Below are positions 1 through 64,000 of a DNA stretch of 64,000 nt, in pieces. The stretch comes from Candidatus Bathyarchaeota archaeon. Its GTDB lineage: Archaea; Thermoproteota; Bathyarchaeia; Bathyarchaeales; Bathycorpusculaceae. A model generated the notes under the pieces. The model did not search any database. It saw nothing but the letters and a program-made list of their open reading frames with translations, and had not been told where the DNA came from. Location of the stretch: NCBI GenBank assembly GCA_026014735.1, contig JAOZHT010000001.1, positions 868,001 to 932,000 of the forward strand. Direction: 5' to 3'. Position numbers and translations under genes: made by a program. The first letter of the stretch is position 1, and every line of letters begins with the position of its first letter.

Positions 1-310
1 ATTCAAGTGCAAACTGATCCGCGCCCCTCTCCGTGCCCCGATGAACCATGTCCACGGCTTTGCTGCGTAGGTGATGGTAGAACTCGTGCAATATAACAAA
101 GGGGTTAAGCAGTACTTCGCTGTTGAGAACTGAGATGGTTTGGGTTTGGGCTGTGTAGCATCCGTAGGCTTTATGCTTGTGTCTTTTAGGTAACCCGACC
201 CTAAGCGCTGGAACCTTAACCTTGTATTGTTCTGCGAGAATCACAAGGGCCTCTTCGGGGTTGCCAGCTAAAATCAAAGCAACTACCCGCGCCTTAAAAT
301 CCTGCTCCAT
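1..310 (-). CDS. HExxH-motif protein, C-terminus cut by window edge
   Basis: The frame opens with ATG at 310 and stays open to base 1, giving about 103 residues. A HEFYHHLR motif at about residues 73-80 matches the HExxH zinc-metallopeptidase signature, so a small metal-dependent hydrolase is possible. It starts 12 bases after the stop of the gene at 323-1570 on the same strand, so the two are probably co-transcribed. The third zinc ligand would lie outside the window. An HExxH motif alone is weak proof of peptidase activity. Confidence 0.6.
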   Translation of the reverse strand, partial: MEQDFKARVVALILAGNPEEALVILAEQYKVKVPALRVGLPKRHKHKAYGCYTAQTQTISVLNSEVLLNPFVILHEFYHHLRSKAVDMVHRGTERGADQFALE

Positions 311-322
311 CCACCGCTGCTC

Positions 323-1570
323 CTATTGCCCGTAGGTGCCCCGCCGAATTTTCTCTGCCAACAAATGAATAAACTCTATCGGCCAAACGTCATCGCAGAC
401 GTCGTCGGTGAGGATTTTGCGTTGATGATACAGGGGAATCAGGTCATTTTTAAGCAGTAAAATAAGCAGGAACTCGTGTCCATAGGTGCGTTTAAAGAGA
501 GCGTATTTGCGGGCCTGCCGCTTAGTCATTTCGAAATGGGGTTCAAGAATAATTTTTCTGCCCGCCACCCTCTTCTCCAGGATAAAATCGGGCGTGTAAA
601 CCTCGTTTGGCAACGGGAAACTGATGGTTTCATAGCCATAGGGGATATGCAGTTTGAGAAGCGTCAAAGCCGTTTTCTTCTCCCAGCCGCTCTTGTAGCG
701 ACTCATCTTCTGATAGTAAGCCTGTGATTGACCCGTGATTTTCTGCATGCGCTCCAAAAAATCCAGCGCCGTCTTTAGGGTGTAGCGGTTAAGGGTTTTT
801 TGTTTAAGCCATCGCCCCAAAAGAAAGAAGGGGTAATCTACTTTGGCTGGGTCCTGTGGGAAAAGCCGCTTGGCATACTGAGTTATCCGTTGGCGTGCGT
901 CAGCGGAGGTTTTTTCGTCGCGCCAAAGCGAAGGGGAAGCATACGAGATTACGCCGAGGCTGGCGGCTACGTTGGCGTTTTCTTTGGTAAGTGGCACATA
1001 GAGGTCTTCGGGGAGCATGTGGTCGTAGATTTGTAGGTCAGGCTCGGCGCGAACCATCCAGCGCATGTAAATCCATGCTCGGTCTATGTGGGGGCCAGAG
1101 AAGGCAGGTACGTTTTGGGCTAAGTCATCGATGAAGGCTGCGGGTTTACTGAATTTCTGGGCGTACATAAGGAGGTTACGTTCAGCGTTGGTCTTGACGA
1201 AGAGGTTAACTGAAGCTAAATTCTCCGATGCAGCCTTCTTGTTGGGACCCAAATCCGAGTAGAAGTCAGCCTTAACGATTTCCTCCTCGAAGAGATGCCC
1301 CTTCTTTATTTCAAAAAGGGAACTGCCAAAGGCTGTGTGAAGGTAAGTAAGTAGCATGCGGGCATTTTCGGGGTAACCCACTATCGTATCGTCGAGTATG
1401 GAGGCGGCGAGTAAGAAGTAGTGTGCGGCGATGCGGCGTTCCTCATATTTTTCTGAGTAGGGGTTGAAGAGCAGCCGGGGGCTCATGCGCCGGTCCCATT
1501 GGACGTCGGCGACATCAGAGTTTTTGTTTATGAAGTCTATGAGCAGCGCTGTGATTTCATCCGTGGCCAT
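323..1570 (-). CDS. hypothetical protein with PD-(D/E)XK-like C-terminal region
   Basis: This is a soluble 415-residue protein with no signal peptide. Near residues 315-375 it has a YTPDFIL strand followed by KIILEPHFE, a hydrophobic-Asp/hydrophobic-Glu spacing of the kind seen in PD-(D/E)XK nuclease folds; the expected Lys is replaced by His, so activity is uncertain. The first 300 residues are helical and unrecognised. It precedes the HExxH gene by 12 bases and probably forms an operon with it. The function is not known; nuclease-like is an inference. Confidence 0.65.
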   Translation of the reverse strand: MATDEITALLIDFINKNSDVADVQWDRRMSPRLLFNPYSEKYEERRIAAHYFLLAASILDDTIVGYPENARMLLTYLHTAFGSSLFEIKKGHLFEEEIVKADFYSDLGPNKKAASENLASVNLFVKTNAERNLLMYAQKFSKPAAFIDDLAQNVPAFSGPHIDRAWIYMRWMVRAEPDLQIYDHMLPEDLYVPLTKENANVAASLGVISYASPSLWRDEKTSADARQRITQYAKRLFPQDPAKVDYPFFLLGRWLKQKTLNRYTLKTALDFLERMQKITGQSQAYYQKMSRYKSGWEKKTALTLLKLHIPYGYETISFPLPNEVYTPDFILEKRVAGRKIILEPHFEMTKRQARKYALFKRTYGHEFLLILLLKNDLIPLYHQRKILTDDVCDDVWPIEFIHLLAEKIRRGTYGQ

Positions 1571-1669
1571 TACCCGTTACCTAGATGAATATTATGTAGG
1601 ACGACGCTTAAAACTTGTGTTATTTTAGAGCAAAACAAGGTCAAGCTGTACAGTTGTCTTTGAAGCATG

Positions 1670-3025
1670 CTATCTGCAATAATACATAGCAGCATCAAGG
1701 ATTAAGCCGTTGGTATGGAGAACCGTACTGAAGATGGCGTAACCTGATTCATCGACGCCTTCGCCGTATCCGTCTGAGTAACTGTAGAGGGCATGCTCAA
1801 TATGCACAGACATGGCTTTCGAATAATTCGTGTTGTACAATGCGAGGAAGCCAAACGCAACTTTCGTGAATATCATGGTTGTGTCGCTTTGGTTTCCTGA
1901 GCTATTAAGCACGGTCCATGTTCGGTTATCTGGGAGAACCACCCATTCATACAGCCAAGTGGTGGTGGAGGCGCCTTCGCCGAAAGCCCGGTAGTTCCCT
2001 GTTGCTTGATAGTAGGCTTCGTGAGCCAGATACACCTGATGCGTTAAATCCATCAGTTTGGCGGTGTTGTTTGTTTCGAACACTATGCTGAGTAACACGT
2101 CGCTTGTAAGTGTCGCATTCGGCAACATAACGCCGCTTACATTCATGGTTCCTGAACTGTATATGTTATCTAAAATATTTTGGGGGTTTATGGGCCAAAA
2201 ACATGCAAACCCGTATACTGTATAGTAGGTGTAGATGTTGGTGGAGGTCAAGCTTTCAGCTAAAAGACCCGGAACAAGCTTAGAGTAATTTGACCTGTCG
2301 CCGTTAAGGTTGTAGACGAGATTGTTGATGCGGGTTGCGAATCCGGAGTCATATGTTCTTAGGTTGTGAAGGGCAACAAGGAGTCTGCCCGTATCGGCGG
2401 TGTCCACGACAAACCCCTCTACATCCGAGTTGTTACGATAGATACCTCCGTCCTCAGCCTGATAAAACCAGTACGGGTAACCTGCACTGTTGAGTTCGCG
2501 GTTTTCCAGGAAATACAGCACTCTCTCGATGCGGTCATCAAATCCCCAAGCGCCAACATCGCTGATCAAACCCAGCTTGGAGGCATCGATTACCGCTTGG
2601 ATATAGACGCCCATATCCCAATCGGTGAAGTAAGGGTAAGAACTGCCTGAACATGGAAGCCCCGTGGTGGCGTTGACGCCTAAGCCGGGTCTAAAATAGT
2701 TCCATGCGTTTGCTGCAACAGCGCGCCAGACGTTGCTGTTCATGGTTTGAGCTGACTCTATGGGGCCTAGCTTTCGGGGGATAGGTGTGGGATCTGGCGA
2801 TTTGCTGGAGTCTTTGTTTTTATCGTTTGCCGTGGGCGCCTCAGTGGGGTTGACTGTTGGGGCGGGTGTGGGGGTGCTGGTTCCTTGGGGAGGATTCGTC
2901 GCTTGGGGTTCACCGCTGGGTGGCATGGCGGGGTTTCCCCAGTTTAAAAAAGCGAAGACCGGAACCACAATCACCGCTATCAGGATGACTGCCACTGCTA
3001 TGGTTGTTTTTTGGTTGAAGCCCAC
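1670..3025 (-). CDS. membrane-anchored extracellular DUF3131-like protein
   Basis: The 451-residue protein starts at GTG 3025. It has an N-terminal hydrophobic segment (about residues 8-27) and then a Pro/Thr/Asn-rich linker to about residue 80, typical of an archaeal surface protein. The rest contains WNYFRPGLG, TDWDMGVYIQA and ERVLYFL blocks, as in the DUF3131 family, an alpha/alpha-toroid fold related to glycoside-processing enzymes. Function outside the cell, perhaps on cell-surface glycans, is inferred from the fold. No operon partner is visible. Confidence 0.65.
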   Translation of the reverse strand: MGFNQKTTIAVAVILIAVIVVPVFAFLNWGNPAMPPSGEPQATNPPQGTSTPTPAPTVNPTEAPTANDKNKDSSKSPDPTPIPRKLGPIESAQTMNSNVWRAVAANAWNYFRPGLGVNATTGLPCSGSSYPYFTDWDMGVYIQAVIDASKLGLISDVGAWGFDDRIERVLYFLENRELNSAGYPYWFYQAEDGGIYRNNSDVEGFVVDTADTGRLLVALHNLRTYDSGFATRINNLVYNLNGDRSNYSKLVPGLLAESLTSTNIYTYYTVYGFACFWPINPQNILDNIYSSGTMNVSGVMLPNATLTSDVLLSIVFETNNTAKLMDLTHQVYLAHEAYYQATGNYRAFGEGASTTTWLYEWVVLPDNRTWTVLNSSGNQSDTTMIFTKVAFGFLALYNTNYSKAMSVHIEHALYSYSDGYGEGVDESGYAIFSTVLHTNGLILDAAMYYCR

Positions 3026-3196
3026 TTCGAATCAAAGCACTTAGCTGATTATTTTAATTTAAAGCTATTGCATACATGCCGAATTTTCCCTATAGCTGGA
3101 AAATAGGAGATGCCCTAGCGCGCTCTAGTACAGAATGACGTATCCTCATAGCAATGCCTACTGATCGAATACCGCGTAGCAGGAAAAATAGCAGCC

Positions 3197-3715
3197 TTAA
3201 GCGGTCGGGTTCATTTCTCGGAAGCGAACAACCTTACTTTTAGATTTATCGAGATACATCTTGCCCTTCTCAACATTCAAGTAAGCAGCAAGCGTACCCA
3301 AGGTAGCCATACCATGAACCACTTTTGAATCGGGCAATGCACTCTTGATGCCGCCAAAACCCGCCATGCAGCATAACGCGATTGCTGTGTCGGAATCCAT
3401 GAAGGCTTTAGCGATGGCGCCGCGTGCTTTCTGGTTTAGCTGGCAGAATGGGGGGTTTGGAAGGTTGAAGTACTTGATGTTTACAGTTTTTCCTTTGCTT
3501 TCAAGCAGCTGCTTTAAGCGGTTTGCTTCCTGACCCATCGGGTAAGGTTCAAAGTGGAAACCGAAAAACGAGGTTTTACCCAGCTCCAATTGATTCTTAG
3601 CGTAGCCTATGCTTTGATTGGCGCAGTATGGGCATTCAAAAATCGTTATTGCTTTGCCGTCTCCTACTTCACGCAGGATATATGCGTCGGTTGCAATCTC
3701 AGAATAACTACCCAT
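3197..3715 (-). CDS. hypothetical cysteine-containing protein
   Basis: The frame is open from ATG 3745, but AGGTGA lies 5 bases before ATG 3715, so the 172-residue version beginning MGSYSE is preferred. It contains a CPYC pair near residue 29, a single Cys at the FCQL site and a CC pair near residue 123. These suggest a metal- or redox-sensitive protein, but no family is recognised. It stands alone with about 180 bases of non-coding sequence on its downstream side and 200 bases to the CBS gene upstream. Confidence 0.6.
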   Translation of the reverse strand: MGSYSEIATDAYILREVGDGKAITIFECPYCANQSIGYAKNQLELGKTSFFGFHFEPYPMGQEANRLKQLLESKGKTVNIKYFNLPNPPFCQLNQKARGAIAKAFMDSDTAIALCCMAGFGGIKSALPDSKVVHGMATLGTLAAYLNVEKGKMYLDKSKSKVVRFREMNPTA

Positions 3716-3921
3716 AAAATCACCTACTAGACCAATGTGCGGCAAGATATTTTAAAATTGAGTTTGGCGACAACCTCCCTGCCTGTTTTTTGACGCTTAG
3801 ATGATTTGTACTGATTTCGAAGAGTTAGATGTAGATGCCCATAACTTTTTTATTGCTAAAACCCGAGGGGAGATGTCTGCAATTCCAAAATTTTCGGTTT
3901 CCAGATAAAAAGGGGAAAAGC

Positions 3922-4761
3922 CTATTTCGAGTAGGCTTCAACCAGGTCCCGTGCGGTGATGATGCCGACGAGTTTGTCGTCTTCTACGATGGGTAATCTC
4001 CGGATATGCTTTAGCGCCATGGCGGCTGCGGCTCGATGCACGCTGTCACCTGATTCCAAAACGGTAAGCGGCTGAGAGCAGTGGGGTCCGACGGCGGCGA
4101 AGAGGTCTTTGCCCTTGGCAAGGAAGTTGCTGAGCAAGTCTCGTTCGGTAAAGATTCCAAACGGCATGTCTTTGCGGGTGATGATGACGCTGCCGATGCG
4201 TTGGCTGCCCATGGTTTTGGATACGTTGATAACTGAGGTTTCTTCGTCTGCAGTCACAACCTCTTTAGTCATAAAGTCGTCGACACATGCTTCGGTTTCT
4301 GGCACATCGGGTAGGCTCTTGATTAAATCCGAAGCCGTCACTATACCCACAAGCGTTCCCGCCTCGAAGACTGCCAGTCGGCTCTTCTTGCTGATCATCG
4401 CCTGAGCTAAATCCTTGATTTGAGCATCCGATGAAACACCCGCTAAGGGGTAAGACATGACTTCCTCTACGGTTTCGTCTTTAAGAAACAGTCCCAGCGC
4501 CAAAACCTTTGACAGTAAATCACGCTCGGTTATGATTCCCACGGGCGTCTGGTACTTGGTTACGATTAAGCTGCCGATGTGGTGCTCGCCCATCAGGTGC
4601 GCGGCGTCATCAAGGCTGGTTTCAGGCGTTGCTGTAACTACTTTTTTGCTCATAAGCTCTTTTGCGGTGCGGTACCGTGGCAGGTTGCGTTTGTACTGGT
4701 CATAAGCGCGGTCAACGATGCCTGGCAACTGTCGTTTTACTTCAATTTGAGGTGTCGCCAA
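3922..4761 (-). CDS. four-CBS-domain protein (two Bateman modules)
   Basis: After a 35-residue leader this 279-residue protein consists of four CBS repeats: about residues 36-95, 100-155, 160-220 and 225-279. Each has the GI(I/F)T(E/A)(R/S)DL signature. CBS pairs bind adenosine nucleotides or SAM and usually regulate a partner. With no enzymatic domain attached, this is likely a stand-alone energy or ligand sensor. The start is TTG at 4761 with GGGGATG about 8 bases upstream. The target cannot be told from its neighbours. Confidence 0.85.
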   Translation of the reverse strand: MATPQIEVKRQLPGIVDRAYDQYKRNLPRYRTAKELMSKKVVTATPETSLDDAAHLMGEHHIGSLIVTKYQTPVGIITERDLLSKVLALGLFLKDETVEEVMSYPLAGVSSDAQIKDLAQAMISKKSRLAVFEAGTLVGIVTASDLIKSLPDVPETEACVDDFMTKEVVTADEETSVINVSKTMGSQRIGSVIITRKDMPFGIFTERDLLSNFLAKGKDLFAAVGPHCSQPLTVLESGDSVHRAAAAMALKHIRRLPIVEDDKLVGIITARDLVEAYSK

Positions 4762-4936
4762 ACAACATCCCCATCCTATAGATATGGCGGAGAAGTCTAA
4801 TTAAGCTTCCATCAACGGTGCGCCCGGGGCAGTTTGTCATCGCCAAGTATGCTGCTCCTGGGGTCGATGCGGGGAAGATTGGCTTATTAGAGTGAGCGCT
4901 CAACACTTAAGGAGCAAAACTAAAAGGAATACTGTC

Positions 4937-5431
4937 ATGGACGATTTCGCCCGAAGCATCGAGGAATACAAACGGCAACTCAAAGCAGGCGCCATCCAGA
5001 AAGCCTACAGAGGCATAATGGATTACACCATGAGCCTGCGGATTCACTTCGAAAGGCAACACCCAGATTTAGCGGTTTCCGGCAGCATATACTTCGGCTA
5101 CATGGACATGACCTATTTTGCTCTGGTCCCTGAGCCGCTGAAACAACGAAAACTCAAAATTGCCATTGTTTTCCTGCATGAACCCTTCCGGTTTGAGGTT
5201 TGGTTGGCAGGCGCCAATAAAGCGGTTCAGAAGAAATATTGGGCGCTTATCAAAAAAAGCGGCGAAGCCAAATACAGAATCCCCAGCGCCGTAGAAGGAA
5301 ACGACTCCATCGTTGAATCCATTCTGGTTGAGAACCCCGACTTCAGCGACCCCGACCAGTTAACGTTGCAGATCGAAGAGGCTGCTCTGCGCTTCATCGA
5401 TGAAATAGAGGAGTTCCTCTCAAAAAACTGA
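4937..5431 (+). CDS. DUF7000-like hypothetical protein
   Basis: ATG 4937 is preceded by AAAGGA and gives 164 residues; an upstream GTG at 4892 is less likely. The central region, with SGSIYFGYMDMTYF, LKIAIVFLH, FRFEVWLAG and VQKKYWALIK, matches from memory a family of bacterial and archaeal proteins of unknown function (DUF7000). It has no membrane segment and no evident catalytic triad. It is transcribed alone and is convergent with a small Cys gene. Confidence 0.7.
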   Translation: MDDFARSIEEYKRQLKAGAIQKAYRGIMDYTMSLRIHFERQHPDLAVSGSIYFGYMDMTYFALVPEPLKQRKLKIAIVFLHEPFRFEVWLAGANKAVQKKYWALIKKSGEAKYRIPSAVEGNDSIVESILVENPDFSDPDQLTLQIEEAALRFIDEIEEFLSKN

Positions 5432-5468
5432 GCCCTGGGGAAAAAGCTATTCTGCATCAGCTTGGCAC

Positions 5469-5675
5469 TTATGCTTCTGTGTCTGGGCGAGGCTTGAAAT
5501 GGGGGCAGGCGGTTTCGTCTGCTTTTAGGTTGGTAAAATGGGCTACCTTGCAGGTGCCGCCCTCTAAGTTTTGGCATTCGCCATGCTTGTGTTTGTAGAA
5601 ATCCAGCTTTGGGGCGCCACTTCCAAGCTTTCTTAGCGCGTTTTTAAGTGAACCCATGTCTTCTACCGCATCCAC
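5469..5675 (-). CDS. small Cys/His protein
   Basis: This 68-residue protein is basic at the N-terminus. It has four or more possible metal ligands in the order HGEC, GTC, HF and CPHF. The spacing is reminiscent of small CxnH-type zinc or iron-sulfur proteins. A later ATG giving MGSLKN is an alternative start. It lies convergent to the DUF7000-like gene with 37 bases between the stops. The function is unknown. Confidence 0.5.
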   Translation of the reverse strand: MDAVEDMGSLKNALRKLGSGAPKLDFYKHKHGECQNLEGGTCKVAHFTNLKADETACPHFKPRPDTEA

Positions 5676-5923
5676 GCCTACGGGATTTTCAATGTAGTAA
5701 TAAGATGATTTAAAGATGAACCCGTCAGCTTAGGAAAATGCGCTAGAACATGAATAATTTTGGGTCAAAAATTAGATTGTAAATGCACGTGCAGCTTACT
5801 TTTTTCTGCACTGCTTGGGAGTTGGGATCTGCATGCCCCAGCTGCTCTCGAGGGATCTTCGGCATTTCTCCGCAATGGAGGTTTCGTTTTGGCAAAAAAG
5901 CGTTTCTGACATGTCAGTTCCTC

Positions 5924-6022
5924 CTAAGCGTTTGATAGTACTAAGTAGCCTACATAGCCCATGACTGTGAATACAACTAAGATTCCGGCAAGGCCTAAAA
6001 CCGCTTTAAATTGGTCACACAT
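5924..6022 (-). CDS. 32-residue single-pass membrane miniprotein
   Basis: Frame ATG 6022 to TAG 5924 encodes MCDQFKAVLGLAGILVV and then a mostly hydrophobic stretch with Gly and Tyr, ending LSNA. AGGTTGA stands about 6 bases before the ATG. A single membrane helix (about residues 8-28) with a polar N-terminus is predicted. It is too short for routine gene calling and could be chance, but the ribosome-binding site and composition support it. The bases on either side (5676-5923 and 6023-6188) show no other gene. Confidence 0.35.
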   Translation of the reverse strand: MCDQFKAVLGLAGILVVFTVMGYVGYLVLSNA

Positions 6023-6188
6023 AATTATCAACCTGTTTCTTGATGACTCAATCTTTGAGACTCGATATAAGCAAAATTTCGACAACAGAACTATTATACA
6101 GTCAAGGATATATCGAAAAGAAAAACAATTTAACCCTGATAATAAATCAGCAACTTATCAACTGAAAAGAATGCAAAAGGGCAGGCAA

Positions 6189-6764
6189 CTAGACAGCCCG
6201 TACAAGATGAATAAAGCCGATGCTGTTGCCTTCGTCATCTTTCAGAAAAGTCGTCGATACTTCCAATGTGGTTTCTTTGCCGTTCTGAAGGCAAATCCGG
6301 AACCGCTGAGTCATCCCCTGATCGTTAGCTATCGCGTCCAGGGCGCTTTGGATGGCGCGTGCTTTTTCTTCTTTAGCCAAAAACTCTAAAATGTTCCTTC
6401 CGATGAATTCGCTTTTATCGTGAGCCCCCATGATTTTTAGGAGCGCGTCGTTGACGTCGCTTATGTAGCCGTAGAGGTCTCCGATAACGATGCCTTCGCT
6501 TCGGGTTTGGGTGGCCTGGTTGAGCTCGAAATCTAAGCGGCCGTTCTTGTTGGTTATGAGAACCAGATTTCCTTGCTGAGACCTCTTGAACATACGCTTC
6601 CATGTTTGTTGGTGGTAGAAAAGTTTTGCGTTTTCCTGCCTGCTTATGACCATGCCATTTAGGATTTCAGCGGCACATTGTGTTGCTTGGGGCCCGTTAT
6701 GCAGAAAAAAGGTACCGTGAATCTGGATGCTGCATCCGTAACTCTTTAAGCAGCCGACCCTCAT
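6189..6764 (-). CDS. PAS-domain protein
   Basis: The 191-residue version starting MRVGCLKS at ATG 6764 is preferred, because the upstream extension of the open frame is antisense to the next gene. Residues from about 90 to the end form a complete PAS fold (GIVIGDLYGYISDVNDALL, IGRNILEF, ending GFIHLVRAV). The first 80 residues have three Cys and may sense redox or metals. No output domain is present, so it may act by protein contacts. It is divergent from the TFB-like gene, whose TTG start is only 32 bases away. Confidence 0.75.
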   Translation of the reverse strand: MRVGCLKSYGCSIQIHGTFFLHNGPQATQCAAEILNGMVISRQENAKLFYHQQTWKRMFKRSQQGNLVLITNKNGRLDFELNQATQTRSEGIVIGDLYGYISDVNDALLKIMGAHDKSEFIGRNILEFLAKEEKARAIQSALDAIANDQGMTQRFRICLQNGKETTLEVSTTFLKDDEGNSIGFIHLVRAV

Positions 6765-6796
6765 AATTGGGTAACCAACCGTAAGAGAGAGCAGAA

Positions 6797-7171
6797 TTGT
6801 CTGAGGCAACCACTGCAAGTTTGCTGCGGAATCTTTCAGTAACCGACTCCTTAGCGGCAGCTTACCTGATCTGCGGCGACACCCAAGGCGCCATCGAAAT
6901 AATCGTTCAATCTGTGGCAACCATACGCAAAGCCCACCGCGCCAACGCATTGTTCTTTAACGGGAAAGCAACCCGCAGCATCATCGGCGGACTCCTCTAC
7001 CTTGTCTGCTTCAGATGCTACCGCAGCATTAACCAAAAAACCATAGCTGACGTCCTTAACACCTCCGACACAAGCATCAGACGCTCTTATCGAGAGTGGC
7101 TCCGGGTATTCCCTGACCTTTTTGCTGATGTTCAGGAAAAAATCGACGGAAGATGCAGCAGCGGCAACTAA
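6797..7171 (+). CDS. TFB-like protein with one cyclin fold
   Basis: This 124-residue protein starts at TTG 6797, after the purine-rich AAGAGAGAG. Its second half (GGLLYLVCFRCYRSINQKT followed by ADVLNTSDTSIRRSYREWL) resembles the C-terminal cyclin repeat and recognition helix of archaeal TFB/TFIIB. The N-terminal zinc ribbon and first cyclin repeat are missing. Full TFB is about 300 residues, so this is either a specialised DNA-binding relative or a reduced paralog. It is divergent from a PAS gene, which hints at a local sensing/transcription pair. Confidence 0.6.
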   Translation: MSEATTASLLRNLSVTDSLAAAYLICGDTQGAIEIIVQSVATIRKAHRANALFFNGKATRSIIGGLLYLVCFRCYRSINQKTIADVLNTSDTSIRRSYREWLRVFPDLFADVQEKIDGRCSSGN

Positions 7172-7268
7172 TGGTTTAACCGCTGTTCCCCTAAACTTGG
7201 GATAGTCTCTTTGTTTAATTTACCAAATTGTATATTATTCCCTAACACTCTCTTTAGGTGACAAGAAA

Positions 7269-8741
7269 ATGTCTTTTTCTGGCCAGGAAACTAAAGGCTC
7301 TTCAAATGGGGTTATGGACAGTTTTCACCGATTCATCAGTAGGCTTGATGAGGGCTTTGAATTGTTGGAATTAGCTGACAGTGGCCCTGGCGGCGTGGTT
7401 GATTTCGTTTTTCTTGAGGTGAATCCTGCATTTGAAAGTTTAACTGGCTTTAGGGCAGCAAACATAGTGGGCAAGCGTAAACGAGAGGTGGACCGCTTTG
7501 GGGAAGAACGCTGGTATGAGTATGCTCTGAAAGCATTAAAAACCGGCAAAACACTCCAGTACGAATACTTTAATAGCTTTATCAAGCGGTATTTTGCGAC
7601 ACAGTTTATTCCCGTATCAAACAACAGAATAGCGGTTCTCTTCAAAGATATAACTGAGCACAAAAAGGGCGAATTCGCTCTCCAGGACAGCCAACAGAGG
7701 CTGAAAATTTACCTAGAAAGCTCGCCTACAGCCATTTTTGTTGCCGACCCAGACGGGAAATACGTCTTCGTTAATGAGGGGGCCTGCCGATTGCTGCAGT
7801 ACTCAAAGGAGGAGCTGTTAACGATGAATATTTCTCAGGTCTTAACACCGGAAAACCGTGACGCGGGGTTTAGGCAGTTCGCGTTGGTTAGCCAAACTGG
7901 CAGAAGCAGGGGCGAGTTGAATCTGAAAAGAAAAGACGGCTCGATGGTTGACGTGATTATTTCTGCTGCCAAGTTACCGGATGGAAACTTGATTGCGAAC
8001 TGCGAAGACATCACTGAACGGAAGGATCTGGAGATGCAGCTTCAAGCCAAAGAGCGATTGGCGGCTATTGGTTCAACGGCAGGGATGGTTGGGCATGACA
8101 TCCGTAATCCACTGCAGGCCATCATAGCGGATGTTTTTCTGCTTAAAGATTACTTGGCGTTTATGCCTGACTTAAACATCAAGCGGGACGTAGATGAGAG
8201 CTTAAACGGCATCGAAAAGAATGTGCTTTATGTTAACAAAATCGTTGCTGACCTGCAGGATTATGCCAGGCCGCTAAACCCCGAATACTCCTCTGTACTG
8301 CTCTCAGACATCATAAGCAGCGCTTTTAAAACGATTGATTTGCCCAGTAACATTAAGCTTGCCATTAACTTAAAAGATAACGCCCAAGTTAGAACTGACC
8401 CCGCATTCATCCAAAGGGCAATCACTAACTTAGCTAACAACGCGATTCAGGCCATGCCCAACGGAGGCTACTTAACGGTGTCGGGGTCAAAAAATGAAAG
8501 CAGCATATGCATCTCTGTTGAGGACACCGGCGGGGGGATACCCGACGAAATTAAAGCGCGGATATTTACGCCTATGACTACCTCGAAAGCCAAAGGCCAA
8601 GGCCTTGGATTGGCAGTTGTTAAGCGGTTGGTGGATGCATTAGACGGCACGATAAGCTTTGAAAGCCAACTTGGCAGGGGAACCACCTTCACCTTAAATT
8701 TGCCTAACCAAAAAATCAGCGGTTTGTCCCTTAATTCGTAA
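7269..8741 (+). CDS. sensor histidine kinase (PAS-PAS-HisKA-HATPase)
   Basis: This is a 490-residue soluble kinase. It has two PAS domains (about 20-125 and 135-255), then a dimerisation helix with HDIRNPLQ as the phospho-acceptor His near residue 278. A HATPase_c domain follows, with the N box (RAITNLANNAIQAMP), G1 box (EDTGGGIP) and G2 box (GQGLGLAVV). No membrane segment, receiver or regulator gene is adjacent, so the partner is elsewhere or it signals through protein contacts. About 100 bases separate it from the TFB-like gene upstream, so co-transcription is possible. Confidence 0.93.
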   Translation: MSFSGQETKGSSNGVMDSFHRFISRLDEGFELLELADSGPGGVVDFVFLEVNPAFESLTGFRAANIVGKRKREVDRFGEERWYEYALKALKTGKTLQYEYFNSFIKRYFATQFIPVSNNRIAVLFKDITEHKKGEFALQDSQQRLKIYLESSPTAIFVADPDGKYVFVNEGACRLLQYSKEELLTMNISQVLTPENRDAGFRQFALVSQTGRSRGELNLKRKDGSMVDVIISAAKLPDGNLIANCEDITERKDLEMQLQAKERLAAIGSTAGMVGHDIRNPLQAIIADVFLLKDYLAFMPDLNIKRDVDESLNGIEKNVLYVNKIVADLQDYARPLNPEYSSVLLSDIISSAFKTIDLPSNIKLAINLKDNAQVRTDPAFIQRAITNLANNAIQAMPNGGYLTVSGSKNESSICISVEDTGGGIPDEIKARIFTPMTTSKAKGQGLGLAVVKRLVDALDGTISFESQLGRGTTFTLNLPNQKISGLSLNS

Positions 8742-8833
8742 AATATTAGTTATTTTCGCTATTTTTGGGGCCAGATGGATTGTTGGGGTTAAAAAAAGAG
8801 AAAACGGGTGTTGGCCGGCATGTTTGTGGCGCT

Positions 8834-9412
8834 CTATAGTGACCATCCACGGATATAGCCAAACATGTGTCCATTTAGGTTCATGTCTGGCGGTGGATAA
8901 CGTCCGTTTTGTAGCCCAAAGCCATTCACTGACGTAAACTGTTCGGTACCTGTCAGCTGGAATTCCCCGTCTAGTTTGGTGTTGTTAAATGAGCCTGTGG
9001 CTGTGGAGGGGAACCCGGAGACTCTGCCGACTCCCCAGACTGTGATGCTGGCATTGTTCGCCATGTTAAACGTTAAGGTGTTTTGTACTCTGACGATGCC
9101 TTCTCCAGTGACAGCGCTATATTCCATTTGGAAAGTACTGTTTACGCTGAAATCCTGAGGATAAGAGTATGTTTTGCCGTCTACGGTAAGGTTGCCTTGG
9201 ATTAGGGTGTTATTTCCTGTTACTTTTATGAGGTTTGGCGCACTGGCGTTATCTACGACGCTGACGCCTCTAAGGTAGACGCCTTGAAAGTCGAAGCTGA
9301 CGTATTCAGATTTTGATGGGAACCAGGCTTGAGAAACCGCGACCAAAGATGAAACAGCGAGTATTGAAGTCAATGCTATTGCTGTGATTAAAGTCAAAAT
9401 CTTTTTCCTCAT
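8834..9412 (-). CDS. secreted hypothetical protein
   Basis: The start is ATG 9412, preceded by the strong site GGAGGTGA; the open frame extends further upstream but without support. The 192-residue product has a typical signal peptide (MRKKILTLITAIAL, small residues before about residue 32). The rest is rich in beta-strand residues and Asn/Thr, with several N-glycosylation sequons, and no Cys. It is an exported beta-rich protein of unknown function and lies divergent from the LamG-like gene. Confidence 0.7.
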   Translation of the reverse strand: MRKKILTLITAIALTSILAVSSLVAVSQAWFPSKSEYVSFDFQGVYLRGVSVVDNASAPNLIKVTGNNTLIQGNLTVDGKTYSYPQDFSVNSTFQMEYSAVTGEGIVRVQNTLTFNMANNASITVWGVGRVSGFPSTATGSFNNTKLDGEFQLTGTEQFTSVNGFGLQNGRYPPPDMNLNGHMFGYIRGWSL

Positions 9413-9711
9413 ATCTTCACCTCCTTTTGCGATAGTTAGGTTCTCAGGAACTGGCTGAATTATCCAGTGAGGGAAAAAACTTTTCACCATGACAAGCAGA
9501 GACTGAAAATAACTGGCAGTTGTATGAATTAACGGTTATTTATTACTATGCAGCCTTGTTTGTTTCATTGTCATGGACGTGAAATCCCATAGTTGCCCCC
9601 GTTTGCGGGTATGGGGACTTAGGGGCAAAAAGGTGACTTGCCGGGCCGATTTTACTCTGTTAACAAGGCTTATATTCTCAATTGATTCAAGTAGTCTATC
9701 AGGAGAGCGGT

Positions 9712-10983
9712 ATGAAGGCAAAGTTACTTGCAGTTCTGGTGGTTGTGGTGTTTGTTTATGGTTCAGTACTTGTGGCTTGTGCTGAGACAGTGACTAGTGT
9801 GTGGCGAGATGATATGAGTTATCAAAGCCTCACTGAGCTTAAGGCTGCAGGCTGGACAGTGACGCATGAAGATGGCGTGGGCTTCACAGGCGGCGCCGTA
9901 ACTTTAGATGGCACCTCCCAAGACACCGCTATCCACTATTCGCAGCAATTTTCATCTGGCATCTCCGACTGGAAGGTGGAGGACAAAAACAGATGGACCC
10001 TTGGTAGCCACTGCGGAAACAGCGTAACTGCAGTCACCAGCAAACATTCCTATACTTTCATGGCGGATGGCTGGTACGGTAACTATGTGTTTTATCGTGA
10101 TGGACAAAAAACAACGTTTGGAAGCTTCCAGGAAAACCAAAACACATGGTATACCCTGGCGATAGAGAAACAGGGCAACCAAATCACCATGTACTATAAC
10201 GGCGAAGTAAAAAGCACCTACACCGAGAAAGATACCTCAGCTTCCCAGCTGGTTGGCGTTGACGCGGTTTCTCCCTGGAAGGGCGGTGCCCAATACGATT
10301 ACTTTGAGGTCTATCAAATTGGAGATGCTAGCACCCAAGAAGCACAGAATTCCCTTCTAAGTAACCCAATCGTTATCGGTGGAATAATCGGGGCAGTCGC
10401 CGTTGGGGTGGGGGGTGCACTGTATTTCTTTGTGTTCAGTGGAGGAGCCGCTGGTAGCGCTGGAGGCGCGGCGGGTGGAGCGGCGGGAGGTTCGGGTTCA
10501 TCTGGCGGCGGTTCAGGTAGCGGAGGCGGCTCAGGCGGTGGTGGCGGAGAAAATCCTATGCTGCACCCCTCAGGAGGTACACTCATTCATCCATCAGGCA
10601 GCGTACCCAGCACCCTGCAGAGCAGCACCCCAAGTACCCTGCACAGTACTCAACCAAGCACGTTAAATGAGGTAGCAATGAATAACACAAGCGGACTGCA
10701 AATTGATATGCAGGCTAATCCCATGAACCAATATGCAACACAGCAGTCAGACTCACAAGTTCAGATGCATCAACAATTAAACCAAAAGATCGAGCAGGAA
10801 GCCGGGAATACTGATAGGTTAAGACTCAACCAGCAATTACAGGACCAAATAACTAAGCCGCAACAACAAATCCAAAATGACAAAATCAACACTCAAAACA
10901 AGATCAATCAACAAACAAACCAGCTTCTTCAGGGTTCAAGCGGCGAAGTAGCTGACAGCGGCAGCTCAAGCGGAGAAAGCTAA
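9712..10983 (+). CDS. secreted LamG-like protein with TM segment, Gly/Ser linker and Gln/Asn-rich tail
   Basis: The start is ATG 9712 after AGGAG. Residues 1-26 are a signal peptide. Residues about 30-210 form a concanavalin/laminin-G-like beta-sandwich (DDMSYQSLTELKAAGW, WYTLAIEKQGNQITMYYNG). A membrane helix (about 225-247) is followed by 45 residues of Gly/Ser repeats and short SGS/PSTL repeats, then about 110 residues very rich in Gln and Asn. The tail composition is prion-like. An extracellular binding domain and a cytoplasmic or outward low-complexity tail are inferred; orientation is uncertain. Confidence 0.75.
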   Translation: MKAKLLAVLVVVVFVYGSVLVACAETVTSVWRDDMSYQSLTELKAAGWTVTHEDGVGFTGGAVTLDGTSQDTAIHYSQQFSSGISDWKVEDKNRWTLGSHCGNSVTAVTSKHSYTFMADGWYGNYVFYRDGQKTTFGSFQENQNTWYTLAIEKQGNQITMYYNGEVKSTYTEKDTSASQLVGVDAVSPWKGGAQYDYFEVYQIGDASTQEAQNSLLSNPIVIGGIIGAVAVGVGGALYFFVFSGGAAGSAGGAAGGAAGGSGSSGGGSGSGGGSGGGGGENPMLHPSGGTLIHPSGSVPSTLQSSTPSTLHSTQPSTLNEVAMNNTSGLQIDMQANPMNQYATQQSDSQVQMHQQLNQKIEQEAGNTDRLRLNQQLQDQITKPQQQIQNDKINTQNKINQQTNQLLQGSSGEVADSGSSSGES

Positions 10984-10992
10984 GCCCCTTTT

Positions 10993-11106
10993 TTACTGTT
11001 TTGCCTGCTGGGCTTGCTTCTGCTCTTCTTTGTCGTCCCGCCTGTTCTTCACCATTTTTGCAGCAACAATTCTTCGCACCAAACCAAAACACCTCCCATC
11101 TGACAT
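10993..11106 (-). CDS. possible small Gln/Lys-rich ORF
   Basis: A 37-codon frame from ATG 11106 (or 28 codons from GTG 11079, preceded by GGAGGTG) ends in MVKNRRDDKEEQKQAQQAKQ. The highly charged tail is similar in style to the better supported ORF at 13063-13194. It is convergent to the LamG-like gene with 9 bases between the stops. It may be a real small basic protein or chance. Confidence 0.3.
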   Translation of the reverse strand: MSDGRCFGLVRRIVAAKMVKNRRDDKEEQKQAQQAKQ

Positions 11107-11285
11107 GGCGTCTTGTGCGTATCCATGCCTTGGAATTAACTGAGAATCACGGTTGTTTATACTGATATGTGGTTAACACAGCGTGCATACAAATGGGCGG
11201 TCATGCTTTCTCAGAAGCCTTCGAAAGAGGCAAGGGTGAATTGGTGCCATGACAAGTACGGATTCGCACCGCTCCCACGCAAACA

Positions 11286-11645
11286 CTATTGCGGGCAAAG
11301 CGTTTTTTCGCTTTTAACCTTAACCTTACCTCTGAGTCGCCATGTCACCCAGAAAACCGCCAGCCACAAGATAACCGTTAGGATAATCAGCACGCCCGTT
11401 TGGATAATGATTTGGTAGTACAAGGTGTCGGTTTGGTTTAGAAACTCTATAACTGAGATGTTAGGTCCAGTCGGCGTCGTCGGCCAGGGAAGAAAAGTTG
11501 ACCCCGCATTCGCCCAACCCAAGCGACCAGCATACGTTTGAACATAAGACGCTACCCAATAAGCAAACGCCATGTAAACAGTTACAACAAGCGCTAATAG
11601 AACCGTTAAAGCCAACCGAATCATTGCCCATACAGCGCCATGCAT
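11286..11645 (-). CDS. two-TM membrane protein
   Basis: This 119-residue protein has two clear membrane helices, about residues 9-32 and 80-106, joined by an extracytoplasmic loop of about 47 residues rich in Pro, Thr and Asn (PWPTTPTGPN). It ends with a Lys/Arg-rich tail. No family is recognised. The second ATG (MIRLAL) is an alternative start. It lies upstream, in the sense of transcription, of nothing obvious; 11107-11285 shows no other feature. Confidence 0.6.
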   Translation of the reverse strand: MHGAVWAMIRLALTVLLALVVTVYMAFAYWVASYVQTYAGRLGWANAGSTFLPWPTTPTGPNISVIEFLNQTDTLYYQIIIQTGVLIILTVILWLAVFWVTWRLRGKVKVKSEKTLCPQ

Positions 11646-11688
11646 AGGGGCAGATAGATGTCATCGTTAATTAGACTTCTGTTTTCAG

Positions 11689-11705
11689 TGATGTCGCCGT
11701 CCCAG
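11689..11705. repeat. 17-bp direct repeat, copy 1
   Basis: The 17-base sequence beginning TGATGTCGCCG and ending TCCCAG occurs here and again, identical, at 12940-12956. Both copies lie in non-coding sequence. On the minus strand both would read a WDGDI peptide, so they may be traces of a repeated coding sequence. Confidence 0.4.
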
Positions 11706-11759
11706 CCTTAGGGCAAAGTAATTTTCTGGGACTAATTACTGATTAGCTATTGCATGTTT

Positions 11760-12545
11760 CTAGTTATAAGGTTTTAGATAAATCCTTTTCTTCGCAAAAA
11801 ATGCAATTAGAGATATCATTGCAAACAAAGAAAAGAATGCGACAAAAGGTAACTCTGGCACTGAAGGGGCTGGGTTAGTATTATTGGCTGGTTCAGGAGT
11901 GCTTGTGATTGTTATTGTCTCAGTGTCGCTCCAACCACTTGGATTATAATAAAAGATATTGTCTGATACTGGATAAAATCCATCATAAGTAGTTTCTGTA
12001 TATTGATATGCTAACAACGCTTCTATTTGAAAATCAATTTTATCTCCAACTCGATAGTTCGCTGGAAAAGTTAAGACAGTATTACCCGTGTTTGATTGAA
12101 CTGGAAGGTCATCCGCATAATTTCCCCACATACTCTTATCGCCAGTATACGAAGGGTCATAATAAGCCGCCCAATCTGAAAATGATGTGTTTGGGTACGT
12201 CCAGTTTTCTGCAAAGTGACCTTTAAAACGAGTAAAGTAATACAAAGTAAGCGTATTGTTTCCTAAGGATGACGCATGCGGTTGATTCTTGATGGTCATT
12301 TCAATTAAATAATTTTCAACATGGCGTCCAGGTGTAGTGCTGGTAATTGTCTCTCCGTTATAGGGGTCTATGGTCGTAGTTGTCTGTGGAGGTATATCAT
12401 AGGATTTGTCAACATATCTTAAACTAAATTGGGGAACCTGCGGTTTAGGTATTGGCTCTGCAACAGTTAGTCCAACCATTAATAGACTAGAGAATGCGAG
12501 GATTACGACTAAGCAAATTGAGAGATATTTGCCCAAGCTACCCAT
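11760..12545 (-). CDS. secreted protein with C-terminal membrane anchor
   Basis: The 261-residue product has a signal peptide (residues 5-29). An extracellular beta-rich region of about 195 residues begins with PIPKPQVPQFSLRYVDKSYD and contains a Thr-rich turn. It ends in a Pro-flanked helix (VPELPFVAFFSLFAMI) and KKR. This layout, with VPE-x-P before a terminal helix and basic residues, is common in surface proteins of Bathyarchaeia-like archaea and methanogens. Its role on the cell surface is unknown. Base composition here is more AT-rich than in neighbouring genes. Confidence 0.75.
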   Translation of the reverse strand: MGSLGKYLSICLVVILAFSSLLMVGLTVAEPIPKPQVPQFSLRYVDKSYDIPPQTTTTIDPYNGETITSTTPGRHVENYLIEMTIKNQPHASSLGNNTLTLYYFTRFKGHFAENWTYPNTSFSDWAAYYDPSYTGDKSMWGNYADDLPVQSNTGNTVLTFPANYRVGDKIDFQIEALLAYQYTETTYDGFYPVSDNIFYYNPSGWSDTETITITSTPEPANNTNPAPSVPELPFVAFFSLFAMISLIAFFAKKRIYLKPYN

Positions 12546-13062
12546 ATTAGAAATTGATGGTTTTGTTTGGTTATATAATTTACTCGTTAAACCTTGTGTT
12601 TAGTCGGCGGCAACCCTTGTGGTGCTCGCTTAGACAAAACCCAACTTTGAAGGGGCGCTTACGAATGCAACACACTGCAGACAGGTACAGAAGCACATGC
12701 ATAAGGATGCCCCCAAGAGAACTACAAGCGCCTAATAACTCGGCCGCCGACACTGCATCTGCCCAGTTTTAGCCAAGAAAACATTGCATTCGGTGAGCCT
12801 ATAAATAGAGGGGGGATAGAGCGTGGCAAGCAACAGAAGCATAACCCGTCGCGGATAAGTTGAAGGGTTTTTGAGAGCAAATGAACTTGGGTGTTTGTAA
12901 CCTTTATCAATCTGAGTTGCTGCATATGTCGTTGGGGGATGATGTCGCCGTCCCAGTCTGATCGGGAAAGATGAAGAATTCGACAATTGACAGACCCCAA
13001 AGGATGCTGGATAGCGAGAATTGGCTTACAAAAAATGGGTGAAACTGTGGCGCTGACTGGGG
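12546..13062. other. 517-bp intergenic region without a convincing gene
   Basis: Open frames on both strands lack ribosome-binding sites and show shadow-like composition. A good TATA-like CCTATAAATAG lies at about 12798-12808 on the plus strand, followed by GGGGGGATAG and only an 11-codon GTG frame, so a short RNA transcript is possible. The second copy of a 17-bp direct repeat lies at 12940-12956. Confidence 0.4.
12940..12956. repeat. 17-bp direct repeat, copy 2
   Basis: This is identical to the copy at 11689-11705. Similarity extends only loosely downstream (a GGGCAAAG/GGGAAAG block about 10 bases later). Confidence 0.4.
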
Positions 13063-13194
13063 CTACTTTTTGCCTTTGGCGGCGTGCTTGGCAGGCAGCG
13101 ATACCTGTTTTTTCTCTTTGCGTTTCTGCTCTTTTTCACGCAGAAGTTGCTTGTGTTTTTCTAAACCTTCAGCTTTCTTGGCTTTTTTAGACAA
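13063..13194 (-). CDS. 43-residue Lys-rich protein
   Basis: The frame starts at TTG 13194 with GGTTGAGAG upstream and stops at TAG 13063. The product begins MSKKAKKAEGLEKHKQLL, continues as a charged helix rich in Lys, Glu and Gln, and ends HAAKGKK. Composition suggests a small nucleic-acid- or ribosome-binding basic protein. It is divergent from the zinc-ribbon gene at 13258. It is too short for standard gene calling, but the codon pattern and start context are good. Confidence 0.5.
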   Translation of the reverse strand: MSKKAKKAEGLEKHKQLLREKEQKRKEKKQVSLPAKHAAKGKK

Positions 13195-13257
13195 AATCTC
13201 TCAACCTTGCACATTAAGGGTTGCAGACGCTCAAAAACGTTGCCCTCAAGGATGACG

Positions 13258-13443
13258 ATGGAATATTTAAGGGAGAAAGGCAAGATATGCTTGGATGGAT
13301 TGCTGATGCGTTGCCCAAAATGTGGTTCACCCCGAGTGGAGCGCCAGAGAAACCAAGAGGTCAAATGTTTAGCGTGCGGTATGGTGTTCTATTTTGTTAC
13401 GCCCGATACGGGTTCAGCGGATTTTGACCGCTACCAACTATAA
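13258..13443 (+). CDS. small zinc-ribbon protein
   Basis: ATG 13258 (or 13252 in the same frame) has AAGGATGA just upstream. The 61-residue product has CPKCGSP and CLACGMVF pairs about 17 residues apart, a classic zinc ribbon, then a short acidic tail. Such single-ribbon proteins are common in archaea and usually of unknown partner. It is convergent to the DUF4013-like gene. Confidence 0.6.
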   Translation: MEYLREKGKICLDGLLMRCPKCGSPRVERQRNQEVKCLACGMVFYFVTPDTGSADFDRYQL

Positions 13444-13466
13444 AGAAAAGAAAGGCGCCCAAACCG

Positions 13467-14174
13467 CTAGGGTGGAGGTGGCGGTGGGGGAAACTGGTAA
13501 TTGTCGTACAGTACGCTGATTGCCCGTGCCAAAAAAGTTATGGGAAGCAACGCAAATATGCCCATTAAGCTTACGGCGAATAAGCCGATATGAAGGAAGT
13601 TGCCAAGTTGGGAACTGACAAAAATCACAATAAGCCATGAGACCAATGAGGCAAAGATGAAAAGCAAATAGCGCACCCAGCCTATGCGGGAAATGCTGCC
13701 CAGCAGGTCTTTGAAGGCAAACCCAGCCATCAGATTCTGGCGCTTAATCATGTTTACCTCGCTTATCACCGCAAATATGCCTACCACAAAGAACACCGCC
13801 ATAGACGCCAACGCGGCGCCAAGCACGTTTGCACTAAACTCCTCAGCCAGCCGCAAAATACTGCCAAACCCGCCGAATATGCCCACGCCAAAACCCAAGC
13901 CCACAACAGCCATCAATGCAACGGCGATGACACCCCAAAGTGCGCCGACAGCAGCGATTTTTAGAAGGGACATGACTAGTTCGGCCCAGTTGGGTTTTGT
14001 CAGCCGAGGCGGTTTGGTGCTGTTGGTGGGTTGCTTTACGATTTTATCAACGTAACGTATTAGGACAAGTATGTTTAGGAATGGTATTAAGCAGGCTATG
14101 ATTAGGATATACTGGTTTTTTTCGATTACTCCGAGTGTGTACTGGTATGCGTTTTTAAATTCTGATGTTAACAT
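13467..14174 (-). CDS. DUF4013-like membrane protein with poly-Pro C-terminus
   Basis: This 235-residue protein has hydrophobic segments at about residues 20-42, 68-95, 115-140, 165-190 and 195-220. The pattern of Gly-rich helices with a loop containing KPPRLTKPNWAEL resembles the DUF4013 family of archaeal membrane proteins. The last residues are a run of seven prolines, an odd exposed tail that could bind a partner or reflect slippage in the C-repeat. The function is unknown. It is monocistronic. Confidence 0.7.
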   Translation of the reverse strand: MLTSEFKNAYQYTLGVIEKNQYILIIACLIPFLNILVLIRYVDKIVKQPTNSTKPPRLTKPNWAELVMSLLKIAAVGALWGVIAVALMAVVGLGFGVGIFGGFGSILRLAEEFSANVLGAALASMAVFFVVGIFAVISEVNMIKRQNLMAGFAFKDLLGSISRIGWVRYLLFIFASLVSWLIVIFVSSQLGNFLHIGLFAVSLMGIFALLPITFLARAISVLYDNYQFPPPPPPP

Positions 14175-14381
14175 TTACTCCCCTTTCCCTTGATTGATTG
14201 CTTGCATAGGTGAATTTAAGATTTTTGGCGAGGGCTTAAGTGGGTTTATGCTAATTTTTGACGGTTTTTTTCTTCAGTTAATGCATATTACTCTAGCATA
14301 TGGGTTATGCGGTTCCATCTGAGTTTAGAGTGTTGATTGTGTCCTGAGCCCTTTTGTAGTTTATGCCCCACCAACAAGTTT

Positions 14382-14417
14382 ATATGAACAATACAACATA
14401 TGAAATATAGTTCATAT
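14382..14417. promoter_or_regulatory. palindrome ATATGAAC-N20-GTTCATAT upstream of arsR-type gene
   Basis: Perfect 8-base half-sites at 14382-14389 and 14410-14417 are separated by 20 bases and end 16 bases before the regulator's ATG. A TATA-like TTTATATG overlaps the left half-site. This position fits auto-repression by the ArsR-family protein it precedes, or two adjacent operator halves. Confidence 0.6.
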
Positions 14418-14433
14418 TAACAGGCGTGGAAAA

Positions 14434-14757
14434 ATGAAAAAAAGCCTAAACCAAACCTGCTACCGCTTCTTCACCAACCTCGCAAACCCCACCCGCCTCG
14501 CCGCAATCGAACAACTCCTAAAACAACCCATGAGCGTAGGAGAACTCGCCACAGCACTCAACCAAGAACAAAGCATGATAAGCCACAACCTCAAACCCCT
14601 CCTCGACTGCAACATCATCACCATACAACGAGACGGAAAAAAACACATCTACCTCGTCAACCGCGAAACCATAATCCCCATCTTTGCCGCCATCGAAAAC
14701 CACGCCCAAAAATATTGCCCCACAGGCGGAAAATGCCTAAGGGAGGAACAAGCATGA
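14434..14757 (+). CDS. ArsR-family transcription regulator
   Basis: This is a 107-residue winged-helix protein. Its recognition region MSVGELATALNQEQSMISHNL and the IQRDGKKHIYLV wing are typical of ArsR/SmtB proteins. The C-terminal CPTGGKC pair could bind metal or an iron-sulfur centre. Its stop overlaps the ATG of the following iron-sulfur gene (ATGA), so regulator and target are one operon. A palindrome lies just upstream. The effector is unknown; a metal or redox signal is likely from context. Confidence 0.88.
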   Translation: MKKSLNQTCYRFFTNLANPTRLAAIEQLLKQPMSVGELATALNQEQSMISHNLKPLLDCNIITIQRDGKKHIYLVNRETIIPIFAAIENHAQKYCPTGGKCLREEQA

Positions 14758-15404
14758 AAAGAAAAATCGTTAACATAGACGAAAACCTCTGCAACGGCTG
14801 CGGCGCATGCATCCCCAAATGCGTCGAAGGCGCACTGCAAATCGTCGATGGAAAAGCACGAATAGTCAAGGACACCTACTGCGATGGCTTAGGCGCATGC
14901 CTGGGACAGTGCCCGCAGGGAGCCATAACCATCACGGAGCGGGAAGCAGACCCCTTCAGCCAAGCCGAAGTCCACGAATTCCACAAAGCCCAAGCCGCCA
15001 AAACCCCCATCGCCCCCGCCACAACAGCAGCCAATGTACCCAAAAAGCCCCAGTGGCCAGTAAAAATCAACCTCGTCCCCCCCAAAGCCCCCTTCTACGA
15101 AAACGCGCATATCCTGCTTGCCGCCGACTGTGCACCTGTGGCTCTGAAAAGCTTCCAGCAGCACATGGCAGGCAAATACGTCATCATCGGCTGCCCCAAA
15201 TTCAACGATGCACGAGCATACGCAGAGAAACTCACCGAAATCTTCCAAAACAACAACATCGGCGCAGTCACAGTTATGCATATGGAGGTGCCCTGCTGCA
15301 CTGGACTTAAATGGGCAGTCAACAAAGCCCTGGAGGCATCCGGCAAGCATATTTCAGTTAAAGAACTCGAAGTCAAAGTGGGAGGTGAAATCGTTGAGCT
15401 CTGA
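14754..15404 (+). CDS. 4Fe-4S ferredoxin-like protein
   Basis: The start is ATG 14754 after GGGAGGAAC; the product has 216 residues. The N-terminal domain has one canonical cluster motif (CNGCGACIPKC) and a second block CDGLGACLGQCP, whose CX5CX3CP spacing departs from the usual CX2CX2CX3CP. A linker rich in Ala/Pro/Lys (about 80-105) is followed by a 110-residue domain with AADCAPVALKSF, IGCPKF and VPCCTGLKWA, which supplies more Cys ligands. A redox or electron-transfer role controlled by the ArsR protein is inferred. Confidence 0.85.
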   Translation: MKRKIVNIDENLCNGCGACIPKCVEGALQIVDGKARIVKDTYCDGLGACLGQCPQGAITITEREADPFSQAEVHEFHKAQAAKTPIAPATTAANVPKKPQWPVKINLVPPKAPFYENAHILLAADCAPVALKSFQQHMAGKYVIIGCPKFNDARAYAEKLTEIFQNNNIGAVTVMHMEVPCCTGLKWAVNKALEASGKHISVKELEVKVGGEIVEL

Positions 15405-15645
15405 CAAACCAGTAGCCAAAAACCCCGAGACCTGCCCAGGACTGCGCGACATGCTGCAGCCCAAACCCGCCTACATCAACTGCCACGTCTGCGGCTCAGA
15501 ACTCGAAATCTGGAGCGACGAAGACAAAACCACCTGCCCCAGCTGCGGCGCCGAATGGAAACGCCCCGACCCCTCCGCGGCATGCCTTGAATACTGCCAG
15601 TACGCGGACAAATGCCGAGCCATAATCGATTCCCGTAGACACTAG
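15394..15645 (+). CDS. small zinc-ribbon protein of the iron-sulfur operon
   Basis: TTG 15394 lies 4 bases after the strong GGAGGTGAAA and inside the end of the ferredoxin gene (overlap of 11 bases). The 83-residue product has CHVCGSE and CPSCGAEW pairs, a zinc ribbon, then CLEYCQYADKC, which adds three more Cys. It forms the third gene of the arsR/ferredoxin operon. A T-rich stretch (CTTTAATTTTTTTATATA, about 15653-15671) follows and likely ends transcription. Confidence 0.75.
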   Translation: MSSDKPVAKNPETCPGLRDMLQPKPAYINCHVCGSELEIWSDEDKTTCPSCGAEWKRPDPSAACLEYCQYADKCRAIIDSRRH

Positions 15646-15730
15646 GCTCTTTATCTTTAATTTTTTTATATATTTGTAATTAATCTTGGATATCCGTAAA
15701 CCCTAAAAGGCATCGTGCCAGAATGTATTT

Positions 15731-15865
15731 TGGCTTTCACTTAGTGCCGCTTGGTATGCACGCATAAAGCCCCTTACCTGTACCCTATCCGTAGTCTCTA
15801 TGTGAACTCGGGAGGCCCAACTTTGACATTAAGCGGGTTGCGTGGACAAGCGCCAGTGAAAGCCA
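15731..15865. ncRNA. 135-bp imperfect inverted repeat, candidate structured RNA or MITE-like element
   Basis: TGGCTTTCAC (15731-15740) pairs perfectly with GTGAAAGCCA (15856-15865). After a small internal loop, CGCTTG (15749-15754) pairs with CAAGCG (15847-15852), and CACGC pairs with GCGTG further in. The loop region of about 70 bases is GC-rich and non-coding on both strands. The long hairpin could be an RNA read from either strand or a small mobile element. On the minus strand it lies downstream of a NikR-like box and TATA. Confidence 0.5.
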
Positions 15866-15943
15866 CTTTTCTGTTTTTTGAGTTTGCTTTTTGAGGGCTT
15901 GTTTGGTGTTTTGGTGTGCTTGGGGCGGAACGCTTATATGTTC

Positions 15944-15971
15944 GTGTTACTTTCAAGTAAAAACGTAACAC
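15944..15971. promoter_or_regulatory. NikR-type operator GTGTTAC-N14-GTAACAC
   Basis: Half-sites at 15944-15950 and 15965-15971 are perfectly complementary and 14 bases apart. This is the form I recall for NikR of Desulfovibrio. A TATA-like CTTATATG (15933-15940) preceded by GCGGAAC lies just upstream on the plus strand, so the box would cover the expected start near 15960. The TATA is nearly symmetric, so minus-strand transcription is also possible. nikR is 2.9 kb away. Confidence 0.7.
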
Positions 15972-16125
15972 CGAAACCGGGTGCTACTTAACTCTACCAA
16001 CAACAAGTCCCACCGGTTGTGCGCCAAGGCAAACCTTTCAGCTGGCAGTAAACGGCTGAAACCCCAAAAAGGCGTCTAGACACATAAACCCCCGATTTAG
16101 TGCCTAAACGGGTTTACCTTGCCGC
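15960..16125 (+). ncRNA. candidate nickel-controlled structured RNA
   Basis: No ATG occurs on the plus strand between 15960 and 16150, and no gene on either strand uses this promoter. Complementary blocks include AACCGG 15975-15980 with CCGGTT 16013-16018, and CAAGGCAAACC 16025-16035 with GGTTTACCTTG 16111-16121 (one mismatch). The latter encloses TTTCAGC 16036-16042 with GCTGAAA 16055-16061, and CGATTTAG with CTAAACG (16093-16110). A GTG frame of 33 codons at 15981 lacks a ribosome site. The ends are estimates. Confidence 0.45.
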
Positions 16126-16149
16126 ATTTCTCTCCATTTTCCTGCCGAA

Positions 16150-16962
16150 TCAGGACAGCTTCTTATAAAGCAGCGTCAAGAGGAAAAACATCACCAAAAC
16201 AAACACAATAACCCCTGCAGTCACGATGTTAAACAGGGCAGAGAGCATAATCCCAATAACGGTGCTAATTATGCTAAAGCAAACCGCTGCCAGCAGAGTC
16301 TTGCGGAACGAAAAATTCAGTTTAAGCGCGCAGAGTCCCGGTATCACCAGAAGCGCCACCACAAGGATCGTGCCGATGACCTTAATCGACAAGACGATTG
16401 TGACGGCTACGAGTAAATCAAAAACCATCGAAAGCGCCCTTGTGGGTATACCCATAATCCGCGAATCCTCCTCATCAAACACCATCGAGAGCAGTTCCCG
16501 CCGGAAAAACCCTATGAAGAGCAAAACCGACATACCCAAAACCGAAACCAAAGCCAAATCGGCCCAGTCAATGGTCAATATGGAACCGAAGAGGTAACTG
16601 AAGAGCTCCACGTTAAACCCGCCGGCTAAACTAATCACGATTAACCCAGTGGAGAAACCCAGCGCCAACATAACCGCAATCGCGGAATCCGACGTCGTGA
16701 TTTTCCGCCGCCGCATATACGAGATAGCGAAAACCGCCAGCACCGAGACCGCCAGCGCTGTTAAAAGCGGATTTATGCCCAAAAGCAGTCCTAACGCGAT
16801 GCCGCCAAACGCCGTGTGCGAGAGGCCATCGCCCACCATGGCTTCTTTCTTTAAAATCAGAAACATCCCCACCAAGCCACAGGCAACCGCTGCAATTATG
16901 CCGCCGACCAGCGCATTCTGGAAGAACTGGTAGCCAAATAGGCTCAACGGATCAGCGCTCAT
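16150..16962 (-). CDS. znuB: zinc/manganese-type ABC transporter permease
   Basis: The 270-residue version starting MSADPLSLFG at 16962 is preferred; it overlaps the ATPase gene by 11 bases. Eight or nine membrane helices, the early GGIIAAVACGLVGMF segment and the GDGLSHTAFGG motif are diagnostic of the ABC-3 (ZnuB/MntB/TroC) family. It forms the channel for a divalent metal delivered by the solute-binding protein encoded at 17784-18746. It is the last gene of the operon; the region downstream is non-coding. Confidence 0.92.
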   Translation of the reverse strand: MSADPLSLFGYQFFQNALVGGIIAAVACGLVGMFLILKKEAMVGDGLSHTAFGGIALGLLLGINPLLTALAVSVLAVFAISYMRRRKITTSDSAIAVMLALGFSTGLIVISLAGGFNVELFSYLFGSILTIDWADLALVSVLGMSVLLFIGFFRRELLSMVFDEEDSRIMGIPTRALSMVFDLLVAVTIVLSIKVIGTILVVALLVIPGLCALKLNFSFRKTLLAAVCFSIISTVIGIMLSALFNIVTAGVIVFVLVMFFLLTLLYKKLS

Positions 16963-17755
16963 GTTCGAAAACCCCTGTGCATTCATGTCGATGGAATACA
17001 AAGTGGAAGTGGTCGCCGTAGGCACGTTTAAGCAGTTGGTTGGCGTCTAAGTCCTCGGTTATTTGGGCTACTTCTACTTGTTTGTTGACGCATAGCACTT
17101 TTGACATGCGGCAGAAAACCGATGCTAAATCATGCGTTACAATAAGAATGGTGGTTTGCCGCTGGGTGTTTAGGTCGCTGAGTTTCTTGTAGAAACGCTC
17201 TTGCGCAGTCGAATCAACACCCACTATGGGCTCGTCGAGAAAAATCAACTCAGGCTTTCGCGCCAGCGCTTTTGCCACAAACACACGCTGCTTCTGCCCG
17301 CCTGAAAGCTGCCCAATCCGTCTGTTGGCAACGTCACGCAGCCCCATGAAATCGATGCTTTCATCCACCGCCGCCCAATCTTCATGTCTAAACCGGCGCC
17401 CCACGTTGCCCTTGCGGATGCAGCCCAAAGAAACCAGCTCCCTTACAGTCAACGGAAACTCGTTTTCGAAGCTGGTGGCGTTCTGGGAGATGTAGGCAAC
17501 TTTTTCCCACGCAGTGAATTTGGTGGTTTCTGTGCCAAAGAGGCGGATGGTGCCTTTTGCTGTGGGTAGAAAGTTCAGGATAGCGCCTAGAAGTGTGGTT
17601 TTTCCGCCTCCGTTGGGGCCCACGATACCGACGTAGTCGCCTCGGTTAACTGTGAAGCTTGCATCTTCGATGACGGGGTCGCTGCTTCGGTTAACGTAGA
17701 GGTTTTGGACTTCTAAAATAGGGGTGGTTTTTGGCATAGGTTTCTGCTCTACCAT
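16952..17755 (-). CDS. znuC: zinc/manganese-type ABC transporter ATPase
   Basis: The protein has a Walker A GPNGGGKTT, signature LSGGQKQR, Walker B LIFLDEP and switch His (VTHD). Its size of about 267 residues is normal for ZnuC. The start is uncertain: TTG 17770, ATG 17755 and ATG 17737 are all in frame without a clear ribosome site. The C-terminal extension is His-rich (DHFHFVFHRHE), as in some ZnuC proteins, and may sense zinc. It lies between the binding-protein and permease genes, overlapping the latter. Confidence 0.92.
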   Translation of the reverse strand: MVEQKPMPKTTPILEVQNLYVNRSSDPVIEDASFTVNRGDYVGIVGPNGGGKTTLLGAILNFLPTAKGTIRLFGTETTKFTAWEKVAYISQNATSFENEFPLTVRELVSLGCIRKGNVGRRFRHEDWAAVDESIDFMGLRDVANRRIGQLSGGQKQRVFVAKALARKPELIFLDEPIVGVDSTAQERFYKKLSDLNTQRQTTILIVTHDLASVFCRMSKVLCVNKQVEVAQITEDLDANQLLKRAYGDHFHFVFHRHECTGVFEHER

Positions 17756-17783
17756 TTTGGGGTTCAGCAATATTTACCTAGCG

Positions 17784-18746
17784 TTAAGCTGCGCCCAAAC
17801 CAGTTTTAAGGTTGGTGAGATTTGTCTGCATCTGCTCCAGATAATCCATGTTGTCGGTTTGTCCCAGCATCAGGTACAGTTCAAGGATGGTTACGCTGTG
17901 CCCAGTTTGCGCTTGGACTTCGGTTCGGATAGTATTGGCGTATTCACTTGAGTAAACGGGGTCAACGTAGACCACGTAGATTTGTTGCTGCTTCATTTCG
18001 CTGACTAATGCGGCTATGGTGGCGGCGCTGGGCTGCTCATCGGCGGATAAACCGATAACGCCATGCTGCTCAAACCCGTAGCGTGAAGCTAAATATCCAA
18101 ATGCCTCATGAGACACAAAGATTGCGCTCTTATTTGCCTCAGAAAGCCCTGTTTTGTATTCACTGTCTAGCTGCTCAAGTTTTTCTTCTAAACTCTGCCA
18201 ACGCGATGTATAGTAGCTTTCATGCTCAGGGTCAACTTGGACTAGGGCATTGTAGATTTTTTCTGCCTGCTGCTTTGCCATGTAGGGGCTGACCCATGTG
18301 TGGGGATCATAGGCGCCATGGTCATGTTCTTCTTCGGCTGCTTCATGTTCATGCTCATGTTCCTGATTGGCTATAAGAGTTAATCCAGAGGTAGTCTCGA
18401 CTACGGTTCTGGTTTGGGTATCTGACAAGGCAGGTAATACGTCGTCTTCCATCCAGTGGTCTGCGCCTGCGCCGTTATAGATGATGATGTCTGCGTCTTG
18501 GGTAGCGGCGATGTTGGAGGCGGAGGGTTCCCAGTTGTGGATTTCGGTGTTGCTGGGGATAAGTTGGGTTACTTGGACTTGGTCGCCGCCGATTTGCTCG
18601 GTCAGGTATGCGAGTGGGTAGAAGGTTGCTACGACTTGGAGTTTGTCTGTTTTGGGGGTGGCTGTGTAGAGGGCGGCGGCTATGGCTGAACCGACGATTG
18701 CGATTATGATTATGGCTGCGAGGAAGATTTTTTGTTTGCTGTTCAT
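17784..18746 (-). CDS. znuA: zinc ABC transporter substrate-binding protein
   Basis: This is a 320-residue cluster A-I (ZnuA/TroA) binding protein with an N-terminal membrane anchor (about residues 6-27). Ligand motifs are NTEIHNWEPS (first His), the acidic/His-rich loop EHEHEHEAAEEEHDHG followed by PHTWVSP (second His), SHEAFGYL (third His) and a late DPVYSS (Asp). The His-rich loop argues for zinc rather than manganese. It is the first gene of the znuACB-type operon and divergent from nikR. Confidence 0.9.
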   Translation of the reverse strand: MNSKQKIFLAAIIIIAIVGSAIAAALYTATPKTDKLQVVATFYPLAYLTEQIGGDQVQVTQLIPSNTEIHNWEPSASNIAATQDADIIIYNGAGADHWMEDDVLPALSDTQTRTVVETTSGLTLIANQEHEHEHEAAEEEHDHGAYDPHTWVSPYMAKQQAEKIYNALVQVDPEHESYYTSRWQSLEEKLEQLDSEYKTGLSEANKSAIFVSHEAFGYLASRYGFEQHGVIGLSADEQPSAATIAALVSEMKQQQIYVVYVDPVYSSEYANTIRTEVQAQTGHSVTILELYLMLGQTDNMDYLEQMQTNLTNLKTGLGAA

Positions 18747-18766
18747 AGGGACGCTTAAACCGAGGC

Positions 18767-18796
18767 ATTATTAAACATTCTTAAATCATTAATAAT
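18767..18796. promoter_or_regulatory. palindrome ATTATTAA-N14-TTAATAAT between znuA and nikR
   Basis: Perfect 8-base half-sites at 18767-18774 and 18789-18796 are separated by 14 bases, the same spacing as the two NikR-type boxes, but with a different, AT-only sequence. It lies 20 bases upstream of the znuA ATG and 73 bases before nikR. It could be the zinc operator or part of the AT-rich promoters. Confidence 0.4.
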
Positions 18797-18868
18797 AATG
18801 GGGGCTATTTCAGCAAAAATTAATAAAAGCTATTAACGTCTACCGTCAATTCTAGCAAGGCGAAAATA

Positions 18869-19264
18869 ATGGTAATCATAAGCCTCTCAATCCCCGACTC
18901 CCTCATACAACAAATCGACCAAACCATAAAAGACAAAGGCTTCGTAAGCCGCTCCGAACTCGCACGGCAAGCCCTACGGCTATACCTCACCGAGGATCTA
19001 AAACTAGACGACTTAGAAGGCAACGCCGTAGCCACCATAACACTCATCTACAAAGAAAACGCCGACCGACGCCGCCTCCTCGAAACCCAACACGTCTACG
19101 GCGGGTTAGTCTCCACCTTTCTCCATGCGCACATCCACCCGGGCTTTTGCTTGGAGGTCATAATTTTAAACGGGCAAGCTGAGCTTATTCGGAAATTCGT
19201 CGATAACCTGCGGCAAAACGAGCAAATAATGCAGATAAAAATCTCCGTGCTAACTCAGAAATAG
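18869..19264 (+). CDS. nikR: nickel-responsive regulator NikR
   Basis: This 131-residue protein has a ribbon-helix-helix domain (residues 1-45, SLSIPDSLIQQID then GFVSRSELARQALRLYL) and an ACT-like metal domain. The nickel ligands match the known family spacing exactly: TQH, then eleven residues later HAH, then six residues later Cys (HAHIHPGFC), equivalent to E. coli His76, His87, His89 and Cys95. It is expected to repress nickel uptake when Ni(II) is bound. Two candidate operators are in the window. It is divergent from znuA. Confidence 0.95.
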   Translation: MVIISLSIPDSLIQQIDQTIKDKGFVSRSELARQALRLYLTEDLKLDDLEGNAVATITLIYKENADRRRLLETQHVYGGLVSTFLHAHIHPGFCLEVIILNGQAELIRKFVDNLRQNEQIMQIKISVLTQK

Positions 19265-19296
19265 CCAGTTTAGGTGACTGCAAACCAAAAATGGTG

Positions 19297-19914
19297 TCAC
19301 CTGTGCTTTTCAGCTATGCATATGAAATAGCTTTTGTCATCCCTTTCAAAAGTAACCTCAAGTCCATTCTCTCTCATCATCTGCTTAAGCCGCTCGATGC
19401 TGGGCAAGAAGTCATTCTTTATTTCTACCCCGCCGTTCATGTGGACGCCGTTGATTTTATCGGCTGAATCTGAATGCGCCACTGCCAAGCGCCCCCCCTT
19501 CTTTAGTGCCCTAGTCAATATCTGTATGGCTAAGGGCTGGTCGACGAAGTGGGGGAAACAGGAGTAACATACCACTAAATCGAATTCCTCAGAGTAACCC
19601 AATCCATATACATCGCAGACATGGAAGCTAACTTTAGGATGGAGGCTTTTGGGGTACTTGGCTTGGGCGGCCTCAATCATCTTCTCCGAATAATCAATCG
19701 CCATCACACAGCCGTCTGAGAGGTGTTTTTCGTAGAAGGAAATCATGACACCGGTGCCTGTGCCCACATCTAAAATCTTATCCGACCCTTGAATGGCGAG
19801 TAAATCACTTATGTACGCGACTTTTTCGGGGTTATGAATGGTAATTTGATCCCATACCGCTGCTTTTTGGTTGAAGAAGTCTTTTTGTTTCGGATTGATT
19901 TTTTTCTGCTCCAT
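19297..19914 (-). CDS. class I SAM-dependent methyltransferase
   Basis: This is a 205-residue UbiE/COG2226-like enzyme. Motif I is KILDVGTGTGVM, motif II has AIDYSEKMI, and DLVVCYSCFPHF is the post-II strand. The substrate is unknown. It starts 12 bases after the stop of the ABC ATPase gene, so it belongs to the FecBCD-type operon. This raises the possibility that it modifies a metal chelator or otherwise serves metal uptake. The His/Cys-containing segments are not diagnostic. Confidence 0.85.
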   Translation of the reverse strand: MEQKKINPKQKDFFNQKAAVWDQITIHNPEKVAYISDLLAIQGSDKILDVGTGTGVMISFYEKHLSDGCVMAIDYSEKMIEAAQAKYPKSLHPKVSFHVCDVYGLGYSEEFDLVVCYSCFPHFVDQPLAIQILTRALKKGGRLAVAHSDSADKINGVHMNGGVEIKNDFLPSIERLKQMMRENGLEVTFERDDKSYFICIAEKHR

Positions 19915-19926
19915 TGCTTTCTCTCC

Positions 19927-20679
19927 TTACATGGGGATTACCACAGGTATCCCTCGGACAGTCTCGACGTAAGCGTCGATGTTGTATACTACCCGAATGT
20001 TTCCCGGCGTAATGATTTCGTGTCCGCCGACCGCATAGACGCCGCCGTCCTTCATCAGAATGAACTTGTCGGAGTGACGGAAGGCCAAGTTGAGGTCATG
20101 GATAATCATGATGGCGGCCATGTGGTTTTTCTTAACTATGTTTCGGATCAGATGCATTATCATGTGCTGATTGGAGAGGTCCAGGCTGCTTGTGGGCTCA
20201 TCGAGCAGAATTATCTTGGGCTGCTGAACCAGAACCCTTGCAATCTGCACCAGCTGATACTCGCCCCCGCTGATCTCGTCAACATACTTGAGGGACAATG
20301 CATCTAGGCCCAGCAGATGAAGCACTCTGCCCGCCAACCGTATGTCTTTTTCACTTGCATCCCACTCGAAATGCGGCTTGCGCCCCAGCAGCACCGAATC
20401 AAACACCGTCGTTTTGGAGGTCTCGCTTTTCTGCGCCACGTACCCGATGTTTTTGGCGATGTCTCTTTTGCTCATCCCATGAAGATCCATGCCCTCGATG
20501 GATACTGCGCCAGCGTTTGGCGTGAGCACCTTGCTTATGCATTTAATTAGGGTGGTTTTGCCCACGCCGTTAGGTCCCAAAATCGAGACCACATCGTCTT
20601 TTTCTACGGCGAAGGTGACTCCGTCTAGGACTTTTTTGCTGCGGTAAGCAAAGCTGACGCCGTTGACTTCGAAGAACAT
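19927..20679 (-). CDS. FecE/BtuD-type ABC transporter ATPase
   Basis: This 250-residue ATPase has Walker A GPNGVGKTT, signature ISGGEYQLVQIAR, Walker B IILLDEPTSSLD and the switch IHDL. The sequence is closest in style to ATPases of iron-siderophore, cobalamin and nickel-chelate uptake (FepC/BtuD). The ATG shares a base with the end of the permease gene, so translation is coupled. With the NikR-like box in front of the operon, nickel is the best guess for the cargo. Confidence 0.9.
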   Translation of the reverse strand: MFFEVNGVSFAYRSKKVLDGVTFAVEKDDVVSILGPNGVGKTTLIKCISKVLTPNAGAVSIEGMDLHGMSKRDIAKNIGYVAQKSETSKTTVFDSVLLGRKPHFEWDASEKDIRLAGRVLHLLGLDALSLKYVDEISGGEYQLVQIARVLVQQPKIILLDEPTSSLDLSNQHMIMHLIRNIVKKNHMAAIMIIHDLNLAFRHSDKFILMKDGGVYAVGGHEIITPGNIRVVYNIDAYVETVRGIPVVIPM

Positions 20680-21692
20680 TACCGCCTATACCTCCTAATC
20701 AGCAGGTAGATGAAGAGGGGTCCCCCGAGCATCGAGGTGATGATGCCTACGGGGATGACGGCTGGGTAGAGGATAACTTGGCCGACTGCGTCTGCTATGA
20801 GCAGGATGATGGCGCCTATGATAATGGAGAGGGGGATGAGGTAGCGGTGGTCGCTGCCGATTAGCATACGGGCGATGTGGGGCCCAAGCAGCCCTATGAA
20901 TGCTATGATGCCGAAGAAGGAAACAATCACGGCTGAGAGCACAGCGGTTAATATCATGCCGATGATGCGTTCCCGCTCCGTGTTAACACCTAAGCCTTTG
21001 GCGGTGTCTTCCCCTGCGTCGAGGGCATTGTAATCCCAGCGTTTGTAGAAGAAGTAGAGTACCACAGGCAGAAACACCACCAGAATCAGCGTGTTCCATG
21101 ACCAGGTGGCTTTGCCTAAGTCACCAAACGTCCAGGATACGATGTTGCCCAGCTGCGAATCCGTAGCTATATACTGCATGAAGGATAGCCCCGCGGAAAA
21201 CATGACGCTTATGGCTACCCCCGCAAGTATCATGGTTTCGGCGCTGACGCGGGTAACTTTGGTGAGCAGCAGGATGGCGCCGGTGGCCAGCAGAGAAAAG
21301 GCGAATGCACAGATGGTTGTTACATAGGGGTTGTTGATGGAGACCACGTTGGTTAGGCTGCTGCCGGCTCCCAGAAAGATGATGGCGAAGGAGGCGCCAA
21401 AAGCGGCGGCGCTGGAAATCCCCAATGTGAAGGGCGAAGCAAGGGGGTTTCGGAGGATGCACTGCATCACAACGCCTGCGACGGCTAAGCCTGCGCCTGC
21501 GGCTAGGGCGCCGACGATGCGGACCATGCGGATGTTCCAGATGGTGCCGCCCATTCCAGAGGTGTCAAAAGTGAAGAGATACTTGATAACGTCTTGGAAA
21601 GGTATGTTTATGGGGCCATTCATTGCGGCGACGATAACGCAGATAAATAGCACAAGTACGCCGGCGATGAGGAAAAGGCGTTTGCGTTTCAC
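20679..21692 (-). CDS. FecCD-family ABC transporter permease
   Basis: This permease of 337 or more residues has about nine or ten helices and FecCD motifs (GAALAAGAGLAVAGVVMQ, RNPLASPFTLGISSAAAFGA, PHIARMLIGSDHR). GTG 21692 is the first standard start. The same frame, however, runs upstream as a protein-like N-terminus (SKHQGDKEAFDIYED and on) to an ATA codon at 21785, which sits 6 bases after GGAGTGA; a stop lies three codons above. Families of this kind normally have such a charged N-terminus, so true initiation may be at 21785. It is the middle gene of the transporter operon. Confidence 0.92.
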   Translation of the reverse strand: MKRKRLFLIAGVLVLFICVIVAAMNGPINIPFQDVIKYLFTFDTSGMGGTIWNIRMVRIVGALAAGAGLAVAGVVMQCILRNPLASPFTLGISSAAAFGASFAIIFLGAGSSLTNVVSINNPYVTTICAFAFSLLATGAILLLTKVTRVSAETMILAGVAISVMFSAGLSFMQYIATDSQLGNIVSWTFGDLGKATWSWNTLILVVFLPVVLYFFYKRWDYNALDAGEDTAKGLGVNTERERIIGMILTAVLSAVIVSFFGIIAFIGLLGPHIARMLIGSDHRYLIPLSIIIGAIILLIADAVGQVILYPAVIPVGIITSMLGGPLFIYLLIRRYRR

Positions 21693-21855
21693 AAATCCGC
21701 GGTATACTTTGGAGATTTGGTTGCCTTCTTTTTGGTTGTCCTCGTAGATGTCGAATGCTTCTTTGTCGCCTTGATGCTTCGATATCGGTTTTCACTCCAC
21801 GGGTTATGCAACTATCGCAAAAAAAGATGAAAAAGAGGTTAATTAACAAGCACGT

Positions 21856-22947
21856 TTACAGCGTGACTTTGCTGCATCCGTTGCCTGTCTGGGCAGCCGC
21901 TATGTCCTGATAGGTCATGGTGGTGTCGGGATAGAATAGCTGCAGGATTTGGTTTGCTTTATCCTCGAAGTTCCAACTATACTGGTTGCCATTCAAGACT
22001 GATGCGACGTAGTAGACGTTGATTAGCTGGTTATCCCAGTTGGTGCCATAGCACTTATACACCATCGTCGAGTAGAGGTTGCCGTCTTTGATTGCTGTAA
22101 CGCTGCCTAATCCGGTTTTGGCTGCGATGCCCTCGTTGATAGAAGTTACGCATGTACTAACGCCGATGCTGTCGATGAATATGTAGTCGGGGTTTGCGGC
22201 TATGAGGGTTTCCAGTGTGATTACGTAGGGTTGGCGGTTAGCGGCAGGCTCAATGGCGTTGGTGACGTTGGAGTAGTCAAAGGGCAGGTAGTTGCCTGAG
22301 CCCTTGAGGAAGGATGCTCCACCATAGTAGAACATGCCGCAGGCATATGCACTTTCGCTGCCATCAGCAGGTGCTGAGGTGATGTCGTTGATTAAGCCTG
22401 CGATGCCCTCGTTAAGCTGATTTGCCCTGGCCGATTCGCCCAGCAACGTGCCCAGCGAGGTCATTTGGTTATAGAAGGCTTGTCCGAACTCGAGATTGGC
22501 GTTGATGACGTAGACGGGGATGCCTGTTTGGGTTTGCAGGGTGTCCGCGGTTGCTGTGTCCTCTGGGAGCGAGGTGATGATGAGGCTGGGGTTGAGCTGC
22601 AGGATGGCTTCGGGGGTGTTGGCTATCTGGGGCAGCTTGGAATAGTCGGCTTTGTTGATGAGGTAGTAGGTTTGGTCATCTAAGGTGTTAAAGGTTCCTG
22701 CGGGCTCTACTGCCTGGACCTTGTCGGCGGCGTCGAAGTAGGATACCAGCCGCAGCGAGCATGCGCCAACGCAGTAGATTGAATCTATGTTTTCGGGGAT
22801 ATCAACGGTTCTGCCTAATGCGTCGGTGACTGTGGTGGCTGCGGGTTCAGGGGGGGCTTGGTTTTGGGTTAGGACTATGGCTGCGCCTATGGCGGCGACT
22901 ATCACTATTGCTATCGCCGCAAAGGCGAAGAGTTTGTTTTTTCCCAT
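21856..22947 (-). CDS. FecB/BtuF-type ABC substrate-binding protein
   Basis: The 363-residue protein has an N-terminal membrane anchor (residues 6-27) and a Pro/Ala linker. The type III binding-protein fold follows: VTDALGRTVDIPENID, SLRLVSYFDAADKVQAVE, ILQLNPSLIITS, and late NPDYIFIDS. The CVGACS pair is unusual and could ligate metal. It is the first gene of a four-gene operon with permease, ATPase and methyltransferase. The operator upstream matches NikR sites, so nickel or a nickel chelate is the inferred ligand; iron chelates or cobamides are alternatives. Confidence 0.88.
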   Translation of the reverse strand: MGKNKLFAFAAIAIVIVAAIGAAIVLTQNQAPPEPAATTVTDALGRTVDIPENIDSIYCVGACSLRLVSYFDAADKVQAVEPAGTFNTLDDQTYYLINKADYSKLPQIANTPEAILQLNPSLIITSLPEDTATADTLQTQTGIPVYVINANLEFGQAFYNQMTSLGTLLGESARANQLNEGIAGLINDITSAPADGSESAYACGMFYYGGASFLKGSGNYLPFDYSNVTNAIEPAANRQPYVITLETLIAANPDYIFIDSIGVSTCVTSINEGIAAKTGLGSVTAIKDGNLYSTMVYKCYGTNWDNQLINVYYVASVLNGNQYSWNFEDKANQILQLFYPDTTMTYQDIAAAQTGNGCSKVTL

Positions 22948-22973
22948 CTGCTCACTTTCCTTAAATTACCGAG

Positions 22974-23000
22974 TTGTTACTAATTTTAAGTTGAGTAACA
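22974..23000. promoter_or_regulatory. NikR-type operator upstream of the FecBCD-type operon
   Basis: TTGTTAC at 22974-22980 and GTAACAC at 22995-23001 are 14 bases apart: the same palindrome as at 15944-15971 with one mismatch in the left half. It lies 27 bases upstream of the binding-protein ATG, where it could block transcription. Confidence 0.65.
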
Positions 23001-23086
23001 CACAATTGGCGAGTGCTAATAAATATTTCTGGAAGCAACAACCCAATATTCAACCCAGACATGGCGAATCTCAAAAATAAGCAAGA

Positions 23087-23135
23087 AGTGGCGGGCCGAA
23101 CCGGATTCGAACCAGCGACCTTCTGCACGTCAAGC
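23087..23135 (-). repeat. left attachment repeat: 3' half of tRNA-Val
   Basis: This is the 3' half of a tRNA from the anticodon loop (TTGACGT) through the variable loop, a canonical T-loop (TTCGAAT), the acceptor strand and an encoded CCA. It differs from the right copy at four positions, all transitions. It is the displaced original 3' end of the host tRNA gene. Confidence 0.88.
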
Positions 23136-23967
23136 GCGCCATCAAGACCTAAATTGGGACAAATACAAAGAATGGGTCTACCACAAATACGCCAAAACAT
23201 GGGCACCAAGCATCATGACCTACAGCAAAAAATACAGCCACATACTCCTAGAAGGAAGCATAAAAGACCTCGACCTAATTCCACCTAAAACCAAGAACAC
23301 AACTGTAAAATCACTTGTCATTTTATCAAAATACTTAGGAATCCACGAACAGTTCAAAGCTGAACTAAAAAGCTATGGAATCAAACTGTTCAGAGCAGAC
23401 GCCTTTGGTTCCTTTATGCGCTTGTATACCAACCCTGCCTCAGACCTAATGGAGTGGTACACAAAAGCCTCCTCTGTTCTTAGACCTAACGAAAAGCTGT
23501 TCTTCCAATTTCTAAGATTAGCAGGTCTTAGAAAAATCGAAGGAATAGCAGCCTTTAACAAAATAATAGAGCTAAACCAACAAGGCAAACTATCCGAGTA
23601 CTATAATGAAGAAAAGAGCTTGCTTGAGCATTTCAAGTACAAAGAAGTCTTCTTGCGCGGTACAAAGAACGTCTACATATCGTTCTTACCAAAAGAGCTT
23701 GTTCTAAGCGTAGCAGCCAGTGAACCAGTAAGCTATGATGCAATAAAGAAACGACTAAGAAGAGCAAAAATACGCTGCCGAACAAATGAATTAAGAGACT
23801 ACTTCGGAACCTTCATGGTAAGGAACGGCTTAATCAAAGAAGAGGTTGATCTGTTGCAGGGAAGAATACCGCCGTCAATATTTATCAGGCACTATTGGAG
23901 TCCTTCATTTGATGAACTAAAAGAAAGAACCCTCCAAGCCATCATGAGTTTAGGGGAATCAAGTTAG
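23092..23967 (+). CDS. SSV-type integrase, C-terminal part (int-C)
   Basis: The open frame runs through the tRNA repeat (reading AEPDSNQRPSARQA) into DLNWDKYKEWVYHKYAKTW and the catalytic domain; the first ATG is only at 23215. Tyrosine-recombinase residues appear in order: FLRLAGLRKIEG (first Arg), SFLPKEL region Lys, TNELRDYFGTFM (second Arg, with Asn where His is usual) and IFIRHYWSP (nucleophile Tyr). The missing N-terminus is at 50009-50242. In the integrated state the protein cannot be made whole; excision would need expression of the fused gene. Confidence 0.85.
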   Translation, partial: RAEPDSNQRPSARQARHQDLNWDKYKEWVYHKYAKTWAPSIMTYSKKYSHILLEGSIKDLDLIPPKTKNTTVKSLVILSKYLGIHEQFKAELKSYGIKLFRADAFGSFMRLYTNPASDLMEWYTKASSVLRPNEKLFFQFLRLAGLRKIEGIAAFNKIIELNQQGKLSEYYNEEKSLLEHFKYKEVFLRGTKNVYISFLPKELVLSVAASEPVSYDAIKKRLRRAKIRCRTNELRDYFGTFMVRNGLIKEEVDLLQGRIPPSIFIRHYWSPSFDELKERTLQAIMSLGESS

Positions 23968-23971
23968 TAAA

Positions 23972-24790
23972 TTATGGCGTGGCAGGATTCACTGCAATTC
24001 TGCGCTGTAAACATGCTGTACCTACTCTAACGCTTTCCTTACCGTCCTCCACTGGAAATAGTAACCATAATCGATCAGCTAAATCTTCTACTGTTATACT
24101 GTAGATCAAATTTGAGATAAAATATGAGAAGGAAAGCTTCTTTCCACCATTTACAGAAAAATCATAAAGACCATAGAAAGTCTTACAACCATTATCCGAT
24201 ACATTTTCAGGTCGTTTTTCGGACCAATATTTAATGAATATTGAGGACCCCAAAGAAGTATGATTTACATACTTCCCATCTTCACCTAAAGGTTCTAAAG
24301 CTTCACTTAAGCGTTCGATTGAAGCATTCCCGTATTCATAAGAAAATACTCCATTAAACTTTAGGCAGTCACCTACCATTTTTGCATTTTCAATAGATTT
24401 CCTCAGGATTCCCTCAATTTCATTGTTAGCAATCTTTGTTTTAACCTCAATTATAGCTCTAACACTACTAGATGAAACAATTACTAAAGATCCCTCCGAA
24501 AATAAAACAGGCACCCGATTATCGTATATAATTATATCAAGTTGATTAGAAATTTCCATTCGCCCATTGTGAGGGGGTCTTCCTTCAGCTTTTAATATGA
24601 AACCAGTACCGACAGACAAGTTTGATGGAAGAAATCGCTTGATAATTTTCGTTAGCACAGCTTCCTTATACCGTCCATCTTCACCCCAATTCGCATTTCC
24701 TATAAGATTTCTAACTCGGTCCTTTACCGCTTCTAGCTCTTTAGTGATAGATTCTTGAAATGCTTCTGGGTTAACTTGAACTTCAGCCAT
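23972..24790 (-). CDS. DUF6602-like putative nuclease
   Basis: This is a 272-residue soluble protein. RFLPSNLSVGTGFIL is followed by NQLDIIIYDNRVPVLF and SSSSVRAIIEVKTK, which matches the DUF6602 layout. The Asp of QLDII and the Glu/Lys of EVK form a PD-(D/E)XK site. Such proteins are frequent in prokaryotic mobile islands. AGAGAGTG precedes the ATG. It is convergent with the integrase remnant (4 bases between stops), so it is the first full cargo gene at the left end. The target is unknown. Confidence 0.75.
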   Translation of the reverse strand: MAEVQVNPEAFQESITKELEAVKDRVRNLIGNANWGEDGRYKEAVLTKIIKRFLPSNLSVGTGFILKAEGRPPHNGRMEISNQLDIIIYDNRVPVLFSEGSLVIVSSSSVRAIIEVKTKIANNEIEGILRKSIENAKMVGDCLKFNGVFSYEYGNASIERLSEALEPLGEDGKYVNHTSLGSSIFIKYWSEKRPENVSDNGCKTFYGLYDFSVNGGKKLSFSYFISNLIYSITVEDLADRLWLLFPVEDGKESVRVGTACLQRRIAVNPATP

Positions 24791-24931
24791 TTTTGCACTC
24801 TCTGGTTATCGACTGTTTCCGGTTGATTTGTATAAAAGCGTTTGGCTAATTAGGGATTGGTAATTGGTGGATTGCCTAGATTTTTATTATTAATATCTTA
24901 TGCTAACATCAAGCATACGGGTTAATGTTCG

Positions 24932-25975
24932 ATGTCCCTACCTAATAGTACTAACGCAGTTTCTTCTATCCAGACAATTAGACTTTGGAAAATAGAGAAA
25001 GAGAGCCTTAAAGAGATCACCAAATCCAAAGTAGGTTTAGAAGCGAGACTGCAGAGCTGGATTATTTCTGACATTTCCATTATCTCGCCAGATTATCTTG
25101 TTATTGGTCGAGAAGTTCCCACAGACTTTGGTGGATACATCGACGTATTATGTATGACTGAAAATGGCGACTTAGTAATAGTGGAATTAAAGCGCGATAA
25201 GACACCACGTGAAATTTCAGCTCAAATCTTAGATTACGCTTCTTGGGTTAGGTTTTTGACTGCAGATAAAATTCAAGAAATTGCAGAGAAATATTGCCAA
25301 CCAAGCCTAATAGAAGTCTACCAAGCCAAGTTCAATCATGATTTACCCTCAATCTTTAATCAAGAACACCAAATGCTTATTGTTGGCTCAGAAATCGATA
25401 GCTCGACAGAAAGGATAATTCATTATCTTTCTGAAACCTATGGAGTTCCTATAAATGCCCTGACCTTCAACTACTTCAAAGATGGCGAAAACGAGTATGC
25501 AGCAAGGACTTTTTTAATTGAACAAGAAAAAGCAGAAATTGCGCAGATTTCAAGACCATCTAAGAGAACAAGTAATTTAACAATGGAGCAACTTCAAGCT
25601 ATAGCTGAAGAAAAAGACGTTAATGAGCTATATTACTACCTTGTTGATAGGCTAACACCACTATTTGATTATGTAGGCACTACTAGATCAACCATAGCTT
25701 TTGTAGGAAACATACAAGGAATAAACAAAACAATTCTTAGTTTGGTACCTGGCGAAAGTAACGCTCAAGATGGAGTTAAATTCAAAGTTTATCTCAAGAG
25801 ATTATTAGAATACTTCCGGCTAAGCAAGGAAGAAGCTGAGTCAATTCTACCTAGTAACAAGCAACCTTGGGAATACCAAACAAGTGCAACTGGCGAATAT
25901 TCTGGTTACGAGGGCTTCTTTAACAAGGCATCTGAAGCAGCCGATTTCATAATAGAACTAGCAAGACGGAAATGA
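24932..25975 (+). CDS. NucS/DUF91-like PD-(D/E)XK endonuclease
   Basis: This 347-residue protein has a nuclease domain at about 40-180. GGYIDVLCMTENGDLVIVEL, then Lys-Arg-Asp, gives the Asp-x(n)-Glu-x-Lys site, with ISAQILDYASWV as the following helix, as in NucS and DUF91 proteins. The C-terminal 130 residues, with TFNYFKDGE and a late basic region, are of the extra-domain type often attached to such nucleases. No ribosome site is seen before ATG 24932 and a TATA-like TTATTAATA lies 40 bases upstream, so translation is probably leaderless or nearly so. Confidence 0.78.
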   Translation: MSLPNSTNAVSSIQTIRLWKIEKESLKEITKSKVGLEARLQSWIISDISIISPDYLVIGREVPTDFGGYIDVLCMTENGDLVIVELKRDKTPREISAQILDYASWVRFLTADKIQEIAEKYCQPSLIEVYQAKFNHDLPSIFNQEHQMLIVGSEIDSSTERIIHYLSETYGVPINALTFNYFKDGENEYAARTFLIEQEKAEIAQISRPSKRTSNLTMEQLQAIAEEKDVNELYYYLVDRLTPLFDYVGTTRSTIAFVGNIQGINKTILSLVPGESNAQDGVKFKVYLKRLLEYFRLSKEEAESILPSNKQPWEYQTSATGEYSGYEGFFNKASEAADFIIELARRK

Positions 25976-25988
25976 TAATGTGATAATG

Positions 25989-26444
25989 CTATAACCGTAG
26001 ACGAGTTCCTTTGCGCATATCTTGAGGTGACAGACGATTTTTGGACTCAAACAACTGCCTATACTTAGTAACATCAAACATCCATGCTTCTTGTATTTTG
26101 TAGTTTCGGTCGTAAAGTATCCAAATTAGTTTATCCCAATCATAATTTTGTGCTTTGCCAACAAGCGTAACTACGCTCCCCGTTTTGCCGCTTGGCCGGT
26201 TAGATTTAACCTGATACCTTTCTTTACCAATACAAAAATCACAACCTTTAGTCACAGCAGTGTCTTCGGTTTTTCTACCTAACCCTATCTTTAGACTCGT
26301 TTTAACAAGTTTTGCAGCATCATACTCGGCGATATCACAAGTAATCCGTGGTGCTACAGCAAACCTCTTTTCCCATTCTAACGCTAACTGAACGAGTGTA
26401 TCCCTAAGTTGATCATCTTCAAGCTCTAAAGGTTTATTTCGCAT
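25989..26444 (-). CDS. small PD-(D/E)XK-like protein
   Basis: ATG 26444 follows GGAGGATTATAA. The 151-residue product contains AEYDAAKLV, then a GCDFCIGKERYQVKSNRPSGK segment. The Asp and the Gln-Val-Lys form a compact restriction-enzyme-like site with Gln in place of Glu. The QVKSNRPSGK block is one I associate with small nuclease-like proteins in defence loci, but the family name is not certain. It is the last gene of a four-gene operon and starts 16 bases after the PLD-protein gene ends. Confidence 0.65.
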   Translation of the reverse strand: MRNKPLELEDDQLRDTLVQLALEWEKRFAVAPRITCDIAEYDAAKLVKTSLKIGLGRKTEDTAVTKGCDFCIGKERYQVKSNRPSGKTGSVVTLVGKAQNYDWDKLIWILYDRNYKIQEAWMFDVTKYRQLFESKNRLSPQDMRKGTRLRL

Positions 26445-26460
26445 TTATAATCCTCCTACG

Positions 26461-28902
26461 TTAAACTGGAAGGTAAAATTTAGCATCTGTCTCCTCTCTT
26501 TTCATGCCATCTCTAGGGCACCATTGAATAGGTTTGCTGCCCTTCATTTGCGTTTTTTCCCAACCTCTGTAACCGCATTTAGGGCACTGAGTAAGGGCAA
26601 AATATTCACCCGGACGCTTCAAAAGACTTTTAGCACATTCCGGACAGAGAAATTCTTCAGAATTAATTCTGTATCGTGTTGATTTCTTGCAAGCTCTGCA
26701 AAATTTTTCCTTTATTGGCGCCTTGAGCATTGCGTTAATCTCCATAATATCCTTCGGAGAGAACGACAAGTTTTCAAATTCCTTGTATTCAGCAATGGCT
26801 TTTTTCATTTTTTCCAAAGGTATCGATTGAAGACCAGTTTGTTCCTCGCCATTAAAGCTAGCATTTTGCAATAGTTCTGTAAGATGTCTTTTTAAAAAAG
26901 ACCTTTCTTGGGGCTGACTATTTACAAGCTTCAATATGATCATTGAAAGGAGCACAAACTGAGGCAAGACATCTAAACTTTCAATGATTTTTAGGAAATG
27001 TTTGTTTCCAATTTTGCACTTGAGCTTTTGAAAGTACCCAATTTGATCTCGATAATACCAGTATCGGTTGTTACTTCCAACCAATCGTTTCATCCTTTCG
27101 ATAATCTCAATAACATTTGATGGGCTCGTATTTTTTCGCAAAATAAACCAAATTATGATTTTTTCAATAAAAATAAAGAAATCAAAGATATCCCTTACTC
27201 TTTCTTCGAGATCTTGGTTAACCATTACTTCTTCAGTTAACTCTACAAAGCGTTTCTCGTTTCTGGATAGTATTGTTTTTAAAACATCCGTAGCATCGAG
27301 CACAAATCCATCGTATATCTGAGATGAGTCCTCTAATCCTTCTTCACCAGTTCTATGAATAAACCTTGCTCTTGCTTCATCCAAGGTTTCGGCTAGAATT
27401 CCAAAATCCAGGAATCTTAAGTAATACAACAACATTGTTGGGATATCGGCTGCGGCATCATCCAACCGATTAAGCAACGTGATAAACCCGGCTCGCCCAT
27501 GGGTTTTCTCAATTAAGCGTATCTCTCTTTTTCTAGGAAACTTTTCAAGCATTTCGGTTGAAATCCAACGCTTGTTAGAGACTATTTTACAAGAGGCGTC
27601 ATTCGTTAAAGTGAGTGTTACATAAGCAGATTGTTCACAGTATCGACTAGTTTCTTCACTGAGATTTTCAACGAATTGTCCGTTTTCAGTGATTCTACCG
27701 TTAAGAAGTATAGACTTTGTTTTTGAAGGACTGTTAATCTCTACAAAGGCTTTTTCGAATACTTCTTTTGTAGGCTCAAATTCTAAGATAAGCTTACTGC
27801 CCTCGAGCCTTGCATCGTCTAAATAGAAATCAGAAGTCTCGCCATTTGACGACATACCTCCAATATTAGGGGTAAGCTCGTTAGGGAAGATTTGTTCTAA
27901 AATCAACTCATTATTGTTAAGCAGGTATTGAAAGGCAGTCTTATCCACATTATATTGTAAAAGACTTAATTCGATATTCCCACTATTACTGTTTAACATT
28001 AAAGCGTCGCTTGTGCTGTTAGCGCTTCCAGTTAAACAGTAGGTTCCCCTATCTGTTTCAAATATGATCACTTTTGCGTGAATAAACCTATTAGGGCTGC
28101 CTTTGAACGAAGCTTTGTATACTTTAAGCTTTTTCTCTTCGTTTGCTAATAGATCAATTACTTCGGTAGGAACATTATACGCTCGGTCAGGTTGTAGATA
28201 AAGTTCTATTCGTCCTGAAAAATTACGTGTTATATATTTTAATACGGTCCCAGCTGTGTCAAAGAACGGAGACAAGATTTTAATGGTCCTTACCTCAGTT
28301 CCTGATAGTATCTCCTTTGTTTGTTTTAGAATACCGTTGTCAAGATTATGTAATATCCAGTCGGTTCTTTGAGGAATAATTGGCGATTGGTTAAGCCAAG
28401 GTACCTGAAGCGTCTTGTTTAAACGGTCAATGTGTTTATCACTTTTTATGTACCCCTTAGTCACTAAACCTTTTAGAAACTCCTTCATTTCAAAGAAGAG
28501 AGAAAGTACTGTTTTGTCGTTTTCTGATTGAGTGTATTTTATTAGCGTGAAAATTTCAGCATCTTCTGTTAGACCGTTTTTCGTCATGTTAGCGCTCGAA
28601 ACTATAAGTGTACCTTCGAATTCTGACGTCATTAAGACAAATTTAGGGTGAAAGAGTCTATGTGAAATGGGCTCAATAAAATAGGAAACGCCAGCATTTT
28701 TAGCGCTCTTAAAAGTACTCTCATAATGAGAGCGATCGATTAATGAAATTATTGTACTAGCGTCTTTTGATTGGAATATGTTTAAGAGAACATCCTCAAA
28801 AAAAGCACAATCGAATCCATAAGTACCCAGTAGAATATTGTCGAAGTCACTATCAATTTCTTTAAGAGTGGTAATAAATTCTTTATGAATTGGCGGCGAC
28901 AT
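26461..28902 (-). CDS. phospholipase D-superfamily protein with C-terminal zinc ribbons
   Basis: This 813-residue protein has two HxK motifs: RLFHPKFVLM with SSANMTKNGL near residues 82-111, and NRFIHAKVIIFE with TGSANSTSDAL near 268-298. This is the pseudo-dimeric arrangement of PLD nucleases; the Asp of HKD is replaced in both. A long helical middle follows, then two zinc ribbons (CRACKKS/CPECAKS and CPKCGYR/CPRDG, about 720-800). PLD proteins of this kind cleave nucleic acids in several defence systems. It starts 7 bases after the stop of the 573-residue protein gene. Confidence 0.82.
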   Translation of the reverse strand: MSPPIHKEFITTLKEIDSDFDNILLGTYGFDCAFFEDVLLNIFQSKDASTIISLIDRSHYESTFKSAKNAGVSYFIEPISHRLFHPKFVLMTSEFEGTLIVSSANMTKNGLTEDAEIFTLIKYTQSENDKTVLSLFFEMKEFLKGLVTKGYIKSDKHIDRLNKTLQVPWLNQSPIIPQRTDWILHNLDNGILKQTKEILSGTEVRTIKILSPFFDTAGTVLKYITRNFSGRIELYLQPDRAYNVPTEVIDLLANEEKKLKVYKASFKGSPNRFIHAKVIIFETDRGTYCLTGSANSTSDALMLNSNSGNIELSLLQYNVDKTAFQYLLNNNELILEQIFPNELTPNIGGMSSNGETSDFYLDDARLEGSKLILEFEPTKEVFEKAFVEINSPSKTKSILLNGRITENGQFVENLSEETSRYCEQSAYVTLTLTNDASCKIVSNKRWISTEMLEKFPRKREIRLIEKTHGRAGFITLLNRLDDAAADIPTMLLYYLRFLDFGILAETLDEARARFIHRTGEEGLEDSSQIYDGFVLDATDVLKTILSRNEKRFVELTEEVMVNQDLEERVRDIFDFFIFIEKIIIWFILRKNTSPSNVIEIIERMKRLVGSNNRYWYYRDQIGYFQKLKCKIGNKHFLKIIESLDVLPQFVLLSMIILKLVNSQPQERSFLKRHLTELLQNASFNGEEQTGLQSIPLEKMKKAIAEYKEFENLSFSPKDIMEINAMLKAPIKEKFCRACKKSTRYRINSEEFLCPECAKSLLKRPGEYFALTQCPKCGYRGWEKTQMKGSKPIQWCPRDGMKREETDAKFYLPV

Positions 28903-28909
28903 AGTGATT

Positions 28910-30631
28910 TCACAATAATAGTTTTTTCAACCAAATCTTTCCATCAATAGTGAGTTCGTGAATTCCGTTGTCAGTTGTAGTTAAGCCTAAGTCATCCAAA
29001 ATAGACGTGCATGTGCTAAATCGTGAGTTTCTCAATCGTGGTGTGTAGTCTCTATCGAGCCTATAGACACTTCCATCCTCATGGAACCAGGTTTTTGGGA
29101 GATTATATAATGAGGAGTTACGTTCTTTTACGTTGTTAATAGTAATCGCCTGAGTAATAATGTAATCATGGGAGATCCAAAAAACAAAATCTTTTAGCGA
29201 AAATTGGTTCTCTAGCTTTATGGTTAATTCATTAACGAAACGTGCAACGCCAAGGTCAGTTTTTTCTCTCGACCTATCTTTAGATTGTATAATTAACCAT
29301 CTCCATGATTCATTTGTTGATGTCAATCTCCAGTAGAATCGCAAGTAAATTAAAAGGAGAACGACAGAAGCCTGCGTTAAGTGCCACACCAAATCAGAGG
29401 TGCCTGCTCTAACTTCCTTGTATAGTTCTTGAATTAATGCGCTTTCATTGTATTCTACAAGTAGATTGCATTTCAAGTCAAATTCGAGACTGGTGTTTCT
29501 GTCCCATTCGCTTTGGTCCGAGAGGACCGATTTAATTAAGAAGTTAATAATTCTGGTTAGCTGAAGGTCACTTGGTTCTCCTTTAAAGTTAGAAATTATT
29601 GATTTATTCAATTCGTCAATTGACTGCTGAGTGTTGAAAAGTGCAACAAACTGCTCTAAAGACAATCCGTCTTTCTTGTTTATGCTCAATTGTTTTAAAA
29701 AGCAGCATAGAAAAGTCTCGCAAGCGAAAGAAAAATAGTCGTGCGCTCTAAACTGTTTCCATTTATCAAGAGTGTCTTCCAATGGTTGAGGGCAAGAATA
29801 ATCCGTAGCATTTTCATCTAAAAGGTATTGCCTAAAGTATAGAATATCTAAAAAGACTTGATCATTAACCCTTTCGTACTTACTTCCAATGCTATCAACA
29901 ATATGCATTAGCAATGCGAGGGTACGCTGCCTGTCCTTGTTATTACCAAAAAGTATCGCTTCTTCGTTTGTTCCAAGAATTATTTCTCGGAGCATGTTCC
30001 TTTCTAAATTGTTCTTTGGGAGCAAACAAAGGCAGCAATTCTCTCCGTAATCATAAAAAACGGATTTAGGTATGCTATCTTTTCCAATAAACTCTGTAAA
30101 ATACTTAGTCTTTGCTATGTTCTCTTCAAAAGCATTAGCTAAGCGTTCACCTAAGGGAGTGAGTGTATGGCGTAATTGATCTTGGTTAGTTAATCCTAAG
30201 TTAAAAATTGATGCTTGATAATAATAGCCGTAACCACCAAGGTCGTTATGTAAGTGTTTAAAGTTTTTAAGGTCAATATTAGATCCGCTATTTCGCCATT
30301 TTGGGTTTGAATCCCTTAATCCTTGAATACTTGAGTGACTTTCATCATTATGCATTATGTCGTTATGAGCAATACATGCCATAGTGTATGCTCTTTCACG
30401 GTCAAAGAAAGCTACTTGGAAATCCTTGAGAGTTTTTAGTTGTTCTTTTTCTATCACGTTCTTGATTGCCCAAACATAGAACGAATAATAACGAGCTCTA
30501 GTGGTTAAAGCCACTATTCCAGTCAGCATATCAGTTGTTATTCGGTCAGCTATCTTATCAAAGCCCAAAGGATCAAGTGTTTGTGAACCAATAGTCATTT
30601 GTTTTGTCCAGACTGGATTAAGCGTTGACAT
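28910..30631 (-). CDS. unrecognised 573-residue protein, partner of PLD protein
   Basis: I do not recognise this family. The protein is soluble and mainly helical. It begins with VWTKQMTIGSQTLDPLG and has a DMLTGIVALTTRARYYSFYVWA segment, a CCLCLL patch near residue 205 and a C-terminal wing-like region (RFSTCTSILDDLGL, TIDGKIWLKKLL). It sits between the 95-residue and PLD genes with gaps of 14 and 7 bases. A structural or sensing subunit of the same complex is inferred from gene order only. Confidence 0.75.
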   Translation of the reverse strand: MSTLNPVWTKQMTIGSQTLDPLGFDKIADRITTDMLTGIVALTTRARYYSFYVWAIKNVIEKEQLKTLKDFQVAFFDRERAYTMACIAHNDIMHNDESHSSIQGLRDSNPKWRNSGSNIDLKNFKHLHNDLGGYGYYYQASIFNLGLTNQDQLRHTLTPLGERLANAFEENIAKTKYFTEFIGKDSIPKSVFYDYGENCCLCLLPKNNLERNMLREIILGTNEEAILFGNNKDRQRTLALLMHIVDSIGSKYERVNDQVFLDILYFRQYLLDENATDYSCPQPLEDTLDKWKQFRAHDYFSFACETFLCCFLKQLSINKKDGLSLEQFVALFNTQQSIDELNKSIISNFKGEPSDLQLTRIINFLIKSVLSDQSEWDRNTSLEFDLKCNLLVEYNESALIQELYKEVRAGTSDLVWHLTQASVVLLLIYLRFYWRLTSTNESWRWLIIQSKDRSREKTDLGVARFVNELTIKLENQFSLKDFVFWISHDYIITQAITINNVKERNSSLYNLPKTWFHEDGSVYRLDRDYTPRLRNSRFSTCTSILDDLGLTTTDNGIHELTIDGKIWLKKLLL

Positions 30632-30645
30632 GTTAATCCCAATAA

Positions 30646-30933
30646 CTATTTGACAAACCCAAAGTCTCTAAGAATAGCCCATGCATAAGCCGGACGCTCG
30701 TCAGCTACTAATCGCCTATAATCCGCTGGTCCTCCAATTACAGTGCCTTGGCTTAGTAGTTCAACTGCTTTTTCTAGATTTTTTCTGCTAACGTATTGCT
30801 CTTTAGCAGGAAGGTCTATTATTATTTCCTCCTTAGTTATTTTTAAGACCTTAAATGACTTGCCCGTCTTAGTTTTACTAATAGAATTGCTGCAAAATCT
30901 ACTTTCAATTACTTTCCAATCTAATTTGGACAT
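30646..30933 (-). CDS. 95-residue protein, first gene of the PLD operon
   Basis: This is a small soluble protein whose C-terminal YRRLVADERPAYAWAILRDF is probably a helix pair. The middle is a Lys-rich beta region. No family is recognised. It opens the operon 95-aa / 573-aa / PLD / PD-(D/E)XK. Small leading genes in such operons are often regulators or adaptors; that is inference here. Confidence 0.65.
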   Translation of the reverse strand: MSKLDWKVIESRFCSNSISKTKTGKSFKVLKITKEEIIIDLPAKEQYVSRKNLEKAVELLSQGTVIGGPADYRRLVADERPAYAWAILRDFGFVK

Positions 30934-31023
30934 AGTCCTTAGTTGCTAGATCGGTAAATAAAGTTTGGTATTATAACTCGAGGTATCGCTAATTTGGCAA
31001 GCTTTTTCCTTATTTACCGCTTT

Positions 31024-31461
31024 CTATTTCGATAGCCTGACTGCTTGTACCATTCTACCCTTAGTGTTCTTAGCCTTGGTATATGAAACAATGTTTGCCA
31101 ATGATAAAATATCACAAATATGAGGGGCAGTTTTGTACTGGGATAAGGTGCTGTTTCTCCAGATTTCATCTTCCAAGGAACCGACTTCATAAGGTGGTTG
31201 CAATTTAGCACCTATAACTACCGCATGTTCCCGATTAGCTTGAAGGTATTCGACTACTCTTTGAAACATCCAAAAATAAAGTGGTAAAGCTGGCCACTTG
31301 CTACCAACGAATTCAACCTTAACACGTTCATTATCAACACAAATAATTCTTATGCTGTACCTTCTTCTCCTTGAAAAACCGGCTCTTGGCGATTCGAATT
31401 CTTTACCGATATTAGCATTAAGCCATTCCAGAGCCTTTTCTAATAGAATGTCTTGACTCAA
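31024..31461 (-). CDS. hypothetical protein
   Basis: This is a 145-residue soluble protein. A basic patch (GFSRRRRYSIRI) is followed by beta strands (VKVEFVGSKW) and YFWMFQRVVEYLQAN. It may bind nucleic acid, but no family is recognised. It is on the same strand as the PLD operon with 90 bases between, so it might be its first gene. 31462-31649 is AT-rich and shows no gene. Confidence 0.6.
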   Translation of the reverse strand: MSQDILLEKALEWLNANIGKEFESPRAGFSRRRRYSIRIICVDNERVKVEFVGSKWPALPLYFWMFQRVVEYLQANREHAVVIGAKLQPPYEVGSLEDEIWRNSTLSQYKTAPHICDILSLANIVSYTKAKNTKGRMVQAVRLSK

Positions 31462-31649
31462 GACAAATCACTTACTTACAGTTAGCGCTATACACTTAAG
31501 AAGCTAACTAATTGAAATTAGTAAAGCGCACGCTCATTGCAACATACCACTAAAATCATTGTAACCGCTTTGTTGTTTACTAATTTCTAAATCTTAAATA
31601 AGCTTCATTTTATGTTTATTCTAAAAATTTAAGCTAATAATAAATTAAA

Positions 31650-31674
31650 AAAATAGGAAATAGAAAACATCTGG
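31650..31674 (-). terminator. T-rich terminator of the minus-strand regulator operon
   Basis: On the minus strand, immediately after the stop at 31675, the sequence reads ATGTTTTCTATTTCCTATTT and more T. T-runs end transcription in archaea. The TTTTCTATTT core recurs after plus-strand genes at about 34655 and 42552. Confidence 0.5.
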
Positions 31675-32148
31675 TTAGGGCTTTCCAGAGTTCTCCTTTT
31701 CCTCTTTACCTGTTTTCGGGTCGTTGTCTAAACCAATGATTTTAGTATCAATGTAGGATCGGTTTACTATATCTTTGAAATAGGGGCAGGTCGGCATTGA
31801 ATTATCCATTATGCAGTCGTTTTCTGGGCATTTTTTCCAGTGTTCAATTGTTCCACAGCAATGAAGGGCATGTGCCAAAGCATCATAGGTTCTAATTGTG
31901 CCATCTGACATTGTTTTTGTTCTAATCGTCCCCTCAGCTTCACGCTTAGCGATATGCTTCAGCAATTGAAGAACCAGTAAGTGCTGTTCTACGAATGGTT
32001 GTGGAGCGAATAGCTTCATTTCTTCCATGAATCGATCTCTTTTTCTGTCATCGTAGTAGGAATGTTCTATTTCAAGCATTATGAATTCATCGAGGAGATC
32101 GCTTATCCGCTGCTGATATTGTTTTAAATTGCTTTTATTATTCACCAA
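31675..32148 (-). CDS. hypothetical Cys/His-containing protein
   Basis: This is a 157-residue soluble protein. It has a helical N-terminal half and a C-terminal cluster HALHCCGTIEHWKKCPENDC followed by CPYF, with enough Cys and His for a metal site. It overlaps the upstream 437-residue gene by 11 bases and is thus translationally coupled. Similar Cys clusters occur in small proteins at 34742-35492 in the same element. The function is unknown. Confidence 0.6.
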   Translation of the reverse strand: MVNNKSNLKQYQQRISDLLDEFIMLEIEHSYYDDRKRDRFMEEMKLFAPQPFVEQHLLVLQLLKHIAKREAEGTIRTKTMSDGTIRTYDALAHALHCCGTIEHWKKCPENDCIMDNSMPTCPYFKDIVNRSYIDTKIIGLDNDPKTGKEEKENSGKP

Positions 32149-33451
32149 TCAAACCCCCATCTTCAGCTTCAGCGCTATAGAGCGCGTAAAAGCCATGCTT
32201 CGGTTGGTAGATCTGTTTTTCATTCACCATTTGGCTTAGTGTGTTGCTTATCGTTGCAGTGCATACAGAAGTATGGTCGTTAGCGTATCTGTCGATGTCC
32301 ATATGTTGTTTGGGGCCAGACTTGAGGAGTTCCAATATTAGCTCTTTTACTTCTTCTCGCGGTCGCTTTTTCTTCTTTCGTGAGGTTGTAAAGTCTTCGA
32401 CAAACCAGGGGTTTACCTTGAACTCAATAAAGTGACCGAGTCGTTTCATTATGAATTCTTCGTCTTCAGCAGTGTACTCAACCTTTTCTAAATTGCTAAA
32501 ATTATTTTCAACCGCGTTTCTTATGAAAGCGTGAGCTGCCATTTCTCTGAGGATATCACCCCAAGTTCTAACGTTTATGATGTCAGCGAACCGTTTTTTC
32601 TCAACTTTGAACTCGTCTTTAATTAGGTCCGATAGCGATTCTATGATTGTTTGTTGAGTGCTTTTTGAAGGCGTATTTAGAGTCTTAACCGAGACCTTGG
32701 AAAGCTCAATATTTGTGTGCTTTAGTTTTTGGCGTAGTTCCAAGTCCAGTTTTGTATCCTCCATAAGAATGCTCTTCGCCTGTTCGTCAGAAATTTCATT
32801 CTGAACGACATGATATCGGTAGAGGTGGCCGGAAGCTTTTAGGTAAGTGTATGTTCGGTTGTCTATTGGTCGTGTAGCTGCCCAAAATGTCGCTCTTGAG
32901 CAGAAGCTTAATTCACCTTTGCAGGGGTCATAAAGAATCCCTTGTTCTCGTAAGGCACTTATTTTTTTAGCTGGGAACTCTTCTTGGCTTAATTTTATCA
33001 GGTGTCTGCTAACTTGCCCATTTTCCATGATGGTGTTGAGAACGTTTACTTTGTCGCGCATTTGGGTACTTGAGCCAAGAAAGCTTGTTAATTCGTCGAT
33101 TTTTGCTATGTCTGTATCGACAAAGAGTGGTGGTGTTATGTGTGTTCCATCATTGCTAATGCTACCAAACAAGACCTCGGTACTGCACCCACTAACGTTT
33201 TCGATTTTGTAGCTTTCAGGAATGCATTTGATGAACTCGTCGATGCTTGTGCTCTTTAGGTAACCTTGGTCTCGGTATAATAATACGTGCTGATTTGTTC
33301 GTATCGTTGGGTTGTTGCTGAATCTTGGAAGTCTTGTAGTTGCAAAAGATAGTTCGAGTTCCATAAATGTCTCTGCGCCTATTTCGCCAGCGATTTTCCG
33401 TCCGTGCTCTTGGGCAATGTCTAGGGGATTTTGAGAAACATCAGATGCCAT
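32138..33451 (-). CDS. unrecognised protein with C-terminal winged helix
   Basis: ATG 33451 (MASDVSQNP), preceded by GAGAGGAT, is a better start than 33478 and gives 437 residues. The C-terminal 90 residues contain a basic RKKKKRPREEV stretch and a winged-helix (LLKSGPKQHMDID, TATISNTLSQMVNE, GFYAL). The N-terminal 330 residues are unrecognised. A DNA-binding role in regulation or replication of the element is possible, since no other replication protein is apparent. The ATG overlaps the stop of the upstream ORF at 33441-33758. Confidence 0.65.
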   Translation of the reverse strand: MASDVSQNPLDIAQEHGRKIAGEIGAETFMELELSFATTRLPRFSNNPTIRTNQHVLLYRDQGYLKSTSIDEFIKCIPESYKIENVSGCSTEVLFGSISNDGTHITPPLFVDTDIAKIDELTSFLGSSTQMRDKVNVLNTIMENGQVSRHLIKLSQEEFPAKKISALREQGILYDPCKGELSFCSRATFWAATRPIDNRTYTYLKASGHLYRYHVVQNEISDEQAKSILMEDTKLDLELRQKLKHTNIELSKVSVKTLNTPSKSTQQTIIESLSDLIKDEFKVEKKRFADIINVRTWGDILREMAAHAFIRNAVENNFSNLEKVEYTAEDEEFIMKRLGHFIEFKVNPWFVEDFTTSRKKKKRPREEVKELILELLKSGPKQHMDIDRYANDHTSVCTATISNTLSQMVNEKQIYQPKHGFYALYSAEAEDGGLIGE

Positions 33452-33758
33452 TGTTATCCTCTCGTCCGTTATTTGCAAATTTTTTGCAACACCTCAACCA
33501 TTCTACTTCGGATCGTCCGAGTTCATAGAAATCAAGAGCGAAGTCGATTGCTTGTGCAATATCCACTTGGCCACTAAAATCGGCCACAAGTTCCCTACAA
33601 TCCACCATTTTATTATGATGCTGAAGCCTTACTCTTACAGCAATTGTTTCTCCCTCTGCTATAACTTTAACCTCACAATCTCGCCTGTCTTTCCAAATAA
33701 GCTCCGATTGCTTAAGGGCTTCAGCGTTTTCTTTTGCTTCTTGTTCTTTATTTAACGT
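33441..33758 (-). CDS. 105-residue protein with apparent ACG start
   Basis: The frame runs from a stop just upstream of 33758 to TGA 33441, overlapping the next gene's ATG. The translation is clearly protein-like, for example ALKQSELIWKDRRDCEVKV, then VRVRLQHHNKMVDCRELV and QAIDFALDFYELGRSEVEWL. No ATG, GTG or TTG opens the early part, but ACG at 33758 lies 8 bases after AAGGTGA. Initiation at ACG, or a T-to-C change in a former ATG, is inferred. A downstream in-frame ATG would remove about 46 residues. It is the first gene of the regulator operon and divergent from 33838. Confidence 0.55.
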   Translation of the reverse strand, partial: TLNKEQEAKENAEALKQSELIWKDRRDCEVKVIAEGETIAVRVRLQHHNKMVDCRELVADFSGQVDIAQAIDFALDFYELGRSEVEWLRCCKKFANNGREDNNGI

Positions 33759-33837
33759 TTTTTAATTCACCTTAGCTGACGAATGGTTTAAAAAATATAT
33801 CATCATTAAGCCAAGAGTCCCTTGGAAGTCCGGCATA

Positions 33838-34572
33838 ATGGCACGCAATAATTTGATAGATAAAAAAGCGATTATCATTATGAAAGCACTTGCATTGAAT
33901 GGTTTCGCGTCAAAGTATACACTTGCTGGCAGATCAAGCGGAAAAACCAAGGCTGGAATAACCGAAATACCACGATCAACAATACTTGAAAGATTAAGCA
34001 TTCTCTGTGACAACGGGTACGTGAAAAAATGCGGACAGCAAACCAAGCCACCTAGCAGCCCAGGAAGGCCAAAAACACAAAAAAATTCTCTACAAATCAA
34101 GCACGAGAATGTTGATTTATATTGTCTAACTTGGCGCGGGCTCGAACGCATCTTTATGGCGGATCGAGAAGTAAGGCAAAAATGGGGTACGGTGCAGCAG
34201 TATTATCCAAATGAGACATTCAATCCGTGGTTTAGCTTTGCGTCCGAATGGGAAAACAATCAAAAGCTTAGTCAAATCTTTCCACTAAAAATAAAATACT
34301 GTTTATCACCAACAAATCACTATAAACCAAGTGCAAGTCTTTTTGTTGAAAGCATTATTTTCTCCACCGCTAAAGAAGGGATATTCACGGAGGGACTCTC
34401 TGAAGCTATTGGTTTAATCGGCAAATACGATGATAGGCTAGACTTTGACTTGAAGCGTGTGCTTAACAAAGTAATACCAGTTTACCAAACGGTAGTTCAG
34501 CAGGGTAATAAGTTTAAAGAGATACTCCATTCCTATCCGCAACTTTCTAGCAAATTTGAAAAAACAAATTAG
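33838..34572 (+). CDS. winged-helix protein
   Basis: This is a 244-residue protein. The N-terminal 110 residues carry a winged helix (AIIIMKALALNGFASKYTLA, STILERLSILCDNGYVKKCG, a Pro/Lys-rich wing, LYCLTWRGLERI), resembling archaeal PadR/MarR-like regulators of mobile elements. The C-terminal half is helical and unrecognised. It lies divergent from the 105-residue ORF, 79 bases away, and likely controls that intergenic promoter region. A T-rich terminator follows. Confidence 0.7.
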   Translation: MARNNLIDKKAIIIMKALALNGFASKYTLAGRSSGKTKAGITEIPRSTILERLSILCDNGYVKKCGQQTKPPSSPGRPKTQKNSLQIKHENVDLYCLTWRGLERIFMADREVRQKWGTVQQYYPNETFNPWFSFASEWENNQKLSQIFPLKIKYCLSPTNHYKPSASLFVESIIFSTAKEGIFTEGLSEAIGLIGKYDDRLDFDLKRVLNKVIPVYQTVVQQGNKFKEILHSYPQLSSKFEKTN

Positions 34573-34654
34573 CTTTTGACTGTTAGTCGCTTACTTCAAG
34601 ACCACCCGATTTCTCAAAAAAACGCTTTCCATATACCAGCGATAATTTGGTTTT

Positions 34655-34682
34655 TATCTTCTATTTTCTATTTTTAGATTTT
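34655..34682 (+). terminator. T-rich terminator after the winged-helix gene
   Basis: TTTATCTTCTATTTTCTATT followed by more T lies about 85 bases after the stop at 34572. It shares the TTTTCTATTT core with the sites at 31650 and 42552. Confidence 0.45.
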
Positions 34683-34741
34683 AGTGTCCTTACTTGACCT
34701 TCCATTGTGTCGTATTTAATCAGTTTTTTTTGATGATTAAA

Positions 34742-34918
34742 ATGAGTGAGATAGAAAGTATTGAACGTAAGTTAAAGATTCTAAACTTGAATAAATGTCT
34801 GAATTGCGCCGTTTTTTCTTCTTGCGAGGAGCCATTAAAAGAAGACGTCGCCGAATGCGAGTTGTTTGATGAATTGCCCGATAAAATGCAGGTTATAATT
34901 ACTAAGCTGGTCGAATAG
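34742..34918 (+). CDS. small Cys-rich protein (first of a tandem pair)
   Basis: ATG 34742 gives 58 residues; ATG 34733 is also in frame. After a helix (IESIERKLKILN) comes NKCLNCAVFSSCEE and a later AECELF, so four Cys are arranged CX2CX5C...C. This suits zinc or iron-sulfur binding. The next gene begins 3 bases later and has the same helix-plus-Cys plan. The function is unknown. Confidence 0.5.
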   Translation: MSEIESIERKLKILNLNKCLNCAVFSSCEEPLKEDVAECELFDELPDKMQVIITKLVE

Positions 34919-34920
34919 TC

Positions 34921-35103
34921 ATGAATAGAAGCAACATTGTGCTGAGACAGAAGAAAAGCATGTTAGAGCGGTGTATAAACTGCTTAAATCTCGATAAATG
35001 CTGTTTAGCCAACAAATGCACTGCTGTCTGTCAAGAGTTTACTTCTGTTGCTTTGGTTGACCGTCTAATTTTTGTTAATTTGTTAGAGTTTAGCAGAAAC
35101 TAA
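34921..35103 (+). CDS. small Cys-rich protein (second of a tandem pair)
   Basis: This 60-residue protein contains ERCINCLNLDKCCLANKC and TAVCQEF, six Cys in all. It parallels the preceding gene (CX2CX5C core) and probably arose by duplication. It lies 3 bases after that gene and 15 bases before the next, in one transcript. It may be a metal-binding accessory or a small regulator. Confidence 0.5.
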   Translation: MNRSNIVLRQKKSMLERCINCLNLDKCCLANKCTAVCQEFTSVALVDRLIFVNLLEFSRN

Positions 35104-35117
35104 CCAAAGGTGTTTTT

Positions 35118-35492
35118 ATGGGAAAAACTAAAACAAGCTTCGAGCGTTTCCTAAGGGCAAGTTTAGAGAATCGACTCGTGTTAACAACAAGGCAGATTCA
35201 GCTAATTCAGCCAAAAATTACTTCATATGAGGTAGAAGAAGCAATAAGCAAAGCTAAATGGCACATCTTTGAGGAAAAAGCCCAAAACGGAGTAACAACC
35301 TACACGCTTATTGACCCGAGTTTTATTTGCACCTGTGGACAGCAGCCGATTCATTGGCATGAGGATAAAGCTTGTTGTGGGTCTGATGATTGCTGTCCTG
35401 AAGCGCAGTGTCCTGATGTTGATGTTGAAATCGCGTGGAATATCGGTAAAGTAAGGCAGATGCTAGAACAAAGGCGCATTGTTAACCAGTAA
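35118..35492 (+). CDS. small protein with His/Cys cluster
   Basis: This is a 124-residue protein. Its N-terminal part, about 70 residues, looks like a helical DNA-binding fold (FERFLRASLENRLVLTTRQ, YEVEEAISKAKW). Then FICTCGQQPIHWHEDKACCG and CCPEAQC supply seven Cys and two His for metal. It is third in the small Cys-gene cluster and 147 bases upstream of the first helicase of this strand. A regulator of the helicase genes is possible. Confidence 0.6.
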   Translation: MGKTKTSFERFLRASLENRLVLTTRQIQLIQPKITSYEVEEAISKAKWHIFEEKAQNGVTTYTLIDPSFICTCGQQPIHWHEDKACCGSDDCCPEAQCPDVDVEIAWNIGKVRQMLEQRRIVNQ

Positions 35493-35639
35493 ATAAGCTC
35501 TATCGTGCACTTTACTTTTTCACCTCTTGTACGCAGCGATGCTTATTCATAAATTTCCGGATATTCAGACGGTTAGCAAATTAGTAAACAAACCAAAAAA
35601 TTCTTAAGCCCACGCCACACCGCTAACTAAGCGGTAACA

Positions 35640-38600
35640 TTGCCTGATAACAAAATTAGTGAGATGATAGGCAAGAAACTTGGCATAGAAGTCATTATGC
35701 CAAAACTATGGCCCCACCAAAGAGAGGCCTTATCTACAATAGACCGATATTTAAAGGACTTTAAGCGCGCAGAAGACGGATCAGCACTTATTCGTATGCC
35801 AACAGGTACCGGTAAGAGTGGTGTGATAGCAGTACTATCCCAGTATTCTTGGCAAGGATCAGTTTTAATACTTGAGCCATGGGAGGCAGTGCGAACCCAG
35901 CTGCGATATGAGATCGGTGATGATTTTTGGGAAAAAATTGGTTATGGCGATGCTATTCAACCAAAAGTTGTTCGAGAATTTACACCTTCAACAATCGAAG
36001 AAACCCTGACTCAAACCAAAGGCAAAGATGCCATTTTTTTATGTAACATACAGACGCTAAATGAAATTTATGCCAACAAAAATAAGGATAAGAAATATAA
36101 TGAATTAGGAAGTAGGATTAGTCTAGTCATTTTTGATGAAGGGCACCGTGAACCAGCTCCCGAGTGGGGAAAAGCCGCCAGGAGTTTCAACGTTCCTGTA
36201 GTATTGTTAACTGCAACACCTTATAGAAACGACCATAGAATGTTCAATGTAAATCCTAACTTCATGTACATTTATCCTTATCAAAGAGCGCTTAAGGAAA
36301 ATTATATAAGAGATATTAAATTTCAAGGCTTGAAATGGAGTTCAGCAGAAGAATTTGTCTCTGAGTTAGTAAAGTTTTATAATGGCCCAGAATTTGCTGC
36401 CGTTAAATCGCAAGTAAAAAAATCCTTAGGTAAAGAAGCCCGTGTTATCGTTAGATGTGAAAGCGGTGAAGCAGTACGTCTCATTGCTAATTTGTTAAAT
36501 CAAACTGGCGTCAGCGCTATAGGAATTCATGATATCTTTTGCAGGAGCGGTTTTCTCTACAAGAACGTTCCTCGACCTGACAAGACAGATGCAATCTTTT
36601 GGGTACACGAAAGTAAAGTAATGGAAGGAATTGATGATCCCTCTTTTTCCCTTCTGGGAATCTATCAACCATTTAACAATGCACGGTCAGTAATCCAGCA
36701 AATAGGCCGGATAACACGAAATGCTCAATGCGTGCCAAACCAAACAGTATATGTATTAAATAATATCTTTGATGGTACGCAGAAAGCTTTTTGGGAAAAC
36801 TACCTTGCGTATGAATATAGCTTTGAGGAAAACCCGCCTCTCTATGAGCGTAGGTCAAGGTATGACTTAAGCGTAAATATTCAACCAAATTATTGGTACA
36901 TTGATGGCGATTTCAGAAAGAGAATTGACGTAGATTCTGAAAATGTTCATGAGTTCTTCCGTTTTCCTTTTTCTGCGAATTGTTACATAGCTAAAGACAA
37001 CTTTAGTTTTGATGACTTAAAAGAAGCGATTGAGAGTGAATGGGAACGTTCAGATGTTGAAATCAGAAAGATTACACGCCCTGAAATGGATACTCTGTTT
37101 GTGGCATATGTTTGGGCTTATAATTCGCCCGTATTGTTAAAAGGGTCTTACATAGAATTCCACCTGGGCTTTACTGTTTGTAAGAAAGTTGGCAAGTACA
37201 TTTTTTTCTATGATTCAAATGGGCTTTCAAGCAAATACTTATCCAAAACAACCAAGCGGGTAGGGCCTGACATACTAGAAGGCCTTTTTACAAACGACGG
37301 AAAAATAAACGAATTATCGCTATTTAACAGTGACTTGAGCTCTAGCAGTTTTAGGCGACGAACGATCGAAGCTTATTCAATATCTGAAATTTCGCCTAAT
37401 CTCAGCGATTTTTATTGTTTTCCTACGACTTCAAGAGGCTACACTAATTTTGACTCCAAATTTACTAGAAGATATGTTGGACTTTCAAGAGGAAGAATTA
37501 CCGACTCATCTTCTTCAGATATTTCATACGAAGAGTATTGCGAATGGCTAAAAAAGATAGAGACGGCGCTTATTAACATCGAAAGCAATTTGAAAAATCA
37601 ACCGAAATTATTGTCCGTTTTTGATAGATATGCAAAGTTCATAGACGTCTCAGGTAATCCAGAGCCACTTAGTATTTTGATAGATTTTGGCGAAGCTCTC
37701 GACTATTTTGAAACAAAACACCCTGAAGGACAAAAGGGGCAGCCATTGGATTCACCAAATCTTCATTGTGAAATCTTGAATCGCAAATTTCCATTTGAAG
37801 CAAATTCAGTGAATTATACTATTGATATCAATTACGATGAAAAGCGTAAACGATACCGATTAGAGTGCCGCTCTCTTGATTTGGCTTACGTTCCTAAAGA
37901 AAATAACCCTAAAATTGGTAATAGTATCATTGGTTATCTTAACAGAGAGCAATGCTTCCGCATCGTATTTGATGTTCCAGAACTTGTTTATGCCCACTCC
38001 AATTTCTATAAACCAAATATACCGATTGGAGGCGTGCTTTCCGGTGGCATTGATCTCCTTAAAATCCTTAAACCTCTAAAGATACTAAAAGAAATTAAAA
38101 GTGAAAAGGGTACTGCTGTCGTTAATTACAAAGGACGATCGACGTGGGAAGAGAATTCTCTTTTTGGGTTCATAGACCGATTTGATGAGTACGAAGAGCT
38201 GAAAGAACTGCATAAGATCGATCTGCTTGTTTGCGATGACATGGGACGTGAAATTGCTGATTTTATAGCTCTCGATGAGAATAACAAACGGGTGATACTT
38301 ATTCATGCAAAGGCTGAGGGTCCCCACAAAGTATCGGCGTCTGCTCTTCAAACAGTATTTGGTCAAGTAAAGAAAAATTTGGCTTTTTTACAACCCATGA
38401 ATGTTCAAACGCCTCCAAATTTAGCTCTATGGTCTGGTCAGTGGAGTTGTAATAAAGTAGCCGGTATTGTGGATAGTCGTATTAGAAAAGGCACTGGGGA
38501 ACCGGAAGAACTATGGAAGAGGATCACGAAGGTTGTTAGAGACCCGTCGTCAACTAGGGAGGTTTGGGTTCTTCTTGGTGACGAATTTTCTTATACTGAA

Positions 38601-38726
38601 TTTGAGAAAAAGAGAAATGCTAAAAAGCCTTCACCTGAGATTCTTCAAATAGAGTTTCTTATCCTTTCAACTTGGCAAGCTATTTCTGAAGTCGGTGCCA
38701 AGTTTAGTATTTTGTGCTCTTCATGA
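35640..38726 (+). CDS. SF2 helicase with nuclease-like C-terminus
   Basis: The start is TTG 35640 and the product has 1028 residues. The helicase core at about 20-370 shows RMPTGTGKSG (Walker A), IFDEGHRE (motif II), LTATPY (motif III) and QQIGRITR (motif VI). The middle 450 residues are unrecognised. Near residues 850-900, LLVCDDMGREIADFIAL and VILIHAKAE form an Asp/x-x-Lys pattern like a PD-(D/E)XK fold, with His for Glu. Helicase-nuclease fusions of this size are typical of anti-phage loci. It is 143 bases upstream of a second such fusion. Confidence 0.85.
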   Translation: MPDNKISEMIGKKLGIEVIMPKLWPHQREALSTIDRYLKDFKRAEDGSALIRMPTGTGKSGVIAVLSQYSWQGSVLILEPWEAVRTQLRYEIGDDFWEKIGYGDAIQPKVVREFTPSTIEETLTQTKGKDAIFLCNIQTLNEIYANKNKDKKYNELGSRISLVIFDEGHREPAPEWGKAARSFNVPVVLLTATPYRNDHRMFNVNPNFMYIYPYQRALKENYIRDIKFQGLKWSSAEEFVSELVKFYNGPEFAAVKSQVKKSLGKEARVIVRCESGEAVRLIANLLNQTGVSAIGIHDIFCRSGFLYKNVPRPDKTDAIFWVHESKVMEGIDDPSFSLLGIYQPFNNARSVIQQIGRITRNAQCVPNQTVYVLNNIFDGTQKAFWENYLAYEYSFEENPPLYERRSRYDLSVNIQPNYWYIDGDFRKRIDVDSENVHEFFRFPFSANCYIAKDNFSFDDLKEAIESEWERSDVEIRKITRPEMDTLFVAYVWAYNSPVLLKGSYIEFHLGFTVCKKVGKYIFFYDSNGLSSKYLSKTTKRVGPDILEGLFTNDGKINELSLFNSDLSSSSFRRRTIEAYSISEISPNLSDFYCFPTTSRGYTNFDSKFTRRYVGLSRGRITDSSSSDISYEEYCEWLKKIETALINIESNLKNQPKLLSVFDRYAKFIDVSGNPEPLSILIDFGEALDYFETKHPEGQKGQPLDSPNLHCEILNRKFPFEANSVNYTIDINYDEKRKRYRLECRSLDLAYVPKENNPKIGNSIIGYLNREQCFRIVFDVPELVYAHSNFYKPNIPIGGVLSGGIDLLKILKPLKILKEIKSEKGTAVVNYKGRSTWEENSLFGFIDRFDEYEELKELHKIDLLVCDDMGREIADFIALDENNKRVILIHAKAEGPHKVSASALQTVFGQVKKNLAFLQPMNVQTPPNLALWSGQWSCNKVAGIVDSRIRKGTGEPEELWKRITKVVRDPSSTREVWVLLGDEFSYTEFEKKRNAKKPSPEILQIEFLILSTWQAISEVGAKFSILCSS

Positions 38727-38869
38727 TTGTTTTTTAATTGGTATTGGAAAGCGGTAGTGCAACAATGCGTGCAGGATTAACACATTTAATTTAGGATATC
38801 TACCATCAGCATGGTTGTTGGATGTTGAAAAAATAATCTAACGTTTAACCTAAAAAGATCGCGTTTGGC

Positions 38870-41527
38870 TTGACTTTCGATGAACTTATTAAAAAGATAA
38901 TTCCTTATCGTATAAAAGTGAAGCAAACGATGTCTAGTAAGAGTCCTTTCCGGCGAATTGAATCAAGAACAGCCCAGTCTTGCGATATAGAGTCATTATT
39001 TAAGGATCTAAAAAATAGGTCGCCAGATATAAAGGAATTATTTGCACCACAAGCGGATGTCTTAAGAGATTATCAAAAGAGCTATATCAAGGCCAAAGAT
39101 GTTAGCATCGAGCTTCCAACCGGTTCAGGTAAAACACTTGTAGGTTTGCTGATTGCTGAGTACCGGCGAAGAATTTTAAGGGAGCGAATTTTATACCTTT
39201 GTCCAACAAAACAGTTAGCGTATCAAGTTGGAAAAAAATCAGAGGAATACTCCATTCCAGCCAAAGTTCTGGTTGGCCGAAGGCGGGATTTTAATCCGAT
39301 AGATGTGTCGTCCTATCGGTCGGGAAAATCAGTTGCAATCTCAACATACAGTGGATTGTTTAATTCTAATCCCGAATTTGATGACGCCCAAACTATTATC
39401 TTAGATGACTCACATGGCGGTGAGGGCTATATATCCTCGCCTTGGTCAATTACGATCAATAGAAGAGATTCTCCAAACTTATATCAGAATTTCTTATCAA
39501 AATTCGATAATGACTTACCGAGCCTAACAATACTCTATGGCTCTGATACCCATGGAAAGTCACCAAAGGTTGACATGATACCTTATGCAATTTTTTTTAA
39601 AAGAATAGATGAAATAAAAGAACTCTTTGAGAGCAATCTGTCGCCGGACATAGATCCTTCAAATTATTATGCTTGGCAATCTATCAAGGACAGCCTGCAT
39701 GCCTGTCAGGCATATATTTCATGCGACCAGCTGTTAATTCGACCATATATTTCGCCCACCCTTACACACAAACCATTTGATAATGCAAATCAACGAATCT
39801 ATATGTCCGCTACTTTAGGGAGCGGGGGTGAGCTTGAAAGAATTACGGGTATCAACCATATTGAGAGAATACCCACCCCCAAAATTTACCTTAAACATGG
39901 AATCGGTCGTAGGCTATTTTTGTTCCCTGATTTAATAAAAGAGAGTTCTGAGTACGAACCTTGGCTTGTTGCATTAATCGGTTCATCGCAAAGAACTTTG
40001 GCGCTCTGCCCAACAGGTAAGGCCTTGAGAAATTTAGAGCAAGTTTTGCAAAGTAGTAATAAACAACTGTCGATTTTGGAAGCCATCAACGTCGAAAACT
40101 CTATTGAGCCTTTTTCGGAGTCAAAGGACGTTGTTTTGGCACTGACGAACCGATATGATGGCATTGATCTACCAAGTAAGAAGTGTAGCTTGCTTGTAAT
40201 GTACGGTCTTCCTACTGGAACAAATCTTCAAGAATCCTTCTTAGAAGATAAGTTGGGTTTGGATGTTCTCTTAAGGGAAAGGGTAAAGACAAGGATCGCT
40301 CAAGGGGTAGGTCGTTGTACCAGAAGTGCAACTGACCAGTCATTAATTGTTATGGTTGGGAAACGGTTACTTGATTTCTGTAACAAACGGGAGAATCAGC
40401 TTCTATTCAATAATGAAATTAGAGGGGAGCTTGATTATGTGCTTGGATTAGAAATCAAAGAAATTGATGATCTTAATTCAATGATAAAATCTTTCTACGA
40501 TAAAGACTCTGATTGGGGTGTCGCCGAAGAAGCAATTGCTGAAATACGTGACTCCAATGAACAGCCGGATACTAAAATAACCGATATTCTTTCTTCTTGT
40601 GTTGCAAATGAGGTTAACTTTTCTTATGATCTATGGTTTGGCCGCTTTAAGGACGCTGTAGAGAGAGGGATAGCAATAACTGACAAATTAACTGACCCCC
40701 GGCTCTCTTCGTATAGGGCTTTTTGGTATTACTTAACAGCTTGCGCGGCTTTTGCTGCTTCCAAGGAAAACAAATATTATTCGAAAATTGCTGAAAAGCA
40801 CATGAGCGATGCTATTAGTGCTTGCAAAACTGTATCATGGTTCGCTGGGGCATTGAAATCCATGTTACCATCCGATAAAGTACGGTCAGTTGCAAGCGAA
40901 CTTGAAACGCTCGCCATTGAAGGAATTGCTGATACTTTAAAGGAATTGGGTGTCGCGGGACATGGGATTCCGAGAAAATTAGGTGTAGTCGGAAAGCTAC
41001 TAAGTGAAAAGAACCATTCAAAATTCGATAGTGGTATGGCGGAGCTTGGCCTTTTGTTAGGTTTTAATTCATGGAAGACAGACGCTCAAGCAACACCCGA
41101 TTGTATTTGGCAGCTAGGGGACGAGATTGCATATCTCTTTGAAGGCAAATCTGAGGCTAAACCAGAAAACGCTATTTCAGTTGACGATTGTAGGCAAGCT
41201 AGTGGGCATTTGAAGTGGGCGAGCGTTCAACCAGAATTGAAGAACTGTAAGGCTGTAAGAAGCATACTTGTAACCCCTCGGACTATCATAGATAAAAATG
41301 CCGTGCCACATGCGAACAATCTGTACTTTATGACTCCATCTGACATGCTATCGCTTTTTGGGAAAACAAAAAATTTGATCACTTGCATTCGAGGAGTTAT
41401 GACTAATGAGTTTGATGAGGAGTTTAAAGAAAAAATTCTATCCGAGTTAGTCCAGAATGATTTGACGCCCAAGGCAATCCAAGCATTCCTGCAAAATAAG
41501 CCAATAGAAGCATTAAAAACGACTTAA
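38870..41527 (+). CDS. SF2 helicase with PD-(D/E)XK-like C-terminus
   Basis: This is an 885-residue protein from TTG 38870 (ATG 38930 is an alternative). Walker A is LPTGSGKT (82-89). Motif II is the variant LDDSH, motif III is MSATLG, and motif VI is GVGRCTRS. The C-terminal 150 residues carry TPDCIWQLGDEIAYLFEGKS, then EAKPE, with helix DDCRQASGHLKW, a good PD-(D/E)XK pattern. It is in the same orientation as the 1028-residue helicase and the GIY-YIG gene, suggesting one three-gene system. Confidence 0.85.
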   Translation: MTFDELIKKIIPYRIKVKQTMSSKSPFRRIESRTAQSCDIESLFKDLKNRSPDIKELFAPQADVLRDYQKSYIKAKDVSIELPTGSGKTLVGLLIAEYRRRILRERILYLCPTKQLAYQVGKKSEEYSIPAKVLVGRRRDFNPIDVSSYRSGKSVAISTYSGLFNSNPEFDDAQTIILDDSHGGEGYISSPWSITINRRDSPNLYQNFLSKFDNDLPSLTILYGSDTHGKSPKVDMIPYAIFFKRIDEIKELFESNLSPDIDPSNYYAWQSIKDSLHACQAYISCDQLLIRPYISPTLTHKPFDNANQRIYMSATLGSGGELERITGINHIERIPTPKIYLKHGIGRRLFLFPDLIKESSEYEPWLVALIGSSQRTLALCPTGKALRNLEQVLQSSNKQLSILEAINVENSIEPFSESKDVVLALTNRYDGIDLPSKKCSLLVMYGLPTGTNLQESFLEDKLGLDVLLRERVKTRIAQGVGRCTRSATDQSLIVMVGKRLLDFCNKRENQLLFNNEIRGELDYVLGLEIKEIDDLNSMIKSFYDKDSDWGVAEEAIAEIRDSNEQPDTKITDILSSCVANEVNFSYDLWFGRFKDAVERGIAITDKLTDPRLSSYRAFWYYLTACAAFAASKENKYYSKIAEKHMSDAISACKTVSWFAGALKSMLPSDKVRSVASELETLAIEGIADTLKELGVAGHGIPRKLGVVGKLLSEKNHSKFDSGMAELGLLLGFNSWKTDAQATPDCIWQLGDEIAYLFEGKSEAKPENAISVDDCRQASGHLKWASVQPELKNCKAVRSILVTPRTIIDKNAVPHANNLYFMTPSDMLSLFGKTKNLITCIRGVMTNEFDEEFKEKILSELVQNDLTPKAIQAFLQNKPIEALKTT

Positions 41528-41598
41528 CGTTGAGGCGAAATCAAAATATTTCGTAATTATGCTATACGATAACTTACAATAAGCGTAAAAGTGATTAC

Positions 41599-42468
41599 AT
41601 GAAGACTGAACGATCCGATGTTGATCATCCACTCTGGCGAAAGAAAGTTGATTCATCGCTTTTTAGACAGAATGGGACAACGATTCCTCACTGGGCTTGC
41701 AAAATGTGGGGAATCGAAGACGACTTTTCGACATGCAATTCTAAGAGTATGGCAACATCTAAGATTCAAGTTGAGTTCAAGGGTATTGTCTACGATGGAT
41801 GGGTTACAGTCGCAAAAGAGGGTGAACGGTCGAAATCTCCAGCTTATCGTCTTTGGTATCAAAGACAGCTATCACATGAACTTAAAGACGCTTTTCTAAT
41901 GAGCTTTGCAAGAGACATTGAGTCAAGGTTGAGGCGACTAAAAGGGCATCAAGAAAATGTAGAGGATGAAATCCCCTTTTGGGAGTTCATAGACATCGAA
42001 TACGATCGAGCGATCAAGAGGTTTTATTTTAACGCATATTATGTTCACAAACCTGCATTTTCAGAGTTGTTCAAGCGGTTAATCGAGTCGCCAGTCCTGC
42101 ATAAAATTGATGATGAATTGGAGCAAAAGCCAACTCTTAGAATTCAAAAAATCAAATGGTATAAACGAGCAGACTTGACAGCCCAAATCGGCGCAAACAA
42201 CGTGATATACTTCTTGATTGACACAAAAAACAAATTGCTTTACATCGGAGAAGCTATGAATCTTGTTGATAGATTAAGTAAGGAGTACCCATCTATCCCT
42301 AATTGGGACTACTTTAGATATAACGTATTACCTGATGAATTGTTTGACCATAGAGTAACACTTGAAAGAATGGTTATCAGAGACTACGCTTCGTTGCTTC
42401 CAAACTCAGTAACTGAAACAAAAGAAATATCCGATTACAGACTTGTTAATGATAAAATCGATAACTGA
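41599..42468 (+). CDS. GIY-YIG nuclease-domain protein
   Basis: This 289-residue protein has a GIY-YIG domain at the C-terminus (about 198-275). VIYFLIDTKNKLLYIGEA and LVDRL give the GIY/YIG strands and the following basic residue, and the late ERMVIRDYASLL carries the catalytic Glu. The N-terminal 190 residues are unrecognised, with a Trp-rich start (HWACKMWGIEDD). It follows the 885-residue helicase by 71 bases. A T-rich terminator lies 85 bases downstream. Confidence 0.8.
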   Translation: MKTERSDVDHPLWRKKVDSSLFRQNGTTIPHWACKMWGIEDDFSTCNSKSMATSKIQVEFKGIVYDGWVTVAKEGERSKSPAYRLWYQRQLSHELKDAFLMSFARDIESRLRRLKGHQENVEDEIPFWEFIDIEYDRAIKRFYFNAYYVHKPAFSELFKRLIESPVLHKIDDELEQKPTLRIQKIKWYKRADLTAQIGANNVIYFLIDTKNKLLYIGEAMNLVDRLSKEYPSIPNWDYFRYNVLPDELFDHRVTLERMVIRDYASLLPNSVTETKEISDYRLVNDKIDN

Positions 42469-42551
42469 TGACTCTAAATGGATTATAGACCATTATAGTT
42501 ACCTCAGATTATTATCTCTATTACCTTCAAATGTAGGCATAATAGCGCATT

Positions 42552-42584
42552 GGTTTTCTATTTTTTATTTTCTATTCTCTAAGA
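42552..42584 (+). terminator. T-rich terminator after the GIY-YIG gene
   Basis: TTTTCTATTTTTTATTTTCT and more T lies about 85 bases after the stop at 42468. It shares its core with the sites at 31650 and 34655. It marks the convergence of the helicase/GIY-YIG and Argonaute operons; the rest of 42469-42861 holds only the small ORF below. Confidence 0.5.
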
Positions 42585-42691
42585 ATTTTTAGAATTTGTT
42601 TATCCTTCAATCTGCCTTATTTAATAAAAATGTCCCCTTGCTGTTATAGCAGAGGGTCATTTGTTAACTAATATTAAAAAGTGCCATAAGC

Positions 42692-42805
42692 TCAGACATT
42701 TGGATTAGCTAAATAGGCATCGAGAATCTCTAACTTGCGTTTCCAAAGTTTTCCTTCCCACCAAAACTTGTTCTCTGCTCTATCCAATGCCAAGACATTT
42801 ACCAC
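42692..42805 (-). CDS. 37-residue ORF or gene remnant behind the Argonaute operon
   Basis: From GTG 42805 the frame encodes VVNVLALDRAENKFWWEGKL followed by WKRKLEILDAYLANPNV. The Trp-rich, charged sequence looks like a real protein end and not a random frame, but no ribosome site is seen. It lies 56 bases after the last helicase gene on the same strand. It may be a small fourth gene or the C-terminal scar of a lost gene. Confidence 0.3.
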   Translation of the reverse strand: MVNVLALDRAENKFWWEGKLWKRKLEILDAYLANPNV

Positions 42806-42861
42806 TTGAAAGGTTAGGCAAATGGGTTTTTAGAATATTGTGTAAAATTGGATTAATGGCT

Positions 42862-44211
42862 TTAATTGTAACCCAAGGCTTTCTTTGTGTGCTCGAAGAG
42901 TTCAATGGCTGAGACCTTCGTAAAATATTCAAATGATTTGGAGGGTTGGAAAAGGAGAATACAAACACCCCTTAAAGCGGGGACTCTTCCTATTCTTCCA
43001 ATTCCTTGAATCAGTCTTCGTTCAGCAATTTTTGCATATTCAGTTCTTTTTACTTCAGCCAACTCCAACATAGTCGGTTGAGGAAAAGGTATGTAAGGGA
43101 TTAGTAAAAGCCTCAGCTTCTTGATGGTAATCCCTTCCCAAAAAACGTTTGATGAAGTTATTAAAATTCTATCATCTGTTTCGACAAAATTTTTGTACGC
43201 TTTGTTTCTGTCCGAATAGCAAAGTCCCGAGTCTATTTTTACAACTCTATTATTGAATACTTTCGAAAATTCGGAAGTCCATATTTCACTATTGAACTTA
43301 TTATTCATAAGAATTAGCGTTGGCATCGCTTGATTGATGTTTTTCACTAATTCTATGCACGTTGCTATTTTCTCGGTATCCGTACAAACTAGGAAATTAT
43401 AGGTAACATTTGATTTGGGAGTGAAAACTGTCTGGTTTTCTCCGAACGTTTTGACAAGCGACTTTTTAATATTACAGTAAAAACTTAACTCTTCTTCATC
43501 CAATCGAGTTGCCGAAAATAGCAGCAACCGTCCATTCGGTAAAACATCTCTTTTCTTAGGGTCTGCTTGAAGAAAGTGAAGGGTACATGTATTCCCGTAA
43601 GAAACACAGAAAACACGCCATTGTGTTAAGGTTTTAAGCAGTTGTTTTGAAACGGCACAATGTTCAGTATCACTAATTTTCTTCAATATATCCGTAGTTG
43701 TCTCGATATTCAATTCTCGAGTGCTGTATTTTTTAGTTATTGCCCGAGGCACCAAAACCTCATAGAAACCATCTCCTTCTTTAAAATGGAAGGATCTTAA
43801 CATTTTGTCATCTAGATCTAATGCAGTACGTAAGTTGTGCGCTTCATCCATCAGAGCATAATCAAAGCTTGTCTTTAATTTTCTATATGCAGGTATTGAT
43901 AACACAGCAATGGATGGATTTTCAATTTTGATCTGTTTTAACTCTTCCTTAAAATCTACCGATAATTCGCCGTTGGGTGTAACAATGCATGTTTTACCGC
44001 CTTTTAGGGACAAATAAACTGCTGTTAAAACGATTACATGTGTCTTCCCTGACGCAGGAGGGGCGGTAAAACTAACAACTTTTTCGTTAGTTTCTGTCAA
44101 GGCTTCATAGATTTCTCTCAACAGTTTGAGTTGGGCAGGTAATAGACTTTCAAATTTGGATAAGCCTTGCACGTTGCAAAGCCACAGCTCATAGTCGTAG
44201 TCTTTAGACAT
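42862..44211 (-). CDS. SF2 helicase of the Argonaute operon
   Basis: This 449-residue protein is shorter than typical SF2 helicases. It has TAPPASGKTHV (Walker A, about 49-59), ALMDEAHNLR (motif II), LFSATRLD (motif III) and RRLIQGIGRIGR (motif VI). No extra domain is evident. Its ATG lies inside the last codons of the Argonaute gene (overlap of 8 bases), so translation is coupled. Unwinding of guide-target or target DNA for the Argonaute is a reasonable inference. Confidence 0.85.
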   Translation of the reverse strand: MSKDYDYELWLCNVQGLSKFESLLPAQLKLLREIYEALTETNEKVVSFTAPPASGKTHVIVLTAVYLSLKGGKTCIVTPNGELSVDFKEELKQIKIENPSIAVLSIPAYRKLKTSFDYALMDEAHNLRTALDLDDKMLRSFHFKEGDGFYEVLVPRAITKKYSTRELNIETTTDILKKISDTEHCAVSKQLLKTLTQWRVFCVSYGNTCTLHFLQADPKKRDVLPNGRLLLFSATRLDEEELSFYCNIKKSLVKTFGENQTVFTPKSNVTYNFLVCTDTEKIATCIELVKNINQAMPTLILMNNKFNSEIWTSEFSKVFNNRVVKIDSGLCYSDRNKAYKNFVETDDRILITSSNVFWEGITIKKLRLLLIPYIPFPQPTMLELAEVKRTEYAKIAERRLIQGIGRIGRVPALRGVCILLFQPSKSFEYFTKVSAIELFEHTKKALGYN

Positions 44212-46483
44212 AGAATATCTTTCGCTTTATTGATGGGTTCTCAGGCATTCCAAATTTGTTGATGTAGTAACCAAGCGACTGTAGGTAGTAAAGAGGCATC
44301 GGTAATCGAGTCATGTGACCGCTTGCTCTTCCCATCATGCATAATGCCATAATATGGTTCGCAAGTTGTTCATTATTCCAACTTGTTCCTTTGCTTTCTC
44401 CGATTATGAATTGAATGGGCGTTGGGCAACCCCTTTTGAGTGCATCTTTTTCAATAGTTTTCCCAGTTAGTAAATAGTACGTGTTTTCATTTGATTTGAG
44501 TATCCTTCCTTGCGGTGCGCTCTCAAAAGCCTCAACAGGGCATTGAGTTAATTCTGGCAAATTCTTTCCGAAGACTGGAGCTTTCCTTGGAGCAAATGTT
44601 TCGAAGAATCTGAACGGTGAGTTATCAACTACATGAGTAAAGCAATACTCGTTTGATGTTTGATCAAGCCTCTTTTTCAGCTCATCGAATAAAAGGAACC
44701 TGTCAAAAGATGTTAAGTAAATAACACGTTTGTAAGTGCTATTTAATTCTAACAATTTTTTGAGAGCATCATCAAATCTTTCTTCTGTAAACGGTTCCGA
44801 CTGTTCGAGAATATGACCCTCGTTATCTACCCCCAAGATTAGAACATACTTCTTTTCTGTAAATGGATTAAGATAACTATTCACTGAAATAATTGGGGGC
44901 AATTCATTTTTAGGCAATAACCATGGGTCTCCGCCTAACTTAAGGCATATCTGCATGACTAATTGCATGATTGAGTTTTCATCGGCATTTTCTAAAGTTA
45001 CGTTTTGGTGAGGTATCCCTATTTTATTCTGCAAAATTTGTTTATACCATGAATATCTTTCCTCATCCTCTTCGCTATCAGAACCTATCGTTAAAACCAA
45101 GTCATAAGTTGTATATTGATAGGTTTCATCTGGTTTTAAAGGGGCATGCCCATAAATAATTGATGTGTTAGTTCGTCGCTCATATTCAGCAGACAGTTGT
45201 TCAAGAAAGTTCGTAATTAGTTGAGTTTCCTTTTCAACGCACACCAATATCTTGGGGGCTGGAATAGCTTTCGAAAAAGTTAGTGCTTTGTTTGAGTAAC
45301 TGCGATAGAAATTAGTATCATAAGGTGGTTTTATCGAAATTTCTTTGTTGGCGAAGGCTAGTTTAATTTCCATTGGTTGAGATACCAAGGATGAAACATC
45401 TATAGTTTTAGTTGAGATTTCAACTAAATTAGGATAAAGCTCTGGAATGTTTCTTCGGAGATTTCTATCTATTTCCACGATGATATCAAATATTTTATGA
45501 AGTTGGTTTTTGCAATCAGGATGAATACTTCCCCAAACCTGTGTTCTTTGCCATCTCGAAATTCTTTTTGCTAAATCTTCAAAATTATGACCAACCGATA
45601 GAATTTGAGGAATTTGATAGCGCACCTTGCCGTCCCCCGTTTCGTACACAACTAATGGTTGCTTCAGGTCAATGTCTTTTATTCCGTAAGTGTTTTTCAG
45701 ATAATCAGCTGGTGTGTCGTTCATGCCTGGTGTTTTATCACCAGCTCTAAAACTCCAAGTTATGCTGTTGATTTTTTTAATACTTGGCCCTGGATATGCC
45801 GAGTGTGCTATGTCAGCGGCTTTACCCTTCAATAAGTAATTAGCAAATGACACAAAGTTTGGTGGAGGGTCGTAGAAATCTATCTCTGTTTCGTTTTTTT
45901 CTTCAAATGTTTTCTTAATGCTCTTTAACTCGATAAGCAGATTCTTGTTAGACCTTAACTGTGTCTCTCTGTTCAGAACAAAGACTATTTTACCATTAAG
46001 ATTCATTAAGCCTCTGTAATAGCTCTTGGAATCCAGAATTCCAGTTTTTTCAATCAAACCTTTATCAAAATAGGGTTCATCTCTAAGGATGTTTGGGGCT
46101 TTAGGATGAAATTTATAGTATTCTTTTGAGTAAATAGTTAAGGCAACGTCAGCTAAACGGTTAACTAAATGGCTGTAATTTTCAAAATCGGATAGACCAA
46201 TTTTTGATTGGTTAAGCAGTTTTAGGGACACTATAAAGTTTCCAACTTCTGGAAGAGAGACAGAATGCTCCATTGGTCCTGAAATCGGCGTTGGCAGAGC
46301 TTCAATAAGTCCCTCGATAGAAACTATGGGTATTCTTTGTTCATACATCAATCTTTTTGCTAATATTCCGAGAATTTGATAAAATTGAGGATGATTTACA
46401 GGTTCGGGTTTTATTACAGCCCCATAAGTATAAACTGGCAAATCATTTGCTTTTGTAAGTTCGAAACCGTTTGCATGATACAT
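44204..46483 (-). CDS. ago: long prokaryotic Argonaute, PIWI site probably inactive
   Basis: The 759 residues divide as N/L1 (1-205), PAZ-like (206-310), L2 (310-400), MID (400-520) and PIWI (520-759). The MID pocket residues are in place: Y477, K481, Q493 (GIPHQNV) and K515 (LKLGGDPWLL). In PIWI the usual first Asp is replaced (IISVNSYL, Asn535). The second Asp region reads LTSFDRF and the last catalytic position falls in LPMPLYYLQSLG, so the DEDX tetrad is not preserved. This resembles guide-binding, non-cleaving long-B Argonautes that act with partner effectors. Its ATG directly follows the XPD-like gene's stop. Confidence 0.88.
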   Translation of the reverse strand: MYHANGFELTKANDLPVYTYGAVIKPEPVNHPQFYQILGILAKRLMYEQRIPIVSIEGLIEALPTPISGPMEHSVSLPEVGNFIVSLKLLNQSKIGLSDFENYSHLVNRLADVALTIYSKEYYKFHPKAPNILRDEPYFDKGLIEKTGILDSKSYYRGLMNLNGKIVFVLNRETQLRSNKNLLIELKSIKKTFEEKNETEIDFYDPPPNFVSFANYLLKGKAADIAHSAYPGPSIKKINSITWSFRAGDKTPGMNDTPADYLKNTYGIKDIDLKQPLVVYETGDGKVRYQIPQILSVGHNFEDLAKRISRWQRTQVWGSIHPDCKNQLHKIFDIIVEIDRNLRRNIPELYPNLVEISTKTIDVSSLVSQPMEIKLAFANKEISIKPPYDTNFYRSYSNKALTFSKAIPAPKILVCVEKETQLITNFLEQLSAEYERRTNTSIIYGHAPLKPDETYQYTTYDLVLTIGSDSEEDEERYSWYKQILQNKIGIPHQNVTLENADENSIMQLVMQICLKLGGDPWLLPKNELPPIISVNSYLNPFTEKKYVLILGVDNEGHILEQSEPFTEERFDDALKKLLELNSTYKRVIYLTSFDRFLLFDELKKRLDQTSNEYCFTHVVDNSPFRFFETFAPRKAPVFGKNLPELTQCPVEAFESAPQGRILKSNENTYYLLTGKTIEKDALKRGCPTPIQFIIGESKGTSWNNEQLANHIMALCMMGRASGHMTRLPMPLYYLQSLGYYINKFGMPENPSIKRKIFYV

Positions 46484-48166
46484 TTAATGCTCACCCTTTG
46501 TTAGAGTTTCGTTGATAATGCCTAAAACGTCTTTGCTTTGAACAAATTGAACTTGCTTGAACATTCTTTTATCGAAAGCTCGTCTTCTCACATACTTATC
46601 AAATCTATTATCCATAAGTACTGCTATCCCAAAATCAGAGGGGTGTCTGATAATTCTACCGATACCCTGCTGTAATCTGATTAGCATTCGTCGCTCATCC
46701 GGATGTGTGCTCTTTTTTCCAATAGGCGGTCTAATGAAAGGTGCAGTCACCACTACCGCTATTCTAAGGTCTTTGATGTTGATTCCTTCCCATAGTGTTG
46801 AAGAGGCAGAGGCAAGTGAAATTTGACTCCTACTTGCTAAATCCTCAACGAAATCAGATTCTTGAATTGAAGAATCAATGAAAAACAACTTATTTTGAGC
46901 AAAAATCTTTGCCAGTTTATCATTGGCTTTCTTTTGGTCTCTATAATTCTTGAATAGAACTAATGCTCGCTCCGACCTGTTGGTAAGTATATCTGTCGTT
47001 AGACCGATAGCTTGGTTAAAAGAGTCTGTTTCTCTTGTATCGCCTATATCTGTGACCACTAAGATACGTAACTTTTCAAACCAATTTTCAATTTCGGGAT
47101 AAACCACTTGTCTTGAGGGAGTTATTCGTAAATCTCCTTCACGGTAATCCCTCAATGAACATGTGCTAGCATGCTTAATGGCGTCACCCGGTGTTGCAGT
47201 TGCATAGGCAATTGAGCTATTGCCAAAGCGTTTGTTAATAAGAAAACCGATATCCTCTTTTATGGAAATTAATTCACTTGAATCGAAATCTTCTTTATCA
47301 TACCAGTCAACTCTCACGAAGAATTGGTACTCACTTGATTTTGAGCACCTTGTGACAAAATAATAAATGTTCCAATAAATGTCTCCTTCTCTGGTGTATT
47401 GCAATTTTGCTATTTCTTGCTCTAGTTCTTTCATATCGTAAGTTGTAGTCAAAGCGCTTAATTGTGAAATGTATTCTTGGCTAATAGGTCCATCAGAATC
47501 GCCCGGATTTATGCAGCGCGAAAAGACTTGGCTATATATACTCATAAAATCTGTAAGAAAATCCTGAAGCTTGGGTGCGCCAATTTTTGCCTCATAAAGG
47601 TTTTTTGCAGGTCCTCCCTGAATTGAAAGGTGATATGCCTGTTCTTTGCTATTTTCAAAGCTGTGAGAATCATCCAAAATAATGATGTCGTACGGTGTCT
47701 CCATTCTTGCGAGCAGAAATTTTGAGAAATTGCTTACAACAAGACTTCGTTCATTATACTCTTTATCCGATTTTATTACATCGCATTCAATCTTTAGCTT
47801 TCTGCATTGCTCCTTTTGCTCTCTGCAATGCAAAGGTTCCGCTCTTCTTTTTAATAGAGGGCAATCATATTCTTGCATGCCAAATACAAGGGCTGCTTTA
47901 CCTTGAAGTAAGAATTTGTCGATTTCGTTGCCGACTCGTCGCTGCGCTTGTTTTGTAGCTGTCAGCACAAGTGTTCTTAATTGTTTTTCGCTTGCATTGG
48001 CAGCAATAGGGCTAAAAACCATAGTTTTTCCAGCGCCAGTTGGCAAATCAATCAGAATATCGGATTTATCATTAAAAGCTTTGACAATGTCCTTAATGCA
48101 GGCAATTTGATACTCGCGTTGCTCGACTTTTGAATATTTTGCTAAGACGTCGTCAATATCAATCAT
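46484..48166 (-). CDS. XPD/DinG-like helicase of the Argonaute operon
   Basis: ATG 48166 has AGGTG 6 bases upstream and gives 560 residues; ATG 48211 is also in frame. Motifs are IDLPTGAGKT (Walker A), LDDSHSFE (motif II with DDSH), SASSTLWEGINI and LQQGIGRIIR (motif VI). Four Cys between motifs Ia and II (residues 102, 114, 121, 128) match the iron-sulfur cluster of XPD/Rad3/DinG helicases, which unwind DNA 5' to 3'. It is first in a three-gene operon with ago and a second helicase, with no gap to ago. Confidence 0.88.
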   Translation of the reverse strand: MIDIDDVLAKYSKVEQREYQIACIKDIVKAFNDKSDILIDLPTGAGKTMVFSPIAANASEKQLRTLVLTATKQAQRRVGNEIDKFLLQGKAALVFGMQEYDCPLLKRRAEPLHCREQKEQCRKLKIECDVIKSDKEYNERSLVVSNFSKFLLARMETPYDIIILDDSHSFENSKEQAYHLSIQGGPAKNLYEAKIGAPKLQDFLTDFMSIYSQVFSRCINPGDSDGPISQEYISQLSALTTTYDMKELEQEIAKLQYTREGDIYWNIYYFVTRCSKSSEYQFFVRVDWYDKEDFDSSELISIKEDIGFLINKRFGNSSIAYATATPGDAIKHASTCSLRDYREGDLRITPSRQVVYPEIENWFEKLRILVVTDIGDTRETDSFNQAIGLTTDILTNRSERALVLFKNYRDQKKANDKLAKIFAQNKLFFIDSSIQESDFVEDLASRSQISLASASSTLWEGINIKDLRIAVVVTAPFIRPPIGKKSTHPDERRMLIRLQQGIGRIIRHPSDFGIAVLMDNRFDKYVRRRAFDKRMFKQVQFVQSKDVLGIINETLTKGEH

Positions 48167-48476
48167 ACGCACACCTGATAGACAAGTTAGATTTGAATCA
48201 ACCGTATTCATATTAAAGACTTTTGATAAAACAAGCCTTTTAAAAAATGCTTAGCTAAACTTATTTTTTCTATTTTATATTTCCTAACCTGTATGTATTC
48301 TTAGAACTTGCTTGTTCTCTTAGAGGATTAGAATTTAGAAATTAAAAGTTATCATTTTCTGTGTTTTTTATAAAGAAAATATAAGAAAACCCAAAAAGTT
48401 AACGTTTGGAGAAACTAAACCTGAAAACTAAAATAGCCTTTCAAACGAGTTAGTCTTTAAACGGTACCTGATAGTT

Positions 48477-49946
48477 ATGCCTAAGGCTTTAGACGTAAGA
48501 ACGCTAATTCAGCTTTATTGTGAATCCGCCGAGATAGCGCAAAATTCTGGCAAAGAACAGGTTTTCAAAACCACAAACAAAAGCTCCTATGCGCTTAGTG
48601 AAATAGACATACCATGTGATAAAGAAGGCTTTGAAGATCTGGTGAAGAATTTATTCATCATATTAGTTGAAGCCTCAGGTTATTCAAAACGTATACCTCA
48701 AGACATTGACCAAACGTTATTATCAAAAATTAAGGAATTACGAAATCATTTTGAGCATGATCGTGAACAAGGGACAGCCTCTGAAGTAAAGAGAAAATTT
48801 TCTAAGATTGGCGATATCTACGAATTTTTAATTAAAAAAAGGTATCCTGCTGGAAATCAGGACTGGATACAAGCTGGTAGTTGCTTAATTCATGAGGCAG
48901 TTGATTTCTTAAAAAAACTAAAAGAATATTTAACGAGTAGTAAAGAAGAAAAGGGTAGTTCTCTCCATGAATTCTTTGAACATGATATAACGGTATTTCC
49001 TTCGAAAAAGGAGAGATTTCGTGTTTGTAAGGCTTCTAAAGAGATCTCACATGGAGATAGCATCCTACTGCTTCCAACATTCAGTTATAATTCACCAGCT
49101 GAATTTGGGGATACTAAATCAGCTATTCACTTGACCTCTGAGGCACAATCGGCTGATTTTAACTCTTTCAAAGATTTTTTACGTGAGATAGAGCGTCTTT
49201 GGACGACAGATGCTTATACTGATTTCTCGCCAGCTTCAAAATTATTTCCTTGGTCAATCACCGTTGAAGGTGAGGTAACATATGGATCAGGATCAGAAAA
49301 TCTGATAACAGTTCTTGAAAAACGCTATGAAGATATTCGAGCAGTTGTTTCTATCGTTTTGCAAGGAATTTTCGGAGAAGATAACAACCATACCTTTTTT
49401 ATCGTAATCGGGAGCGATATCAGAGGTGGTGCCTTTACTTACAACTTTTTAGACTTTTACCTCAGCAGTGTCCCGCTTGACTGGAACTGGATTAATAAAT
49501 TTAACAATGCCCTTGATAAGCTATCCGTAGATAATCAGAAAGCGTCTAGTTATGTTCTCAAACAATATGTGTATAGTAAATGGGAAAGTAGTGCTGAAAT
49601 AGAACTGAAAAAGGGCGTTATTGCGGGTATAGGAAGAACTGGTTATGACCAGCGGAGGGAATGGGATGTTTTTAAAGCACTTATTCTGAAAAAGACTGAT
49701 TTAGACATCGATTTTTCATTGGATGATGACTCATGGAAGTTATCATATGAACGAGTTGATCACCCTCTCAAATTTCTTGATGAGTATACTGTGAGCATAC
49801 CTAAGGTATGTTATGAAGAGATCACAAAGGGCGAATTGATAGGAATCCGACGACCTACCGTTTTCATGTTAGGTTTTGAAGGGAAGGGTTGGGTAATATA
49901 TGCATTAAACATTAGAGCTGCTTGGGCAAAACTAAAGCATGAATAA
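48477..49946 (+). CDS. unrecognised protein with HEPN-like N-terminus
   Basis: This is a 489-residue soluble protein, divergent from the Argonaute operon across 265 AT-rich bases (48212-48476) that hold T-rich runs and no gene. Residues about 50-155 are helical and include KELRNHFEHD, an R-x4-H motif (Arg89, His94) like that of HEPN RNases. The C-terminal 330 residues are mixed alpha/beta and not recognised. If HEPN, it could be an RNA-cleaving effector for the neighbouring Argonaute; this is inference. Confidence 0.6.
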   Translation: MPKALDVRTLIQLYCESAEIAQNSGKEQVFKTTNKSSYALSEIDIPCDKEGFEDLVKNLFIILVEASGYSKRIPQDIDQTLLSKIKELRNHFEHDREQGTASEVKRKFSKIGDIYEFLIKKRYPAGNQDWIQAGSCLIHEAVDFLKKLKEYLTSSKEEKGSSLHEFFEHDITVFPSKKERFRVCKASKEISHGDSILLLPTFSYNSPAEFGDTKSAIHLTSEAQSADFNSFKDFLREIERLWTTDAYTDFSPASKLFPWSITVEGEVTYGSGSENLITVLEKRYEDIRAVVSIVLQGIFGEDNNHTFFIVIGSDIRGGAFTYNFLDFYLSSVPLDWNWINKFNNALDKLSVDNQKASSYVLKQYVYSKWESSAEIELKKGVIAGIGRTGYDQRREWDVFKALILKKTDLDIDFSLDDDSWKLSYERVDHPLKFLDEYTVSIPKVCYEEITKGELIGIRRPTVFMLGFEGKGWVIYALNIRAAWAKLKHE

Positions 49947-50008
49947 ATTAAATATTAACCCATAAAAGACCAAACATAAAACAGAGAACTCCCTTCGCAT
50001 GCCCTTGG

Positions 50009-50353
50009 ATGCGAATGCAAATGCCAACCAAAGGGAATGTGGTATTATACTTAGACAAGGAATTGGTCGAAAAGTCGAAAGAACTAGGTTTCAATTTAAG
50101 TAAAACGTTTGAAAACCACTTAAAACAACTAATCAACGGAAATACACCAATATTACAACAAAATAATAGTTTTTCAGAAAGTGTTAAGATCAAGTGGTGG
50201 GCCGGACCGGATTCGGACCGGCGACCTTCTGCACGTCAAGCAGATGTCCTAACCAGGCTAGACGACCGGCCCACGCGTTTGCACCTGTTTTCTATGCGCC
50301 TTTCCTATATAGGTTTAGCGTTTCAGAGATATGCGCTTTGTATTGCAACATAA
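50009..50353 (+). CDS. SSV-type integrase, N-terminal part (int-N)
   Basis: ATG codons at 50009, 50015 and 50021 open MPTKGNVVLYLDKELVEKSK and FNLSKTFENHLKQLI, the short N-terminal helix pair seen in archaeal integrases. The frame then enters the tRNA gene antisense (KWWAGPDSDRRPSARQA), matching residue by residue the start of int-C at 23092. After about 50242 the frame reads host sequence and is not meaningful. Joined to int-C it would give a normal integrase of about 365 residues. Confidence 0.8.
   Translation: MRMQMPTKGNVVLYLDKELVEKSKELGFNLSKTFENHLKQLINGNTPILQQNNSFSESVKIKWWAGPDSDRRPSARQADVLTRLDDRPTRLHLFSMRLSYIGLAFQRYALCIAT
50193..50241 (-). repeat. right attachment repeat inside tRNA-Val
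   Basis: This 49-bp repeat matches 23087-23135 with four transitions. It supplies the 3' half of the intact tRNA gene, from the anticodon loop to the encoded CCA. Confidence 0.88.
50195..50272 (-). tRNA. tRNA-Val (anticodon GAC)
   Basis: Minus strand: acceptor GGGCCGG pairs with CCGGCCC, discriminator A, and CCA is encoded (78 bases with CCA). The anticodon stem TCTGC/GCAGA encloses loop TTGACGT, anticodon GAC for valine. The T-arm reads GCCGG-TCCGAAT-CCGGT; position 55 is C, not the near-universal T, while the displaced left copy has the canonical TTCGAAT. It is the integration target of the 27-kb element. Confidence 0.9.
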
Positions 50354-50586
50354 CACTTACACTGCATAAACAGTTATGACACAAAAAAGGGGAACATCAA
50401 ACCTTCAATCATTTAAACCAAAAACACAATAGCAAAATGGCGCCACTGAAAATTTTGTAAAAATCAGAAATAATCTTTCTCCGTGGAACTGCTTAGGGAA
50501 TGAGCGCCTTGTTTAGTTATCGGGGAAGTTTTTGATTCAAGATACAGATAAATAAGGGTAATATTTAATAAATTTCTGGTGGTCAA
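50273..50586. other. 314-bp intergenic region right of the tRNA
   Basis: This holds the promoter side of the tRNA-Val gene (minus strand, TATA-like sequence expected near 50300; CCTATATAG-type bases occur at about 50306-50314) and upstream sequence of the small membrane protein gene. No gene or repeat is seen. Confidence 0.4.
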
Positions 50587-50865
50587 ATGTCTGAAAAAAC
50601 AAAATTGCCTCAATTTAAAAGGCAATTAGATGAAATAAGTCGATCAATAAATCGTGGTCCCCTAATTATCTTTGTTACCTGTCTTGTCGGCGGGCTTTCC
50701 CTTGCTCTCAGCAGCTATCTTTTTGCGGCGGCTTATTTCTCTTACAGTATTCTTGCGGTAGGCGTCACAGTATTCGGTGTTTGTACAAGTTTAAGTATGT
50801 TCTTAGCTAGGCAAGAGAAAGAACAATTTAAGAAACTGGTTGAACAACTAGAAGTTAGCCCATGA
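50587..50865 (+). CDS. small two-TM membrane protein
   Basis: This 92-residue protein has a charged N-terminus (about 24 residues), two helices (about 25-46 and 50-72) and a Glu/Lys-rich cytoplasmic tail. No family is recognised. GGTGG lies a few bases before ATG 50587. It is the first chromosomal gene to the right of the element. Confidence 0.6.
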   Translation: MSEKTKLPQFKRQLDEISRSINRGPLIIFVTCLVGGLSLALSSYLFAAAYFSYSILAVGVTVFGVCTSLSMFLARQEKEQFKKLVEQLEVSP

Positions 50866-51032
50866 TTCAGGACAAGGTTTGACTTCAGGCTTTCCCCCAA
50901 CTTATTCAACCCATCATCCAGCCTCCAAAAAGGAAAGCGATAAGGGCTTTCTGCTTGTGGCGGGCTCCACAACCAGCCTGCAGTATGCCAAAATGCCTGA
51001 CGCCAAAAAGCATTGTTTTGCATAAGCCTTAG

Positions 51033-51070
51033 GTTGTTGTTGTGTAAAGAGGGGTCCCCACAACAACAAC
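51033..51070. repeat. perfect 12-bp inverted repeat, strong hairpin
   Basis: GTTGTTGTTGTG (51033-51044) pairs with CACAACAACAAC (51059-51070) across a 14-base loop that contains GGGG and CCC for a further inner stem. It lies between the two-TM gene (166 bases past its stop) and trmI (123 bases before its start). The rest of 50866-51193 shows no gene. It could be a transcript end, a leader structure or a folded RNA. Confidence 0.55.
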
Positions 51071-51193
51071 TATACAAAAACAGATTCCGCATAATCCACA
51101 ATTGTTTGTGAGAAAAACGATCAGACGAAAACCGCTGCTGCGACTTCAAAGCTTAAATGGGGCAATCGGTATTTCACATCTCGAGGATTAAAG

Positions 51194-52078
51194 TTGGCTC
51201 AAGAACTCATCAGCGACGGCGACTACGTGCTCATATACCTAGACGCCCGCAGAACATACATGATAAAGGTGCAAGCTGGACAAACCTTCCACACCCACAA
51301 GGGCTATTTGCGCCTCGACGAACTCAGAGGTAAACCCTACGGGGAACCCATCAAAAGCAGCCTAGGCGTAACGTTTGCAACCCTAAAACCCGCCTTAACC
51401 GACTACATCATGAAGTCTGGACGCAACACCCAAATCATCTACCCCAAAGACGCCTCACTAATCGTTATGTTCAGCGGAATAGGACCCGGAAGCCGGGTCT
51501 TCGAATCCGGTACAGGCACCGGAGCCCTCACCACTGCACTTGCCCACTACGTGGGGCCAACAGGCAAAGTTTACACCTATGAGCTGCGCCCAGAATTCCA
51601 GAAAAACGCCGCCAAAAATATTGCGCGGGCCAAACTCAGCGGCAACGTCGAAATGAAAAGCGGCGATGTCACCTTGGGCATTGAGGAACGTGACTTGGAC
51701 GCGGTGATTTTGGATTTGGCGGTTCCCTGGCTGGTGGTGCCCCATGCTTACGTGGCGCTTAAGCCTTCAGGCATTTTGGTTTCGTTTAGCCCCACCATCG
51801 ACCAGGTTGTCCGCACCACTGAGGCTATGCGTGAATGCGGCTTTGTCTTCATCGAAACCGTCGAGTGCCTCATGCGCACCATGCAGGTGGAACGCGGCAA
51901 AACCCGCCCCAACACCATGATGACTGGGCACACAGGCTACATAACGCATGCAAGAAAAATCATCAAGCCACCCCAAGAAACCAGTCCACTCCCGCCGGAA
52001 ACCGCTCTTGCGGAGGCGGAACCTGAAAGTTTAGAAATAGAAAACAGTGAAGAGATAGCAGAGCAAGAGTCTGCTTAA
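51194..52078 (+). CDS. trmI: tRNA (adenine-57/58-N1)-methyltransferase
   Basis: TTG 51194 follows GAGGATTA; 294 residues. The N-terminal beta domain (residues 1-75) precedes a Rossmann fold with the TrmI motif I (SGTGTGALT), VYTYELRPEF, and motif IV region LDLAVPW. The family makes m1A57/58 in the T-loop of archaeal tRNAs, stabilising their fold. The last 45 residues are an acidic Glu-rich extension not needed for catalysis. The gene is convergent with the radical SAM gene, with stops overlapping by 4 bases. Confidence 0.93.
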   Translation: MAQELISDGDYVLIYLDARRTYMIKVQAGQTFHTHKGYLRLDELRGKPYGEPIKSSLGVTFATLKPALTDYIMKSGRNTQIIYPKDASLIVMFSGIGPGSRVFESGTGTGALTTALAHYVGPTGKVYTYELRPEFQKNAAKNIARAKLSGNVEMKSGDVTLGIEERDLDAVILDLAVPWLVVPHAYVALKPSGILVSFSPTIDQVVRTTEAMRECGFVFIETVECLMRTMQVERGKTRPNTMMTGHTGYITHARKIIKPPQETSPLPPETALAEAEPESLEIENSEEIAEQESA

Positions 52079-53712
52079 GCCTCTGCTTTAGCTTTCCCTT
52101 TCACTTTTCTGCCGTTGTCAGGTAGGGGTAAGCTGAGTTGGTAAACTGCCTGCTTGAATTGTTCGCCGCTGCTGCCCCGTGTTAAGCCATAGTATGTGCC
52201 TAGGATTTTGCCGAAGTAGGGTATGAGGAATTTGTCAAAGGTCTTATACACCATTGGGTTTGGCAGGCGATTTTCCAGGAAGGTCGGCTTCCAGATTTTG
52301 ATGTTGTATTCCCAGCATTTGATAAAGAAGTCCCAGCGTGCCTTGGAAAGAGAATCCATCTCTGCGCCCTTCTTATTCATCAGAACGCAGTTTTCCAGCG
52401 GCACAAAGAACAGCGGCACATAAAATGCGTTGTAGCCCTTGAGTTTATCCATCAACTCGAGGGTTTGAAGCATATCTTCCTCTTTCTCGTCAGGCAACCC
52501 GATAATGAGTGTTGCCAGCGGGTACCAGTCGTTATCGTTGAGAATGCCAAAGGCGTTGGTGACTACGTCCTGCCACTGCTCAGGCTGGAACGGAAGCATC
52601 TTGCCAGCCATGTACTTCTTCATGAGGCGTGGACTGCCGGTTTCAACGCCGGTTTCAGCGGTTATGATGGGTTTCTTGCCAAATGAGTACCAGGATTTCT
52701 CGATGAGAACCTCGGCGAGTTGCTGAACCATCTTGGGGTCATGCCAAACTGGAGCCAGCGACATATGGGCGGCTTGGATGCTTTTAACACCGGGGTAATC
52801 AGCCACGGATTTGCAGAGCTTCACCACGGCTTCGCGGTTAGGCACAAACTTGGAGTCTTTAGAACCATAGATAAACAGATCCTCAGTGATCAGCGTTATG
52901 TGGTCACTGCCCTGAGCGGTGCTCAATGCCACTTCCTTCATAATTTTTTCGAGGGGCACATCGATTTTATGCTGCATAGTCGGTGTGCAGAACGCGCAGT
53001 TTCTGCCGCAGCCCTTGCTGATTTCCACGGCGCCGTGAATCGCGACGTTTTGGGTGATGGGCATTTCCTGGTTGTAGTTCCAGTTACCGATGAATTCGTC
53101 TGCTTTGGCGATGCGGGGAAGCGGTTCGCCGCTGACGGCTTTCTTGAAGATATCCACGATTGGACCAGGTCTGCCACCCATCAAAACACAGTCAACGCCA
53201 TAGCTCTCGGAAACCTTTTGGCGTTCAAGCTGCCATGAGCCGTAGCCGCCAACGATGACTTTAAGGCTGCCTTTGTATTTTTTGATGGCTGGATGCATGA
53301 CGAGTTTGCGGAATTCGATGCGGTTCATGGGTTCGCCGCCACCGACGATGGAGCTGTAGGTTTTGCTGACGTATCCCATGCCGGTGGGGTCCATGCTTGA
53401 GATGCCCACAACTTTGGTTTGGGGACCCACGAATAAGTATAGATCTTCAGGGTTCGAAACGGCAATGTCGTCTCTGGAAAATCCACCTTCCAAAAGTATT
53501 GATTCTACTTTTCTTAGTCCGTATGGCGCATAGCTTGCTTGTCCATCGGGTCTTTTGGGGCGGTGCGGATAGAGGGTTTTGCGCACATAGGAGAGTGGGA
53601 TGGGGCCTTTGCCGAATCCGCCGACGAAGGCGATGAAGGGGTTGTTGAGGAAATCACTCATCTCTGTGGCTGATGCGGTGAGGACGATTTTTTTGCCGGT
53701 TACTGTTTCCAA
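52075..53712 (-). CDS. radical SAM protein with B12-binding-like N-terminus
   Basis: This is a 545-residue protein. The cluster motif is SKGCGRNCAFCTP (CX3CX2C, near residue 235), followed by the GSDHITLITEDLFIYG strand of the TIM barrel. The N-terminal 200 residues contain VVGISSMDPTGMGY and VIVGGYGSWQL, similar to cobalamin-binding folds of archaeal class B radical SAM proteins. Modification of tRNA, lipid or cofactor is possible; the substrate is not predictable. It is monocistronic. Confidence 0.85.
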   Translation of the reverse strand: METVTGKKIVLTASATEMSDFLNNPFIAFVGGFGKGPIPLSYVRKTLYPHRPKRPDGQASYAPYGLRKVESILLEGGFSRDDIAVSNPEDLYLFVGPQTKVVGISSMDPTGMGYVSKTYSSIVGGGEPMNRIEFRKLVMHPAIKKYKGSLKVIVGGYGSWQLERQKVSESYGVDCVLMGGRPGPIVDIFKKAVSGEPLPRIAKADEFIGNWNYNQEMPITQNVAIHGAVEISKGCGRNCAFCTPTMQHKIDVPLEKIMKEVALSTAQGSDHITLITEDLFIYGSKDSKFVPNREAVVKLCKSVADYPGVKSIQAAHMSLAPVWHDPKMVQQLAEVLIEKSWYSFGKKPIITAETGVETGSPRLMKKYMAGKMLPFQPEQWQDVVTNAFGILNDNDWYPLATLIIGLPDEKEEDMLQTLELMDKLKGYNAFYVPLFFVPLENCVLMNKKGAEMDSLSKARWDFFIKCWEYNIKIWKPTFLENRLPNPMVYKTFDKFLIPYFGKILGTYYGLTRGSSGEQFKQAVYQLSLPLPDNGRKVKGKAKAEA

Positions 53713-53997
53713 CCTTTCGCTTCCTGTAGTAGAGAATATGAATTGTTCGGAGGGCTTTTAAAAATTGCTATCGATTGAACGTTTGTCTTTTTATCAATGG
53801 AGCCTATGGGGGAGAAAATATGTGCCGTCTGAGTAACTCTGAGTTGTCATCCCGTTAAGTCAATTTAATGCCTTCTCATCATCCGGCAACACATAAAGAG
53901 CGATGGGAAAATAAAAGCCTATACATTCACAGCGCCACGTAGGCGGGATACGCTTTTATTTCTGTTTTAAATAAAACCATTGCAGGAGTCGAACAGT

Positions 53998-54570
53998 ATG
54001 GATTTTGTTGGAAGCAAAACCGAAAAGAACCTACTAGCAGCGTTTGCGGGCGAATCACAGGCACGCAACCGATACACCTTCTTTACCAGTGTAGCCAAAA
54101 AAGAGGGCTATGAGCAGATAGCCGCGATTTTCGAGGAAACCGCAGCTAACGAGAAGGAGCATGCGGAACTCTTCTTTAAGCACCTTAAAGGCGGCATGGT
54201 GGAAATCACAGCTGCCTACCCAGCAGGCGTTATCGCATCTACAGCGGATAATTTGAAGGCTGCTGCGGAGGGCGAAAAGTTTGAGTGGGGCACGCTTTAC
54301 CCGAATTTTGGCGATGTTGCAGAGCAGGAGGGCTTTATGGATGTGGCTACCACGTTTAGGATGATTGCTAAGGTTGAAGCGTACCATGAACGCCGATACA
54401 GCAAGCTGCTCGAGAACGTCAAAGCGGGGAAGGTTTTCAAGAAGGATGCGCCAGTTAAGTGGAAATGCAGAAACTGCGGCTACGTGTTTGAGGGTTCTGC
54501 GGTTCCGGATAAATGCCCAGTGTGCGCTCACCCCAAAGCGTACTTTGAAGTTTGGGCTGAAAACTATTAG
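53998..54570 (+). CDS. rbr: rubrerythrin
   Basis: ATG 53998 follows GCAGGAG and gives 190 residues, the usual size. The ferritin-like diiron domain has ESQARNRYTFF, ETAANEKEHAELF, EEGF-type Glu and AYHERRY with the expected Glu/His ligands. The C-terminal rubredoxin-like domain has CRNCGY and CPVCAHP. It reduces peroxide in anaerobes. A TATA-like CTTTTATTT lies about 40 bases upstream, and T-runs follow the stop. Confidence 0.95.
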   Translation: MDFVGSKTEKNLLAAFAGESQARNRYTFFTSVAKKEGYEQIAAIFEETAANEKEHAELFFKHLKGGMVEITAAYPAGVIASTADNLKAAAEGEKFEWGTLYPNFGDVAEQEGFMDVATTFRMIAKVEAYHERRYSKLLENVKAGKVFKKDAPVKWKCRNCGYVFEGSAVPDKCPVCAHPKAYFEVWAENY

Positions 54571-54647
54571 CCTTAAATCAACCCTTTTCTTTTTTATTGG
54601 CTGTTCTGTGTTGTGATTTTTTTCTATAGGCCCCTTTTATATAGGCG

Positions 54648-54665
54648 GCATACGGAAACGTATGC
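54648..54665. promoter_or_regulatory. palindrome GCATACG-GAAA-CGTATGC after a TATA box
   Basis: A perfect 7-base inverted repeat with a GAAA centre lies 5 bases after TTTATATA (54636-54643), between TATA and the expected transcription start. As DNA it is a good repressor site; as RNA it would be a GNRA tetraloop hairpin. The next gene begins at 54807; a second TATA-like GTTATAAG is at about 54738. Confidence 0.45.
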
Positions 54666-54806
54666 GCAGCCAGTAGCAGCTTTTTTTGCGGGGTTTTTGG
54701 GTTGGGATGGTTTTTTTGGTTTGTTTTGGGGGAAAAGTTATAAGCGAGCATGCACAGGTGTGCTTTAGGTGAAGCGGTGAAATATCCGCTTTGTGCTGGT
54801 GAATAA

Positions 54807-55211
54807 ATGCGCAGAAGCTTAACCATAACCCCTGAAAACGACAAAAAAATCCTCCTCACAAAAGGACGATTCCTAACAGGCGACACCCCACTCGACATAG
54901 ACTACACATCCATGGTCAACATACTCATCGAACTCGGCCACAAACTCATGACCTCCGCATGGACCGACATAGACAACCCCAAAGTCGTCATCGACAAAAA
55001 CGAAGTCGTCGAAGCCTTCAAAAAATACGCCTTCAACAACGAACTCAAAGAGGACGCCGTAGGAGACCAAGTCACCGAAATCATCTTCCGCAAACTTATC
55101 GAACAAGCCAAACTACTCCCAAACAGCCAAGCCACGCAGGAGCAGCCCCCCGAGCTACCAACCCAAGATGTCGACGCAGCGCACACAAAAATGCAGAAAT
55201 ACGTCACATAA
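54807..55211 (+). CDS. hypothetical protein upstream of grpE
   Basis: This is a 134-residue soluble protein of alpha/beta type (VNILIELGHKLMTSAW, NEVVEAFKKYAFNNEL) with a Gln/Pro-rich linker near the C-terminus. No family is recognised. It is 22 bases upstream of grpE and in the same orientation, so it is likely co-transcribed with the chaperone genes and may act with them. Confidence 0.65.
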   Translation: MRRSLTITPENDKKILLTKGRFLTGDTPLDIDYTSMVNILIELGHKLMTSAWTDIDNPKVVIDKNEVVEAFKKYAFNNELKEDAVGDQVTEIIFRKLIEQAKLLPNSQATQEQPPELPTQDVDAAHTKMQKYVT

Positions 55212-55233
55212 AACCTAGACTAGAGGAATATGC

Positions 55234-55737
55234 ATGGTTGACGAGAAGGAATCACAGCCCATCGATTTTGAGAAGCTTCTTGAATCCGAAAAGAAACGCT
55301 CCGAAGATTACCTTACAAGGCTCAAGTATCTTCAGGCAGATTTCGAAAACGTGAAAAAACGCTTCGACCGAGAACTCGCCCAGACCAAAAGCTACTGCAA
55401 CGAACGCATCATCACACAACTGCTCGATGTGGTCGATGAACTCGAATTAGCTGTTAAAGTAGCTAACGCCTCAGAGACCTCCCAGAAAACGCTCGTTGAA
55501 GGCGTCGAGATGACCCTAAAGAAGCTCCGAAAAGTGCTTGAACAGGAAGGCGTCACACCCATCGAATGCAGCCAAGGAAAAACCTTTGACCCGGCATGTG
55601 AACACGCGATCGCCGCTGAGGACCGCGACGACGTGAAGGTTTGCACGGTGGTGGAGGAAATCCGTAAGGGGTACATGATGAAGGATAAGGTTCTGCGGGC
55701 CAGCATTGTTAGAGTAGCTAACCCAACTTCAAAGTAA
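55234..55737 (+). CDS. grpE: nucleotide exchange factor GrpE
   Basis: This is a 167-residue protein. The long coiled-coil (EKKRSEDYLTRLKYLQADFE, ENVKKRFDRE) is followed by the C-terminal beta domain (EGVTPIECSQGKTFDPACEH, IRKGYMMKDKVLR, RASIVRVA), the signature of GrpE. It releases ADP from DnaK. It is 26 bases upstream of dnaK in one operon. No dnaJ is found in the window. Confidence 0.95.
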   Translation: MVDEKESQPIDFEKLLESEKKRSEDYLTRLKYLQADFENVKKRFDRELAQTKSYCNERIITQLLDVVDELELAVKVANASETSQKTLVEGVEMTLKKLRKVLEQEGVTPIECSQGKTFDPACEHAIAAEDRDDVKVCTVVEEIRKGYMMKDKVLRASIVRVANPTSK

Positions 55738-55763
55738 CAAAAAATTATTGGAGGAAAAAATAA

Positions 55764-57671
55764 GTGAGTACTCAAAAACCAAACCAGAAAGTCTTAGGAA
55801 TAGACCTAGGAACCACCAATTCAGCAGCAGCCATCTACGAGGGGGGACACTCAACAGTTATCCCCAGCGCAGAAGGACCCACGATGGCGGGCAAAATGTT
55901 CCCGTCAGTTGTAGCCTTCACCAAAGACGGGCAGCTACTGGTCGGAGAACCCGCCAAGCGCCAAGCCACCACCAACCCTGAAGGAACCGTCTTTGAAATC
56001 AAACGCAAAATGGGAAGCAACTACAAAGCCCAAATCTACGGCAAAGAATACACTCCCCAGCAAATCAGCGCGTTCGTACTGCAGAAAATCAAAAAAGACG
56101 CCGAGACCTATCTGGGCGGAACCATAAACCAAGCTGTCATCACCGTTCCAGCGCACTTTGACGACAACCAACGCCAAGCCACCAAGGACGCAGGCGAAAT
56201 CGCGGGCTTCCAGGTTATGCGTATCATCAACGAACCCACCGCTGCGTGCCTGGCATATGGCATCGATAAGCTTGAGCATGAAATGAAGATTCTTGTGTTC
56301 AGCTTCGGCGGCGGAACCCACGATGTAACCTTGATGGATTTCGGCAAAGGCGTATTCCAGGTACTCAGTACAAGCGGCGACACCCAGCTGGGCGGAACCG
56401 ACGTGGACAAAGCGGTCATGGCATACATCATTGACGAGTTCAAGAGGCAAACGGGCGTGGATGTCAGCGGCGACCGCATGGCAATGTCTCGGTTAAAGGA
56501 TGCTGCGGAGAAAGCCAAAATTGAGCTCTCAACTTTGATGAGCACCGACATCGATTTGCCCTTCCTCACCGCAGATGCCTCCGGACCCAAACACCTGCAT
56601 CTCACCTTAACACGAACAAAGCTTGAATCCCTCGCACAGCCCATTGTAGAACGCACAAGGCCCACCCTGCTAAAGGCGCTTGAAGACGCAAAACTCACAC
56701 CCCAGCAAGTTGACAAAATTATCCTCATCGGCGGCATGACCAGAATGCCCCTGGTGCAGCGCTTCGTCGAGCAGATCCTCGGCAAATCCCCTGAACGTGG
56801 ATTAGACCCCATGGAATGTGTCGCCATCGGCGCAGCCATCCAGGCAGGCGTCATCACAGGCGAAGTCAAAGACCTCCTGCTCCTCGACGTCACCCCACTC
56901 AGCTTAGGCGTTGAAACATTGGGCGGAGTCATGACCCGAGTCATCGACAAAAACACAACCATACCCACCAAACGCAGCCAGGTCTTTAGCACCGCAGGGG
57001 ACTTCCAGACCGCAGTCACCATCCATGTGCTGCAGGGCGAACGCGCCATGTCATCCGACAACGTATCGCTGGGCCAATTCAACCTCGTTGATCTGCCGCC
57101 TGCGCCACGCGGGGTGCCACAGATCGAGGTGACCTTCGACATCGACGCTAACGGCATCCTCAACGTAACTGCACAGGACCGCGGCACAGGCAAACAGGCA
57201 AAAATCACCATCTCAGCCTCAACCAAACTCAGCAAAGAAGAAAAAGACCGTCTCATCCGAGAAGCCGACCAATTCGCAGAGCAAGACCGCAAAAAGAAGG
57301 AAGAAGCCGAAACCCGCAACACAGCCGACAGCCTCGTTTACACGGCGGAACGCACAAAACAGGACCTCACAGGAAAAATCAGCCCAGAAGAAGCAGGCAA
57401 AATCGACGCAGCCGTCACCGAACTCAAAAACGCACTCGCCAGCAACGACATGGCAGCGGTTAAAGCCAAATCCGACGCACTACAGAAGGTGCTTCAGGAA
57501 GTCGGAACCAAAGTTTACCAGCAAGCCGCCGCGGAAGCCGCAAAGCAGCAGCAAGCCCAAGGCCAAGCTGGTCCACAGCCCGGCGCAGGTGCAGGCCCCG
57601 AGGGACCAACCGGCGGTGGAGCTCCAGGCGGACCCGAAGTGGTTGATTCAGAGGACTACAAGGTCAAATAA
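55764..57671 (+). CDS. dnaK: molecular chaperone DnaK with unusual phosphate-loop residue
   Basis: GTG 55764 follows TTGGAGG; 635 residues. The nucleotide domain has [22 protein letters not shown] and IIGGMTRMP; the substrate domain has [13 protein letters not shown]. The phosphate-2 loop reads [11 protein letters not shown]: the catalytic Asp of the usual YDLGGGTFD (Asp199 in Hsc70) is Ser (about residue 180), while the other catalytic residues appear kept. The tail is Gly/Pro/Gln-rich and ends DYKVK. It follows grpE. Confidence 0.95.
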
Positions 57672-57694
57672 GCAATCTTTCCCTTTCTTTCTTT

Positions 57695-58036
57695 TTATGT
57701 TGCGGTTCTGTTCTGTTGGGTTGCGCTTAAAATCAGGGTCATTTGGTTTGTGTAGTCTATACGGCAGTTAAACACGTAGCTTACGTTTTCTTTGAGGCTG
57801 CCATAGAGGGTGGAGTTATCTTGGGTTTGGATGTAGAATACTCTGCCGTCAACTAAGGTAACCGCGTAATCGGCGGCTTTTTGGTTTGTTACCGCTGCTT
57901 TGGAGACTACGGTGCCGTATTCCTGGCTGGGAATTTTTGCGCCGTCGATGACATCGTATGTTACAGCCGCTATGAAGCCCACGGCTGCGACTGCCACAAC
58001 CAAGGTTACGATGACGACTACTTTGAAGGCATCCAT
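57695..58036 (-). CDS. small membrane-anchored extracellular protein
   Basis: This 113-residue protein has one N-terminal helix (residues 5-28) and an 85-residue beta-rich outer domain (YAVTLVDGRVFYIQT, VSYVFNCRIDY), perhaps an OB-like fold. No family is recognised. It is 68 bases upstream of nothing on its own strand and convergent with dnaK. Confidence 0.6.
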   Translation of the reverse strand: MDAFKVVVIVTLVVAVAAVGFIAAVTYDVIDGAKIPSQEYGTVVSKAAVTNQKAADYAVTLVDGRVFYIQTQDNSTLYGSLKENVSYVFNCRIDYTNQMTLILSATQQNRTAT

Positions 58037-58104
58037 GAGCGTACCCAGATACGCTTAGGTGGCTGACTATAAAAGTGTAACCAAAAAGAAAGGGGGAAAA
58101 CGCG

Positions 58105-60909
58105 CTATTTTTCAAGCTGCTTTCTTACCGCAGTCTGCGCCGCCGCCACGGCATCGACGAGTTTGCCGCATTGGGTGCCGCCGCCCTGCGCGAAGTTGGC
58201 GCGTCCGCCGCCTCCGCCGCCCATAACGGGAGCAGCATCTTTTATGACTGCGCCGCAGTTGATGCCCTTGGCCACTGCAGCGTCGCCTGCCATGAGCAGG
58301 AGGCGGCAGCTTTTGCCGTCGCAGCCAAAGTAGACGGTGACGGCGGCGGGGTTGCGTTTGATGACTTCTTGGGCGGTTTGGACCATGCGGTTGACGTCGA
58401 TGACTTCGCCGAAGTCACGTTTAACGAGGGCGACGCCTCCGATGTCTTCTGCCTCGCCGGTTTGTGTTTGGCCCGACGCGCTTTCTTTCTCGGCGAGTTC
58501 CTTTATTAAGCGGCGCTTCTCCACCTGCACTTCCCTGAGTTCCTTAACGACTTTCTCAGCGGTTTTATCAAGCTTATCAATCGGCGAGTTAAGGGCCTCT
58601 GAAACGCGCCCAAGCAGGCTTTCCTGTTCCTGCACAGCCTTAAGCGCCTTAAGCCCCACAGCATAACCCAGCCGCTCCACGCCATCCTGCACGCGCTCGT
58701 TGTAGACGATTTTGACAAAGCCCACCTCGCCGGTGCTGCCCAGATGGGTGCCCGCGCAGGCTTCCACATCCCAATCGCCGGTTTTGACGACGCGGATGTC
58801 CTTGCCGGGTACAGCGCCGCCCTGGTAGAGTCGGAAGCCATAGAGTGATTCGGCTTCGTTGCGGGGGTACCAGGTGGTTTGGACTTTCATGTTGGCTTGG
58901 ATGGCTTGGTTGGCGAGGGTTTCGATTTTGTGGATTTCCTCTTGGCTGAGGCGTCGGTAGTGGCTGATGTCGATGCGTGAGGTTTCCAGGCCCTTCTGGG
59001 TGCCCGATTGCCACACGTGCTCGCCTAGTGCCCGCCGCGCAGCGCCGTTTATGAGGTGCGTGACGGTGTGGCTCTTCATGAGTTGGTAGCGGCGTTCCCA
59101 GTCTAGGCAGCCATGGACGGTAGCGTCTTCCGCGAAGAGGGCGGGGGTGCCAAGTTTGTGTACGATGACTTTGCCGATTTTCTGCACATCCAACACGTCG
59201 TATTTGACGCCGTCGGCGATTAATGCGCCTTGGTCGCTGGGTTGCCCGCCGCCTTCCGGATAAAAGCAGGTGCCCTGCAGAACCACGTAGACGCCGCCGA
59301 TGATTTTTTGCACTTTAGCGTCGAATTCCCGCATGTAAACGTCTCGGTAGTAGATTTGCTCGGTTGCGGGAAGCGCCTCAGCGGCTTTCTCAAGTGTTTC
59401 TTCCGCTTGGGCTTCTTCCTCTTCCACGGGCTTTGAAGCCGCCATATGGCGATTGGCCACCAAAGCATAGAAGTTTTCGGGAACCTCAACTTCGACGCCT
59501 TCGTTTTCGGCGGCTTGCTTAACGATTTCAGGCGGCAGCCCCTGTGAATCGTATAGTTCAGCGAGTTTATCCTGCGGAAGCTTAGTGGAGCCCTTGGATT
59601 TGAGGTCCGTAGCGACGCGTTTAACGATGCCTTCGCCGCGTTGGAGCGTGTCTTTGAATTTTTCTTCCTCCACCTTAAGCATCTCCACGATTTCCTTCTG
59701 CATCTCTTTGATGTGGGGGAAATCTTGTGCCCAATAATCAGCCTGCATATCGATGATGCTGTAGAGTTGATCGGGCTGCATGTTGAGGGTGCGCATGAGG
59801 CGGTAGACGCGGCGGAACAGCAGCCTTGCCAGGTAGCCTTCCTGGATGTTGGATGGCACCACGCCCTCGGATAGCATGAAGCTGAGGGTTTTGGTGTGGT
59901 CGGTGACTGCCCAGGCGTTCTCGATGGGCACAAGCACTTTTTCTAGCGTAGCCAAATCGATGCCTGTTAGCTCCGAGACGCGTTTGCGGGCGACCATGCG
60001 GTTAGCGCGTTTATCCACGCTGACTAAGCCGGAGTATTTGGCGACTTTTGCGAGGAAATCGTTGTCTACGTTGGTGATGCCTGCCATAGAGAGGACTTTG
60101 TCGAGCAGATCCCCATAGATTGCCTGGAAAAGGCTCGGTACACCCTGGCTTATCCAGGTGAAGCGGTCGATGCCATAGCCCGTGTCCACCGTGCGTATAG
60201 GCAACTCGACGAATTCGTCGCCCACTACCTTGTACTGCATAAACACAAGCGTCCCCACCTCTAAGCCCCGCACGATACATTCCACGTCGGGCCCCGCGTT
60301 GCCGCCGCCGACCCAAACCCCCTCCTTGTAGATGACTTCCTCGGAGGGGATGCCCAAAACTTCGGTGCAGAAGCGCTGGTGGAAGCGGACGGTGTCGTCT
60401 TTCCAGTAGACTTCCTTGTCGGGGTAGTTGAAGGCGTGGGCGCCGCCCATTTCAAAGATGGTTAGGTGCCGCCCAAATGTGGGTCCAGTGTTGGAGATGT
60501 CGGTTAATCGGATTGATGGTTGAGAAATCACCAGGGGATTTGCTGGGGGCGGCGCGATGCCCTCGGTGACGTAGGGCTGGAAGTCGATGATGCTGGCGTG
60601 GGTAAGGTAGATGTCTTTGCGCCAGCGTGCCACCACGGGGTAGGGCTTGATGCGTGTGTGCCCGTTTTTCTCAAAGAAGCTCAGAAACGCCTCGCGCATC
60701 TGGGGAAGCGTGAACTTCTTTTTCGTCGCGGGGTTGCCAAGGAAACTGTAGCATCCGCATTCGTCGCTGCCGGATTCGCCGCAGGTTTCCTGGTCTGCGT
60801 TCTGCGTCCAGAAGTATTCGCCGCAGCGTGGGCAATGCTTTCGGATAAAGCCTTCTTGTTTAAAGAATGGTAACTCGTAAGCTTCTTTGGGGAAACTTTT
60901 TTCAACCAT
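58105..60909 (-). CDS. alaS: alanyl-tRNA synthetase (archaeal type)
   Basis: This is a 934-residue enzyme. The archaeal N-terminal extension has CPRCGEYFWTQN and CGESGSDECGCYSF. Class II catalytic motifs include EKNGHTRIKPYPVVARW and GGAHAFNYPDKEVYW, and the editing domain has HTVTHLINGAAR and CAGTHLGSTGEVG (HxxxH and CxxxH zinc ligands). The C-Ala domain ends GGGGGGRANFAQGGG. A Glu-rich insertion (about residues 490-510) is not typical. ATG 60909 is the start, with a short spacer to the promoter. Confidence 0.97.
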   Translation of the reverse strand: MVEKSFPKEAYELPFFKQEGFIRKHCPRCGEYFWTQNADQETCGESGSDECGCYSFLGNPATKKKFTLPQMREAFLSFFEKNGHTRIKPYPVVARWRKDIYLTHASIIDFQPYVTEGIAPPPANPLVISQPSIRLTDISNTGPTFGRHLTIFEMGGAHAFNYPDKEVYWKDDTVRFHQRFCTEVLGIPSEEVIYKEGVWVGGGNAGPDVECIVRGLEVGTLVFMQYKVVGDEFVELPIRTVDTGYGIDRFTWISQGVPSLFQAIYGDLLDKVLSMAGITNVDNDFLAKVAKYSGLVSVDKRANRMVARKRVSELTGIDLATLEKVLVPIENAWAVTDHTKTLSFMLSEGVVPSNIQEGYLARLLFRRVYRLMRTLNMQPDQLYSIIDMQADYWAQDFPHIKEMQKEIVEMLKVEEEKFKDTLQRGEGIVKRVATDLKSKGSTKLPQDKLAELYDSQGLPPEIVKQAAENEGVEVEVPENFYALVANRHMAASKPVEEEEAQAEETLEKAAEALPATEQIYYRDVYMREFDAKVQKIIGGVYVVLQGTCFYPEGGGQPSDQGALIADGVKYDVLDVQKIGKVIVHKLGTPALFAEDATVHGCLDWERRYQLMKSHTVTHLINGAARRALGEHVWQSGTQKGLETSRIDISHYRRLSQEEIHKIETLANQAIQANMKVQTTWYPRNEAESLYGFRLYQGGAVPGKDIRVVKTGDWDVEACAGTHLGSTGEVGFVKIVYNERVQDGVERLGYAVGLKALKAVQEQESLLGRVSEALNSPIDKLDKTAEKVVKELREVQVEKRRLIKELAEKESASGQTQTGEAEDIGGVALVKRDFGEVIDVNRMVQTAQEVIKRNPAAVTVYFGCDGKSCRLLLMAGDAAVAKGINCGAVIKDAAPVMGGGGGGRANFAQGGGTQCGKLVDAVAAAQTAVRKQLEK

Positions 60910-61186
60910 CGATGTTGCCTCGGTGAAGTGTAAGTTTTGTGTTGTAGAGGGGTTATGGTTCTCATGGATTTAAAGCATTTCAATGGCTTTCCGGGTTAAT
61001 TGGGGGAAACAGCTCTTGGCGACAAAGCGTCAGCCTATGAGGGCACCCTTAAGTTTATGCAAGGGCTAAAAAAAATTCAGGCAAATGAATCTTTTACACA
61101 GTATGCCCTTGTAATTGCCACACGATCTATTGTTCTACTGACTAGTTTAATATACTAGATACATAGTTAACATGGCTTGATCAGCC

Positions 61187-61681
61187 ATGAGACACCAAGC
61201 CCTAATTGCACTTGCTATCTTTCTCATAGCGGCAGTAGTGATAATCGCGGTTGGCGCTTCACAATTCAACGATAATTCCAAGAAAGCTACACCAACCCCC
61301 ACCGCTACAGTAACTCCCCCGCCCACCGCTGAACCTACGCCAACAGCCGTTCCAGTTGAAAAAATTGCCTTTCAATCCGTAGGCATAGACAATAGCACGG
61401 CATTATCGGTGAAGGCTTATTCTCAATCTGGACAAGAAATCCTTGTAACTAAGCTGGCCCTAAAGGATGATCAAGGAAACATCATGGCAACCGACAATAC
61501 AGTGCAACATATCCTGCCAGCGAACGGTACAGCCATAAAAATCGTATTTAACCAAAACGCAGTTTCGTTTAGCTTGGGCGGCACTTACGTTTTAACCCTA
61601 ACTACAGCAAACGGGGCATCGTTTGATTCGCCCCCCTGCTCGCCCGACTTCTATGGACGAGGTGTGCTGCAAAGCAAATGA
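61187..61681 (+). CDS. membrane-anchored extracellular protein with Thr/Pro linker
   Basis: The 164-residue product has an N-terminal helix (residues 6-25), a linker of Thr-Pro repeats (TPTPTATVTPPPTAEPTP) and a C-terminal beta domain of about 110 residues (IAFQSVGIDNSTALSVKAYS) resembling archaeal pilin-like or flagellin-associated globular domains. The anchor-linker-domain plan is like that of the DUF3131-like protein at 1670. A TATA-like TTTAATATAC lies about 40 bases upstream. 60910-61186 holds otherwise no gene. Confidence 0.65.
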   Translation: MRHQALIALAIFLIAAVVIIAVGASQFNDNSKKATPTPTATVTPPPTAEPTPTAVPVEKIAFQSVGIDNSTALSVKAYSQSGQEILVTKLALKDDQGNIMATDNTVQHILPANGTAIKIVFNQNAVSFSLGGTYVLTLTTANGASFDSPPCSPDFYGRGVLQSK

Positions 61682-61800
61682 ATGCCAAGCGCCGATTAGA
61701 CGATATCTAATGCAGAACTTAGTATGTCCATATCGCGCCAGTTGCTTATAGTCACGTTGGGTATGAGTCAAAGTCACATACAACCCTCTTAAGCGAACAG
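61675..61800 (-). pseudogene. remnant of a tiaS-like C-terminal segment
   Basis: The minus strand reads GLYVTLTHTQRDYKQLARYG and on, which aligns with the C-terminal segment of the tiaS product 600 bases away (GLYVTSTRSQRHLTKPLRRYG); the DNA also matches in blocks such as AAAGTCACATACAACC. No start or upstream tiaS sequence is present. It is a partial duplication or what is left of a second gene. Confidence 0.5.
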
Positions 61801-61913
61801 GGCACCCCAAGCGCCTGTTTCCTTCGGATGCAGGTTGCCGAAGCAAACGCCTGTTTGTTGGGATATTTGGCTTTACTTGTAAACGCCCAAAATATTTTGG
61901 GGGAAAAGAGGCA

Positions 61914-62192
61914 CTAAGGTTGGGGTTCGCAGCCCTTGCCGTCGAGTTTGCGGTGTAGCGCTTTTTTGTAGGCATCATCCCAGTTTGCAATCAAGTCATC
62001 AAGCAGGGCACTGTTGTTTACGTCGCTGGCGATCTGACGCATTACCGGCGCATCAATCACGCAGCGAACACACATAGCAGGAACCTCGCCTGGGATTTCA
62101 AGCTGATTTTCTGGAAAAAACCGGCCGCAAAGCGGACATTTAACGTCGCTTAGTTCCCCTATTTTTATCTGCGCTGGTTTAACTTCAGCCAT
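61914..62192 (-). CDS. small zinc-binding protein
   Basis: This is a 92-residue protein. The zinc site is CPLCGRFFPEN with CVRCVID, a CX2C-x20-CX2C arrangement. The C-terminal half is helical (LLDDLIANWDDAYKKAL). It may be a nucleic-acid or protein adaptor. It lies downstream of tiaS on the same strand, 121 bases apart, with the tiaS-tail remnant further downstream. Confidence 0.6.
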   Translation of the reverse strand: MAEVKPAQIKIGELSDVKCPLCGRFFPENQLEIPGEVPAMCVRCVIDAPVMRQIASDVNNSALLDDLIANWDDAYKKALHRKLDGKGCEPQP

Positions 62193-62313
62193 ACTTGCGT
62201 CTGCTCCATCTTTATGCGATAATTATTTCCAACACCTCTTCTAACCACCTAATAAGCATCGCTCACCTCTAGTGCATCCAAGAAAGCGACTGTTGATTAT
62301 CGTTACCACATAT

Positions 62314-63657
62314 TTATGGGAAATACCAATCTTCAATAAACCGCACGTCAAAACCGCAGGTTTTTTCTTGCCCATAGCGCCTCAGCGGCTTAGTTAAGTG
62401 ACGCTGACTCCGAGTCGAAGTCACATACAACCCCTCCTTGAGTGCACGGGGTATGGCGGATTGGCTCTTTTTCAATTCAGGGTACCTGTTGCCGCAGTGT
62501 TCACAGCGCAGCCCCTGATTTTTACCCATGGATTTGAGGCGTTTGCCACAGTTGGGGCAGATGGGATTTTGGCTCTGCGTTTTTTGGGTGAGATTGAGGA
62601 TGCGGATTTTTTCGAGGTTAACCGTCAATGGCTTAGTCTGTGTGGCTTTATGTGCGGCGCCTACAACTTCGACTTCGTCGCCGACTTCAAGCTGTCGCGC
62701 GATTTTGCGCAGATCACCAGTAGGTTCGTAGGCGGCGCAGTCCACCTCCGCTGAGGCATCCTTGAGAGAGAAGATGACGTGGCGCAGGGGAACTATATGC
62801 GGAGGCTTAGACACCACGCCTTTAACGACGATTGAGCTGTAAGGCTGGATTTGGCTGAGCTGCAAAACCCCCTGTAGATGGGCGTCGGTGCCCTGGTTGC
62901 TTCGGAATATCACCCAGCGCTCCACTGGCTCAAGGGGCTTAACGATGCTGAAGGCTTGCTTAACGATTCCTGCTGATTCCCCGCGGATGCCAAAGAGAAT
63001 CGGGTCGGGTCCACGGGGCGTAATGATCACTCTGCCTTTCTCGTGGTCAACGTTGTTATAGGTGAAGGGCTGGGTTTGGCGGTCCATCTCAAAAATCGAC
63101 GCCTCATCTACCCGGCGTTTGCCCCCGAGGTTTTCGGGTTTGCGGTAGGCGATTAACTCGTAGGTGTGGTCGCAGCGCAGGGTTTCCCCCACCGCCGCCA
63201 AGGCACCGACGATTCCTCGGCAACTGTTAAAGCCCGATGCCTCCGCGCCGAACTTTTTGATGAGCTCCATGGCTTCTTTGAGGGTAACGATGGTTGTTTC
63301 GGCGCGCCTCGAGAACTCTGTTAATTCCTCGGGCACTTCTGCTCCGTTGAAGAAGACTATGCCGGGGTCGGTGCCTTTTTCGTTGACCGCCGAGTGCTCC
63401 TCCCAGAGCGTCAGCGCGGTTTCTCGGATTTGCTCTTCAAACGCCTCAGGATATGTTAATCGCAGGCACAGCGCGCCGTTGCCACGGGTTTTCCAAGGCA
63501 CGTTGGGGTTGAGGCGAATCAGCAGCGGATAATCCAAAAAAGACACATTAAACCGCCTTAGCTTTTCAATGAGAACAGCGGTTAGGTAGGTTGTGCAGCC
63601 TCCCTTGGTTGAGTCAGTGTCATCTAGGCCAATATGCATGGTACGCTGGGTCGTCAA
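62314..63657 (-). CDS. tiaS: tRNA(Ile2) 2-agmatinylcytidine synthetase TiaS
   Basis: This 447-residue protein begins HIGLDDTDSTKGGCTTYL, the TiaS signature of its ATP-using kinase domain. It continues through the FLD/TCKD regions (WKTRGNGALCLRL), an OB fold (SSIVVKGVVSKPPH) and a zinc ribbon (CPNCGKRLKSMGKNQGLRCE), ending in EGLYVTSTRSQRHLTKPL. It attaches agmatine to C34 of tRNA-Ile(CAU), so that it reads AUA. It is an archaeal hallmark. The segment past RRYG is an addition to the usual end. Confidence 0.96.
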   Translation of the reverse strand: MTTQRTMHIGLDDTDSTKGGCTTYLTAVLIEKLRRFNVSFLDYPLLIRLNPNVPWKTRGNGALCLRLTYPEAFEEQIRETALTLWEEHSAVNEKGTDPGIVFFNGAEVPEELTEFSRRAETTIVTLKEAMELIKKFGAEASGFNSCRGIVGALAAVGETLRCDHTYELIAYRKPENLGGKRRVDEASIFEMDRQTQPFTYNNVDHEKGRVIITPRGPDPILFGIRGESAGIVKQAFSIVKPLEPVERWVIFRSNQGTDAHLQGVLQLSQIQPYSSIVVKGVVSKPPHIVPLRHVIFSLKDASAEVDCAAYEPTGDLRKIARQLEVGDEVEVVGAAHKATQTKPLTVNLEKIRILNLTQKTQSQNPICPNCGKRLKSMGKNQGLRCEHCGNRYPELKKSQSAIPRALKEGLYVTSTRSQRHLTKPLRRYGQEKTCGFDVRFIEDWYFP

Positions 63658-63718
63658 GGGCAGGTCTCCGACTGAAACAAAGGGGTGGAAGGTAAAAAAT
63701 ATTTTCAGCCAAAAAAGT

Positions 63719-64000
63719 TTAGGCTGTCTGCATCATCGTTTCGGGCTCAAAAACCATGTGCTCTGGCGTAGGATGGGGCTTCTGCTCGGTGATAATCATG
63801 GTTAACTTAGAGTTTATTTTGCCGACATCCGAAATTTTGTGGCTAATTATGAACTTGAGTTTATCCATGCTGTCGGCGTTGACGTGTGCAATGATGTCAT
63901 ATACGCCCCAGAGGCTATGGGCTTCCTTGACGCCCTCGATTCCTTTCAGAGCATTTAGCACTTGGTTTTCTGCTCCGATCTCCGTATTCAACAAGACATA
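63719..64000 (-). CDS. stand-alone Lrp/AsnC ligand-binding (RAM) domain protein, N-terminus cut by window edge
   Basis: The frame is open to the window edge, reading YVLLNTEIGAENQVLNALKG, GVKEAHSLWGVYDIIAHVNA and a late LTMIITEQ. This is the alpha-beta RAM fold of Lrp/AsnC without a DNA-binding domain, common in archaea as an amino-acid sensor that joins full-length partners. TTG 63994 is an internal codon, so the real start lies just outside. It is 61 bases upstream of tiaS on the same strand. Confidence 0.82.
   Translation of the reverse strand, partial: YVLLNTEIGAENQVLNALKGIEGVKEAHSLWGVYDIIAHVNADSMDKLKFIISHKISDVGKINSKLTMIITEQKPHPTPEHMVFEPETMMQTA

Follow-up and report, generated by a model that had tools for sequence, protein, structure and literature searches.

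What does a NikR-type operator control when it lies in an intergenic region where no protein gene is at hand? The question arises at a locus of a Candidatus Bathyarchaeota archaeon, contained in a 64,000-nucleotide stretch of its genome (hereafter the window, to which unprefixed coordinates refer). As detailed below, the protein-gene-free stretch most likely yields a folded RNA of about 165 bases, the promoter of which would be blocked by the nickel sensor NikR.

A NikR-type operator between convergent genes

The site GTGTTACTTTCAAGTAAAAACGTAACAC is a GTGTTAC-N14-GTAACAC palindrome with no mismatches and corresponds to the NikR operator form of delta-proteobacteria, GTGTTAC-[N13/14]-GTAACAC (PMC545781). 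It starts 3 bp beyond a TATA-like element (Table 1) and lies in a gap of 504 bp bounded by positions 15645 and 16150. Plus-strand ArsR-type, ferredoxin and zinc-ribbon genes end at the left bound and a minus-strand ABC-3 permease gene ends at the right one, in convergent arrangement. No conserved coding sequence was found in this gap. A preliminary description of this DNA had reported a perfect box at a TATA-driven start, within a 500-bp region between convergent genes and with no protein gene there, and these observations are all confirmed. The perfect palindrome occurs twice in the 2.9-Mb genome and its reversed control not at all, and even the looser pattern GTRTTAC-N14-GTAAYAC is expected only about 0.06 times per genome per strand. 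The box is not due to chance.

Table 1. Coordinates in the window of the predicted RNA gene, its helices and associated NikR-related features.
Feature	Position	Strand	Remarks
TATA box CTTATATG, candidate RNA promoter	15933..15940	+	CTTATAT at equivalent position in 9/9 members
NikR-type operator (predicted), TATA box on one side and predicted start site on the other	15944..15971	.	motif as in PMC545781
Predicted structured RNA	15962..16145	+	fold, DNA-search homologues, covariance models
5' hairpin H1, AACCGG/CCGGTT, variable loop	15975..16018	+	covarying U-A/C-G pair in homologues
P1 5' strand GTGCGCCAAGG	16019..16029	+	partner 16117-16127
P2 5' strand AAACC	16031..16035	+	partner 16111-16115
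P3 hairpin	16036..16061	+	double-sided changes at 6/8 pairs (10-sequence alignment)
P3 apical loop	16044-16053	+	GGCAGTAAAC here; GGCTGTAAAC in the remaining eight strong members
P3b small hairpin	16063..16072	+	
P4 hairpin, CGTCTAGACAC ... GTGCCTAAACG	16073..16110	+	consensus CGATTAG/CTAATCG
P2 and P1 3' strands, closing the multibranch RNA	16111..16127	+	
NikR-family gene, divergent member of three genomic paralogues	18869..19264	+	2.7 kb downstream of the RNA
Second NikR-type box, 1 mismatch	22974..23001	.	precedes substrate-binding-protein/FecCD/ATPase transporter operon 22947-19927 (minus strand); homologous gene box-preceded in relatives

A conserved predicted RNA with a multibranch fold follows the operator

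A nucleotide search of 101 relatives, with positions 15900-16150 as the query, matched three genomes of the same genus over query positions 114-229 only, that is, downstream of the box; just upstream of the RNA, the three homologues carry a NikR-type box and CTTATAT. A covariance model (R1), built from the RNA core only of four sequences and excluding the promoter, retrieved five further strong members from the genus (G016, G021, G025, G014 and G009; E-values of 2.5e-18 to 6.2e-9) as well as two weak ones, G022 and G027. The box abuts the TATA box in all five strong members found with R1 and in neither of the weak ones. Strong members thereby total nine, the window copy and counterparts that mostly occupy unrelated loci in eight additional species of this bathyarchaeal genus. 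All nine display a NikR-type box abutting CTTATAT, and six fit GTRTTAC-N14-GTAAYAC exactly, when about 1e-5 exact matches would be expected by chance in the searched space. In G011, G007, G016, G021, G025 and G009 the box immediately precedes the TATA box, and G009 has an additional degenerate site downstream; in G000 (the genome of the window), G006 and G014 it immediately follows the TATA box. The left half-site is altered in G006 and G014, making their boxes less canonical; in other settings, half-sites of reversed orientation have been suggested for NikR.

The RNA is confined to 9 to 11 of the 32 genomes of one genus. Beyond this genus, nothing convincing was found in 257 genomes of the class, where a single weak match (E 0.016) came from another family, or in 398 genomes of the phylum. 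A pattern scan of contigs returned two true members, both of the genus, together with eight unrelated bacterial chance matches. At the Rfam gathering score the sole match in the window was a tRNA located elsewhere, and in permissive mode the RNA went unmatched both in the window stretch and at the eight homologous loci. Since the same RNA with the same type of switch recurs in eight related genomes, the window RNA is, judged by this conservation, a real and previously uncatalogued RNA gene.

Four extra or diverged relatives of the core have no NikR box in the available sequence: L050 (G021:C385:8526-8593), which is cut by a contig end and neighbours cobalamin-type genes, L051 (G025:C21:5902-5968), near a recombinase-like gene, L024 (G022:C21:6361-6436) and L025:168-259. 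A variant P3 loop, GGCUUAAAC/GGCUAAAAC, is common to L024 and L051.

The start of the RNA, at about 15962-15965, was placed from the TATA spacing, and its 3' end between 16128 and a pyrimidine-rich stretch finishing near 16145. The predicted RNA folds with a z-score of -2.65 relative to shuffled sequences, and its homologues fold more strongly than the window copy (z of -2.9 to -6.3). The overall fold consists of a 5' hairpin, with arms reading ACYGGGG/CCCCRGU in most members, followed by a P1/P2 stem around P3, P3b and P4; a similar multibranch outline was obtained when the nine members were folded singly. In a model-fitted alignment of ten sequences, which leans towards the covariance model, 91.6% of cells pair and 13 double-sided pair changes were counted, versus 3.7 after shuffling (none of 500 shuffles as high) and 1-3 in slid controls. 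The same picture emerged from a MAFFT alignment of nine sequences (10 such changes versus 4.1). Among unpaired segments, conservation is greatest in the P3 apical loop GGCUGUAAAC, which reads GGCAGUAAAC in this genome.

Nested complementary blocks had been read in the preliminary description as a structured RNA under NikR control, with no mechanism proposed beyond this, and covariation and the presence of the box in close relatives had been singled out as checks. With helix-preserving compensatory changes that clearly exceed those in both the shuffled and the slid controls, and the box present at all nine strong RNA homologues, that reading appears largely right.

Operator regulon and NikR proteins

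The pattern GTRTTAC-N14-GTAAYAC was detected in eight of the 32 genomes of the genus, all RNA-bearing, and its reversed control in none. Each of these eight genomes has at least one further box away from the RNA. Such boxes precede genes for transporter substrate-binding proteins (homologues of window gene 22947-21856), a transporter pair with an ABC ATPase, and a CooC-like ATPase; in G009, the nikR gene adjoining the RNA carries a box of its own. Boxes before likely nickel-uptake genes are what would be predicted of a NikR regulon. The RNA itself adjoins nikR in G009 and G021 and a box-bearing transporter gene in G016, and in G011 it lies between cbiM and LarB/LarC-like genes, as named from their translations. 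Taken together, these genome comparisons support an RNA gene with the above fold, a conserved arrangement of box and TATA, and co-occurrence with a nickel-transport regulon.

The NikR domain PF08753 is encoded by 31 of the 32 genomes, with three copies in this one. Consequently, the presence of NikR alone cannot account for which genomes have the RNA, and this explanation was rejected. The NikR of the window matches solved NikR structures. In a tree of 39 NikRs it stands out as a divergent paralogue, its DNA-binding strand being different (VIISLSIPDSLI versus VRVGVTFPPDLL), and the canonical NikR is encoded elsewhere in the genome; its divergent group otherwise comprises four RNA-bearing genomes and G027, and its gene adjoins a ZnuA-type transporter. 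This paralogue might sense another metal or recognise another operator, and it may or may not regulate the box at 15944-15971.

Proposed action in trans and the cdhA leader

We infer that the RNA is transcribed, that NikR binds and represses its promoter, and that it acts in trans, with cdhA as a target. The reading that we favour, and consider probable, is that of a NikR-repressed structured RNA made at low nickel, the loop of which would pair with target mRNAs, most likely among them the cdhA leader. The RNA would be an autonomous non-coding transcript of the plus strand, running from 15962 to about 16145 from the TATA promoter. When nickel is plentiful, NikR on the box beside the TATA element would block transcription; when nickel is scarce, the RNA would be made alongside the nickel-uptake transporters that bear the same box. 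The conserved P3 apical loop (GGCWGUAAAC), held on a rigid P1-P4 scaffold, would pair with target mRNAs and so adjust nickel-enzyme use, in the manner of RyhB or NikS. Neighbours of the gene vary between genomes with no consistent downstream gene, as for a trans-type gene.

The start regions of nickel enzymes were considered as targets, and several gene families were examined before a match emerged in the leader of cdhA, the gene for the alpha subunit of Ni-CODH/ACS. This leader contains AAACCUUUACWGAGGUU about 20 nt before a UUG start in all eight RNA-bearing genomes that could be compared. The sequence would form a hairpin whose 3' arm contains the likely Shine-Dalgarno GAGGUU and whose loop is complementary to that of the RNA: the match spans 7 nt (UUUACAG, with one change in this genome) in 8/8 comparable genomes, though the leader also occurs in RNA-less genomes. 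In this genome a change of CUGU to CAGU in the RNA is matched by a change of ACAG to ACUG in the leader (UUUACUG versus CAGUAAA). Among 234 other start regions, UUUACAG was found in one and UUUACUG in none. On this basis, low nickel might release NikR from the promoter and allow the P3 loop to kiss the cdhA leader hairpin, hide its Shine-Dalgarno and throttle the Wood-Ljungdahl pathway. We hold this part of the proposal only tentatively and think it rather doubtful, because the leader is present in RNA-less genomes, the single matching change would arise by chance with a probability of about 1 in 24 and could be coincidence, and several families had been examined. The leader hairpin is kept equally in RNA-less genomes, where both ACAG and ACUG occur; as it is conserved without the RNA, it has another role.

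Other candidates were discarded. The cdhA leader is present genus-wide, so it was rejected as a motif peculiar to genomes that bear the RNA. The exact motif CTTTACWGAGG was found in no other shared target, and a duplex-energy target guess at hydrogenase and prismane-family starts gave nothing consistent. A match to GTTTACAGCC inside a hydrogenase-operon gene of G000 and G006 was set aside because it tracks protein conservation and misfits the changed loop of G000.

The genus-wide leader hairpin AAACC-UUUACWG-AGGUU (L120-L149), which overlaps the likely Shine-Dalgarno independently of the NikR RNA, is an observation in its own right and suggests translational control of the Wood-Ljungdahl pathway.

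Instead of antisense pairing, a NikR-repressed structured RNA could work by binding a protein, serving as decoy or scaffold; it might, for example, mimic the cdhA leader and titrate a regulator that binds this leader. The RNA and the leader do share AAACCUUU and a GGUUU partner strand, the fold is an elaborate and rigid multibranch one with strong sequence conservation in helices P1 and P2, and conservation of the leader even in RNA-less genomes implies another leader-binding factor. Yet the most conserved unpaired part of the RNA, its apical loop, is complementary rather than identical to the leader loop, and no protein partner is known. We consider action through protein binding unlikely.

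Alternative readings of the locus

Being folded and intergenic, the element might instead be a riboswitch or leader acting in cis on a neighbouring gene, and in G006 the next downstream gene is indeed co-directional. Downstream genes differ from one genome to another, however, and are convergent in G000, G011 and G007, while the next gene in G006 has a TPP riboswitch of its own. Since neighbours differ between genomes and are often convergent, control in cis is very improbable. The TPP riboswitch of G006 (L015:1683-1795), which precedes an ECF-type transporter gene, scores 70 bits, above the Rfam cut-off.

The preliminary description had also allowed that the box could drive transcription of the minus strand, into a hairpin at 15731-15865. 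The TATA-like CTTATATG does read CATATAAG on the opposite strand, and a homologue of the hairpin lies near a NikR box in G025 (L059). There, however, the homologue has the same strand orientation but flanks the box on the opposite side, so that a single NikR promoter rule cannot give the same strand in both genomes. The hairpin element was found at none of the other RNA loci examined, and the minus-strand fold is no better than shuffled sequences (z -1.1). It is the plus direction that finds support, since conservation alongside the box and TATA is restricted to the downstream segment of the plus strand. A minus-strand transcript is accordingly a most unlikely product of this promoter, and this suggestion of the preliminary description was not borne out.

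The hairpin itself does exist as described, with perfect arms of 11 bp, and constitutes a separate element. It shows 76% identity over 131 nt to L059:1678-1791 (E 1.6e-18), with stem-preserving differences, and is not in Rfam; it is either a small non-coding RNA or a MITE-like palindrome.

Finally, the conserved unit can hardly be a short protein or its remnant: some members have open frames of up to 57 codons, but no start codon or frame is common to the members, core lengths range from 96 to 115 nt with non-triplet indels, and the helices are preserved by double-sided pair changes.

Comparison with known systems

Nickel-responsive small RNAs are, to our knowledge, known from very few bacteria. 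A working analogy for the NikR-repressed, trans-acting RNA proposed here is provided by RyhB, an iron-sparing small RNA repressed by the metalloregulator Fur. Both would be metalloregulator-repressed RNAs that limit the use of metal enzymes; here, in contrast, the metal is nickel, the host an archaeon and the RNA large and multibranched, no Hfq requirement is assumed, and targeting is putative.

A closer parallel in terms of the regulator comes from Helicobacter pylori, where repression of the small RNAs Nrr1, Nrr2 and IsoB/NikS by NikR was demonstrated by ChIP-seq, footprinting and Northern blot (PMC5385501, PMC8035401). The likeness lies in a NikR operator within the promoter of a non-coding RNA, and in an expected rise of this RNA when nickel falls. 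As in that system, the predicted operator overlaps the RNA's core promoter: in all nine strong members the NikR-type box directly adjoins the TATA box. The bathyarchaeal case differs in belonging to another domain of life, in its operator sequence and in being drawn from comparative genomics alone. With the delta-proteobacterial NikR regulon (PMC545781) it shares the operator sequence, its spacing and boxes before likely nickel-uptake genes, whereas the archaeal regulon would include a structured RNA gene.

Trans-acting small RNAs of archaea include Haloferax s479, which is linked to zinc transport (PMC8155600), and Methanosarcina sRNA162 (PMC3510493). These too are archaeal regulatory RNAs, one of them tied to metal transport, and they are set beside the present RNA by description. 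As far as we know, regulation of both takes place without NikR. We found no nickel-responsive archaeal RNA in the literature, of which our coverage was limited.

If our reading is true, RNA-based metal sparing arose in archaea too, through a conserved NikR-controlled RNA family in Bathyarchaeia, and this RNA would offer a handle on how abundant uncultured archaea of sediments and digesters regulate their carbon-fixing nickel enzymes. The members and covariation are sufficient for an Rfam-style model and for direct tests of targets. Set against the systems above, the regulatory logic is already known, and the novelty lies in the RNA family and its archaeal setting.
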